Source of the DNA: Daphnia pulex
Lineage: Eukaryota; Arthropoda; Branchiopoda; Diplostraca; Daphniidae
Reading direction: 5' to 3'
NCBI RefSeq assembly: GCF_021134715.1
Contig: NC_060028.1
Coordinates: 7,710,501 to 7,774,500 of the forward strand
DNA: 64,000 nt
Shown: piece after piece, positions 1 to 64,000 of the stretch
Numbering within the stretch: position 1 is the stretch's first letter
How the letters are laid out: the number at the start of each line of letters is the position of its first letter
Program-made: the position numbers and the translations under genes
The notes under the pieces: model-generated
Databases searched by the model: none
Told to the model about the DNA's origin: nothing
Seen by the model: only the letters and a program-made list of their open reading frames with translations

Positions 1-795
1 TAATGTCCAGTCAAGTTGTTGTCGTGTTCCGTCAGGCGAGGAGGAACACGACCTCAGTTATTTGACTTTTTCTCTCCAAAAATTTTTATTTTTCTTTATT
101 TTTTCGGAATAAATCTTCAAATTTCCCCTGAAGAAGAAGAAAAGTATGGGGGGAAAAGGGAGACGGGGCGCGATAGCTGATTATATAAGCCAGGCAATAG
201 AGTAGAGAGACGAGAGCTTTATCTTTCTACGCTGTTGCGTTCCAGCAGCTGGACATTTCGACTGGAACAAAAGGCAGAACATGAGAAAAAAAGAAGAAGA
301 AAAGTGACTGGGCTATGCTGCCGAGCCCACGGAGAAAAAAAGTTTAAAAAAAAAGGGAAATGACAGAGAAATATCGTTGTCCGGCTCATGGGCACATGAA
401 GATGAACCGGCCAGATAACCCCCTCTCTTTTTTCTTCACCCTCATACACACCCCACCATGTCCTCCTCGGCAGTTATGTACAGGAGAGCCAAAGAAAAAA
501 GGTATACAACACACACACACTCTCTAGGCCGGCTGGCCATCCACTATCTTGGCATACACACATGATTATAGCCTGTGTACAGATAGGAACCTATCGACCC
601 TCGACGCTATTTGTCTCTCCTGTGAGCTGCTGGCCCATCTTTGTCCCATCTTTTTTTTTGTTTGTTTTTTTCTTCTTCTTCTGGTTTGGGCCGTTTGACG
701 CAACTTGTTGTGGGAATAGAAACCCCGACGGCCCCATTTTAACGAGTCCCCCGGTTATGACGTTTTGGAAAAATTTGTTTGATTTCGTTTATTAC
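1..795 (-). other. Intron 1 of the ems/E5-like gene (partial)
   Basis: This stretch follows the exon-1 splice donor (GT at 795-794 on the minus strand) and contains no homeodomain-coding exon, so it is read as the start of intron 1, continuing left of the window. It is T/C- and GA-rich with short CA runs near 511-520. Longer ORFs on either strand here are low-complexity and overlap the intron. Nothing else is supported. Confidence 0.6.
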
Positions 796-1564
796 CTGGC
801 GGGAAACGGTGGGAGGCGACAGCAGCTGCGGCGAAGAGTCGCTGCTGATGTTGACGGGCCTGGGCCAGCAGCCACCACTGCTGGGCGGCCAGACTGGATT
901 GCTGATCCGGCCGGATCATTCCGGCTGGACTGTGACTGTTGCCGGCCATGGCCGATTGTCCAGGAGGCGGTTGCGGAGGTGGTGGGAAGTTGGCCGGCGA
1001 AAAGGCCGAGCCCGGGTGATGAGGTGGGAAGAAATTGGGCCGGCCCGATCCCGGATGTTGTTGTTGTTGTTGTTGTTGTTGCTGTTGCTCGTAAAGCTGC
1101 CGGAGGTTGGCCAAGGCGGCCATGTCGAGATAAGGTGGCGGGTGATGGCCGGACGAGGCCGGAATGACTGACGCTGGATTCCACGACTGGAAGAGCGGCG
1201 ATCCAGGCCCGATAACGGCCGGCTGCTGTTGTTGCTGCTGGCCGCTCAGCCGTCGGATTCGACTGCTGGAGTGATCGGCAGTCGGACTGGCCGATCGGCT
1301 CGAGTCCGGTGTGACCGAATGGACCGGCGACGACTCTCTGGCATCTTCTTGATGGCCTCCGACGGCCGCCAATTTCTTCTTTTCCGTCGCCTCACTGACG
1401 GCCGACGACTTTGGACTGTTCCTCTTGTTGTTGTTGCCGCCGCCGCCCGTTCCCACTAGGAAGTCGATGGAGAATCCGATCTTTGGACGGGCAGCCGACG
1501 CCGGCATCGGCCCGGTCGGCGTCGACGGACTCTTGGATTCCGGAGTGGCCGCACGAGGCATCAT
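796..1564 (-). CDS. ems/E5-type homeobox protein, exon 1 (partial gene)
   Basis: Exon 1 of an empty spiracles/Emx-family transcription factor. The ATG at 1564 opens 256 codons ending in phase 1 at a GTAATA donor (795). Residues about 28-38 read [13 protein letters not shown], the eh1-like Groucho-binding motif typical of Ems/Emx proteins. Near the exon end the peptide WWLLAQARQ followed by RFPPG matches the same place in the second ems gene at 19.2 kb, and the donor has the same phase. The protein is rich in Ser, Pro and Gln, with a run of about ten Gln (1050-1090 region). The homeodomain exons must lie left of the window because nothing like them occurs at 1-795. In insects ems and E5 are neighbouring paralogues that pattern head and brain; this may be the E5 counterpart, but exon 1 alone cannot decide the orthology. 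Confidence 0.85.
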
Positions 1565-4500
1565 GCTGCTCGTTTGACTCTTTTCCGACCTCTTTCCAGG
1601 CCTTTTTTAATTTGAATTTGAATTGAATTTCGGGGTTTTTCGTTTTCTGCTGCTGGCCACAAAAATCGAAAATCAAATCACAATCACAAAACACACTGAA
1701 AAACACACAGAGCCACTCAACACGACACTTAAACTCACACACACGTCACACCGAAATTAGCACCAAAAAATGTTGAGTCGATTAAAAGTTGAATTTTACA
1801 AAATTCCACTCGTAGTTGTACCTCGTTGGGTTTTTAATTCTCTGACACGCACAAAATCACGAAATTTAAACAAACCAAACAGTTGAGTTTGTGGGTTATA
1901 TTGTTTTGAATTGACGCAATAATAATCAAAATTCACAACGACCAACGACGCAGGGCGATCTGCGCACTTCTTGCCCGGCGCCCGGCTCTTCTCTTTCTCT
2001 CTTTCAACCAGCAGCACAGCCGACACACCGTTCGGTTGTTGGGCCGTTGACACACACACACACACTCACACACACTGAACAACTCACATGCCAGGCCAGC
2101 CAGCCAGGAGCGGACAACACAAAAGAAGCGAGTGGAGAGTTGGAGAGACGTGCCACAACCGAAAACACACGTCACGACCGTTTTTTTCTTTCTTTTTTCT
2201 TTCGTTTATCCAGAGAAATTTCGTTTCTTTTTTTCTTTTTGGGGTTTGTTCAGAGAGGCCAGGCCACGCCCACATGGGTTTCCGAGGGGGATGGAGTGCC
2301 GGTTGGAGAGACAAACGGGGAGGAGCCGGACGAGTCGAGGGGGGCGACCGCGTCGACTGGCGGCGACCAATCGGATGGCCGGCCACTCGTTCGGCCCGCA
2401 CAGGACGAACCGCATAGGGCAGGCCCGTTTGTTGCACGTTTGATTTTTTCCCACTAATATTTTTATGGGGCGCGCGCGCGCTAGCTGGCCCCGCTGGCCA
2501 TTATCGGCATCCTAACGCGCATTCCGCGCACAATATCCTCCTCAATTTTTATATTTTTTCAATTCGATTGCGATCGACTCTCGGATTTTCTTCTTCTACC
2601 TTTTACCAACCAACCAACCGAAATTGGAATCAACGGATTTGGAGATTTCTTTGACCGTCTGAGAAGAAATAAGAAGGTAGAGAGTTAAATTCCGGAAGGT
2701 GTAATGCCTTTACGGCCGGATGGAAAACCTTGAGAAAATATTTCCCAGCTCAGCCTAGTAGATTTTGAGTTGTGCGTGTTATTCCAGTCGAGCTGGAGAT
2801 GATTTATATCAATTTGAAACGACGACGGTGGATGGCCAAAGTATTTCGAGAAACTGGGAAATTTCCATCCGGCTGGCTGGTTGTGTGTGTCTGTGTGTCT
2901 ACAGCCACAGCTAGTTCGAGATGGATAGAGCCCGGCTGGGAGATGTTGTCGACCGCGCCGCGCTGACAACGGACACATTTCATCTGGCTGTCCTCTTCCG
3001 TCAAAAAGACAAAATTTTATATTTTTGGAGGGGTTGCATCTATTTGGGAGAGACTAGAATAAGAAAAAAAGAAAATTGACCAAATCTTTGATAATATAAA
3101 AGAAAAGCCCAGCTGCGGTGGTACGGACGGCTCAAACAAATGAGCATCAACAGCTGTGCGGGATCTACTCTCCCACCGCGGAATTAAAATTTAGACGCGC
3201 CCATCCATTTAAGTGTTTGAAATTTTAAAATGCTGCGACGACAGATTTGATTTCATCGTTTTTAAAACTCTTAACTCTCAAATTTATTCATCCCCTTTTT
3301 AAAAAAGAAAAATTTTGTCACAAAGAAAATTCATCAAATGAACTCAATTGCTGGAAGGGGCCGTGTAAGTTGCAACAAAAGTAAAGGGGGGGATAAAGGG
3401 TGATGGGGTGTGGGAATGATGGCCCAAATCCGCATTGATAGAGTGTCTATCCCATCCATTGATTGTGATGAAAAGAAAAGACGTTTTTCTCTCCTCTCTA
3501 TAGTACATAGAGAGAGAGAGACGGAACAGTTGTATCAACAGTTGACGAGATGTTGCCGGCCCTTGAATGGAACGGCTGACAGCCGAATTCATATATCATG
3601 ACGGATATATATATGTACTCTACGGCATACAGCACATCCTCTGCGCTCTCTCTATCGTTTCTGCTCTTTTGCCCAGGGACTCGATGGCTGGGCCATTGAC
3701 ACCACCGGTCCTCTCCCTTCTAACAATAATGGTAATAATAATAACAGTCATAATAATAAGCGAGTCGATTGGCTAGAAAAAGACGAGTAAAGCCAAGCGT
3801 CATTAATCCCCCCCCCCCTCTTTCTCTATGTGTGTGATCGCCAGCTGCTGGCTGGCTGGCTGGTTGCTCTTCCTATATACATTTTATATATACTGCCGGC
3901 CAGGATATAGCGGCCAATTCCGGTTTCCATCGATATAGATATAGATAGACTCCGCGCTGGCTGGCTGCTGGAGGCCTACACACAGCATCAATGTTATTTC
4001 ATTCAATTGATTTAGGAAAAGGATCACTCCTACCAGTTATATGATTCGACTCTTCTTTCTCTCTCCACACGGCCAGTTTGATCCGGCGTGTCCGGCTCAA
4101 CGATTTTGAATGGGATTTCGGGTGGGGGGAGTCCCACAAAAAAAAATAGTCATCCCGTCTCTTTTTCTAGAATTTTTATTTTATTCGATAGGCGATGAAA
4201 AGTCTAGAAAGAAAAATTCTCCTTTTTTTCTTATATTTAACACAATATCACAACACCAGCAGACACTTTGAGAAGGGAGAAAATATGGAGCCGACAGATT
4301 TACGACGTAACCTGCACCTTCTATCTCTCTCGCCCGTTTCGTGCTCACTGGACATATAACACACGGAACCGAACAGAAAAAAAAAGATGATGATGTTTTT
4401 ATATCTGTTTATGTACGGTATATTAGGCTACTGGATCCCATTGAAAGAAGAAGAAGAAAGAAAAAAACGTCCCACGTTATTATGTGCGTAGTGTGTCCAT

Positions 4501-7500
4501 TTAATGGCCAGCCTCACGTGATGGAAAGAAATTTCTATTTGACGATGTGGCACTCTTTCGATCGGCTCCAGTCACACACACACTCAAACAACCGCGCGTG
4601 AATAGATTTTCTTTTTTCTTTTTTTCTAACAAAAATATCAGCTGGAATGCAGAGGGCCATGTGCAACCAGTGAGCCAATGTTTATTATTGTATAGATGAG
4701 ACGATGCTATTGAGATGGGAATGATTCATTTGAAACGCATCAACAGCGTCATCTCTAGCGAAACTATCAGATAATTGATGGCGATATCCTAGACTTCAAA
4801 AATGATTTACAAATGGGGGGGGAAACCCAAAAATAAAAGTCTGAAATTTCAATCACATAACGGCCGCATCTTATAGACACGTTGGAAATTTCTGGTGTAT
4901 ATAACCCGTCTAACATCCGGACTTTTTTTTATAGATATATATTTTGTTCTAACCCACGTCGAAAAGAGATGGGCACGTCGCGCGGTTGTTGGCTTGTTGG
5001 TGATATATTTCCATGTGTGCCCACTTTGTCTTGTCTTTCACTCGAGTAGTACAAGTTGTTTTTTCTCTCTTTCTTTTCTCCCCTCCGCTCAATTCCGTTG
5101 ATTCTTTTCCGTGTTTCCCCCCATTGTCTGAGTCCTACACACACATACGTAGTACGTACACACACATGTATATCTGTGATAGCCCAGCCGTGATGGATGA
5201 TGGATGGTTTCAAGATACAAATCATCAGCATTTTGAGCTGCTGTTGCTCCCTGATGCTTTGAGATTCTTTTGTTTCCTTTGGTTCTTTCTTGACTTCTGA
5301 CAGATCTTCATCATCATCGTCGACTTGGTCGTCATCATACGGCAGCAGCCCCAGTGCCAGTTGATGTTTCTCTGAAAGAGAGACGGGGCCCAGCTAGACG
5401 GGCTCGTGTCAAAGGCTAACAAGCCCATCACGGCAGAGGCTCGACTGGGGCAGCGGGGACCCCAACATCAAAACCCCAGTCGATAGATACCCCCGAAAAA
5501 ACACGACCGAGAGACGATGATGATGATGACGACGACCCGGGCCCCGTGTGTTTATAAACGCAACCAAGATCCTATTCAATTATTCATGTGTATAGTATGT
5601 TGCGCCCGGGCAAGAGAGAGATTGGAGGGACCCAGGCGAGCTGGGGGGGAGTTGACGGGCGCCTCGACGGGAATCCCAAACGTCCTGTAATATATTTTTC
5701 AGACACACTCGGCTGTTCAAAATGTCGAAAGAGAGAGAGAGATGGAAAATATATATTTTTTCCGGTGGTGGAGAGGCGCATATTATTCCAATCACTTTCG
5801 CTGAAGCGCTTGGCTGCGTGTATATCTCAATCCATCACCAACTCCCACCGATCTGATGGCCGATGGATTGTCTGTACAATGAGGCCCATCTTTCTCTCGA
5901 GTTTTCCTCCCAGTAACAGTTGCGCATCTCATTAACGTGTCTCGAAAAATATGAAAGAAAAAGAGACACCGGTTCTTTTATAATTGGCCGGCCCGTTGGG
6001 GCAAATGGATTGCTCATCATCAGCAGCAAATCCTTGAGCTTCCATACACACACAGTGTGTGTAATTGCTAATCACGCTCCGGAGAGATGGCAGCTTCTTC
6101 TTTCTGCTGATGATGTTATTCTGTAAACTAAATTCAGTTGTCGGCCATTTTTCTCTCTCTCTCTTTTATTCCTATTATTCGCCTTTTTCAATTTCGAATG
6201 CCATCCATCAAGTGATGTGAGCCGAAAAGATCCGCACAAAATCCTATTCAAAAATCTACACACACATACATACACACACTGGAATTGTATACATGTCCGG
6301 AGTGTCAATTCTACCGCCGGCCGGACAGAGTCCCTTTTTTGAAAAAAAATCTCCGGTGGTGGTACAAGCTTATATAGAACTAAACTAAACTATATGTGAG
6401 AGTCAATAAAACTGTAGATTCGGTGGTGGTGGTGGGTCAAACAGATTTTTGTAAGGGGGGGGACCTGGCACAAAAGTCATTAAGAGATGGATGGACTTTT
6501 GGCAGCCTCTCCCATTTTGGCCACGGACCCCTCCGACTTTTGCTGGGCCCCGACCGTTTAAAAGAAAATTTGAACAACCCAAAATTGAAAATCAACGTGG
6601 AAAAACGAAAGCCGGACAGTTCATATACTCTGCATCGAGTCTATTAGCTTTTGAACAGGAAAGAAAAAAAAAGAAACTGGGAAAAGAGAGTGTCGGAATA
6701 AGGAGGAGGGCCCTAATATAGTTAATGTCTAGTGCCATCGTATACCGATATACTGTTGGTATAGAGAAGAAGAAATCTAAAGGCGACAAGTCACATGGAG
6801 AAGATGGGAGGAGGGTCATACTATTTGATTTCCATCTTCTTCTTCTTCTTCTTTTTTCTAGCCCCCTTTTTAAAACTAAAAGATTTTGGCGCGCTCATTC
6901 CGAACATTACAAACCGCATGATGTCCTCCAGTTCCAGAAACAAAAAAGAGACTAAAGAGAAAAGAAAAGAAAGAATAGTTCAAATAAAAATCAGGGGAAT
7001 GCGGAGAGGAATAACTCAACCTGTGCCCCCACTTTGTTTCCTCTCGCGATTTATAATTGGGAGAGATGGAGGGGGGTGAATTTCACAAACAATTCATCTC
7101 CTTCTCTATATACCTTCAGTCTTCTTCTTCTTCTTCGGTGTATGTAGTACGAGACAGGTCAGCGGGGAGTCCATCATGTCACCTGCAACGTTGTTTGCTC
7201 TTCACCTTCTTCTTCTTCTTCTTCTAGCCCCTCACATTTCTCCGGTCCCTTTTTCTTCTTTTTCTTCATTTTTTTCATGTCCAGCCAAAATATCTACGCG
7301 GCTATTTCACACACACACACAAAAATAAAAAAAGACTAACACAAAAGAAACGAGAAATACCATCACACGCAGTTTTTTGGATTGTTTGGGAAATGTATTC
7401 AGATGTAGAGCGCAGCAAAGGGGAAACTCGAACCTAATTGCCTTTAACGCCTTCCCCTTTGTAATTTAAGGCAATCATTTGGTGAACTATACGTATACGT

Positions 7501-10099
7501 TTCCCGTTTTCCTTATATTTCTTCTTGAATTTCGTTTCGTTGAATTTTTTGTTTCTTATTTCTTTTTCTTTTTTCTCTCTCTCGACACCTCATCACAAAT
7601 TTGTTTGGGTTGCCCGGCATTGAAATGTCAGCCTAGTCGAGGGATTTTTTTTTTGTTGTTTTCTGGCGTCTGTCCGACGTGTGTGTGTAAAAGTCGGTTG
7701 CGTATGCTGGGGGGATCCACCTCTGAATAGCGGCCGACTCATTAACGCGGCGTTTACGTCGGGCTGGGCTGCTGCTGGAAGTCACGAGGAGCTCTTATAA
7801 GAGACGCCACCCTTTCCTGTCTATCGATTTCTCTATTTTCCAACTTTTCTTTCTTTTCTTTTTTTAAATTGAACAATTCAGACGACCAGACAGCCATTTC
7901 ACAAATTAACAAACAATTAAAGTCTTGCCGGAGACTTGGAGCCAGCCAGGGCCGGCCGGTGAGATGTGATGATTTCAGTCGGCCGTGAGAGCAACACACA
8001 CTTAGAAATTGATGCGCGTGCCGCTGCATCGGTTTCGAGACTTGTAAACCGCATCGGAGAGATTACATTAAATTACTACACTCTTGCTATATATCTATCA
8101 TGTGGCGAGACGATTGATTTATTATTCACCCCCCTCCCATCATCATCTCAAACTTTTTTGTTTTTCTTTTGGGGTGGCGCTTTGATTATATTTTTCACGT
8201 GCTTATTATTATTACACAACGATGATGATATGGGGGATGATGATGAGAGAGAGAGAGAGGGAAGAAGTTTTTGAAGCATTTGAGCTGCCCGCCACCGTTT
8301 GTCTGGGAAATTTGTTGTTTTTTTCGAAAAATTTAGGCGCCAACCGACGCGACGACAATTGATTGAAAAGTTTTTAACTTTTTTGATTTTTGATTTGTAA
8401 ATTCTTTTTCCGTGGTATTTACGAAACGAACTGGCGTTATTATACAAAGCGTTACAGTTTTGATGAGCCAATGTATGCAAATGATTGGCCCTTTAGTTTC
8501 ACGGTTTCGTGATTCGATGAAAACGAATTGAATCGAAAGAGATGGAGAGACGACAGACGATTGATTGATTCGATTAACTTTTTCTGGATGGCCATTTTTG
8601 GGGCGTTGTTCTCTCGGAAAATCGTGTTCATTATGCAGTTATTATTCAAAACTTCCAAAGCGAAAAAAACAAAATAAAAATGAAACAAACCGGCTAACGC
8701 TTTGTCTGTCATTCAAAAAAATACGAACCATATTCACTGGGCACTGGTGTCCAGTGTCACGTATATTCTCCATGTGTGTTCTCTTCTCTTGTAAATTTTG
8801 TCTAGAGGAAAGAAAGAAAAACTGTGAGACTGTTACAATAGTCGCTCATCAAACCAAACATTTTGAAGTTCAACGGACGGTAATTGGAGAACCGGCCGAG
8901 GGTCGAAAATGATTTTTCTCCACTTCGCAACCGAAAAAAAACCAAATAAGAAAAACCCACGGGACAATTGGCCGTGCGTGCCGAGAGCGTCACGGGTACT
9001 TGAATTACATTTTCCAGCTAATGAGGTTCCACTTTATTTTTTCAAACTTCAAACGGAACGACGCTCATTAAGTGTTTTTCCCCCCTCCAAAAAATTAGAA
9101 AAATGTGTTCATTTCGCTCGTAGCTCTCGTAGTTCTCGACGTATAGTCATCTAGAATGTATTATAGGCTTATTATAATAGGGTGCTGGCGGTCCATCTCT
9201 CTCTCTCGACAAACACACTGTGAACTGCTCCTCCCCGAAAAACCTCGAAAAACAAAATCTCTTAAGGAATTGCTGGGGGATCACAAAAATTGATCCTCTC
9301 CTCCGCACAAAAGAGGAGAAACAAAAAAACAGCCCAAAAGATTTGTTTCTTTTTCAAGTTTTTACCGACGGGCCGCTTGCTATCGCTTGACTGTTCCCGA
9401 GGTATTTAGCCATTTTGGCGATCTGGTTCTTAATTAGACTTTAGGCACCGACACACACACAGATAGATAGATAGAGAAGAGAAAAGAAAAGAAAAATTTG
9501 AAAGAGAAGAGAAAAAGCTAGCGCCGCTAGTCTTGTACCTACACGGCCCGGTACATGATGTGCGGCGCTTGTCCGGCATGTTAGACTTTGTCTAATCTTC
9601 TTCTTCTTCTTCTTTGAAATTTCGCGGCTTTTGGTACTACTACATGAGAGTAGAGATCAAAAGAGACAAGTTGTTTCTTCTTCTCGGCATTTTTGTGCGT
9701 GTGTGTGGACATTGGATTTATCATATCACCCGCACTTTGTTGTTTGGGCTAGCGAAAACATTTTTGGCGGACATTCTTTTTACTTTGGATAAATTTTGCG
9801 GCGAATTTTTTCTTTCCGGGAATTAAATATATATTTCCCACCGTTTTTCGATGTTGAAAAAAGAACAAAAATGATTTTTAATTGAACGTGATACGAAGAG
9901 AAAAGAAAAATAAGTGAATAAAAATGAAAATGTAAGAGTCTGACGCGCGTGAGAATGATTCTCTTGATTCGGCAATCACACAAGCAACAACACGCCGTTA
10001 AATCAGATGTGGAATCCGAGAGTCGGGGTAGAAAACAACAACAATAACGTGACGCAGCGTTCAAAGCCAAATGCAGCACATCCAACAGTTGAGCGTGTC

Positions 10100-10174
10100 G
10101 ATGATGATGATGATGATGATGGGAACGGCAATAGAGAGAAGAAAAAACTCCTTTTTCTTCTTCTTCTTCTTCTC
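10100..10174. repeat. Microsatellites (GAT)n and (TTC)n
   Basis: A (GAT)n run at about 10100-10120 is followed by a (TTC)n run at about 10153-10174. They produce Asp-, Met-, Phe- and Ser-rich spurious ORFs on both strands. Confidence 0.85.
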
Positions 10175-12226
10175 TCTATGGTGTCGAAGGAGGAGAAGGA
10201 GGATGTGTCTTGCGGTGATTGTTGCGACAAACAAGGCGAAGAGTCAGCAGCACGCGGGAATGAGCTAACAGAAATGCAAATGTGATTGGAGGGGGCGCAA
10301 AAGTTCTTTTTTTTTCTTCTGGTGGGAGAGAATATGGAAATAATAGAAAAAGATTAACCTGGACGGACGCAGGGGGCAATGAATGAAGATGTTTCTTTTC
10401 TTTTCTTTCTTTCTTTCTCCTGTTTGATAAATTATTGACAGTGAAATAATCAAATCATCAATAAAACATGCAACTTGCAGCTCCGTCTTCTACTACTCCC
10501 CGATGGATAAATAGATGCCAGCAGTGTGTACACCACCTATATCAGGATATACCCAATACATTTTCGATCATTTCTTCTTCTTCTTCCAGCGGGGGGAACA
10601 AAATGGTAATATTATATAAGAGAGAGAGAGAGAGAAAAGAGATTGTATGTCAGCTGAGAGAGAAAGAGAGAGAGAAATGGGTGGGCGCAGCTGATAGCCG
10701 AGTCATAAGGCTCATACGCCAGCGCCCCCCCGTCGCTCTTCGTAAATGTTTTCCTTTTTACCAATTACGATAGATCCAACTATTATGTATATATGTCAGG
10801 GGGGGGGGAGCATTCTATAAGACTCTCGGCTGCCGGACGGACGGACGGCCAACCCACATGTAACACACAAAACGCGATGTGTTGTAGACGTGTAAACGAT
10901 GACGTCCTTCTATATCCCCCCCCTCTTTTTTGGGTTCTCCCGCGGACGGACACGGACGGACGGACACGGACGAAATGAATGCATCATGTCTCATGATCAA
11001 ATTCAATTGTGTTTCCGACGTCTACCTACTCTATACTCTCGACTATGTTTAGACATATCTAATAAACGCACCGGTGACTGGCCAGCAACAACAACAACAA
11101 CGGCAACAACGGCCAAATGGCATTAGATCTTATTCGTTCGTGTTTTGTACGTAGATTCGATTTGGGTTTTGATTCGGAATGTGTAAACGAAAATGATTTT
11201 TCGGTGCGGTGGTGGTGATGGTGATGGTGGTGGTGGTAGGGGGGGGGATATAGGGCCAAAAGGGGGAGGGATGATGATGGGCGGAGTCAAAAACGTTTTC
11301 ACGGATAGTCTCCGCCCGTCTCGGTCGCGCTCCTGGGTAAGAGACGATGCCCGATGTGTCGTTATTGCCCGATGCGTACGTGCGGAAATGATAGATAATA
11401 TTGACGCATATGTATATTTCCAGATTTATTTGGTTGCGCATATTATTTAGACGAGTGGATCAAAACGTTCATAATAAAATATAAAAAAAACGAGGCATCT
11501 GGCTTCTCTAATGATGTGACTGAGTGTCTGTCTGCACGGATCTTTTTCGCCCAGTCAGAACATGTTTAGAGAGAGTTTGACGGCCAGTTTAGGGCGTCTG
11601 TATCGTCTCCTATTAAACAAAATTCGAGTCCTGATTTATGAGACGACACTGAGATTTTTCAGTCGAAATTTTCAAAGGAAAAAAAAAGGAAATGTGGTGC
11701 CAAGTCTGCTGGTCTCTATCTCAAGTACGGATGCGATGATTCTTTAAAAAAATAAAACGTCTCACTCTTATCCCATTTCCCAACACTCTCAGCTCACATA
11801 TCGATGATTTACGATGGTAAATAAGACCCCGAGCCCGACCTTTGCGATGATGGGCGACTGTTTCGCATCGGGGGGAAAAATAACGGATGACATATACCCA
11901 ATCGAAATTTCAAATCAAGTGAATAAGAGATACCAGAAAAAAATAAAAATAAAAATGATAATCATAAAAAATGTTCAACAAACTGCGCTGGTTTGACGGA
12001 GGCAGCAATCATCGTGCGCACCGCACATGTACATCTAACTGCGTAGATTCAATTATATCAAAAGGACAAGACAGCAGGCATCGGCGTGATGCATTTGATA
12101 TTCTATTCGGGACACGAATAAATCTGTACAAGAGAATAACACATTTTCATTATCGACCTCTCGACCCTTTGCTGCTGACCCCCCCACTACGTTCCGTTTT
12201 GGCTGGATAGATATAAAATAAAATAA

Positions 12227-12248
12227 CAGCAGCAGCAGCAGCAGCAGC
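12227..12248. repeat. (CAG)n microsatellite
   Basis: Seven consecutive CAG units in noncoding DNA. Similar short tracts occur at about 14873-14887 and, as CTG, at 21689-21709. Confidence 0.85.
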
Positions 12249-13889
12249 CGTAGTATAGCCTGTTATGTACAGCAGTAGGTGCGCGCATATTTGCCTATTA
12301 GACACACAACGAGCTGGAATAAATCTGGCGCGCGATTCAAACATCCATATTGTTTGTCTCGAAAGTCTCCTTCTATATTCCATCTAGGGATATTTTTCTC
12401 TTTTCCTTTTGTATACATACACGGAGTGCCATCGTTGGCGGTTGATCGGCTACATAATGGATGGGAATTATATTTATAAATTCGTTTTTTTTTTCTTCTT
12501 CTTATTTTCTTTTCTTTGTATAGAGGCCCCCAAAAAAGGGACCAAGGGGATTGGTCCGTATACAAATGGGCAGGGTGTATATATAATACGTGATATCTAT
12601 TCTATATAAACTCTACAAGTAAAGAGACTTCATCAAAATATCATTTGGGAGTTGCGCAAAAAAAAAAATCGTCTAATAATTTTTTCCAGCCGTTCCATTG
12701 GCCGAATTCTTTCAATAGAAAAAGTTATCCGATGTCAATCTGAAAAAAAAAAAAATTTTCTAGCCGTCAGGAGGGGGAAATCTAATAATAAGAGGGTCTC
12801 TCTGTCAACTAAAAGTTCAATCGACCCTACATGTGTGTGTAGTAGTACTAGCTGGGCGATTGCTGGGGCTGGGCTCTAAAGCGATCACCCGCCGAGCCAA
12901 AGAGCCAGCGAGAGAGAAGAGTCATTCACAAGCTCTTTTGATATTGTGTGTGTGTGTGTGTATGTTGTTGTTGAATGGTTATCACAAAAAAAAAGAAGGG
13001 AGGGTGGAAAATGAAGAGCCCAGCGCCTTTTATTATTGTCGGACCGGGGCTCTTGACAAGGTGCAGATTAGCGTGAACTAACGCGGCAGCGCTTGGCCAT
13101 TTCACGTCTCTTTTGTAGCCGAATTATGTCTCCTTTCTCTGTCCCCTCCTTTTTGATTCCTGGGCCAGCAGCTAGCAGTAACACTGGACTCTCTCTCTCT
13201 CTCCTGTGTGTGTACCGTACTACCCCCTAGTCGACGTCAACATCAATTTCACCCAGTGATACATGCATTTTTCCGCCCCATTCAGAGTGGCCATTGTTAG
13301 ATTTTTCAGTCTTTGGCACAAGTATGTATAGCTAGAGTGTCCCCCCCCTATGTAGTTATATACCACGACCGCCATCTCGCTTGTGTGTGTTGTATGGACG
13401 GCCCTGTAATGTTGTTTGTACGTTCCCACTCTAGCGAGCGAGCGAGTCGATCGAATGGAGAATGACTTTCCAATGTGAATACATCTTTTAATGAAGTCGC
13501 AAGGGAGAATAAGAATAAGAAAGAAAAGCGACTAGTCTTTTGTATACAATTTGTTATATAGACGCCAACCAACAATGAGAGCCCTAATAACAATATCAGT
13601 GCTGGAAAATGATTGAATTACTTGATTGTGTCTAACAAACTGATTAGATATTATTATACGTCTGATATTCGACTATTTCAATAGAGAATCTGTACACGTC
13701 CCTGTATAGTTAGAAAGAAAAACGGTGCTGATGGAAATTCCATTTTTCATCGAAAAAAAAATTGTTTTTGAATGCGGCGCCAAAAAGCCGACCAAGAGAG
13801 CGACGGGCTTGCAGCTCAGCTCTTTCCCATTTCCTGTCCCTTCCCTCTGAAACTTCCTCCCCATCCTCTACATACATACATAAACACTT

Positions 13890-13909
13890 GAGAGAGAGAG
13901 AGAGAGAGA
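13890..13909. repeat. (GA)n microsatellite
   Basis: An uninterrupted GA dinucleotide run. It is one of many GA/CT tracts in the 2-28 kb interval. GA tracts in arthropods can be bound by GAGA-type factors, but nothing here shows function. Confidence 0.8.
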
Positions 13910-15673
13910 TGGAGAAACATAATATATAATAATAATAACGTTTCTCCTCTGCTTTTCTCGACTCTCTTCACACGCACAAGGAATTGATGAGCAGTCAGCA
14001 GAAATTTCTCTCTGGCTCTCTGAGCTCTTTGGCTGCCGTCGCCGGATCTTGTTGTGTATTCCGGAAGCGAGCAATCCATCTGTCTGAGCTCCTTTCTTCT
14101 TCTTCTTCTTCATATTTTTGTATACAACCCCGTAAAATAAACTGCGCTGGTGTGTGTGTGTGTGTATAGCGGGGTGGGTGGGATTTATTCCATTCTGCTG
14201 ATGAACTGGTGATGAATTCAGACGCCATGTCACACATTTATCTACTCTGGCGCTATGTATGTCTGGTTTTTTGGCCTCTGTCGAGTGTGGTGTAAATCTA
14301 CACATCAAAAATCCTCCCAGCCTCTCCCTCCCTCCCCCTTCTTTGAAGCGTCTATATAATCTCGTATTCATTTCCAATTCAATTCCTAGTCGCTTTTGAT
14401 TATTTTGATTTCCGCCAGCGATTCCGGCAGCAGCCGTAGCAGTTTCTCCGGGGACTTGGTATATTTTTGTGACTCGTTTGGGATTTTTTAAATGAATGGC
14501 TGGTTGTTTTTATTTGTTTTTCTTGCCACAGCGCTGTATAGTGCAGTGTACATGTATAATAGGAGTGAACAACCATCCGTCAGGAATCGGTTGGGGCGAG
14601 TAGGGATAGGAAAAGAAAGAAAGAGAGTTGTGTGATGTGTAGTAATAGAAATGCGAGAAATCTGATTAGACACGACGAAGAAGAAGAAGAAGAGAGAAAT
14701 CAAGAGAGTGTTGACTTTGATGGGCTGCGATGGATGATGGGCAGTCGAGAAATAACGGAGAAAAATGTGTTAACGGTCGGCCGAGTTGATTGGCCATCGG
14801 CAGTCATCGCTCCCCAGTGACTCACTACAACCACCACACGATCTGATTGCCTTTATGCAAATGCCCCCCAACAGCAGCAGCAGCAGCCCCAAACTATAAT
14901 GTAGGCCTCTCTCTCTCTGGCCATCACCCAGCCGTTGTTTTTGTTGCCCCTCGGTTGAATGTGTCGTCTCACAGTCTGCCGAGACTTCGAGCAGCCAGCC
15001 CATCTCATAGCTCGATGGCGTATAGAGAATCAGATGGGGCAAAGACATCACATATCTATCAGGCGACCGACTTTCTGGCTCGATGGGAAAAGGGGCTTCC
15101 ACGTCAAAGATAGCCCCAGTAGATCTTCTGCTAGGCCTCTGCTCCTATATATACAGCTGGTCGGTGGTTGTCCAGGAGAAACCAATTCATCTCAACCATA
15201 AAGAGGAGAGAGAAAAGGACACATTTTCTTTTTCTTCTTTTTTTGTTGATTTCCACCAAGAAAAATCTACAGAATGTTGATCAGAGAAAGGACTGGTTTT
15301 TTTTTCTTCAAATTTTTCGGGTGTAAAATAATCATGATATTTGATTTTTAAAAAGATCGCGCGCGCAAGTTCTTTGGAACCGCTCATTGGGAACATTTTA
15401 ATTACCAGCTAACGTTTTTGTCTCTCTAGCTAGTATTCCAGTTCCTGATTTGATTTGTGCGTCGAGTCATTATTTAAGCCAAACATGATGTGTGCGTTTG
15501 TCTCTTGTTGGTTTTTTTTTTTTGCTTTTTCACGGAATTAGACGACAAGTATAGAGAGACGTCCGCCTTTGCTGGTTTCGCCCGGTTATTGTGTACGTGT
15601 GTGTGTGCGGGAGGGGGGGTTCGTGATGCGAATTGCTGAGATGAAAAGTGACGAGCCGGTTATGAGAGAGGCC

Positions 15674-15711
15674 GCAGCCCAGCCCAGCCAGCCAGCCAAC
15701 CAGCCAGCCAG
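15674..15711. repeat. CCAG/CCCAG short tandem repeat
   Basis: Imperfect tandem array of CCAG-type units, with related GGCT units around 3841-3861. Confidence 0.75.
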
Positions 15712-16151
15712 AGTCCAGCCGTCCAGCACATTTGAGGCGACTTAGACTAATGTGGACTCTGTCATTATGTTATCGCTTTGCATTTCCTTCTCCATCCACG
15801 TCAAAATAACAAACCAAATAGAACGACACACACACACACACACACAAAAGTGTGTGCGTACTACCAACTCGCTCCCATTTCCAGCCCACTGGATCATAGT
15901 CAAAAGAAGCCCAAGAACGTGAATCAACGCAAATGCCGCCAAAAGCTCAATCAAGAAACGAACGAACGAACGAAAGAAAGAAAAAAACCGACCCAACCAG
16001 TTATGCGTTAGGTATTACAACATCAAAGACAAAACAAATACTCCGAATCGAAATGAGTTATATATATACACATACGTACGGCAAGGAGGGAGCTGTATAG
16101 CTGCTGGCGCTAGCTAACATAGATAATAATAATATAATAACACGGCGAAAA

Positions 16152-16169
16152 ATATATATATATATATAC
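16152..16169. repeat. (TA)n microsatellite
   Basis: Uninterrupted TA run of about nine units. Confidence 0.8.
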
Positions 16170-16599
16170 TAAAGAGCCGAACCTGCTCGGCCAGCTGATT
16201 ACGCATTCAGGCATCAACATCAACACGCCAGAGAAAAAGAGAGAGAGAGAGAGAGCGCTATCAAATTCTCAAAAAAATTCCTCCTGACCTTTTTGAGTTT
16301 ACGAGAAAATTGTATACGTGTGTTTGTTTCCATTTCAGTTGTCTTTTTTTAAAAAATATTTTTATTGCGTCATTTTTAAAATCGCCATGCGCGCTGCCGG
16401 TTTGTGCAATCTAATAATTACGTCAGATATTCTCAGAGTTTGTATTTCGTTGAGGGGAGAATTGTTTCCAGTTCAACTGAGCCAGTGAGAGAGAGAGAGA
16501 AAGAGCCGCTGCTGGTAGATTACCATCGACACCAATTAGCTGATTGATTATATTCCACCTCGCGCAGTCAGCAGAGAGACCCCTGACAGGGCACCATGA

Positions 16600-16622
16600 A
16601 ACACACACACACACACACACAC
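16600..16622. repeat. (CA)n microsatellite
   Basis: Uninterrupted AC/CA run. Similar CA runs lie at about 2049-2075 and 15826-15845. Confidence 0.85.
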
Positions 16623-17917
16623 CCAGGCTGGACGGCATTTTTTCCCTGTTCAAAAATCATCCAAGTTTTCTTTTTTTAATTTTTTAAAAAAGAATTTGGA
16701 AATGTTTCTATTTTTTTTTCTTTTCTTTTGTTTGCCGTGTCGCTTTATTAGGTATCTCTCATTTTTAATGAAGCCACAAAAACGAAAAAATGTGAGTTTT
16801 GTGATATGATAAAAGGCGACTGCTGCTAGCAAATGCTGCTGGCTGGCCCTTTTTGTAGCAAACGAGCCATCAGCGTTTGGCAGGGCTAGTTATAAGAAAG
16901 AAAGAAAGAGAGAGAGATTCATTTGGCACGACATTCATCATCCACCAACAATCAGCACAACCCCCCTCTCTCCTAAAAGGAAAAATTTTCCCCTTCTCAT
17001 TTGGTCAGACACCTGTGTGTGTGTAATACGTTGGACAAAGTTCGTTTAGCGCGCTCACACGTTGAAATGAAGGAAATTTATCAAAATAGAAATGCCAATT
17101 TTTCTCCGAAAAACAAAAAAAGTCACTTTCACGTGATGTAATTGGGAAATTCCGGCTCAATTACAACTGTTATATGCAATATGGTGATTTTTGGCTTTTT
17201 TTTTTTCGGGAGAAATTCTATTGAATTTTTTCCTTCTTATAGTCGACACAGCATAGCAACGGTCGGTTTCCATATGGTAATGAGTCTTGTTAAAAGTCGT
17301 TTTTCTCATTCTTTTATTTTTTATTTTCTCGCGCGCCCGTTCCTATCGCGTCGTGTTTGTTTGGTTGGTTTAGTTTTTACCTTCTTCTTCTTTCTTCTTC
17401 TTCTTCTTTCTTTCTTTCTTGTTGATGTTGTCTGCTCCTTTTACGTCCGTGTATTTACCAAACCGACCGATCCAGTACCTCTCGTCTCTCTGCGTCCAGC
17501 CCCGCAAGTTTGTTCGCCCATCTCGTTAGACCAGGTGTCAAACTCGGGACTAACTCATTTCTTATTATTGAAAGTGAGCGATAGGGCAGAGAGAGAGAGA
17601 TGTCAGGAGACACCACCAAAACAACAACAACAGCTCTAAATTATCGGTTGTCTATATATTATACACTACACACACAGCACACACAGCTAGCGATCTACCG
17701 AATCAAGCGTTTCCCCGATCTCATGGGGAATAAATTAAATGAAAATAAAAATAAAAAAAAGGTAACAAAATCGAGTTTTTCACGTGACCAATGAAGGAAT
17801 GTATTGGACAAACAGAGAAATCAAATCAATTGATGGATTGTGCAGCTTGTACAGTTTTGGTGGGAGAAATTAGAATTAATGATTACACGTTATGTATAAT
17901 ATATTTATAATTATGCA

Positions 17918-18200
17918 TATACAGTCATGCCTGAAAGTTTCTTGAACAGGCAAATGGCTCTCTATGTTTTCAGTTTAATTTGACGGAAGGGATACTACGG
18001 TGCCTACCGTACCCCCGATATTTTACGCCCTTTTCTCTTTTTCTTTATATTTTTCTCTTCCTTTACCTACGAAAGAAAAAGAGAAAAAGGCGCAAAATAC
18101 TGGGGGTACGGTAGGCACCGTAGTATCCCTTCCGTCAAATTAAACTGAGAACATAGAGAGCCATTTGCCTGTTCAAGAAACTTTCAGGCATGACTGTATA
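17918..18200. mobile_element. Foldback MITE with Tc1/mariner-like termini
   Basis: A 283-bp near-perfect palindrome. The left arm begins TATACAGTCATGCCTGAAAG and the right end is its reverse complement. The arms pair through about 120 bp each, with scattered mismatches (for example T/C inside the ctctctatgtt segment), around a pyrimidine/purine-rich centre near 18055. The ends read TA-CAGT...ACTG-TA, as expected for a Tc1/mariner-type TA target duplication with CAGT termini. It has no coding capacity, so it is a non-autonomous element. It sits about 360 bp downstream of the ems stop codon. The high arm identity suggests recent insertion or gene-conversion-like maintenance (inference). Confidence 0.85.
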
Positions 18201-18562
18201 ATATTTATCGAATGGAATTAGATACATCTTCTTGACTGATGGCAGTTACGACACAACAACAAAAAATGGTGAGGGCAATTTTGTTTCAAATTGAAGACAA
18301 ACGGACAAACAATCGAAAAAATTAGATGCGGCTGGATATGTACACAAGCCAAGACGGAACCAACTAAGCTCGGACACACATTGAACGATTTTAACGGACA
18401 CGACGAACAGCTTGAGACTCTCTAACGTATGTTTTTTTTTTTACATATTTGCATGTGAAAATTACAATAATGAAGTCGAGAAGAATTTTCAAAGAAGAAA
18501 AAGATAAAAACATTCGGTGGTGTGTGTGTCGTGTTGTCCGTTCTCGGTCAACAACGTGGGAA

Positions 18563-20026
18563 TCAACTGTAAATCATCCGGCGATCGTGGTGCGGATGAT
18601 TACCCGCCGACGGATTGTGGTGGAGGAAATCCTCGTCGTCTGACACTTCGAGATCAATGTCGGAATTGTCTTCGTCGTCGCTCATCATCATCTGATCGGA
18701 GGAGCCGGCGTGGTTGCCGCCACCACCGCCGGATTTCTTACTGCCGCTGCCTGGCGCTGGATCGTCACCCTCCTGCTGGACACGCTTGTGCTTGGTGCGC
18801 CGATTTTGAAACCAGACTTTCACCTAATTATACCAGAAGGTAAAATGGAGAGTTTAGTTCGTGATCGTTTTAAAAGGAATGAAGATATTACAACTCGCTC
18901 GCCGGAAGCGTTTAATTTACCTGAGTTTCGGTGAGGTTGAGATTCTGGGCCAGCTGCTTGCGCTCGGCTCCGACGACGTAGTGATTCTTTTCGAACGCGT
19001 GTTCCAACTTGAGCAGTTGGCTGGGCGAGAAGGCCGTTCGCACGCGCTTCGGCTTGCGGAACGGCGACAGGAGGAATCCGGCCAAATCACCTGGACCTTA
19101 ATAATTAGAAAAAGAAATGGACGGCACGTTTAGATCATTGAACTTCTTTTTCGTTAAACGATTTTGAGCTTAGGAATTTTGTTTGGGCTGGTTTTGAAAT
19201 TCTTACCGGCGGGAAAACGTTGATGGGCGGCGACGGCCAATAGCCGCTGTTGCTGCTGGCGAGCCTGCGCCAAGAGCCACCAGGGGTGATTGCCTGCGCC
19301 GGGCGGAGGCGGAGGTCCGGCCATCATCATGTGAGGATGGAACGGCTGCTGCTGCTGCTGAGCGTAAAGGGCTCGCATGCTGGCCAAGGCCTCAAAGTAG
19401 GCCGGCCCCATGGCTGCGTGTTGCTGTTGTTGCTGGTGAGGAGGCAGAGGCCATCCGGGCATCATTTGCGGATGCGGAGGAGGTGCGACGATGGGCGAAG
19501 ACTCGGGTTCAGAGCGGACCGAAACCGGAGTGCCGCCGGACGAGCCCGGACGCGGGCTGACCGACTGGAAACCGCTTTCGTGGTGCACAAGTCGTTGATT
19601 GTTGCTGGCCGGCAGCAAAGGAACATCGGGCGGACTGGCCGAGCGGCTTCCGTCGGAAGCCGAGGAATGGGACGACGACGAGGCCGGGCGGTTGTTGTTG
19701 GAACTGCTGCTGGCCGTGCCCACGATCGAGTCGATGGAGAAACCGATTTTAGGCTTTGGTGGACTGACGACGGGCGGCGATGAGGAGCTGGCCGTCACTA
19801 CTGTCGTCGATGAGATGGGCGAGGCCCGGCTGCTGGCCTTATTCGGCTGGTCTTCCATGGCACTGGCGAACTGGTTGAGGCCGCTGCTCTTGTTGCTCAG
19901 GCCGTTGAAGTGCATCAAATGCTGGAGGTGCTGGTTGACGAAGAGCGGCGACGGATGAACGGAAACCATTCCGGAAGGTGAAGAGCTGCAACTGTTGGGG
20001 CTCGTCGACGGGGTCAAGATCGTCAT
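18563..20026 (-). CDS. ems: Empty spiracles (Ems/Emx) homeobox transcription factor
   Basis: Nuclear DNA-binding patterning factor of the Emx family. Exons (minus): 20026-19207, 19096-18921 and 18823-18563, giving 418 aa in frame throughout. The eh1-like motif [13 protein letters not shown] is near residues 91-103; a Ser/Pro/Gln-rich region and WWLLAQARQ follow. The homeodomain spans about 289-348, with RTAFSPSQL in helix 1, [20 protein letters not shown] in helix 3, and an intron exactly between homeodomain positions 44 and 45, a site shared by many homeobox genes. The C-terminus is acidic ([17 protein letters not shown]). Hexapeptide-like FLLSPF precedes the homeodomain. The start chosen is MTILTPSTS at 20026; the open frame continues to 20419, but that stretch looks like 5' UTR with a possible UTR intron. 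The name rests on homeodomain identity. Which of the two genes is ems and which is E5 is not settled. Confidence 0.93.
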
Positions 20027-23000
20027 GTCACACTGCGCTGGACCACTGTCGACAATTTGTTGGTTTGGTTGAACTTTGAACTTTTGTTTGTTTTTTTTTA
20101 AATAATAGGCCGAAAATGAATTTCTTCCGTTGATTGGCAAAATGAAACCGGAAATGAATGAAAATTGATTGGCCGAAATTTGTTTGTTTAACTGGGGGGT
20201 GCACTCACTTTTGAACAGGGAAGTCAAAGAGAGAAAGAAAAGAGAGAACGTCTGAACTGTGAGAGAGCCTGTGGTCGAATGATGATCCCCTCTGACCAGT
20301 TTGAGCTTTTGTAGCCCTGCAGGCCAGCAGCACAAAAGCAGCGCAGCACGTAGGGTGGATGGGATGGAGGGGCAAAAAGGGGGCGACCAAGGATATGGGA
20401 GAAGATATTCTAACCGCACCTCCGGTGAGGGGCCTAGCCGATGCCATTGGTCGCCGTTGGAACCATCGGAGCCGCCAGATTTCGCCCGCCCATTGGCCGA
20501 CTAGGCGAACGCTACTCCTCCCACATACCTCTGATGGCATATACTTTCAATTCCCTCGTCTACTCCGCCCTTATTCTCTTCATTTCCCCCCCTTCTTTCT
20601 TCTTTTCCTTTTTTCGAAGGGGATCATTTACATGTTGATCCATTTGAATGCATCCGAGCTGCTCTCTCTCTCCACCCACCCCCAGGAAAAAAAGGAATTT
20701 CTCCCATTTTGCCTCTCATCATCACCATCAGCCCCGCCAAGAGTTCTTCTTCCACTTACTAAATTCAACATATTTTTTGATGAGCCCGGGGATCATATCG
20801 TCTATACATATAGGCAGCAGCAGCTGCCGCTCTCCATCCTCTTCTCTATCCCATATACAAGCGGTGGGATTCGTTTCACTTGGGCTCATCATCAGCCGAC
20901 TTCACACCGTGTGTTCCTTATAGACTAGGCGCTTTATTTCCTTCTTCTTCTCTCTCTCGCTCGATCTCGAGAATAAAAAATATTGAGAGGCTCAACACAA
21001 CATTTCGCTGCCGATAATTTACGAGCATCCACAGCAGTCCAATAAAATCTAAAGGAAAAAAAAGGCCTTAGATTTCATTTGATTTTTTAGTTTTCATCGC
21101 TTCTTTTTCTCTATTTCTCTCGGGTTTCTCTCCATATTTTTTTTGGTTGGGACCGTTGGGCTCGTGCCCCTCTCTCTCACACCGGGACTCTCATCATCAT
21201 ATCATCATCCCGCGCTAGGATTGTGTATATCATATTATACACATACATATGCATGTATAATATCGAGAAAGGGGCTGGTGCATATGTGAGACGTTTAATG
21301 CGTGACGTTAGATAGAGAAGATGACTCCCGATTACACAACACACTACTATAGAAAGGGGCTGCTGCTGGGAGTCGAGATATCATAGACATCATGCGAAGG
21401 GGGTTTCCAATATCAGGAGATAAACTTCTTCTGAGTCTCTCAAGTTATTTAGCTGCTGCTGAGCAACTCCCAAACAAATTTCGATCGATAAATCTACCGG
21501 GGGCCTATATATGCAAGGATATAAGGCGCCCCCCCCTCAGTTTCATCTATCGAGATTTTCCACGAAAGAAAACCTGTCATGACATTTCACTCCAATAAAT
21601 TGTGTGGTAGTTAGTGTTGTGCAGAGTAGTAGTCGTAGTAGTGGCAGCCACAGTTGGAACTTGTAATCGAAAAAGAAGAAAATGTTTGGCTGCTGCTGCT
21701 GCTGCTGCGGACCTGTGATAATATTTTGAAATGAGGAAACCCATCAAGGAGCGTGCTGGGCCCCTTATCCGCGTTCACGCCTATTTATACTGCAGATTTA
21801 CTGTGTATCATATCATATCTCTCTCTTTCTCTAAAATATTTATACGCTCAAAGTCTCTCCGTGTGTGAAATGATATACGACAGTAATCGCATAACGATGA
21901 GACACCCCCCATTTCTATATGGAGGCGAAACCAAATTATTATTTAGAGATATGTGCCAGCAGTTGAAGTTTTTGGTGTTTTGGTATTTTGAGACTTTTTC
22001 GGGGCCTAAAAAACCAAACTAATGATATGAATAATACAACGACCGCGGGCCCTGCGTCTTCTGTGCATATCAGCGCTCGATCCAATATCGTTATTATATA
22101 TATAATATACACCAGCCCATGATTCATGCCATTAAACACAATATAACATTCTTAAAAAATAAAAAGAAAAAGAACGAGCTTTTTTTTACTATGCATCTAG
22201 GATATATCTCTCTCGTTTCCTTTTCGATCCATCAGAAAATAAATTGGCCCATTCTTTGCGCCCTATCTCTTGCATGTATCAAATTGCACATTTGGTTTTC
22301 GAGAAAATTCAAGCGAATATCAGCGCGCGATGGCCTTTTTTTTTGCCTTTTTTGTTTGGGTTGAACCCAACAGCAATGATCCGACATCATTGAGAAACAT
22401 TTGTCTGCAACAACAAGGTCTGCCTCCTCCTCCTCCTCCTTTTTTAGGGGGGGGGGGGCTGTCGACACGACATGGTCATACAAGCAAACGTACACGACGA
22501 CATTAACGTGACTCTGGTCGTGCTGGCAATCAGACGACCCTCGTCTAACGCGCTGCTGCTGACGACGTGCTTTTGACTTTTTCTACTTACCCGCCCGTCT
22601 CGTCCGTTTTGAGGGCGCCCGTTTCTCAAATTTCCATCAAACTGTGCTGCTGCTGGGATAAATAATGACTGGGCCACTGTCAAAGTGGGCTTGAGTGGGG
22701 GCGGATGCGATTGCCTTTATATATCCAAAATAAACGCATAATTTGAAATCGCATTGAGAAATGATGGCCCGACAGTAGACGCAGTCACTTTGAATTGCTG
22801 CAACGGCTCGTTTTGTTGTTTTGTTGTTTTTTTTTTTTTTGTCCGTCTGTCTGTGCTGGGCCAGCCAGATTTGCCACGGCATTCGTCAGTCATCAAGCGG
22901 GACAGACGCGTGCGTCACGCCAGTCATAGCCCAGCAAAAGATCATCAGTAGCCACTCTGCTGCGCTTGAGTTGATATCAACTCCAATCAAGCCAAGCGGT

Positions 23001-26000
23001 TATGATGATTGGGGGGGAAGAAGAAAGAAAATTTGTGTTTGATGTACGTACACGAGTCGGCTCACGGCAACGGCTCGTTTAGATTCTCTCTCTCTGCCGA
23101 GATATTGTAACACGTCACGTGATTTCACGTCCGCCTTTATTTCACCGCTCGGATTGAAACATCTTATTTAATGTTTGATATACTCAAGGGTCTTCTTTCT
23201 TTCTTTCTTTTTCAAAAAAAGAAGTTGACAACGTCAAGGGCTTTTTGATTTCTTTTTCTCGACTGTTGTAGCTACACAACATAATACATTCACTATAGAT
23301 CTTCAATTGAATCAACGACAGGCGCAAGCCTCTCTCTGGCCCCGTCAAATGCTGGAAACTATATCTTGTGGTGTCTATATAACATTCCTGTTTTCATGTT
23401 GGCGCTGTTGTGTCTCCTTATAGATATCCTCTGAAAAAAAATTCCTCTCTCCTTTAGACGTACAACCCCCACCCGCTGTCTTGGCTTTTATCCACGAAAT
23501 ATGCGTATACAATTCGTGGAAAATCGTTGATCATTGTCACCTGATAAATATATAAAAAGGGGGGAGAAAAAGGAAAGAAAAATAAGGACAACGAACGACG
23601 ACGACGAGATGGTTATATATATACGCTATATAGTTGTGTGCGGTGTGGTGTTTGTGCCGGGCTGGAAAGGTGAAATAAAAAAAAGGAGAGAAACACACAC
23701 ACAAAAGGCCGTCATTGTCCCAACTCAAAAGGGCCACAGGATCTAACCCAACGGGCCCAGCAACTACAACCATCGATTACTATAAAGAGGGAACGTGACA
23801 GACTCAACGAGCCAGGAGCAGCCTATATGGCCGAGGAGAAGTGTGCGGCTTGAATATCGCACTAATTTGAAACAGATGATGAGAATAATGGATGTCTATG
23901 GGAGGAGGGGTCTGTGGGAAGCACAAAAAGAAGTAAACGAGCGATACATCGAGGGAAAAAGGAGAGCAAAAAAATAATAAAAAAAAAGGGACCGTGATAA
24001 TGGCGACAATGAAACCTTTTGGGGTCGGTTCAAAAGTTCCGCGTAAAATGGGAAGAAAAGGGAATACAACTCTCAACTCGAATTCTTTATTATTTTTTGG
24101 GGGTATACAGGGGCACACAAAAATTCTATATGGTTGGGAATAATATAAGAGAAAGGTACACATCGGACAACACGGTGAAAAAAAGACAAATCTCCATGAG
24201 GTCCATCCACGAGTCTATTATATTATAGTGTAGTACTTGTTCTTTCATCCCTTTTTGCTTGGATTTTTTCTCGGCAGTGTTCCAGCCACTTTTCCAGTCC
24301 CTTGTCACCCGTTTTGTTAGTTCGCCAAGTGTCTAAATTTCCAGAAAAGAAGAATGACAGCAGGAAAAAAAGGGAAACAAAGTTCACACAATTCGACACT
24401 TTGTGCGATTCGACGGACTAGAGTTCATATGTACCTTTTTTTTCCCCTTCTCTCTCTATGGCCATTATATTATTCTATTGGCAACAAAAAATAACACAGA
24501 CTCTTTTTTACCCATGTGAATGAAGTGGAACACGACTTCATTTTGGCTGCTCATTGTATATATATACATACATACGGGCGCTGTGTATATTTTTGTATGT
24601 ACAACAGAGACTTTCGCCTCCTCTTATTCTATGACCATCTCGACTCTTGGACAAGGAAATCATCAAAGACAAATTCAATAGAATCACAAGGAATTCATCT
24701 TCTTCTTCTTTTTCTCTGGGAGAGATTTTGCGGTCTCCCAGAGATGAAAACAGGGGACACTGTACTCCTTTTTTTTTTCTTGAGCTGGGCCGATTGTTGG
24801 TAGACCCGTTGTTGTATTGATGTATACGTGAATAAGATGGGAATTGTTCCGAATGGACGGACAAGTGTGCCTCAGACAGAAGGAGGCTGGAACTTTTCGA
24901 GAGCGCAGTCTCAGCAGCAGTTGCCGTTGAGTTCATCAATTTCTCGGAGGACTCACTGGCCCATGTAGTGCGGGCCCCCTTGCTGGGCTATTCGAACCTA
25001 TGATACGAACCCGCCCTTTTATGTCCCACCAAAAAAAAAAAAAAACTTGAAGAAGAAGAAGAAGAAGAACCGCCATATACAATCTACATAGTTTCGCTTG
25101 TGTATGCAGTAGGAGTAGTACCGTAGTACTACCCCGAAAAGAAATTTGTATACATCACCTGATAACACCGAGGCATTGTTGGGCCGTGTCCCTATTTTTC
25201 TTCTCTTTTTCTTTTTTTTTTACCCAGCAGAAGCCATCAGGGTCTTGTATTTTTCCTTATAGCCGAGATATCCTCTGATGCTCATTACACCGAGTGTCGA
25301 GGCGTTGGCACAGAAAAATCTCCCGGGCCAACGCCGAGAGTCTATTAACGAATGGAATAATAATCTCATCCCCGAATACATATGATAGATAAACAGCTGC
25401 TGCCGATGCAAATCACACGGTTCATCAACCACCACTGGGGGAGGGGGGGGGGAGCCGCTTGTTATGACTCCCGGCCGTGATCACGCAGCCAGCGCCACAA
25501 ACTCTTCTTTATCGCTGGATCCAGAAAGAAAAAAAAAGGATTCACATTTCATTTGATTGACTGGCGTTTGTGCCAGAGAGAGAGAGAGTCTTATTTGGCT
25601 GGGTAGATAAGCCAAAACAGAACCACAGCAAAGCATCATCAGTACTATTACAAGAGAGAGAGAAAAGTCTGAAAAGTCCAGCACCATTTTTTCGACCCCT
25701 CGTCTCCCAACTCTATTACATATGCGCATTAAGGAGCCGAGCCAGGAGGCAGCTGTTGGTCAGACCAGACTCTATTAGTCACTGTTGGAGGAATTGTGTG
25801 TGTGCGCGTCTGTACAGTGTGTAATGTGGTGCCCTCCTCGTTTCCCTTGGCCTCTTTAACCTTGTCGCTGACCCTTGGCAGCAGCCGCAGCAGGAGCCAT
25901 ACCAGTTTTCTTATTCCTTTTATTTCTTCTCTACTGCCATCATCCACTAGGATAGAAGAAGGAATAACGTACAGAGAACCGGAGGAGAGAGAGTGTGACA

Positions 26001-28400
26001 AACCTAATTGGTTTCCAGCAAGTCCATAAAACAGAGAAGAATGATGCGGAGCACTTGGGAGGTGATGGAGGAAGATGGTCGTCGTCGTCCGTATAGGAAG
26101 AAAAGAAAAAAAAAATCTCCGGTTACAAAACCTCGACTGCCCTTTTTAAGCAGCTACACACTCCAATGCAATATGTGGTTTTTAACAAGTGAACCTCACC
26201 ATCAGTGCTGCTGCTGCTACATACTCGAGAAATACTTAATGACTTGGCCAAAAACTCCTTAGTCCCTCTATCCTGCTGTTTAGCTTCATTTTCTTCAACT
26301 CTCTAATCACTTTCACAGCTGCTTTTCCTTTTTTTTTTTGAGGGAACTTATCAAATTGTTCAGAGTTTCTGGATTTCTTCTCGCTGGTCCGCGAGGATGT
26401 GATACACAGTAAAACCGCAGCCCAGTCATCCGAAAAACACACCAAAAAAGTCTCACATTATATATATCCTATCCGGAGACGACCGAGAACTGTCAAAACC
26501 ACTTAACTCTCCTTAAAGAGCTGTTAAATATCCAACTAGGAGAGAGAGAGAGACCCACCGACTCTTCATTTTTTTGGGGGAGTTTCGGGCGTATATAAGG
26601 AGCAACTCCAAGTGTTTCTTATTGGTAAGAAGAGACACACAAGTTTTTTGAGAAAAAAAAGAAAAAGAAATTCTGGGATTGACGTTAAACAGCAGCCGAA
26701 CCGGAAACCCCCTCCCATAAAGGAACTTGAGCCGAAACAAATTTTGAGGGACGACGGCGAGCTTCTAATTTCGCCAAAAAACGCCAACAGGGATCGAGAG
26801 TTAATCATCATTAGAGACAAAACAGCCGAGACGAGCTGCTAAATGGCCTTTTTTTTCCTTCGCCGTCAAACTCTTTCTATCTTCCGGGCAACCAGAAATG
26901 GAATCTCTAAGAAGTTTTCAAAAGTATCTTTTTTTGAAAAATAAAGAATCGTTCGTTCACAAAATGAGAAATGGAGGTGCCGAGAGAGAGAGAGAGAGGG
27001 GCGGAGTTGGTTAAGAGAATCTGCATAAAAATGCGCGCCATCGTTTCAGATTATTCTTTTGGCCTTATATATATTTCCCGAGTGGCAAAATGGCGCGCAG
27101 TATTTTTATTTTTTATTTTTTCAAACTCTCCTCCCACCACATTCAAAGCTGTGCCTTGGGTTGGTGTATTATATAAAAAAAGAAAAGAGATGGGGGGGGG
27201 AGCATTCATAAGTGATAACGAGATGCATAAAGAGCGAGACTAGTCGTTTGGAGAAGAGGTCTTTTTGTGCCGGCCCCGTGTATATAATATGCGCCAGCGT
27301 TCAAATGGCTGCCACTTTGTCTTGATCGTTGCCCAAACAACAAAACATTTCAACGTCGTCTGCGCGACCCGACCTAAGAATTCTCTTTTCTTTTTTCCGT
27401 TCTCGGAAGAAAGAAAACGGAAAAAATAATAATATGAAGACCCCCATTTCTCTATTCTATACGCACATTTGCATGACTGCGGACGACTCCAGCATTCCAG
27501 CCTTGAAAATATTCCCTGCCAGGTGGCAGCACCTGCTTGGCCGGCCGCCTGCTGCCCGTCCGCCGAAATCCGCTCGCTAATGATCATCGACGTTGATTTT
27601 TCTCTCCTTTTTTCGCTCGACATTCAAAATAAAATAAAAATCTTCCCCTGCAATAATCCCAAAAAACTTATAAACTCGACGGACAAGAGTGATACACATT
27701 ATCGACCAGCTCAAATGAGGGACGATGATTATTATCAAATAGGTCAGCGTGATGCGTTGTAAAACATGCAACATGGCCATCCACCTTATTTTTTTTTCTC
27801 CTTCTTCCATTCGTTTTGAAACGGGCCATCAAGCCCGATGACCGTGTGTAGTCCGTACAAGGCCATCAGGTCCGGCTGTCCAATCTTGATTGCTGTGTGT
27901 GTATAGACATATCTATATAAGCGTACATACACGCCCAGGAAATTGAGGCGAACGTTTTCATTTTCAATCTTTTTTATTTTTTTTTAAATTTTTCTTGACT
28001 TTATTTTTTTGCTCTCGCTCTCTTATACACGAGCACCAGCCAGCTTTTTCGTTATTATATTATGCGCTCTTTCTGGATCATCCAACCAGGGGGTCCCCTC
28101 AATATATGCAACCGCTGGACGGATTTGATGTGTTCTAAATCGAATTATTATTTTATTTCTCCCAAGGAAAAAGTTAAGTGGACGTGGGCAAATGGAGTGG
28201 AGAGAGGGATGGAGGAAGTGAAGGTTTTGTTCTAATTAACTATTGGAAGCACGAAAGGCCGCTCGTTTTAAACGTTCCAACATCATTACTGAAGTGGGGT
28301 TGGAAAATGAATTAGAAAAGGGAGGGGGGGGGAAGCAAGAAAGGGAGGAGGACAGCTAATTAACGAGCCATCCATTAACAGCAGGTGACGAAAAACGAGC
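20027..28400. other. Noncoding DNA upstream of ems
   Basis: About 8.4 kb with no recognisable exon on either strand. It contains the ems 5' UTR and promoter side, (CTG)n at 21689-21709, (TCC)n next to a long G run at 22422-22459, an A run at 25031-25045 and (GAA)n at 25049-25069, plus many GA/CT tracts. It is a probable regulatory interval for ems (inference from position only). Confidence 0.55.
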
Positions 28401-30340
28401 GCTGGCGTGCCAATCGCGACACGAATCGGTTAACGGTAATTGGGCATCAGACACTCTTCTAACTAACATGCCTCACTAAAACGGTCTCGTTTGCTGCAAT
28501 CAAATTCACAACCTTTCAACACTTCACGCCATCTAGAGGTTGAAAAAACAACCACCCCCGGGGAAAAAAGATAGAAAACCCCCGCCCGTATATTTGAATG
28601 CTCCAATTGGATTGCGAAGTCTCCGTAGGGACCCGTAGCAAAAATAAAATAATATGGTAAATATACATAATACATTTAAAAAAAAACAATCAGAAAACAA
28701 GACGGGAAATGATAGAATTCTATAATGAAACATCAGATTCGTCATTAAATAATAACTGTTGACATCAATCTGTAATACTTCATTCTTATATAAATTTTTG
28801 AATATATTTGTTTCCTTATTGAAAGCCAATTATCCCGCATTGCTATGAGCCTATGCTGGATTGCTTGCTGGCCCTAAAATATAAATACGTCAGCTCAGCT
28901 TTCGCATATTTTCGAGCAACACGCCAACACCGCTTCCTAGTTCTCACGGAAGACGGAAGTTCGTCTGCACTCTGCAGTCTGCAACTGTCACAACTGGTTA
29001 ACTTTTAGGCGCGTAGCCGCGTAGGCCTCACAGCACAGATGTTGAGACAATCTGCAATCTGACATCAGCATATTGTTGCAATTTTGCAAACGTGCAGAGT
29101 TTATGGCGAGCATTTGGCGAATAGCCACATAGGTCCGTTTACGCAACGTTTTTTTGTTTCTCCATTGCCCTAATATAGTAAATATAGGTGGGTATCCCGT
29201 TAATCCTACACGTGGTTGAAGTGCAACAGTCAATTTAAGGAAGTGTGAAAATCGTGGAAGAATTTCCCATTAGTGAAATAAGTTCCAGATTCTTTCATCT
29301 GCATTGGATGTTCGCTTTCTTCATGCTGAGAAAGGAATGATTGCTAGAAGATTTTGTACAGTGACTGTTGGAGTTGCCTTGTGCTTGTGAAGAATCCAGT
29401 GCAGAAGGTCTAGTCATAAGGTGAATTAAAACATAATTTGTTTTTCCCGTTTACAGTGTTTTGTCGTATTGTCATGAATTGCGTCAACTGGCAAAAAAAT
29501 GTTGCTGCTGAAGAAAAGGCTATACAATACAGTGAGAAGAAACTAGAAGAACATAGATGTTGTTGTCAAAAGGTTGGGATTATCATCATACAGCCCAATT
29601 TTCACCATTGTTCCAGCTAAAAAAATATCATGTTCTGTAACAAATCATCACAACACGAGCAACAAGATTTAGTAAGATTTTTGCAACTCTTCATTGTGTA
29701 CATTCCTTAAATATAAGAATAACAATTTCCTGATATTTTAACAGAATTTCCTATTCTTAGACTCTTAAATCTTTGACTATGACTAACATGGTAGAAAAAT
29801 ATTAGTTGTTCTTGTGAAAACACATTGTTGTTGAACAAACTGGCAGACAGGAAGAAATTTACAGTGGTTGAAAAAATATTATTGTGGAGGGCCAAAAGAT
29901 GTGGTACTACTTGAGCAACCTTATATCAACTTAAATTTAGCTGCTTGCAGTTTTTATCAGGGCAAATTTTCTTTGTTTTAGGCAAACACAAATCCTAATT
30001 TTATGTCGAGTTGCTAGAGATGCACTTTAGACCACCGTCAAAGTTGAGAGAGAAGACGACGAACCTGTATTCCTTCTGTCGATGGAATCTAAACAAAATG
30101 GAAACTGAGGAAGTTGTGCACAAATCTTGATTTGAAGATGATGAAGTCACAGTTACACATAGAATTTAAACCCAAAGAAGAAGAAGAAGAACTATCTACT
30201 ACCGGTACACCAACAGCCCAAAAACTCATTCCAAACGCTTCAAGACTGCCATTATTCTGGTTTTGCACTTATGACTAGATAGCGAAAGAAGGTGGGAGCG
30301 AAAGTGAAACGGATAAAGGATTAAAAAAGGAGATGCATGG
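28400..30340. other. AT-rich interval, no supported gene
   Basis: Base composition changes near 28.4 kb: the microsatellite-dense style of the left part stops and AT-rich DNA begins. ORFs are short. An exon-like stretch around 29455-29580 and another around 30000-30380 show coding-like peptide fragments interrupted by stops. They may belong to the degraded gene described at 30447-32740. No family was recognised. Confidence 0.4.
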
Positions 30341-30446
30341 AATACATATCATCCATTATACCCAAGGTTTAACGCACCAAGTAAGTGAAAATGTTTAAAC
30401 TTCTGTTTTTGAAACAATATCCAATAATAGTTTACTATTATATCAG

Positions 30447-32740
30447 ATCTGGAAAGAAATGGTGGCGAATTTTGTCTCGACGGCCGATGGAGTTGGCGCT
30501 TGTTGTTTGCAACTCGCCTTTTGCGAAGGCTTGGTAACAGTAGAAGCGGATCAAGAGCTGGATCCTGGCGAATCGTCGCCCATACTTAAGGTGATTTTAC
30601 AGTTATTTTTTGTGAAGAGTTTTAAGTTCATAAATTTTTTTTAATATGTAGATGGCCTGGGATCTTGAAATGAAAGAGAAAGAAGAAGAAACGGAAAGCT
30701 GAATTCTGTTTTCGTCATAACTGCGTGAAAATAACGGTTTTACTCTTGACGAATCGACACAAGAACCTCTGCCGTCAAAACGAAATCTTGAAACATCGTC
30801 ACATGTTTCTTGAACGCACAGTATTAACGTTATAACGTGTAGTTTTCCCACTTGAAAAGGGTCAGGAAAGTCACACATTTCGTTCCGATTACGCAAGATA
30901 GGGAAAACGCCCTGATTGTCAAATAGAAATAGGTAAATAAAGATAGCTTGGAACTTTTAGTAATTAAATAATATCAAAACTGGATAGACCAAGCTGCTTC
31001 TGCTAGTACGACCACCTCTATACCTCATCTTTTTCGATTGAAGGTTACACCAGAGACTTTGTGATCGGGAGGGAAACCGTAACTCGTCGCCATAAAGGAT
31101 CTCTATGCTCAAGCCGAACAGAAGTTTTACGCCCAACGTACTACCCATCAGCTGAAGAACACCAATTATACACCTTTCTATGGCATATTTGCATATGAAA
31201 TGGAATCGTGGATGCTGATGATAAACTATCATAAACTCCTGGTGAAAGTTGGTATAAATTCCAAAATGTTAAATTTTTCGATTTGATCTATTTGAATTTT
31301 TCATTCATTTGATAGGTTTTACCTAACTGGAAAGAGACTCCAGACTTCGCCAGTGTAGAAATAGCTGGATTCCTCAAGTTTAGCATCAACTCCACAATTT
31401 GGAATGATGGTCATCTCCCTTATAATTTTACTTTTACGAACACTAGTGTTCGTGAGAAAATGCCACTCCGCAGCACCACCGTGGAAGATTATCCGACCAA
31501 GGCAGCTCTACAGAATACAGGTAAACCAGTGCCGAAAATGGAAACAAGTAAAAAAATCTTTCTTTGCATTTGCTTATCGGCACTGCCATCGTAAATTAAT
31601 AAAAAGTTGACAGACTTTGAGAAACTAACGACTGATTTTGTTTCTCAGTTCGAAGAACCGGTTGACGAAAATGGTGGCCCTAGTTTTGCAACGGATTCAT
31701 CGTGGAATGAATGATTAGAAGAACTCCTGCGTTTACCAGGACCTGGTCTGAAAGGTATATAATTTCTAACTTTATTTTTCATCTCTATTCTATAAATTAA
31801 CCGTAGATTGAAAATAATCGATATCGAATTGACCTGTGATGAACTCGCCCTAAAAAAATTTGCGCAAAGTAAACCCTCTTATACAGAAACAAGTTTAGAT
31901 TTTGTTAAGGTGAAAATCCTGATTGAAAATCATTAGCACATCTAAGGAGGTGAAGTAGTTTTCCGCGACAGGTGCCGTGAATTTCCCCCGTTTGTCATTT
32001 ATTGGCATCTTCCAGTTGGGAAGTTAAGTGTCGAAGTGACTCACAATAATACGCCCGTTTCATTTAATCCTATCGAAGGGAAGGGAACTCTAACTCAAAC
32101 ACAGATAACCTGCGCAGTCACAGGCAGGAAAATAATTCTTTTCTTCAGAAAATTGTAAGTTTTTTTTTGTCTGAACCTTCCATACCCCCAATCTCATCAG
32201 ATTTATTCGTATGTGATGATGTGATGTGTATCTGATTATTCATTTCTCGTGAGTCGTGAACTCGTGATGTTGAGCTTCGGAAACAGAGCTCGGAATCGCC
32301 GATTCGGAAATCAATTCATCCGTTCCGTTCCGTACAGTAAAATGTGGTAATCGTGAGGGAATCTTTTGGCTGTCGGTAGGTGGCTAAAATGGATTGTCCC
32401 CCATCCACCAGGTGACGCGAGTGTCTTCGTGAAGACGAAATATTTGCCATATGTTTCCGAGACGCTGACTGAAAGTGTATTTCAAATAGTGTCGATCTAC
32501 ATTTTCAGCCATGAAATGTAATTGGTGGTGCTAGTTTTGATTTCTTAAATTTAATTAATCTTATTAACGTTTCTGTCTATTTTTAGGCAATCTGTCGTAC
32601 AATTTCACTTGGCCAAATAATGTGACCACTTGGGTCGAAACCATGTCGAAACTGCTGTACATTTTGCCGAAATTTCGGCCATTGTTTTTAGCTGTACCCT
32701 ATTCGGCTCTACGTCTCATTTCGTGCAGAAACACTTCAGA
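30447..32740 (+). pseudogene. Exon-like remnants of an unrecognised gene
   Basis: Several open segments bounded by AG and GT lie in order on the plus strand. 30447-30590 encodes 48 codons (IWKEMVANFVSTADGVGACC...). 31316-31520 begins VLPNWKETPDFASVEIAG and holds several N-x-S/T sequons (NST, NFT, NTS). About 31946-32154 includes GKLSVEVTHNNTPVSFNP. About 32412-32517 includes ASVFVKTKYLPYVSETLTES. 32587-32740 includes NLSYNFTWPNNVTTWVE. Phases between the last segments cannot be reconciled without a stop, and other stretches (31000-31250) have stops, so I read this as a decayed gene or rapidly evolving gene piece. A second, inverted copy of the 32.08-33.03 kb part lies at 38.45-39.33 kb. I do not recognise the protein. 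Confidence 0.35.
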
Positions 32741-33035
32741 GCTAGGTAATAAAGTAATTTTGTTGATAAATTTCCTGGAAATAATGCAATAGATTATGTT
32801 AGTTGATGTTTTGGTCAGAGACAGAGATCCCTTTGCTCAACTGTTGCAGAAATTGAGAACACAACAAAGTCTGAGCTTCATGGCTGTCATATCATTAACA
32901 TGGTTTTGTTGCAGCCAGCTGGTGAAAGGTATGATGGAGTTAAGTTGAGCTGCAGCTGCTGCATCCAGTTTATCGAGCTGGTGTTATCCCAAAGTGTCCC
33001 AAGACTTTGAATTGGTAATTAGATTGATGTTATTG
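32080..33035 (+). repeat. Inverted duplicate block A (left copy)
   Basis: This block recurs in reverse orientation at about 38445-39335, with long near-identical stretches. Examples are the segment around 32400-32520 (against 38935-39040), the NFTWPNNVTTWVET-coding segment (against 38795-38845), and the segment ending ctggtgttatcccaaagtg at about 33000 (against 38500). It continues as weaker similarity to about 33110. Confidence 0.8.
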
Positions 33036-33884
33036 GTTGTTGTAACTTGGGAAGTCTTGTGTTTTCTTTTTTTTTTTTTTTTTTTTTAAATTTTGTATTC
33101 AACTGACAAGTTTAACTTGATGTGGTGTAGAAAATTAGGGTTAATATTTCCTCCTTCCAAATAATTGTTTCTGTTCAAAGATAGCCACATTGTTGGTCTG
33201 CTTCCAACAATTTTTTTTTTCAATTTTCTTCCAATCAAACAAGAACCAAAATTCCCACTTAGTATTACCAAATTTTTATAACATATTGGAAGTAGATGTA
33301 CAAAATTCTTTCCTGGTTTCTTTTTCAATTTCAATTTATTAATTAATTTTAAATTAAGTAAATGTTATTATCGGCACCCTTTCTTCACAGTTCAAAATGT
33401 TATTGGTTTATTAGTTTTCTTTTGCTTTGTAGTAGTTCATGGTCGGTTTGATGTTTATGGTGTTGCTGTTTGGTGTACAGTGGTTTTGCAGCCCCTTTCC
33501 AATTGAGAGATGCTCTGAAATGGAGCTTGTGTAGACTTGCAGTTCAACATCACACTTAAATGTCTCATTTGTCTATGTTGGTGTCCATGCACTATATGCA
33601 GTGTTGAACTGTTGGGTAAAATAGTCAATGTTGCCTAATGGTGATGGCTGTGGCCGGTCTTATTTTATCGGTTGCATTTTGTCGATATATCGTCTCTTGG
33701 TACCGGCGTTGAGGTAATGCTTGGTGTTTCGTTCAGTTATAGACTTTTAATCAAAATCTCTTCGTTTTCCAGTTTCATCGTTTGCTGCCGTTCCATAGAC
33801 TTGATCCATTGGTAAAACTGAAGAGAGGTTGCTGAAATTCAAGACTCGTCAATAATTTATGAAGATGTAGAAAAATTACAAGTG

Positions 33885-34190
33885 CATATCTGAGCTCCCT
33901 TCTTCAGTGGCCCCGTTTCCCTAAATAACCACTAACCAACGCCCGCCGGTGGTCACTCACTCGCTGCGACAACCAGGAGGAAGGGAGATGTTTGGTCGAA
34001 CGGGGACTTGCAAGGCGCATGATTCGATGAAATCTGTTGGAGGGTCATGAATCTAAGCCGGAAGCCTACTATGATACACTGTTCTCATAATAACTGCTCC
34101 TCAGCTCTCTTCGCTCTTTTTCCGGTTTCTCCTAACCAATGTCCGGGTAATCTCCCTGGTCGAGTCAGTCGGGCAGTGTCTCCCCCTGCT
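33885..34190 (+). repeat. Dispersed repeat, copy 1
   Basis: A segment of about 300 bp running from gagctcccttcttcagtggc through cgcccgccggtggtcactca and ggtcgaacggggacttg to ggtaatctccctgg. It recurs in the same orientation at about 36380-36635 with roughly 80-90% identity by eye. The similarity resumes past the foldback insertion in copy 2, with the shared core ccggacg-tctgtttaat. It has no ORF. The family is unknown. Confidence 0.75.
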
Positions 34191-34192
34191 TG

Positions 34193-34372
34193 ACTGGCAG
34201 CAGATTGACCCGGACGTTCTGTTTAATAAACTTTTAAAATTATTTTATGTGTTTGTTAATAAATAAATATTTCATTAAAACGAATATAATGATTAGATAT
34301 TGATTTGCAATTTATTTTACATATTAGATTTTATTTTATTAAACAGATCGTCCGGTTCAATCTGCTGCCAGT
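34193..34372. mobile_element. 180-bp inverted-repeat element (MITE-like)
   Basis: Arms of about 38 bp at 34193-34230 and 34335-34372 are reverse complements with three or so mismatches (actggcagcagattga at one end, its complement at the other). The AT-rich centre lacks coding capacity. It is directly attached to the end of dispersed repeat copy 1, and part of its arm (ccggacg-tctgtttaat) also follows copy 2 at about 37042, so the arm may be part of the repeat itself. Confidence 0.55.
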
Positions 34373-34517
34373 ATTTGCCAGTCCTTTCAGCAATCCACTG
34401 TCCAAGCACTGTTGCCTAGGTGCTGAAACGTCGGGAATCACTTGCAGACAAGGTACATGAACGATATCACCGCCTTGAGTGCCTTTTCCTCATCAGTGTA
34501 GAAGTTGAACTGGCGTC

Positions 34518-35420
34518 TATTATCACCTTGAGGATTTCGTCTGTTGTGATGTGTCATGCTACGTGGTGGCATTTTGGTGAAATTTGACAGGGTGAATATT
34601 ACGTGAGTATGAAAATTATTTGTTACCTTTGTTTGTTAGTTCTTTCAATTTAGTGTCACCGAGCTAGAGCGGACATTGTTTTTCATGTTACTTTTTTTAA
34701 ACGTTTCTTCTTACTGACGTTAGACGGCATGGTCTTTGATAATTTTTTACCTGTCAGAATTTTACTTTGCACCTCTCTGAAGAAATTTCTCGCTACTACT
34801 ACAAAGAACTTTTTTGTGATAACTGTCAGTTTCTATTTCAGCAACAAAGCTCACTTGTTAGATTTTTAATAATGTGTTTTTTTTTCTACTTCCGGTTTTC
34901 TAATTTCAGTCAGTAGTTCAGTAAATATTCATTCGACGCACAAAATAACCACATATTCGTGATCCTCGTCAAATTTGTGGTAAAGTTCATGTTTTATTTT
35001 GTACATTTTCGTACTTCCGGTTTTGAAAATTTTCCTGAACTATAGTTCAAGAAAATTCTCGATTTTGGCAAAATTCTGGATTTAAATTAAATTACATCTA
35101 ATCGACCCCAAATTTCACGTAGATCACGAAGATTTGGTTTATTTGGTCGGCAGCTCAATGGTTGAGGCGCTATCGCTTACTTCCGGTATACTTCCGGAAA
35201 ATTTGCATAAAACTAGCAAGTGAGCTTTGTTCTCTGCACAATTCTAAAGACTCCTTGCCAGCTAAAGCAAACAGAAAAGGTCTTTTTGATTTACTTTTGT
35301 GACTTTTGTGACAATCTAAAGCCGGTCCTTTAGATAGTGAGTTTTGGACGTGTCTAATAGATGGCGTGAAGGAATATTGTGTTGTCAAATGGCTTATGGC
35401 GTCTCGTCTAAATCTAACTT
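34518..35420 (+). repeat. Inverted duplicate block B (left copy)
   Basis: Similar in reverse orientation to about 40085-41220. Shared landmarks include gatttcgtctgttgtgatgt (34531) against its complement near 41200, gcaacaaagctcacttgtta (34841) against 40860-40880, and the tRNA-like stretch at 35146-35180 against 40283-40316. Weaker similarity continues to about 36270 (right side about 39560). Noncoding. Confidence 0.75.
35146..35180 (+). other. tRNA-like A-box segment (left copy)
   Basis: Reads GGTCGGCAGCTCAATGGTTG then AGGCGCTATCGCTTAC, like the D-arm half of a tRNA with the RNA polymerase III A box (TRGCNNAGTGG-type, here with changes). No B box (GGTTCGAATCC-type) or acceptor stem follows, so it is not a tRNA gene. 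It could be the head of an old tRNA-derived SINE. Confidence 0.4.
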
Positions 35421-36379
35421 CAGCTACGGCTATTTTCTTTGAAAGTTACAAATGGACACATAGGTTAATTCGAGTAAATTTGTTTGTAACTTGTCGGTGA
35501 TGTGTTCTATTCCGTGTTCATGTTGGATAACCTTAGTGTTTCTCACCAACTTACAGGAGGAAACGTAGCCTACCGTTGACTATTTTGTTCAACATGTGCC
35601 ATCGAAATGACACAGGTAACTACCAACACTAGCTTTATTACAGTATTGTTGAAAAACATACAATCTTCTCATCTTTTATTAGGATTCATTATAATTATCT
35701 GCTGTAAGAATTGGACTTGCTAGATCACCAACCCCATCACGGACAAATCTCTTATTCCATCTTCTAGAGAACCTTGGCTAACTGTTTGGTGGTTTCAAGT
35801 GTAAGTTCACTTGTCATGTCAAGGAACTTTCTTTGTTGCAGTCTAATATGTATTCAAAGTATTGATCTGCACTCACGTCTATGCTGGTTATAAGACGATT
35901 TCAACTGCAGTATACTGATTACTGTTTAATTATTCTTTTAGATAGTTTATTTTCATAGTTGTCAAGCACATTGATGACACAAATTATTAACAAGGTGACT
36001 TAATTTTCTTATTTTGTATTTACAGGTTTGAAACTATAGGTTTCTAAATTTGCATGACAGACTTTAAGTAAAGTCATATTGAAGAAAAAGGACTGACTGA
36101 CAGTCAACAATGTACACTACATTGTTTGGTAACCTGTTGGCTGCTTCCCTCGAATCTCCCTTTTTACTTTCTTAAGCTTGATTTGAGGTATTGCTTTCTG
36201 TCGCTCAAATGTTGTTGAAAAATTATTCTCAAACTAATAAATGTTCATGCTGTCTACAGGGTAACTCCTTCGCTACTTATCATGGACTTCATCCATTGGT
36301 GATGCTATAATTCAAGAGAATGCTGTCATTCAAGACTGAAAAATTGTGTAGTTGTTAGATAAAACAAGTGCATGCTTGG

Positions 36380-36647
36380 GCTCCCTTCTTTCTTTGGCCC
36401 CATTTCCCTATCTAACCACTAACCAGCGCCCGCCGGTGGTCACTCACCCGCTGTGAAACCAGGAGGAGGGGAGGGCTCTGGTCGAACGGGGACTTGGAAG
36501 GCGCATGATCCGACGAAAACTTTTAGAGGGTCATGAGTCTAACCCGGAAGCCTAGTATGACTAATCGCTCCCCAGTAAAACTTGCCTCGCACTCTTCTCT
36601 CCTCTTCCATTTCCAGGTAATCTCCCTGGATCTACGCCGACACTGCA
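36380..36647 (+). repeat. Dispersed repeat, copy 2
   Basis: Second copy of the repeat at 33885-34190, same orientation, with the same GC-rich core (cgcccgccggtggtcactca) and the same ggtaatctccctgg end. It is interrupted on its right by the foldback element at 36648-37030; repeat-like sequence (aaccggacgctctgtttaat) resumes at about 37038. Confidence 0.75.
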
Positions 36648-37030
36648 TGTGCGAGTTTTAGCAAGCAATCCGCCACCCAATTTGACAAAAAGTGATAGTT
36701 TGTTTTCACGGAAATTTCGTCAGACGGTTACAAAATATCTAACTCAACAATCTGATGTAGAAATTTGCATCTAGTCTACTGGTGCAAATTGCGATTCTTT
36801 AAGCTTGATTATTTAGAAGATGTGTTAAAAAACCCACAATTGCTTTTAACACATCACCTAAATTAATCAGGTTTACAGAATCGCAATTTGCACCAGTAGA
36901 CTATATGCAAATTTCTACATCAGATTGTTGAATTTGAAATTTTGTAACCGTCTGACGAAATTTCCGTGAAAACAAACTATCACTTTTTGTCAAATTGGGT
37001 GGCGGATTGCTTGCTAAAAAGCCTCGCACA
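36648..37030. mobile_element. 383-bp foldback palindrome
   Basis: Long inverted repeat. The left arm starts tgtgcgag at 36648 and the right arm ends ctcgcaca at 37030. Arms of about 150 bp pair almost perfectly, for example gcaagcaatccgccacccaa against its complement and gcaaattgcgattctt against its complement, around a centre near 36840. It has no ORF of note and interrupts dispersed repeat copy 2. A clear target-site duplication was not seen. It is probably a foldback-type MITE. Confidence 0.75.
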
Positions 37031-37183
37031 AAAAAAAAATGTCTCGAACCGGACGCTCTGTTTAATGAATTATTTATTTTGTAAGTGTTCCAGAATAAAA
37101 ATGAGGTTTATATATTTACATAGATGGTTTATTTATTCATCAGTAACTTTTACATATTAGAGATATTTGACATTTGTGGGGAA

Positions 37184-37282
37184 ATGGGGTTCAAGAAATG
37201 GGTGTTGGTGGAAGATATGGGGTTTAAGGAATGGATGTTGGTGGATGTTATGGGGTTTGAGGAATAGATGTTGTTATATAGG
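37184..37282 (+). repeat. 33-bp minisatellite, three units
   Basis: Three consecutive units of 33 bp starting atggggtt, diverging slightly toward the right. One frame is open and would encode 11-residue repeats (WGLRNGCWWKI-type) in an ORF from 37167. Nothing else supports translation. Confidence 0.75.
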
Positions 37283-37499
37283 TAGGTATATGGATGTGAT
37301 AGACAAAGGATTTTATGTCAACGTTATTAAAACAAACCACGAAATGAAAATCAATTGCCCCCCTCCCCCCAATCTCCTCCTCACTGATTTCCCAATCGCG
37401 AAGGCATGTTTATTATTTGTTCAACGTAAAAATTCCCCGTATTACTATTTTTTTCATTCTCAACATATAAACGGTTAACTTCATAGACGCAAATAACAA

Positions 37500-38440
37500 T
37501 TAAAACTGGATGTAACTTTTGTGCACAACACCAGCAGTCCGGCACCAAGGAACAGCAACAGCATAACTCGATGCAAAAAAACTTTCACCAGTATAGGCTG
37601 CAACAACATGCCATATTGGACAGCAACATCACTGCTACGTAAACATAAACCTATGACCAAAATGAAATTAATGTTTGATCAATGGAAATTTTGTATAAAA
37701 TAAAAAAAAATCACTTCAAATGGAGTTTACCCAAATATTCTATGGCAAAACTATCTGATAACTATAGTTTAAACAAAAATTTACATGAAACTAGATTACT
37801 CATTTAATTCGTTTGAAATTTGTAGTGCTCTGCAGCTAAACAAAAACATTCTTCTACAGTACCTGCCTATCTTGTTAACCAATTCCCCTTAAACAATCCA
37901 TAACTCAATTTACATATGATCAAAGGAAAGAGCTGTTCACATGATGAAATCCCCAAATGTTAAAATTAAACAATGTAAGCAATTATAGTAGTCCAAGCAT
38001 AATACTTCCCAAGTTAGAACTTATAATTTTTATCAAATTACCATTTCAAGGAGTCTTCTTGCAGTTCTACTAGATGTCCAACATTTCGGCAACCACAATG
38101 CAGCATGATCCAGCGTCAACTCAGATATGGCTGATCACAGAAGACTTGAAGCATGGGACTCTCCCACACTCCAGGACAACATCAGCACCAAAGACTGCAT
38201 GCAACAGCTCCATTTAATCACACCTTTCACTGGATGACTGCAACGAATCCATGCGCACATAAGACTGCAACAAAGAAGCGCAGACTTCACCTGGCTATTG
38301 AAAACAAAAACAAGTTACTAACAAGGAACAGAATCTCATGTGACATAACAAAACAACAGAAGTATGAAGTTAAACTATACAATCTCTCAGAATTACCTTG
38401 ATAAATCTTACAAAGGAATTTGTAGTTGTCAAGTTTTACA
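37500..38440. other. Interval without a supported gene
   Basis: AT-rich noncoding DNA between the minisatellite and inverted block A'. Short plus-strand ORFs (37521-37703, 38153-38401) have no recognisable motif. Weak similarity to the flank of block A (33.0-33.6 kb) is visible in reverse orientation. Confidence 0.4.
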
Positions 38441-38444
38441 AATT

Positions 38445-39335
38445 GAAAATAACAAATGTAATCTAATTACCAAATCAAAATCTTCCTGCAGTGACACTTC
38501 AGGATAACACCATCTCGATAAACTGGATGCAGCAGCTGCAGCTCAACTTGACTCCATCACACCTTTCACCAGCTGGCAACAACAAAACCATGTTAATGAT
38601 ATGACAGCCATGAAGGTCAGACTTTATTGTGTTCTCAACTTCTGCAACAGTTGAGCAAAGGGATCTCCATCTCTGACCAAAACATCAACTAATGAAACCT
38701 ATTGCATTATTGCAGGGAAATTTATCAACATCAACAAAATTACTTTACTAGCTCTGAAGTGGGTACGAATGGCCGACATTTCGGCCAAATGGACAGCAGT
38801 TTCGACCCAAGTGGTCACATTATTTGGCCAAGTGAAATTAAAAGCCACATTGCCTGTAAATTCAGACAGAAACATTAAGATTAATTAAATTGAAGAAATC
38901 AAAACTAGCATTTACCAATTACATTTCATGGCTGAAAATGTAGATCGACAGTATTTGAAATACACTTTCAGTCAGCGTCTCGGAAACATATGGCAAATAT
39001 TTCGTCTTCACGAAGACACTCGCACCACCTGGTGGATGGGGGACAATCCATTTTAGCCACCTACCGACAGCCAAAAGATTCCCTCACGATTACCACATTT
39101 GATTGACTGTACGGAACGGATGGATTGCTTTCCGAACTCATGTTTCCGAAGCTTGACATCACGACTCACGAGAAATGAATAATCGGATACACATCACATA
39201 CAAATAAATCTTCTGAGACTGGGGGTATGGAGGGTCCAGACAAAAAATAAAACTTACAATTTTCTGAAGAAAGGAATTATTTTCCTGCCTGTGACTGTAA
39301 GGCAGCAGGTTATCTGTGTTTGAGTTAGAGTTCCA
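38445..39335 (-). repeat. Inverted duplicate block A' (right copy)
   Basis: Reverse-orientation copy of 32080-33035. The coding-like segments are partly kept, such as NFTWPNNVTTWVETAVHLAE, but no complete frame can be built across splice sites. Relative to the left copy there are a few small indels (for example an extra ctta near 39297). Confidence 0.8.
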
Positions 39336-40084
39336 ACTAACTTTGGCATCAAACAGTTATGTTGAATCTAAAGGAAATATTCCAATAAATATTCCAACAT
39401 TAATGCAATTAACAAAAATTAATTACTACCTACTGCTAGAGTAAAAAATTCAGATAAATACAACACATGTTGGTATGTGCCCTGCATCTTTTCATGTGAC
39501 TTCTCCAAAGTTGCTGCAATTAACCTGAAGATTACCCATGGCCTTGAATATGTTCCCAAAGCTTTCTCTATGACAGAAAATACAGTTTATGGCATCAAAT
39601 AAAAGTTCAAAATTTTTGAAGGAAGAATAATACTTGTCTGTCAATGCATAATTTGTAGAAAACATGTTCGGAAAGAAACAACATTGTGGCCATGCTGGTG
39701 TTAGTGACCTACCAAGATCAATAGAAACTACCAATAATTATAATAACTATTAACTAAATGTGTGAAAAAGTAATTAAAACTTGTGACCAATATTTTTGGT
39801 TTTTACCTGTATTGACTTGACTGGATGATGCATTCAGCAAAAGGACGATTTTTAGGCTACTGTTTCCATTCGCGTTCCTTCCTACTACAGCTACAGGTTA
39901 TAATGAGAAATATGAAAGGTGATCCAATATAAATACGAAATAAATCACATCACCAACAACTTGCACAGAAATGAACTTGAATTGATCCATGAAATAATCG
40001 GTAGTTTTCGAGGAATAAAAGGAAACTTTTGACAACAAAACAAAAATCTGCCATGAATCCGCCATGACATAAACAAAAGAGGAC

Positions 40085-41220
40085 ACATGCCATCTATTGG
40101 ACACGTCTGAAACTCGGATAACAGAAACATGTAACCCAAAGCAATACAGTTCTTTAGATATTGATATAACTTGAACGGTGCACTTTTTTTTGCTGAAATC
40201 TAGCTTGAAATCCTTAGAAATTTACCTAGAACAAAGTTCACTTATTAGTTTTATGCAAATTTTCCGGAAGTATACCGGAAGTAAGCGATAGCGCCTTAAC
40301 CACTGAGCTATCGGCAAAATAAATCAATTTTTCATGATCTTCGTTAAATTTGAGGTCGATTCGGTGTAATTCAAACGAAATCCAAGATTTGGTCAAAATC
40401 GAGATTTTTCCTGAACTCAGTTATTTCCATGTCGAGAGTTGGACATTTAAAATATTTTAAATTCAATAGAGTTCTATTTTATTGTCGAACATGAATATAA
40501 TTAAATAATTTATTGGAGTTCTATTGTCGCGTAGTGGAGTTCTAGTGTCGGGTATTTTTAATAATATTTAAAAAAGGAGTTCTTATGTTTTTGGAGTTCT
40601 TCTGTCTTTGGAGTTCTACGGTCGCCTTACCGCTGAAATTGCTGATATAACTTGATTAAATTAAAAGGAAAATTCTCGATTTTGGACGATTTGGGGGTAA
40701 ACCGGGAGTACGCAAAAACGAAAAATAAAACATGAACTTTACCTCAAATTTGACAATAATCACGAATATCTGGCTTATTTTGTGCGTCAATTGAATATAC
40801 TGAACTGTAGACTCATTTACAAACTGGAAGTAGACAATTTTAAAGCACATTATTGAAAATCTAACAAGTGAGCTTTGTTGCTGTAACTTCAGCAGACAGC
40901 AATCACCCAAATTACCTAATAATAGCGGCGACAAATTTCTTCAGAGATGTGTAAAGTAAACTGATGCTTCTGACAGGTGGGAAATGGTCAAAGGCAAAGG
41001 CCGTCTAGCGTCACAACTCACAAAGAAGAAACTTTTAAAAGTAACAAGAAAACAATGTCATCTCTAGCTCGTTGACACTCAATTGGAAAAAAACTAACAA
41101 ACAGAAGCAAGCAATAACTTTTAAAATACTCAAGCACGTAATATTCTGCCCTCCAAATTTATATCTCGTCTTCCCCAACAGCCACCACCTCAGCATCGCA
41201 CATCATAACAGACGAAATCC
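40085..41220 (-). repeat. Inverted duplicate block B' (right copy)
   Basis: Reverse-orientation counterpart of 34518-35420. It carries the better-preserved tRNA-like segment at 40283-40316. Read on the minus strand the order here is B' then A', whereas the left side reads A then B on the plus strand, so this is not one simple palindrome. Confidence 0.75.
40283..40316 (-). other. tRNA-like A-box segment (right copy)
   Basis: On the minus strand it reads GCCGATAGCTCAGTGGTTAA then GGCGCTATCGCTTAC; TAGCTCAGTGG fits the pol III A-box consensus exactly. No B box within 100 bp downstream. It is followed by a doubled ACTTCCGG motif. A SINE-head origin is possible. Confidence 0.45.
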
Positions 41221-41255
41221 CCAAGGTATAATGCTTCTACAATGAGGATTGAGGA

Positions 41256-42318
41256 GTGCTTCTACATGCTTCTACATCTGTTAGTGACCCCGCGCAGATT
41301 GTTGACGAAATATTGCTGCTACCTTTACGTATCACCTTTTTCGTTTTTAATTTAATTCGCTCATTATACGATACACACCATAAAAAATTACCTTATTCTG
41401 AACTACGGATGATGGGGAACAAAAACAATGTCAACAGTCCTGTTTTTCTTAATGCCATATCACGAAGAATTTGAATTGGCGGAAACGAAATCCATGAGTA
41501 GAGTAGTTCGCTAATCACTATGCAGTCGATAACAATAATAACCATCTAATGAGACAATCGCCAACTAAACCAGCCGCACCTTTTAGAAACCCTTTCGGGT
41601 ATTATTGATCCAAAGGTAAGCGTGTGGCGAAACTTACTCGCATGTTAATTTACTTATATCTCTGCATTAATCTGTAATCGTTGAAAGACGTTGAAAGAAA
41701 TCCTTCGGGTAATTTGTCCGCTCGCGATTTCTATCGGAGACCGACAGCGACATGCTTTAATCGCTGAAAAATTTCCATTGAAAATATGGAAGGCTAACCT
41801 AATGATCTTTACAACTAACCAACTAACTGATCAACTTTCCACGTAGCGCCACAAAAAATCTCGATGGCCGACGCCAGTGGCGTTTTTAATGCGGAACAAA
41901 ATTCAGTTGTTTCAGATTTTAAAAAATGATTGTAATGTAGGCCAAGTCGCATTGTAAAAATTCGTTAAGTAGACGTCTTATCTTGGGTTTCTATTGATGT
42001 AATCACTATAAATTTAGGAGATACAATAAGATTGCTAGCGCGGAAATTTGAAACCAAAACCATATGTTTCTGGTAACAGATAATGCGCACGGACTATACG
42101 GCAGCGCAGGTAGAAATGAACAAATGAAATCCGGAAATCCGCGAAGAAATCCGTTGACAAAAAAGGAGAATTGCAAAATATGAGAGAAAAGACGGTGTTG
42201 TCTATACATGAGTTGAAACACGTGCGAAAATAGTGGCAAAATTAAAACTACGCTAGAAAGGCGAAAAATTGATGAATTAAACAATACTTGATTTAGATTC
42301 GAGGAAGCTTGCGTATTA
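41256..42318. other. Interval downstream of the first CRAL-TRIO gene
   Basis: About 1 kb without a supported gene. A 72-codon plus-strand ORF at 41256-41474 has no recognisable domain and no splice context. The right part is the 3' flank of the CRAL-TRIO gene. Confidence 0.4.
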
Positions 42319-43492
42319 CTAGTTGAAACAGTCGAATATTTTGGAGTAATTCTCTTCAAAGAAGACATTAGAAAAATGCATTGTTTCCATGTTTTTTAGA
42401 CAGCCATTGTAACTGCTGGGCAGGCAGGCAGGGTCTATGTGTTGATGCATTGTCGCGTAGCTGTCACCATGAAAGAACAACTGAAAATACAATTTTAAAT
42501 GTTCTATTAATACGTAATATAGTGGAACAAGTATTAGGTTAAGTCGCATTATTATTGATCAATTTAAAAAATCTTAACTACCAACCCGATTCCGAATTTT
42601 GTTTGATAGAAAAGGCCAGAATAGAGTCAAAAGGATTTTTACGATCCGTGGCTCATGAAGGACATGAATTCCTTTCAAACGAATAGGAAACACGTTCTGC
42701 GTTGGTAATTAGTTTGAATGATATAGTTTTCATATGAATCTTGTGGGAACTTGCTTTAATTTAATTCCACCCACCTGTACGGTTTCAGCAATAACTTTGA
42801 TCAGTGGCGGGGTAAACTGTCTTAAATGTTGAAGTGCGAAATCCTTAACATCGATGATGGCGACTATTCCATTAGTTTGAGTTTCAGTCTCAGAAACCAT
42901 TCTTTGAAAACAAAATACGACAGCAGACATGATATCTTCCAAACTGCAAGAACGAAGATCCCATTTGCCTTAAGATAAACGAAAAAAAAATTAACATCAA
43001 TAAATTCAATATTTACTGAAAAAATTAAAAGTCAGTTTTTGAAATACGTAGGTTTAATATTAAAATCCGACTCCCATTTTTCTCGCGGTACGGAGAAGAA
43101 AGAAAAATGCCCATATCGAGAACATTTTTAACTCGCGCCGGCCGCATATCGGTGTAGAATTGCGGATAATTCTTCGTCATTCTCAAGTAATTGTTCAGCT
43201 TTTAGAAAAATTTAAACGTTAGTTAAATTAAAGTTGCAGTTTCTCAAAGTTAACTTGTATTTTACCAGTTTTACAGCTCGGCTCAGGTCATTCTTTCGGG
43301 CGTTAATGAAGCACATAAGCAGTTCATCACTCATCGACAGGTTGATGTTGAATTCTATGACAGAGTTATTAGTAGATACGTACTACAAGAAAACATTTCA
43401 ACTGTGATATTCAACTAACCTTTGATCAGCAGGCGGAACTTGGCAACGAGTTCTTTGTTGATATGAGTTTGGGATGATATTTTTTTGTTCAT
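42319..43492 (-). CDS. CRAL-TRIO lipid-binding protein, copy 1
   Basis: Alpha-tocopherol-transfer/retinaldehyde-binding-like protein that would carry a small hydrophobic ligand between membranes in the cytosol. Exons (minus): 43492-43420, 43354-43266, 43198-43048, 42968-42775, 42696-42586 and 42480-42319, 780 nt, 259 aa, in frame to the stop. The N-terminal helical CRAL-TRIO-N part contains MSDELLMCFINARKNDLSRA (about residues 32-51). The lipid-binding lobe shows TNGIVAIIDVKDF, then VFPIRLKGIHVLHEP, WPFLSNKIRNR, and near the end HGDSYATMHQHIDPACLPS, all in the order of the SEC14/CRAL-TRIO fold. The length is slightly below alpha-TTP. The ligand cannot be predicted. It is the downstream member of a tandem pair with the gene at 44864-45950 and shares every exon length with it. 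Confidence 0.92.
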
Positions 43493-44863
43493 TTCGATTA
43501 CAGTCACAATATAATCTGCGATTTTTAATATAATGAAATCCTCAATAGATTAGTTTAAATTTGTTACTATGAAATCCTTTAAGGACATGAAATGCAGCCT
43601 GTTCACTTCAAAGACTGAAGCTATAATAAAAAGCGCGTTCTGAGTTCCATGGGCACAACCCCAGGCAACTGCAGCTACTCTTTATAGGCCTTCACTGCCT
43701 GCGAGATGGTAAGGCAGGTCAAGGACAAATATGTTCGTTTGCGAGAAAACTAGGTCAAAATATGCTTTTACTTAGCACGAAATAAAGAAGCACCCCTTAG
43801 CCAGCTCAAAGAGCAACTCACCATATACTTATATGTAGTCTATACTGATAAAGAGATAACATCTATTTTTGAAAGCAATTTACATTTTTTTAAAATTTTC
43901 CTAATGAAGTTTTCTGAGAAAATACAAAAGTACTCACTGCTTTTCGTTAAATCCATGAATTCATTTGAAAATCGTCCAATTCAAGGTGGGATTCGGGTTA
44001 TCTGTCATGGTTAATTCCAAGGTTTTCAGTAAAGTTTTCGTTAATAGTTGTTAGTTTTTGTTACCTTAAGCGACAAGTTCAGGGCTGAATTATTTTGTTA
44101 TCGACAAACACGATACGATATGATGTAATAACATCATCGATGACTGCTCAGAATCAGGGAAAGGAATATCACTACTGGCACAACCAGCGATAGTTTGATA
44201 ACAGACGCATGCAAAAACAGCAAAACACGCAAACTCTTCACAGAATACGGACTCATCTGATCTTCTCTCTTATTAATTAGTCTTAACCCCCCGACGCAAC
44301 TAGACAAAACTCGTAATCGACACAATAAATCACGGGTACGAGGAAGCTAATATTACAATGGAAACGAATAATATTATACATACGCATGCCGTATAATTAT
44401 TGGACCGCCTCTTGAGTCGTGTGTTAGCCGGAATCGAATTTTCCGCACAATATATCTATGTAATAATTCAGATACGACCACCAACACGGAAGATCCATCA
44501 AGCTTGAAAAAAAAATTATCAGTTGTTTGATCTTACGTTACTTTTACACAATGCTGTTAAAATTATTCGCTTTGCATTTGAATAACGTTTAACGAGGAAA
44601 AAATTACCCGATGTATACATCGCAGCCCACTGTAATTTTTTTTTACAAATTTTACACAAAACAATAAAAAATAATCATCATAAAAACACTAGCGTGAAAA
44701 AAAGCGGCACAGACGCATGACATAAAGATACGAGTATTAAACTAGTGGGCACGACAAAATACGTAATTCTAAGAATTTAGAATTAGAAGATTTAGAATAA
44801 GAATTTTTTGATATTAATAGCATCCAATCTCACACATTTTTAAGCGCCCTTACGGCCTTACCT
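43493..44863. other. Spacer between the tandem CRAL-TRIO genes
   Basis: About 1.4 kb of AT-rich DNA containing the promoter side of copy 1 and the 3' flank of copy 2. The minus-strand ORF at 44134-44325 has no recognised domain and is probably chance. Confidence 0.45.
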
Positions 44864-45950
44864 CTAGTTAAAACAATCGAATAATTTCGAGTAATCCTTT
44901 TCAGGGAAGACATTAGAAAAATGCATGGTTTCCATCGGTTTCAGGCAGCCGTCGTAATTGCTGGGCAAGGAAGCAGGATCAATCTGCTTGTGTAATGTTG
45001 TGTAGCTGTGGCCATGAAAAAACAACTGAAAATAAAAATGTAGTTGTTAGATAGTTTTAGGGATTCGCCGTTAAAAAGAGAAAACTAACTCGATTGCGAA
45101 TTTTGTTAGACAAAAAAGGCCAAAACATGGCAACTAGGATTTTGAGGATCCGAGGTTCATTGAGAATATGAATTCCTTGCAAACGAATAGGAAACACGTC
45201 CTAGAGATGAAAAGTCAAATATTTTATAGTCCAAGTATTTATTGAGAAATTAATTTCCAAATACCTGTACGGTGTCAGCTATCGTTTTGATCAACGACGG
45301 AGTAAACTGCTTCACTTTGTAAAGTGTAAAATCCTTGAAATCCAGGATTACAACAATGCCATTAGTCTGAGTTTCAATCTCGGACATCATTCTTTGAAAA
45401 CAAAAGACGACAGTACGAAAGACGTCTTCCAAACAACAAATGCGAGGATCCCAATTGCCTTGAAAGAATTTTAGAAATTAAAGCTCTTAAAAAAAAGAAA
45501 ATAAACTTGTCAAATACTTAGGTCAACTATAAATACACGACGACCATTTTGCTCTCGTTGGGGTGACGCAAGAACAAGACCCATGTCGAGCACTTGTTTG
45601 GCGCGCGCCGGTCGCAACTCAGTTAGAAGTTCTGGGTAATTCTTCGTCATTCTGATGTAATTGTTCAACTGTAAGGGCATTTTTAAAAGGTTTTAAAAAC
45701 TTATCCACTCTAAGAATTTATAGTTTTACCAATCTCATAGAACGATTCACGTCGTACTTGCGAGCGTGAATGAAGCACATAAGCAATTCGTCACTCATCG
45801 ATAAGTTAATGTTAGATTCTGTAAAAATGTAACAGAGTGAGTAAGTAAAAACATGTCACAACAACACATTACAGTACCTTCAATGAGTAGACGGAAATTT
45901 CCGACAAGTTCTTTATCGATGTGAGTTAAAGATGTAATGTTGTTGTTCAT
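44864..45950 (-). CDS. CRAL-TRIO lipid-binding protein, copy 2
   Basis: Tandem paralogue of the gene at 42319-43492. Exons (minus): 45950-45878, 45818-45730, 45668-45518, 45458-45265, 45200-45090 and 45025-44864, again 780 nt and 259 aa. All six exons have exactly the same lengths and phases as copy 1. Family landmarks are MSDELLMCFIHARKYDVNRS, TNGIVVILDFKDF, VFPIRLQGIHILNEPRILKI, WPFLSNKIRNR and HGHSYTTLHKQIDPASLPS. It is the upstream member in transcription direction. Compared with copy 1, the H/D change in HGDS to HGHS and LHKQ for MHQH lie in the conserved C-terminal lobe, so ligand preference could differ (inference). Confidence 0.92.
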
Positions 45951-47409
45951 TTTCGATTGACGTAGTCGCTGCGATCACCTTTTAAAAATAAAATACAGTT
46001 GCAATGAAAATTCATACAGGAATTCAAACGGAATAACATAACACAGTGCGATCCGATTAAACTTACGTCGACGAATTTTTACTTTCTAGTTTCTAGTTTG
46101 AACAACACGAAACAACTAAAGCTAGTTGAAATTTCAGTATTTGGCTGCCTGGTTATTACGTACCTGTGCCTGTCGTGGTAATACTGATGCGTGTGAATCT
46201 TTCTTTTTAAGAATAGGAGTGAAAACGGAGTAAGGGTGATCATTTTCTTACCTTGAATTAGGTTATACCTTGACCAAAAGGAAAAGTTTTGGACTAAAGA
46301 GAAATAATCTGATCGCTTCTGGAGGCCAAGCTAGGGACGTGGTTAAAGCCTTTTGTTTTTTTTCGTAAAAAAACAGAGGTAGATAAGGTGGGGTAAGAAT
46401 TTTGAAAATAAAAAATAAGAAATAGCTCAGAGAAAATGAAGTGTGTTTTATAGGTAGAGTAACGTAGCCCGCCCATTCGCGCAAATGTCAAACGTTATGC
46501 GATTTAACTATTGTAGTCTACAAATGTATGAGCATGAATTTTATGGTTAAAAAGGAAGGCGCTAAGAAAAAGCTGCTTAAACGAAATGAATCGCGCTGCG
46601 TCAGCAAACAAAGCGCAACAAGCTAGTTAACCTGTGCTCTAACACACATTATAATTATTTTGAATTTTTTACTAGTTCTTTTATTCTACTTATTATACTA
46701 CTGTTACACTCTCTTATTTTCATATCTTGGATCTTGGAAACAGCAATGAAAAAGAGTAGAAGTACCTTATTAATTAAACATTAATAATTAAACTGATCAG
46801 AGATCAGTCACTAGCAAATACTTTTCTCACTTCCCTAGAGCTGGAACAAAGTCGATTAACACTTCTCTGTTGATCGACTTGTCAAGTACTAGCTCCTTTA
46901 TCCATTTACTGTATTTTCATTTGATTTTTAGTATGAGAATTGAGCGCTAACTGACCCAAATATTAGCGAGCAAAGGGCGCGTGCTCTTTGGATAAAGCAG
47001 GATCTTGGGGTCAATATTATGTAGAGCAAGCAGAAAGCTCTTTCGGTTGGCCTATTTATCCTCTGTTATTAATACTTATTAAGGAAGTGTATCTAAAACC
47101 AAAAATTTTAATTAAGAAAAAAAAACTGTTACTTAAAATAGAACTGGGCAGCCTTTGTTGACCATTACTGCATCCAATCTGTTTCAAATTTCGCGCAGCA
47201 AAGTCCAAAAGGATCTTGAAATAAGTGACAAATCCATCTGTGATAACAAAAACGAAATGATAATAAAATACGAAAAAATACTAAATCGCTTTCAGATTTT
47301 GTTAAACGACATAAGAAGATTACTATAGTTTTCTTGCCAAGCAGTGCGAAGAAGTGTAAGTTTTCATCCCAATTATAAAATACCACTGAACGAATATCTA
47401 TGATTTTTA
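45951..47409. other. Interval upstream of CRAL-TRIO copy 2
   Basis: About 1.4 kb, AT-rich, presumably with the copy 2 promoter. Minus-strand ORFs at 46263-46491 and 47165-47386 lack recognisable motifs and splice support; I treat them as chance. Confidence 0.45.
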
Positions 47410-47854
47410 TTAAGTGACATTAGCTATGCTAGAAAAAGCTGTCACATACGTATGCGGTGTCGGTGAGTCGGTGACCTTATTCCAAGCATAAAATAGAGCT
47501 GGGCGATGAAGGAAATCGAGAAGAGCTTGGGTGCATTGCATAACCTAGCAAACTAAAAAAAAAAAAAAAAAAAAAACTATGAACAGCAAGTGATCACGTG
47601 GTGTGCCAAATTTTGGAAGTCAGCAATCAAGATAACTAAATAGACTTTGAATATCAACCCATTCCATCGTCTGCTGTCTCTTATCACCATCTCTACACGT
47701 GCACAGCTATTTCATATTCATAGACGGTGGGAAACGCTAGTACCAAATTTCCTTTTTGTTTTACTACCCCAACGCACCACGTAGTTCCTTCTTCAACAGC
47801 TCCTGTTGCCATCCACTGGGGCTTTAGAGTGGAAAAATCCGCCTTCCATACCAT
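47410..47854 (-). CDS. Candidate small two-exon gene, unknown
   Basis: On the minus strand an ATG at 47854 opens MVWKADFSTLKPQWMATGAV and continues through EEGTTWCVGVVKQKGNLVLA. With a donor at 47698 (CAC|GTGTAG) and an acceptor after a long T run and CTAG at 47545, the frame joins 47854-47699 to 47544-47410, whose second part begins VMQCTQALLDFLHRPALFYA and ends at TAA. That gives about 96 aa with normal amino-acid balance. Unspliced, the first exon alone gives 53 aa ending at 47693. I do not recognise the protein. Downstream choices of splice sites are uncertain, and the poly-A/T run at 47557-47576 could be an insertion. Confidence 0.35.
47557..47576. repeat. Poly-A/poly-T run
   Basis: About 20 uninterrupted A on the plus strand. 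On the minus strand it is a polypyrimidine tract immediately before TAG, in the intron of the candidate small gene. Confidence 0.8.
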
Positions 47855-48120
47855 ATTTGCAGCTCAGCAGAAAATATCTGTGGGAATAATATCGAGTGAA
47901 AGCACTTTAATTTATTCATTACTTTCGACACTCATTTTGTAACAGAATATGCTCTCTTTCTTTGTGTCTCTGAAAAAAGAATAAAAAAGGGGAAAAGTAA
48001 GGAATCCTTAGGAGTAACGGGGATAACAAACAATGTTATTTAGTGGACAATATTCCAACGGATCGTTCACTTAACTAGAGTTGGTGGAATAACGCATACA
48101 ACTTAAGCCTTTTTTTCAAT

Positions 48121-50507
48121 TTAACCAACAATACCAACTGAGGATACTGCAACGTGTTCCTTCTTGCAATCCATATGACTGATAGCGTCACATACAGCTA
48201 AGCCGTCACATACAAAACCAAATACTGTTGAGGTACGGCTGTGCTCAACCTTATCTTCTCCTAAACGGACACAAAAATCTGTAGCTACAATGCTACACTG
48301 GGACTTCATGAAATCGCGCTTGAGCCTAAAGAATACAGCACCTCGTATTTTCTTCAACGGAGACGCATCTGCCATGTACAGTGTTTCGGGTCCCGGTACT
48401 CTGCCACCCATTATGTACGTCTTTGGTTTAGCCTGTACATTTGCGAAAAAAAAATTTTATTAACTAATTTGACGGGTCATTTTAAAAGGAGTGTTGATTA
48501 CATCGTAAATGATAGTCCCTTGATACGAGACTGCGCTTTTCGCCAGACAACTTGCGACGAATCTCTGGCACATAACCGGGGCAACACTAAAATACAAATC
48601 AGACAATAATTTTAAAAAATGTTCTATGCTTTCAACTGGAGTAATACTTACTCTGGTCGAAGTTCAATTACGACACTACCGTATTCTTTACCGTTGACGG
48701 CTAGAACAAAGAAGGCCTTTTTATTGAAAAGCGGCTGTATCGGTATAGATGGGACGAGACAAGTATTCCCATGTGGTTTTTCCGTGCGGCGAACTGAATT
48801 TCGGGATACAGAATCATCTTGCTTGGGAGGACGAACATTTGGCTGCAGTTTCCTAATAGGTTTCTCTACGGGATGACTGGAATCATGATTTCGAACAAAA
48901 TTGGACGTTTTTGCTTCTGGCAACGAGTTTCGTTCTCCCCTGCCATTTCTTCCAGTTGATTGGTTCTTTGATTTACTTGATTCAGCTTCGGTTCTAGCCA
49001 CTGGCGGATTCTTTCTTTCTTTCGATGCGATTTCCGCCTTGTTCGTATTCTTCTTTAGTTCCTGATCGGTACAGTGGGCAGAGTTAGTCCGTTGTCCGTC
49101 TTGGTTACCAGATAGGGCCAAAAAGGCCAGAGTAGTTAAAAGGTATGAATCGTAACTGCTGGCAGCTTCCGAAGGAAAATTGATCAGAGCTGAATCAAAA
49201 AGAGGGGCGGCAAACTTTTCTCCCTTGGAAGTCTTAATATCCATAGAGACAACGGCGTTTTTCAAAGAAGAAAAAGCGGCCAACTTATTCCTATCAAAAT
49301 CGTAATTTTTTTTTTTAGTATGAAACATAATACGTATACATGCATGATCACAGCAAGAAATAGTTACCCAGTTTTAACGGCCTTGGCTTTCGATTCAACA
49401 ATTAATTTATTATACAACTGAAATAAATTGTGAAGTTTTTCGGAAGTTCGTTGCTGGTCATTCAGGTGAACGGCTACTTCCTGCATTGAAATGTAAATGA
49501 TGTAAATAATATATCATCTTTGGTATGATCTTTAAATTCAATGAAGCGAACCGATAAAGTATTTGCAAGTTTTTCCATTTGCCAATCATTTTTTTTTCGT
49601 CGATTACGTATTTGTTGCTCTAAGGCTTGAAGTGCAGTCTCAGCGGCCTTCAAAGCCGAATCGGCCTATTAGAAGAATTTTTAGTTGAACCGGTAAATTC
49701 CTAGATGAATAATAACATTAACCTCTTGATGTTTGCTAAGCGCACCATTCCACTGACTCTTGCACGTGACTAACAGCGTCTTAAGGTGTATCTCAGCTAT
49801 TTCTCTCCCATCTTCAGTGTCCAAATTATAGGTTTCGTGATTCTCAGGATGACTATCTGCTCCTTTTTTAAAAGTCACGTAGCAAGAAGAACACCAATAA
49901 TAGCTGCCTGTCTCAACTTTTTCATTTGATGACCTTAGAGAAATCGCAATAATTTTCTTTACTAAATTCGTTGGAAAAATTGTAATGAGTACATACCCGA
50001 TAGCTGACGAAGCGCTTGGGTCCTTCATTTGATCTAATATGTAGAAATTTGTCTTGAGCGCTTCATCCAGCGATTGCGAGTTGACGTTAGTAGCTTCTAA
50101 GCAAGTTGGACAATTTATGACTGTTTTTGTCTTCTGGTGCTTCTAGATAGAAATAATCACATCGTTAATTACTATAAACGCTACGTTTTTAAGTAAAACG
50201 CTTTGCAGCAATATCTTAATTGTTAACAAGGATAATTATTATTGGATTTGAGGTTTATAAAATAGAGATGATCTGTGTGCTGTGGGATTTTAAGCAAATC
50301 ACCATATTAAAAAAAAACCAAAACTTTTTTAGCTACGACAATCATACAAAAAAAAATAGGCTGAATTCAAACACTTTGAGTAAATTAATATTTTGTACTT
50401 ACTTGTAGGCATTCAAGGCAGAATGAATGGAAGCACATTAAAAATTTGGGCCTCCGTTTCATAAAATCATAATCTTGAAGGCATAAATCACATTTTGATG
50501 TTGTCAT
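48121..50507 (-). CDS. TRIM-like RING/coiled-coil protein with cyclophilin-like C-terminus
   Basis: Probable E3 ubiquitin ligase. Exons (minus): 50507-50403, 50142-49997, 49933-49723, 49665-49552, 49480-49368, 49290-48652, 48586-48502 and 48432-48121; 1725 nt, 574 aa, in frame. A C3HC4 RING is at residues 6-49 (C6, C9, C25, H27, C30, C33, C46, C49). A partial B-box-like segment is at about 97-116 (WCSSCYVTFKKGADSHPENH). A coiled coil follows at about 120-230 (ALKAAETALQALEQQIRNRR). A Ser/Lys-rich linker spans about 231-415. The last ~158 residues resemble cyclophilin: FFVLAVNGKEYGSVVIELRP, VAPVMCQRFVASCLAKSAVS, then VFGFVCDGLAVCDAI. The isomerase signature is missing: the FHRI segment (Arg55 of CypA) is IYDA and the QFFI/TAKT segment is altered, so the domain is probably a binding module. 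The overall plan resembles TRIM proteins, in particular primate TRIM-Cyp, but it must have arisen separately. Confidence 0.85.
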
Positions 50508-51654
50508 CTTTTATGTATTTTTGCCAATAATAGTCAGTGATCTTTTAGTCAAAGATGGAATATGATTTGTCTGGAATCAAATTTTTTAAGATGTGACACC
50601 TGTTGAGGTTGAGGCCAGATGATTTAAGTTATTAGTGCTGGTTCACCTGGTTGATACACCTTGCCCTGGGGATTACAAATTATGAGCAGACACAAATAAT
50701 TAATAAAATAATGAAATAGAATAGGTGCAAAAAATTATCACTGGTTGCTATGATAACAAGGATATAATTTTTGTAATGCAAATCCAAGATGACAGGATGG
50801 TGGCACGAGAGTGACATTTTTTTTTACCATGCTTTAACAAAGTCAAGTGGTAAGTGTTAATAATAATAATAGCCTCAGTAATGTGCAAAGCATGGAAACC
50901 ATATGTGTATGTTTTGACTGCTAAATTGAAAAAAGTTTTTAACCAAATGATGAGAAACTAAACTTATTGCCTAACCTAAATAATGGACAAAACAGTAGCT
51001 CAATCCCTATGCAAACTATATTACAACACAACAACACATCCTGGGCTTACAGTTACACTGCAACTGAAAACGTTTGACTAATGACGCGTAATGACTTGAG
51101 AAGAATGAAATATGGCTGTCTGCCCCAAAGTCCCTAAGGGCAGGGTGACGGGAAACAGGATGGAGGTTGGGACGTGCAGAATCGAACACATTATTTGCTA
51201 ACAATACGCTAACTTAATACTTATCGCAAATAAAACAATACGATATTATTCAATTACCATGGCACAGTAAAGACCATAGATAAAGACCACAGATAAAGAC
51301 AATCGACTTTATCTGTGATGTACAGATACTTAACAAAATTAATCTTTCTACAAAACACACCTTAAAAACAAGATTTTCCGTTGTACTATACAATGTAGTA
51401 GGAGACTCAGGTCAAACGTCAGTGTTCAATGGTCAGCAGAATGAAATAATAGTAGATACAGTATATTTTTTGCTCTAAAATCAGAATGCTTCAAGGAAGC
51501 AAAGAATCAAATTTCAAATAATTCCGCAAGTCGTCTCACACTTAAAAAACAATTGACATCGCATGCGCGTATACAGCTATAGCTGGTTTAGCCCCTTGGG
51601 GTTTACTTTCAAAACATCGTCTACAAAAGACAAATTGTCAAAAAGTCGGGAAAA
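50508..51654. promoter_or_regulatory. Shared 5' interval of the RING-cyclophilin and GPR89 genes
   Basis: About 1.15 kb between two divergently transcribed starts (50507 minus, 51655 plus). It contains the GATA-motif cluster at 51278-51317. The minus ORF at 51016-51204 has no domain. No TATA box was placed with confidence. Confidence 0.5.
51278..51317. promoter_or_regulatory. Cluster of three AGATAA (GATA-type) motifs
   Basis: AGATAA at 51278 and 51291 on the plus strand and its complement TTATCT at 51309. The second and third form an 11-bp inverted repeat (cacagataaag / ctttatctgtg at 51288-51298 and 51307-51317). The spacing fits a GATA-factor element or a small hairpin. Function is not shown. 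Confidence 0.4.
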
Positions 51655-53647
51655 ATGAACGTCGTGGAAGATACAATCGCGATTACCCTTTCAGTGGTAA
51701 TAAGTTGTGGTTATGTTGTCATGCGTTTGTCTCTTCAAATTTTAACTAAGAATGCGTCTTTTATTCTGGTTCTCGATAGATAATTTTTTTTGCCGGTGGA
51801 TGGGTTTTTTTTATGAAACAACTCTTCAGGGACTATGAAGTTCATCACCATACCGTTCAATTAATATTTTCAGTAACATTTGCTCTTTCTTGCATTATGT
51901 TTGAACTTATTATTTTTGAAATTCTAGGGATATTAGATGCCAGGTATTATAATTTCATCTTTCTAACTTCATAAATCATACTAATAATGATTGCAAATAT
52001 TTTTAGCTATCGCTTCATATGCTGGAATGTGGTGCTATACACAATGCTAGTATTTGTGATTGTAATTATACCGTTTTATATTGGATACTTTGTGCTCTCA
52101 AATATTCGTTTTGGTAAGTACCATATATATCCCTGTAATCTTTCTACATACAGATATTACATATTCTGTTGGTTTACTAGTCAGGAAAGGTCTTGTCAAA
52201 ATTTTGTCCCTGATAGTTTGGGTTATCTATCTATACCTATTCTGGAAAGTTGGTGATCCCTTTCCAGTAATAAGCAGTTCTAAGAGGAGTCTCCGTTTGC
52301 TCTCAATGGAACAAGGCATCTCTCGCATAGGTATTATTGGTGTCACAGTAATGGCCCTTCTTTCTGGCTTTGGTGCTGTGAATTATCCATACACTTCCAT
52401 GGCAGTATTTATGAGGTAAACTTTATCAAACATATGCTTCTCTAGGCTAATCTCCCACTGTAGTGAAAATGCTGTCCTATTATATAATCTAATTTCAACA
52501 TAATTATTTATTATAGACCAGTTACTCACACTGACATTCAGATAGTGGAAAGGAAACTGATGCAAACTATGGACATGATCGTTGTTAAGAAAAAGCGAAT
52601 CGCTCTCATGGAAAGAGACTCCCGAAGTCAAAAGAATAGAAACACTAAAGAGACCAGCACTCTCGGAGTTTGGTCTATGTTGAAAAGTGTAGCTTCTGTT
52701 CGAGTCAGTAGTTCCGAAAGTAAGATTTTGGGATTCAAGAAGAAGAGCTATTTTAATTAAACTTCTAAATTTATTACTAGATTTATCGTCTTTAAAATCT
52801 GAAGTTTTAGCTCTAGAAGAGCTTAGTCGTCAACTTTTTGTAGAAGCTGTTGATCTTCATACAATGGAAGACAGGCTAGAGTGGTAAAACATTAGGTTTT
52901 GTGTGATATTTCTAAAGGTGCAATCCTCATTTTCTCTTTATTATTTCAGGTCTACAACATGGCAAGGAAAGTACTTTAACTTCCTTGGTTATTTTTTCTC
53001 AATATACTGCATGTGGAAGATTTTTATTGTAAGTATTGCCCTATCAAATTTTAATGACAGAATTTTAAGAAATCTTGTATAATCTCGTTTTTAATTAACA
53101 GAGTACTATTAACATTGTGTTTGATCGAGTTGGTCGAGTAGATCCAGTGACGCGCGGTCTTGAGATTGCCGTACATTGGGTTGGATTGTCGATCGACTTT
53201 AACTTTTGGTCTCAACATGTTTCTTTTTTGTTGGTCGGATGCATTGTCGTTACTTCTATTAGGGGGTTACTTTTAACCCTAACCAAATTTTTCTACGCAA
53301 TCTCAAGCAGCAAGTCATCCAACGTCATTGTTTTACTTCTCGCCCAAATTATGGTAACTATATTACTTTATATGTTAGTTTTTCTGTAATTGAAATGATC
53401 AAAGTTTTCTTGCTTTTTGTCAATTTTTAAGGGAATGTATTTCGTATCATCTGTTTTACTAATGCGCATGAACATGCCTGCCGAGTATCGTACCATCATC
53501 ACTCAAGTGCTTGGAGATCTGCAGTTTTCTTTCTATCATCGATGGTTTGACGTTATCTTTCTTGTCAGTGCTCTGTCATCTATTGCTTTTCTTTATCTCG
53601 CTCACAAACAAGCTCCCTCAGCAGACAGTAAACTGAATAACTATTAA
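51655..53647 (+). CDS. GPR89: Golgi pH regulator (GPR89)
   Basis: Multi-pass membrane protein of the Golgi, a voltage-dependent anion channel that supports acidification in the mammalian orthologue. Exons: 51655-51696, 51780-51943, 52007-52113, 52154-52415, 52517-52719, 52781-52883, 52950-53028, 53102-53353 and 53432-53647; 475 aa against about 455 in human. Strong family landmarks are [107 protein letters not shown] and [17 protein letters not shown]. The C-terminus is hydrophilic. All introns are 39-100 bp or so with GT-AG ends. The 3' end faces KAT2 with only 161 bp between stop codons, so the 3' UTRs probably overlap. Confidence 0.96.
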
Positions 53648-53808
53648 TTCAATTCTTGAAATGAAAACTAAGCCAAACAGGTGATGCAATGAAAATTTTT
53701 CTCAGCTTGTTTCTCATATTGCTTGATATTTATTTTATTTGTCGTCGATTGAGTGCATGTAATATAAATACTTGTGTCAACATTTAACTTCTTATTCGAA
53801 CGTCAGCT

Positions 53809-57016
<3,208 letters not shown>

Positions 57017-57543
57017 GGGAAACCAAAATCTGATATCCTTTCTTGTAGTTGTACATCACTTTTAGTGAACGTCATAAATATACTAACTGAACTCAGAAGT
57101 ACGCAATTAGGGGAATTACGGGGATTTCTAGCAGAAATCCAGGCGCGTCGCGAAAATTTTTGTTTACCCCCGGTGGCGCAAGATTGCCACATTTACCTTT
57201 ATCCTTATGTTTTTGGGAACGGAAAAACGAAACATAAAAATTAATTTTATGAAGAAAAGATTTTTTAAAATTTAAACTTGACATAAGACAGCAAGTGAGA
57301 AACTAAAAAACTGTCGAAAAAAACAAGTGAAGAAAATCGCCTTTTAAAATACGATTTGAAAAAATCCGACACTGATGTTTGACTCCAACTTCACTTAACA
57401 ACAAGTCAACAACATAAGAAATTATGAATTTACGTCTGAAGATTTAAAAAATTTACCCTGTTTACGAAATCTGTTTCTTGAAGGACTAAACTTCAGGTGT
57501 ACTTTCCTGTGTAATTGTATGGGGGAATAACCTGGATGTAAAT
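57017..57543. promoter_or_regulatory. Bidirectional promoter region, KAT2 / CENP-S
   Basis: 527 bp between the KAT2 and CENP-S start codons, which point away from each other. It must contain both 5' UTRs and promoters. The 63-codon minus ORF at 57093-57284 is not supported. No TATA box is evident. Confidence 0.6.
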
Positions 57544-58117
57544 ATGGATCACGAAGAAGTAAGCAAATCTATTAGCAGACCATGAATCGCACATAATTTT
57601 CGTTTTTACTTACAGCGGCTGAAAGCGTCATTGCATTTTACCGTGGGTAAAATGTGTGAAGAACAGGAAGCTAGAACTCACATTAGTTTTGACAAGCATG
57701 TGATAGCAACAATAAATGAAATTGTCTGGCAAAAGATCAAGCTGGTTACACAAGATTTGGAAGCTTTTGCCAAGTATTAATTTTCTTGATCGCTTATGTT
57801 AAAATAAGATGTATGCATTGTTATTTACATTTGTTTATTGAGGCATGGAAAGCGCACAACAATCAATGGAGATGATGTGAAGCTGCTGGTTCGAAGGAAT
57901 GAAGATTTAGTAAGTATTCAAGTAAAAACATTGTGAGAAGCCAATTGAGTCCATTGAAAAATTATTACAGAAAGCCATAGTAGAAACACTAGGATCAACC
58001 AACTCAGAGGATAATGCAAAAATAGACAAGGGGAAAGCATTGGTGAAGAAGAAGAAAATCGAGACTGTTCCACCAGAAGTGACTCTGGACACAGATGATG
58101 ATGACATGTTCACATGA
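57544..58117 (+). CDS. CENPS: CENP-S / MHF1 histone-fold protein
   Basis: Histone-fold subunit of the CENP-T-W-S-X kinetochore complex and, with MHF2/CENP-X, partner of FANCM in DNA repair. Exons: 57544-57558, 57616-57773, 57843-57909 and 57971-58117; 128 aa, close to the usual size. Landmarks are LKASLHFTVGKMCEEQ, ATINEIVWQKIKLVTQDLEA and FAKHGKRTTINGDDVKLLVR, the last being the diagnostic C-terminal part of the histone fold. The tail is Lys-rich (VKKKKIETVPPE) and ends in an acidic TDDDDMFT. The first coding exon is only five codons (MDHEE), set by the phase-0 donor GTAAGC. An AATAAA lies at 58213. Confidence 0.93.
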
Positions 58118-58212
58118 CTATGATCTAAGCTGTATTGTTCTACATCAGGGAAGACAGTCGTTTTGTGCGTTTGGGAGGATTATGTGGTATGCGGAACATC
58201 AAAAATAATTAA

Positions 58213-58218
58213 AATAAA
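58213..58218 (+). terminator. Poly(A) signal AATAAA for CENP-S
   Basis: Canonical AATAAA 96 bp after the CENP-S stop codon, on the sense strand. Confidence 0.6.
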
Positions 58219-58468
58219 CGACGCTTCTAAATCGCCGCAAATAGAAACACCGAATACATATTAAGAGGCGTAGAAATTCCAACCGATTATTATTTTTTTT
58301 ATGGCTACCAAATAAATGGTCGAATGTCGTTTAATTGTGTCCTGTCGTCAGGCACTCGTCATTTAATACAGAGTTACATAGCGGAAATATATTTTTTTAA
58401 AAGTCACCGACACATTTTCCTTGTTTAGTTTCCCTTCCATTTGTCTTCTAAAACGTGAAATATTTTCT

Positions 58469-61400
58469 TTAAAGCTCGGTCGAAGTGGTGGAAGTCAACG
58501 CATTGACTCTTATGGCATTGCAGGATTTACACAGGACACGCCCATCCAACGGGTAACAACCGCGCCCTTCAGCTTCCGACGATAGAACTAAATCGCAGTC
58601 CTAATATCCCAAAAAACCATGTTAGGATGTTGACAATTAGAAAAGTAAATATATGCCAAGTTACCTCGCATTTGTAACATTGTACGTGAAAGCTCCGATC
58701 CAGAGCGACAACACGAACAGTTTCTTCCTGTCCAGGCTCTGGCATGATGGGATCGTGACAAACAGAGCAGCGCGGAGCGAATTTCCTAAAACCAAATATT
58801 ATAGTATTTTTAACGAAGGTTCGTCAAGAAACAAGAAATAACAATCGTACTTGTGGAAATCGTCAATGCAGTGAATCCGGTTGGCGGCATCAACCGTGAA
58901 AGGAATGCCGTCCAAACAGAGTAGACAAACAATGCAGGTGAAACACTGGGGATGGTAAGGTTTTCCTGTGGCACGTAAGATGCGGTCGAGGATCGGCTCG
59001 GAGCAAACACAGCATTTCTCTAGGCTATTCTATTTGTCCGTCAGAAAAGGGAGTCAAGGGTTAGAAACTGACACCATTTCAAATCTGTTTTTTTTCTTTT
59101 CCTTTTAATTTACCATGTAACATTCTTGACAATGGGGTTCGCCATCGACCGCATAGAACGGCTTTCCTTGCAGACGGCAATTGCAGACACGACAGGTAAA
59201 ACAGGCTATGTGGAACACACGGTCCATGGCCGTGCAACCAGAGCCTTCACCCACGACCTTCAAACCGCAATCGGCACACATTCCTGCGCACGACGTTCAG
59301 AAGAAAAGCAGCGTGAGTGTGTGTGTGTGTGTGTGTGTTGTGTATAAACAGCAAAGGCCAGGCCGGGCATAAAGCCGAAAGAGGAAAAAATAAATATATC
59401 AACGTCCTTGACGGATATTTATGCTCCCAATAGGTTCTTTCTCTCTTGCCTTTTTGCCCAAATCAACAAGATCGTCTCTCTTTCTTTTTTAGAAAATGGC
59501 AAAAGCACCAATCAAAGTGGAGGAGAGCCACTTGTGAACCAAGATGTTGAAATTTCAATCGTACGCACTTCACTTTAGAGCTAGACGAATTTACTAACCA
59601 AAGAACTCTGGGTCGGCGGCATTATCCATAGACTGGACGAGCAAATTGGTGAGCGCATCCACTTCTTCCTCTTGAACTGGCGAAGTGGCTCCCTTGGCGT
59701 GACTGGCTTGGGGTTTCAGGGTAGCCGCAGATCCACCGGCCGCAGATCCGCCACCGTAGGTGGTACTGCTACTGCTACCGCCGTAAGGCGGATAGGCAGA
59801 CGTCGTGTAGTGCGACGGGCGAGTCAAGCTCGACATGCTGCCAGCGGGACTGTGTTGATGATGAGGTCGTGGTTGAATCGGCTCGTACAGCGACTCGTAG
59901 TTGGACGCCTATATACCCCATCACCAAATAGATTCAAAACAATAAAACATTAGCACCCTACAGTTTGAAATCATCCTGGAACAACACGAGTGATACCAAC
60001 AGGCGTGGAAACAACAGGCACAGGTGTTTTGATATCCGAATCGTTGGGGGGGAATCAACTGGAACAAATTGGAGGGTGACTGAATGAGATAAGGAGCGAG
60101 GAGCCGTTTCTAGCAACAAGTAGTCTGAAATCCGCGTGCCAAACCACTGAGCCAAAAAGGTGACACGCTCACGAGAGAGGGAGCTTTGACGTAATCAAGT
60201 GCGGGAAACATGCAAGCAGCGCACGGATCTTGGCTCGTCGTTACTACGGGAAAAACCTCTAGATGCGCCCAACTCCTCCTCTCTTTCTGTCCCTCCCACC
60301 ACCACCTCAACGCGGCACGCAGAGCTCCAACTTTCGCTGCCATATAAGTCGCGCTGAGCCCAGTCTCTCTCCCCCCCCCCCTTCTTTCTTAATACTCGTT
60401 TTCTTTTTGTGTGTGCATTCGGACTATGGGCCCATTCCTTGATGGGAGGTGAGATAGAGAGAATTCACAAACTGACTATTCACGCTACCATTCGAGGCAA
60501 CCATTTTCGGGACATAGTCCAAGAGCAACACACTCAATAGCTGTGGCTCAAGGAACAAGCTAGAAATCCGTCATCGGGCAAATTTGAAAAGAATAACTCG
60601 TAAAAAAGAAAAAATCCCAGATATAAAGCATTAAAAAGAAAAAGAAAAACCTTTCCAATAAGAGAAGAAACAAATATTCATTCCGTCAGTTCAGTTTCTA
60701 CCTGGCCAGTATTTACCTTCGTAAAAAGGCGGAGGTCGGAAAACATGAAGCCAAAAAGCAGTTTGCCCACCCGCTGTCCCAGAACTTTTTTTTCAAAAAG
60801 CAACTCCCGTTTTTGACCGCCTAAATTATTTATAGCTCAAGCTGCTGCTGGTTTGCTGAAGCGAGCGATTTATATGAAACGTCGGTTGGCGCGGCCAACT
60901 GTCAACACACTCGATGTTGTTTCTTTTTCAATCGTCTTCAGAGATGCAAACGTTGATCAGTTGAGGAGCCTTCATTTTTATTTGGGTTAATCAGGTCACA
61001 GATTTACTACTCGAGCTAAATGACGCAATCCATCCGCACGAAACACCATGAATCACCTTCGACCAAGTGTGGTGCGAATCAAGCCAAACTTTTGGCAGTC
61101 ATGAGCCAAAAACGCTCCGCCTCTAGAGTGAAAAATTTAGCATTTCTTTTTAGATTGAGGAAAATAAGAAAAATATGAAGGAAGATAAACAACAACCATC
61201 ACTCCGTATAAACCAAGGTCGGCCAGTGAGAGAGAGAAAAAAGCGAAAACACTCTAGCGACCTTGACGGCAACTCGTTATTCCGATCGGTTAGGCGAGTC
61301 TGTCCACCGCTATTTAAGGCAACAACGTGAGGCCAAGGGAAGTGAGTTGGGGAAACATTTCAGTGTTAATTTGTTATCAGAGATTACGAGAATACAAAAG

Positions 61401-62068
61401 AGTTGTATACATCAGTGAATGCGTGACTAAGAGAGAAGATACTGGACCTGCGATAAAGGAGCGTAGTTGCTGGTTGATCCTGTTGTCGATCCGCAACCAG
61501 CCCTCCGCAACTCGGAATAGCTCGAGCTAACCGGAGACGGAGGTGACGTCACTTCCTCAGTGGAAGACGGCGTGGGGAATAGATGCAGATGGTCACTGTT
61601 GCTGCCGTAGTAGCCCGACAGATCCGAGGGCAGCGGTGGCGGAGGCAGAGGCAAATCTACGTCGTTGTCACAGGAAGCGAAGGCGGGAGGTGGGGGTGGT
61701 GGAGGCAGGTAGGGTGGTGATCCTAGTTGATGAATGTTGCCGTAGATGGGTTCTTCATTCTGTACTAGGTATGGCTCCACATTTTCATAGTTACTGGATG
61801 AGCTGACACTCGTCAACAAACTGCCATCAGCATTGTGTGTTTTCAGAACAGTGCTGAATGATGGTTCTAGACAACTAGAAATATTTGAGCTCTTGGGGAC
61901 AATAGGGACCTGGGGTTGAGCCTTGTACTGAGGTTTAGGTGCTACTGAAGGACCAAACTTCCTCAAGCTGTCCGGTGACATTTCATAACTCATTTGACTG
62001 GATCTTTCTACATCACCAGAAGAGATACCTAACCGGGAAAACTTCTTCTCGATTGGAATGCTAGCCAT
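58469..62068 (-). CDS. zyx: Zyxin-family LIM protein
   Basis: Actin-cytoskeleton and focal-adhesion scaffold that can also act in Hippo signalling. Exons (minus): 62068-61448, 59908-59599, 59283-59114, 59029-58851, 58785-58665 and 58600-58469; 1533 nt, 510 aa. The N-terminal half is Pro/Ser-rich with polyproline stretches ([23 protein letters not shown]) of the type bound by Ena/VASP EVH1 domains. A short conserved stretch, [17 protein letters not shown], precedes the LIM region. Three LIM domains follow: about 313-370 ([24 protein letters not shown]), 373-430 ([27 protein letters not shown]) and 433-497 ([33 protein letters not shown]). Three C-terminal LIMs and a proline-rich N-terminus define the zyxin/LPP/TRIP6 family, of which arthropods have one. 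The first intron is unusually long (about 1.5 kb) and its donor (CAG|GTCCAG) is weak. Confidence 0.92.
59909..61447 (-). other. Intron 1 of zyxin
   Basis: 1.5-kb intron, by far the largest in the housekeeping cluster. It has a CT tract and a C run at 60363-60382, and a TATAA-like string at 60341-60348 (minus-strand CTTATATGG). An internal promoter for a short LIM isoform is possible but not shown. Confidence 0.5.
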
Positions 62069-62708
62069 TAAAAAACTAATTCAAACAGATTCCTGAGTAT
62101 ATATATAGACAAGGATTAATGTCAACACAAAACGTACGACCAGTCTTCCGACAGGATTCTTTCAACTTTCAAGGAATGGAATTGTTCAATGGGAAATTGG
62201 AATGTAAATTGGGCGACTTACGAAAACGCCCATCAAATCTATCTTAACGGATGAAAAAAATTATCAATAACACCAATTGTATATCACCATAAAAAAACGT
62301 CTATTCTATTCTAAGAACTGCTGTCAAAATCCAGAAACCACCTAGCGGCCAACATTAGCACTTGGTTGTATTTGATTTTGCCCAATCCACTGGTTCACGA
62401 TTTTGACATTTTGTTGACATGAATGTAGCTCTTATTATTTTTTTTAAAATTACAAAATCAATAAATACAAGGCGATTATAAAGTAATTGTTGAACCAATA
62501 GCCATTTTAAGGATCAGCATCGTCAATGTCGTGGTCCTGGTCGTCAATATGGTTTTGTTGTTTTAGCCCTTATCATCTTTAACAGTTAAACCTGTCCTAA
62601 ATTATGATAACTGGCATAAGCCTGGACAACTTATTATCTATCTGCCTTAGATTCATTCACATGACAATTTCAGTATTTCCCCTTAGCTACTGTCGGTAAG
62701 TTTTAGAA
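62069..62708. promoter_or_regulatory. Bidirectional promoter region, zyxin / CPTP
   Basis: 640 bp between the divergent start codons of zyxin (62068, minus) and CPTP (62709, plus). No further ORF. Both promoters and 5' UTRs must lie here or, for zyxin, also in intron 1. Confidence 0.55.
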
Positions 62709-63544
62709 ATGTCGTCACCCGAAAAAAAGTTTGATCTCCAATACCTTCATGTTCAATTGTCTGCTGTTTATGAAAAGACCCATAAACTTGACATGGATTC
62801 CTACATAAAAGCTTACAATGAGTTTAACAAGTATTATTTTTTCTAATTTCAGTAAATTCTGCATGAAATATTTTTATGAGATGATTGTGTGCCACTAGGT
62901 TCTTCGGGTTAATGGGCACAGTATTTGGTTTTGTATCTTCAGATGTAACCAGCAAACTTGAAATATTGCAGACTTTTAGACAAGGTAGCAATGGTCATCA
63001 TTTTCAAACCATTGAGGATATGATCATTCATGAGGAGAATGAAAACAAGTTTAGTGATTCCAAATACATATCTGCAAGTCGTACTTTGCTACGTCTCCAT
63101 AGAGCCTTATGTATGATATATATATATATATATATAATTGAAATATTTCAGATGGATAACATGTTTAACCCCATTCCTAGTGTTTATTGCCTTATTCCTT
63201 GAAGAACTGTTTCAACTGAAATCAGAAGACAAGCTTTCAAGTGCCTGCCAGAAAACATATAGTTCCACATTGGGGCAATATCATCCTTGGATTATACAAA
63301 AAGCTGCAATCATGGCAATGTATGCTTTGCCCACCAAACAGGGACTCTTGCATCGGGTACATATATAAATGTCTCTCTTTAAATCAAACATTATATACTA
63401 ACTTGATTTCATTAGATTAAATCCCCTGATGAAACTGAAGAACACTATAATGAACTACTTCCTAAAGCTGTGGATGCAATGAAAGAAGTTTATAACAGAA
63501 CCCAAAAGTTGTATCAAGAACACAACATACTAGAACTGCCTTGA
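62709..63544 (+). CDS. CPTP: Ceramide-1-phosphate transfer protein (GLTP fold)
   Basis: Cytosolic carrier of ceramide-1-phosphate between membranes. Exons: 62709-62830, 62899-63110, 63181-63356 and 63416-63544; 212 aa (human about 214). The GLTP fold is clear: GLMGTVFGFVSSDVTSKLEI carries D56 and K60 of the phosphate headgroup site, RTLLRLHRAL carries R102 and R106, and GQYHPWIIQKAA carries H146. These match human Asp56, Lys60, Arg106, Arg110 and His150 (family knowledge). The tail, VYNRTQKLYQEHNILELP, ends like mammalian CPTP. The phosphate-binding set makes CPTP more likely than a glycolipid-binding GLTP. The exon 2/3 join uses donor T|GTATGA and acceptor CCTAG|TGTTTA, the only pair that keeps frame. 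Confidence 0.94.
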
Positions 63545-63673
63545 AAAATGTTTCCAAACCCCAGACCAAATGTAATCCAAATTCTAATGAAGTTTTTGCA
63601 TACAAACTTTTACCCTATTCATAAATAACAGTAATACCTTTAATAAGATTTTAAAAAATCAGAATGAGACTAC

Positions 63674-63679
63674 AATAAA
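63674..63679 (+). terminator. Poly(A) signal AATAAA for CPTP
   Basis: AATAAA 130 bp after the CPTP stop codon and just before the opposing gene's stop at 63755. Confidence 0.55.
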
Positions 63680-63754
63680 ATTGAGCTTACCATTTTCAGT
63701 CTAAATTGTATTCTTATAGACCACAGATTGTTATTTACAGACCTTCAAGGACTA

Positions 63755-63945
63755 TCAGTTGTCTACTCCTTTCCTCATTAAAATGGGGATAAATCTGTGC
63801 TTCTTATCTAGTTCCCACATTCTCAGGGGCCCTATCGAGCATGCTCTTGAAGTGTCTTTCGTTACGCCCCGTAACAGGTTCATAATAGTATGCTTGGGAA
63901 TCTTGTTTTTCCTGCATTTTTTGATGAACTCGTTTCTCAGCAAGT
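63755..63945 (-). CDS. Last exon of an unrecognised gene (partial)
   Basis: Minus-strand exon opened by an acceptor (tatttaaag|ACTTG at 63946) and read in one frame to the stop at 63755. It gives about 63 residues: DLLRNEFIKKCRKNKIPKHT, then NLLRGVTKDTSRACSIGPLR and FIPILMRKGVDN at the end. The segment is basic and helical-looking without Cys/His motifs. It is tail-to-tail with CPTP. The rest of the gene lies right of the window. I do not recognise the family. Confidence 0.6.
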
Positions 63946-64000
63946 CTTTAAAATATAAATAAAACAATTAAATACCATCAGAAAATGGTGTAAAAATGAT

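Follow-up and report, generated by a model that had tools for sequence, protein, structure and literature searches.

A RING gene of Daphnia pulex with a cyclophilin-like domain that lacks the active-site residues, one of a family of nine loci

Can a cyclophilin fold that has lost its active site still be kept as part of a RING protein? This question is raised by a gene in a 64,000-nucleotide stretch of the Daphnia pulex genome (NC_060028.1, positions 7,710,501 to 7,774,500; hereafter the window). A preliminary description had proposed a single reading frame of eight exons, which encodes a C3HC4 RING at the N-terminus, a degenerate B-box and a coiled coil in the middle, and a cyclophilin-like fold at the C-terminus.

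The reading frame holds up. Joined on the minus strand, the eight exons (Table 1) give 574 amino acids and a stop codon without a break in frame, and all seven introns are bounded by GT and AG. Five of the seven donors start with GTA. The other two (after 49723 and 49552) start with GTT and are weak by consensus. Spliced alignment reproduces identical exons; since the query was the window protein itself, this is a consistency check only. When the DNA of the gene is compared with the genome, one similar stretch is found besides the gene itself, 94 bases in the paralogue on contig C8.

Table 1. Parts of the window gene (positions in the window) and related loci (contig and position in the genome).
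Feature	Position	Strand	Content or basis
Coding region	48121..50507	-	8 exons, 574 aa; splice sites and frame; pN/pS against two paralogues
Exon 1: RING ligands 1-6 (C6, C9, C25, H27, C30, C33)	50403..50507	-	sequence; zf-RING_UBOX 9.1e-6
Exon 2: final RING cysteines C46 and C49, then Leu50	49997..50142	-	sequence
Exon 3	49723..49933	-	GT..AG introns, frame
Half B-box remnant in exon 3 (C98, C101, H112, H116)	49837..49893	-	without Pfam zf-B_box match
Exon 4	49552..49665	-	GT..AG introns, frame
Exon 5	49368..49480	-	GT..AG introns, frame
Proline-free putative coiled coil, residues about 121-230, exons 3-5	49368..49824	-	heptad test
Exon 6	48652..49290	-	GT..AG introns, frame
Middle segment, residues 231-290, exon 6	49110..49289	-	pN/pS 0.50 (window-C6), 0.38 (window-C8), 0.30 (C6-C8)
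Fast-changing linker, residues 291-415, exon 6	48735..49109	-	pN/pS 0.81 (window-C6), 0.80 (window-C8), 0.64 (C6-C8)
Cyclophilin-like domain, part 1, end of exon 6, from residue 420	48652..48722	-	Pfam, alignment, profiles
Cyclophilin-like domain, exon 7, ending at the catalytic Arg55 position (Asp)	48502..48586	-	phase-0 intron there
Cyclophilin-like domain, exon 8 and stop	48121..48432	-	sequence, active-site alignment
Family locus	C6:2.77 Mb		full plan; RING over Pfam cut-off
Family locus	C8:12.92 Mb		no RING found
Family locus	C7:1.13 Mb		RING over Pfam cut-off
Family locus L055 (C11:2.06 Mb)	C11:2061296-2063000		RING and two tandem cyclophilin-like domains
Family loci L051/L029	C7:11655493-11661265		RING/half B-box/cyclophilin-like genes at 11.656 and 11.660 Mb, head-to-head
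Family locus	C6:6.70 Mb		cyclophilin-like domain, preceded by no more than a cysteine cluster (by eye)
Family locus	C7:4.66 Mb		one open frame, 534 codons; B-box, no RING model match

At the N-terminus all eight ligands of a C3HC4 RING are present (C6-C9-C25-H27-C30-C33-C46-C49). The Pfam model zf-RING_UBOX passes with 26.0 bits against a cut-off of 25.2, and the remaining Pfam RING models all stay under their cut-offs on this protein. The RING of the preliminary description is hence confirmed. In active TRIM RINGs, the residue directly after the last RING cysteine is usually Arg. It is Leu50 in the window gene, Ala in the paralogue on contig C6 (2.77 Mb) and Arg in four other relatives. With Leu50 in place of the usual Arg, the ligase activity of the window gene may be weak.

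Less is left of the B-box. The RING is followed by the pattern W-C-x2-C...H-x3-H, in which about four of eight zinc ligands are kept, judged by eye against the B-box that the C7:4.66 Mb relative carries. Pfam zf-B_box has no match in the window protein, and none of the 15 matches that it gives across the genome lies at the window gene. Membership among TRIM proteins calls for at least one B-box; Pfam recognizes none in the window protein, and four ligand-like residues remain. Hence, what had been described as a degenerate B-box is one half of a B-box. For the coil region behind it the signal is modest: the heptad excess is equalled by nine of 200 shuffles in the window protein, by eight of 200 in the C8 paralogue and by 40 of 200 in the C6 paralogue.

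The evidence for a cyclophilin-like domain is stronger when the relatives of the gene are included. In the window protein, Pro_isomerase matches residues 428-570 with 38 bits (cut-off 21.7, E 2.6e-9) and is covered from position 6 to 152 of 159. Compared singly with solved cyclophilins, the window domain gives a weak match to the first third (best 1.3e-5). A profile built from the ten domains of its family matches cyclophilins of known structure over the full length (best E 5e-20), and a profile-profile comparison with five of the genome's ordinary cyclophilin domains yields a probability of 99% (E 4.8e-18). Pro_isomerase itself is matched by all ten family domains at E values of up to 1, the best being 3.8e-16. 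These profile matches rule out a chance resemblance, and because of them we infer that the C-terminal domain folds into a cyclophilin barrel, as had been suggested. Over the whole domain the window gene is 67% identical to the C6 paralogue and 70% identical to the C8 paralogue. It was also correctly noted that three exons (6, 7 and 8) encode the domain, which rules out a retrocopy.

The isomerase residues of cyclophilins are, in CypA numbering, Arg55, Phe60, Met61, Gln63, Phe113, Trp121 and His126. At these positions the window domain has D, T, Y, M, C, V and S. The ten domains of the family were aligned with MAFFT to 11 ordinary cyclophilin domains from the same genome; the alignment is less sure from column 101 on. 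In none of the 12 active-site columns compared does the window domain carry the canonical residue. The loss of isomerase residues that the preliminary description reported is therefore complete. It is also not peculiar to the window gene: R55, F60, M61, Q63, F113, L122 and H126 are each missing from all ten family domains, and where the alignment is uncertain, A101, N102 and W121 occur in one family domain each and Q111 in two. Among the ordinary domains, F60, Q63, N102, Q111, F113 and L122 are kept in all 11, R55, A101 and H126 in 10, M61 in nine and W121 in five.

Judged by its residues, the window domain is probably enzymatically inactive. Of the isomerase positions listed above, 55, 60, 61, 113 and 121 are also named in a study of human cyclophilins (PMC2911226). 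According to the same study, PPIL2, PPIL6 and SDCCAG10, in which position 121 is neither Trp nor His, showed no cyclosporin binding and no activity on the test peptide; PPIL2 and SDCCAG10 still bound the test peptide. The authors suggest that such inactive cyclophilin domains may still bind proline (PMC2911226).

Has the dead domain been maintained by selection? We compared the window gene with the paralogues on C6 and C8, and these two with each other. Because synonymous sites are at or close to saturation, we report rough pN/pS ratios, with bootstrap intervals. For the cyclophilin-like domain pN/pS is 0.23 (0.17-0.29) between window and C6, 0.20 (0.14-0.25) between window and C8 and 0.23 (0.17-0.33) between C6 and C8, in each pair the lowest value of the main segments. 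The coil region has 0.46, 0.27 and 0.45 in the same order of pairs; between window and C6 the RING has 0.31 (0.17-0.47) and the half B-box region 0.56 (middle segment and linker in Table 1). In some comparisons the domain's interval runs into those of RING and coil, and the claim that it is the most constrained segment is secure against the linker alone. The low ratios make it likely that the domain functions and unlikely that it is decaying; the dead domain is, in other words, probably functional. Among these three genes, moreover, the evolution of the domain does not look like an arms race.

We searched the whole genome (133,188,837 bases in 13 contigs) and found a family of nine loci with ten cyclophilin-like domains of this kind. 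The yield depends on the query. All nine loci are retrieved with either of the domains at C7:1.13 Mb and C7:11.656 Mb as query, and seven with the window protein. A search of single exons with Pfam Pro_isomerase fails to detect the window gene and the members on C8 and C11. The domain at C7:4.66 Mb retrieves itself, four ordinary cyclophilins and only then two family members, so its membership rests on the tree described below. Gene models differ in how they were made. For C8 we used only the exons from 12921294 on and took seven short upstream pieces as artefacts; for the C6 paralogue we used the continuous linker frame rather than the extra small intron of the spliced alignment. The cyclophilin-like models of the other loci were built with query peptides assembled by hand out of translated pieces, so that their exon joins, bounded by GT and AG, were made partly by reading.

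A RING is present at six of the nine loci and a B-box is kept at one. The RING exceeds the Pfam cut-off at five loci (window, C6:2.77, C7:11.660, C7:1.13 and C11), and at C7:11.656 Mb it was recognized by reading and tblastn. The protein submitted to Pfam for this last locus, on the C7 minus strand, was joined incompletely, its middle piece missing, so its absent RING score is meaningless. No RING match was obtained at C8, C7:4.66 Mb and C6:6.70 Mb, and on C8 none was found back to 12,918,000, which is 3.2 kb ahead of the first exon. Some members thus keep the C-terminal half without a RING. The one B-box, at C7:4.66 Mb, scores 27.0 bits in the genome search and 21.6 in the protein search (cut-off 24.1). 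At five other loci (C6, C7 three times, C11) a domain of the same kind lies no more than 3 kb downstream of a RING exon, with both in the same orientation. Both domains of the tandem member on C11 lack the active-site residues, and the two genes of the head-to-head pair, about 0.9 kb apart, have diverged strongly from one another.

Several other RING genes were considered as candidates for the family and set aside. In the one at C4:4.15 Mb two B-boxes score above the cut-off and the tail reads by eye as NHL-type repeats, and C5:10.67 Mb reads by eye as a RING/SH3 gene. At C7:577 kb, C8:6.34 Mb and C2:4.72 Mb no cyclophilin-like domain was seen by eye in 2.2-3.7 kb of one strand, and a scan of viral contigs with exon 8 confirmed no viral relative.

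Three clusters, at C7:283-370 kb (17), C7:577-610 kb (10) and C8:6321-6343 kb (7), hold 34 RING matches to the N-terminal end of the window protein, most of which span residues 5 to about 40. At one place sampled in each of the latter two clusters (L052 and L053) no cyclophilin-like domain was seen by eye. One further locus (L054, C7:7668500-7670800, minus strand) resembles the window gene in its RING, half B-box and coil-like region, and no cyclophilin-like domain was seen in the 2.3 kb read. It may show a state before or after the presence of that domain. Lastly, about 0.9 kb downstream of the member at C6:6.70 Mb lies a frame that by eye resembles a hAT-type transposase (L025, C6:6699088 onward).

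Where does the family come from? In a maximum-likelihood tree of 21 domains (165 of 210 columns), the ten family domains lie on one side of a branch with a support of 100/100, apart from the 11 ordinary ones. Tree and active-site table exclude L018, whose model misplaced an intron (the open frame reads FHRVIRNFMIQG); L031, L032 and the minus strand of L025 gave no usable domain and were likewise left out. The B-box member at C7:4.66 Mb adjoins the ordinary domains, and the grouping of the other nine, supported by 82/49, is not firm. Four family domains are very divergent, with end branches of 1.09-1.78. With an unconverged bootstrap and two long end branches, the order inside the family is unsure. 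The introns provide a second character. With positions taken from the gene models, a phase-0 intron follows directly after the codon at the place of the catalytic Arg55 in nine of the ten family domains, C7:4.66 Mb being the one without it; 10 of 12 ordinary domains have no intron within four codons of this site (L004, with spurious first exons, is uninterpretable here, and the intron of L018 is probably an artefact of the model). The simplest reading is one origin followed by duplication. The likely ancestor would have been a gene with B-box, coil and cyclophilin like that at C7:4.66 Mb, which later duplicated and diverged.

What could the protein do? We think it rather probable that the window gene is a real and functional gene of the TRIM-cyclophilin plan, and that its product acts as a TRIM-like RING ligase whose dead cyclophilin fold docks the target. 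In this scheme an E2 enzyme would be brought in by the RING, and two chains would be held as a dimer through the half B-box together with the coil region. The C-terminal fold, no longer isomerizing proline, would serve as the docking surface that chooses the target. That the window protein is a ubiquitin ligase is a prediction from its domains.

One could also argue that the RING is dead or dispensable. The protein would then be a scaffold or adaptor, maintained for its ability to bind by way of its coil region and its cyclophilin fold. Leu50 fits this idea, and so does the C8 paralogue, in which the domain is equally constrained (0.20 against the window gene) with no RING found upstream. Against it, all eight ligands of the RING are intact and the RING is constrained against the C6 paralogue. 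We consider a pure scaffold unlikely, if the most serious competitor of a ligase.

A defence protein in the manner of primate TRIM-Cyp is a poorer candidate. Here the dead cyclophilin would bind capsids or parasite proteins, and the family would have grown under conflict. The similar plan, the spread to nine loci with four very divergent domains, the head-to-head pair on C7 and the double-domain member on C11 could all be expected from such a history. Selection on the domain among the three closest genes is purifying, however, not diversifying. TRIM-Cyp binds the capsid via the active-site surface of CypA, and exactly this surface is gone in the window domain. On balance we find the defence explanation improbable.

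Very improbable is that a RING gene and an adjacent degenerate cyclophilin gene were wrongly joined. The objection is weakened because the RING-then-domain order recurs, with the same strand, at five other loci on three contigs, and one exon (49290-48652) runs from the middle segment into the cyclophilin domain. The claim that a single gene combines RING and cyclophilin-like fold is accordingly supported. A decaying pseudogene, to which the lost active site might point, can be practically dismissed given the selection on the domain and a frame that is open over eight exons.

The family invites a broader, and in our view doubtful, speculation. In a crustacean lineage, an ancestral B-box/cyclophilin gene may have given rise to diversified RING receptors that recognize their targets by enzyme-dead cyclophilin folds, in one case by two in tandem. 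This would be a repertoire for targeted ubiquitination without immunoglobulin or B30.2 domains, perhaps directed against proteins of parasites or transposons.

How does the window gene compare with known systems? In arthropods, a 2008 survey described a tripartite motif and a cyclophilin domain in the Drosophila gene CG5071 and called this convergent with primate TRIM5-CypA (PMC2533329). In a 2011 survey of Drosophila RING proteins, CG5071 is not among the four TRIM proteins and is named in a figure legend on exonized transposon pieces (PMC3166285); it is also mentioned in PMC6829134. Compared by its published description, CG5071 shares the combination of parts with our family. Its plan is approached more closely by the B-box member at C7:4.66 Mb than by the window gene, though that member has no RING match.

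The order of RING, B-box, coiled coil and cyclophilin is likewise that of primate TRIM5-CypA and of the TrimCyp fusions reported in rodents (PMC6677749). Primate TRIM5-CypA arose when a copy of CypA was retrotransposed into the TRIM5 locus (PMC3137616). In the window gene, by contrast, introns interrupt the cyclophilin-like domain, its active site is gone and it belongs to a family, and half of the B-box is lost. Instead of being a CypA retrocopy inside TRIM5, the window gene groups with its own family, and kinship with primate TRIM-Cyp is not supported. Of the idea that it is an independent gene of the TRIM-Cyp plan, the similar plan and the absence of retrocopying stand; it is one of nine loci rather than a single case, CG5071 had been reported in 2008, and the B-box is only a half.

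Zebrafish ftr52 resembles the window gene in that a TRIM gene is followed by a multi-exon cyclophilin domain, and differs in that CypA with a Ran-binding domain takes the place of the B30.2 domain of other fintrims; a predicted stop codon was noted in its RING region (PMC3137616). PPIL2 also couples a ubiquitin-pathway domain to a cyclophilin, which in one study neither acted as an isomerase nor bound cyclosporin (PMC2911226). Its ubiquitin-pathway domain is a U-box and not a RING, and mainly Trp121 is altered (to Tyr), a single change restoring activity (PMC2911226), whereas in the window domain the whole active-site set is gone.

With CG5071, ftr52 and the primate and rodent fusions on record, the plan of RING or tripartite motif plus cyclophilin is already known, arthropods included. 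Among open-licence PMC papers, we found no report of an expanded, enzyme-dead RING/cyclophilin family in Daphnia. As far as we have searched, then, three things are new: the expansion of the family, a domain that has lost its active site and is nevertheless constrained, and the member with two such domains. Tripartite-type modules joined to cyclophilins have been reported in primates, rodents, a fish and a fly; in Daphnia the cyclophilin appears dead yet is well conserved, at nine loci. The family hence allows a direct test of whether a cyclophilin fold can act as the target-binding module of a ubiquitin ligase without isomerizing proline.
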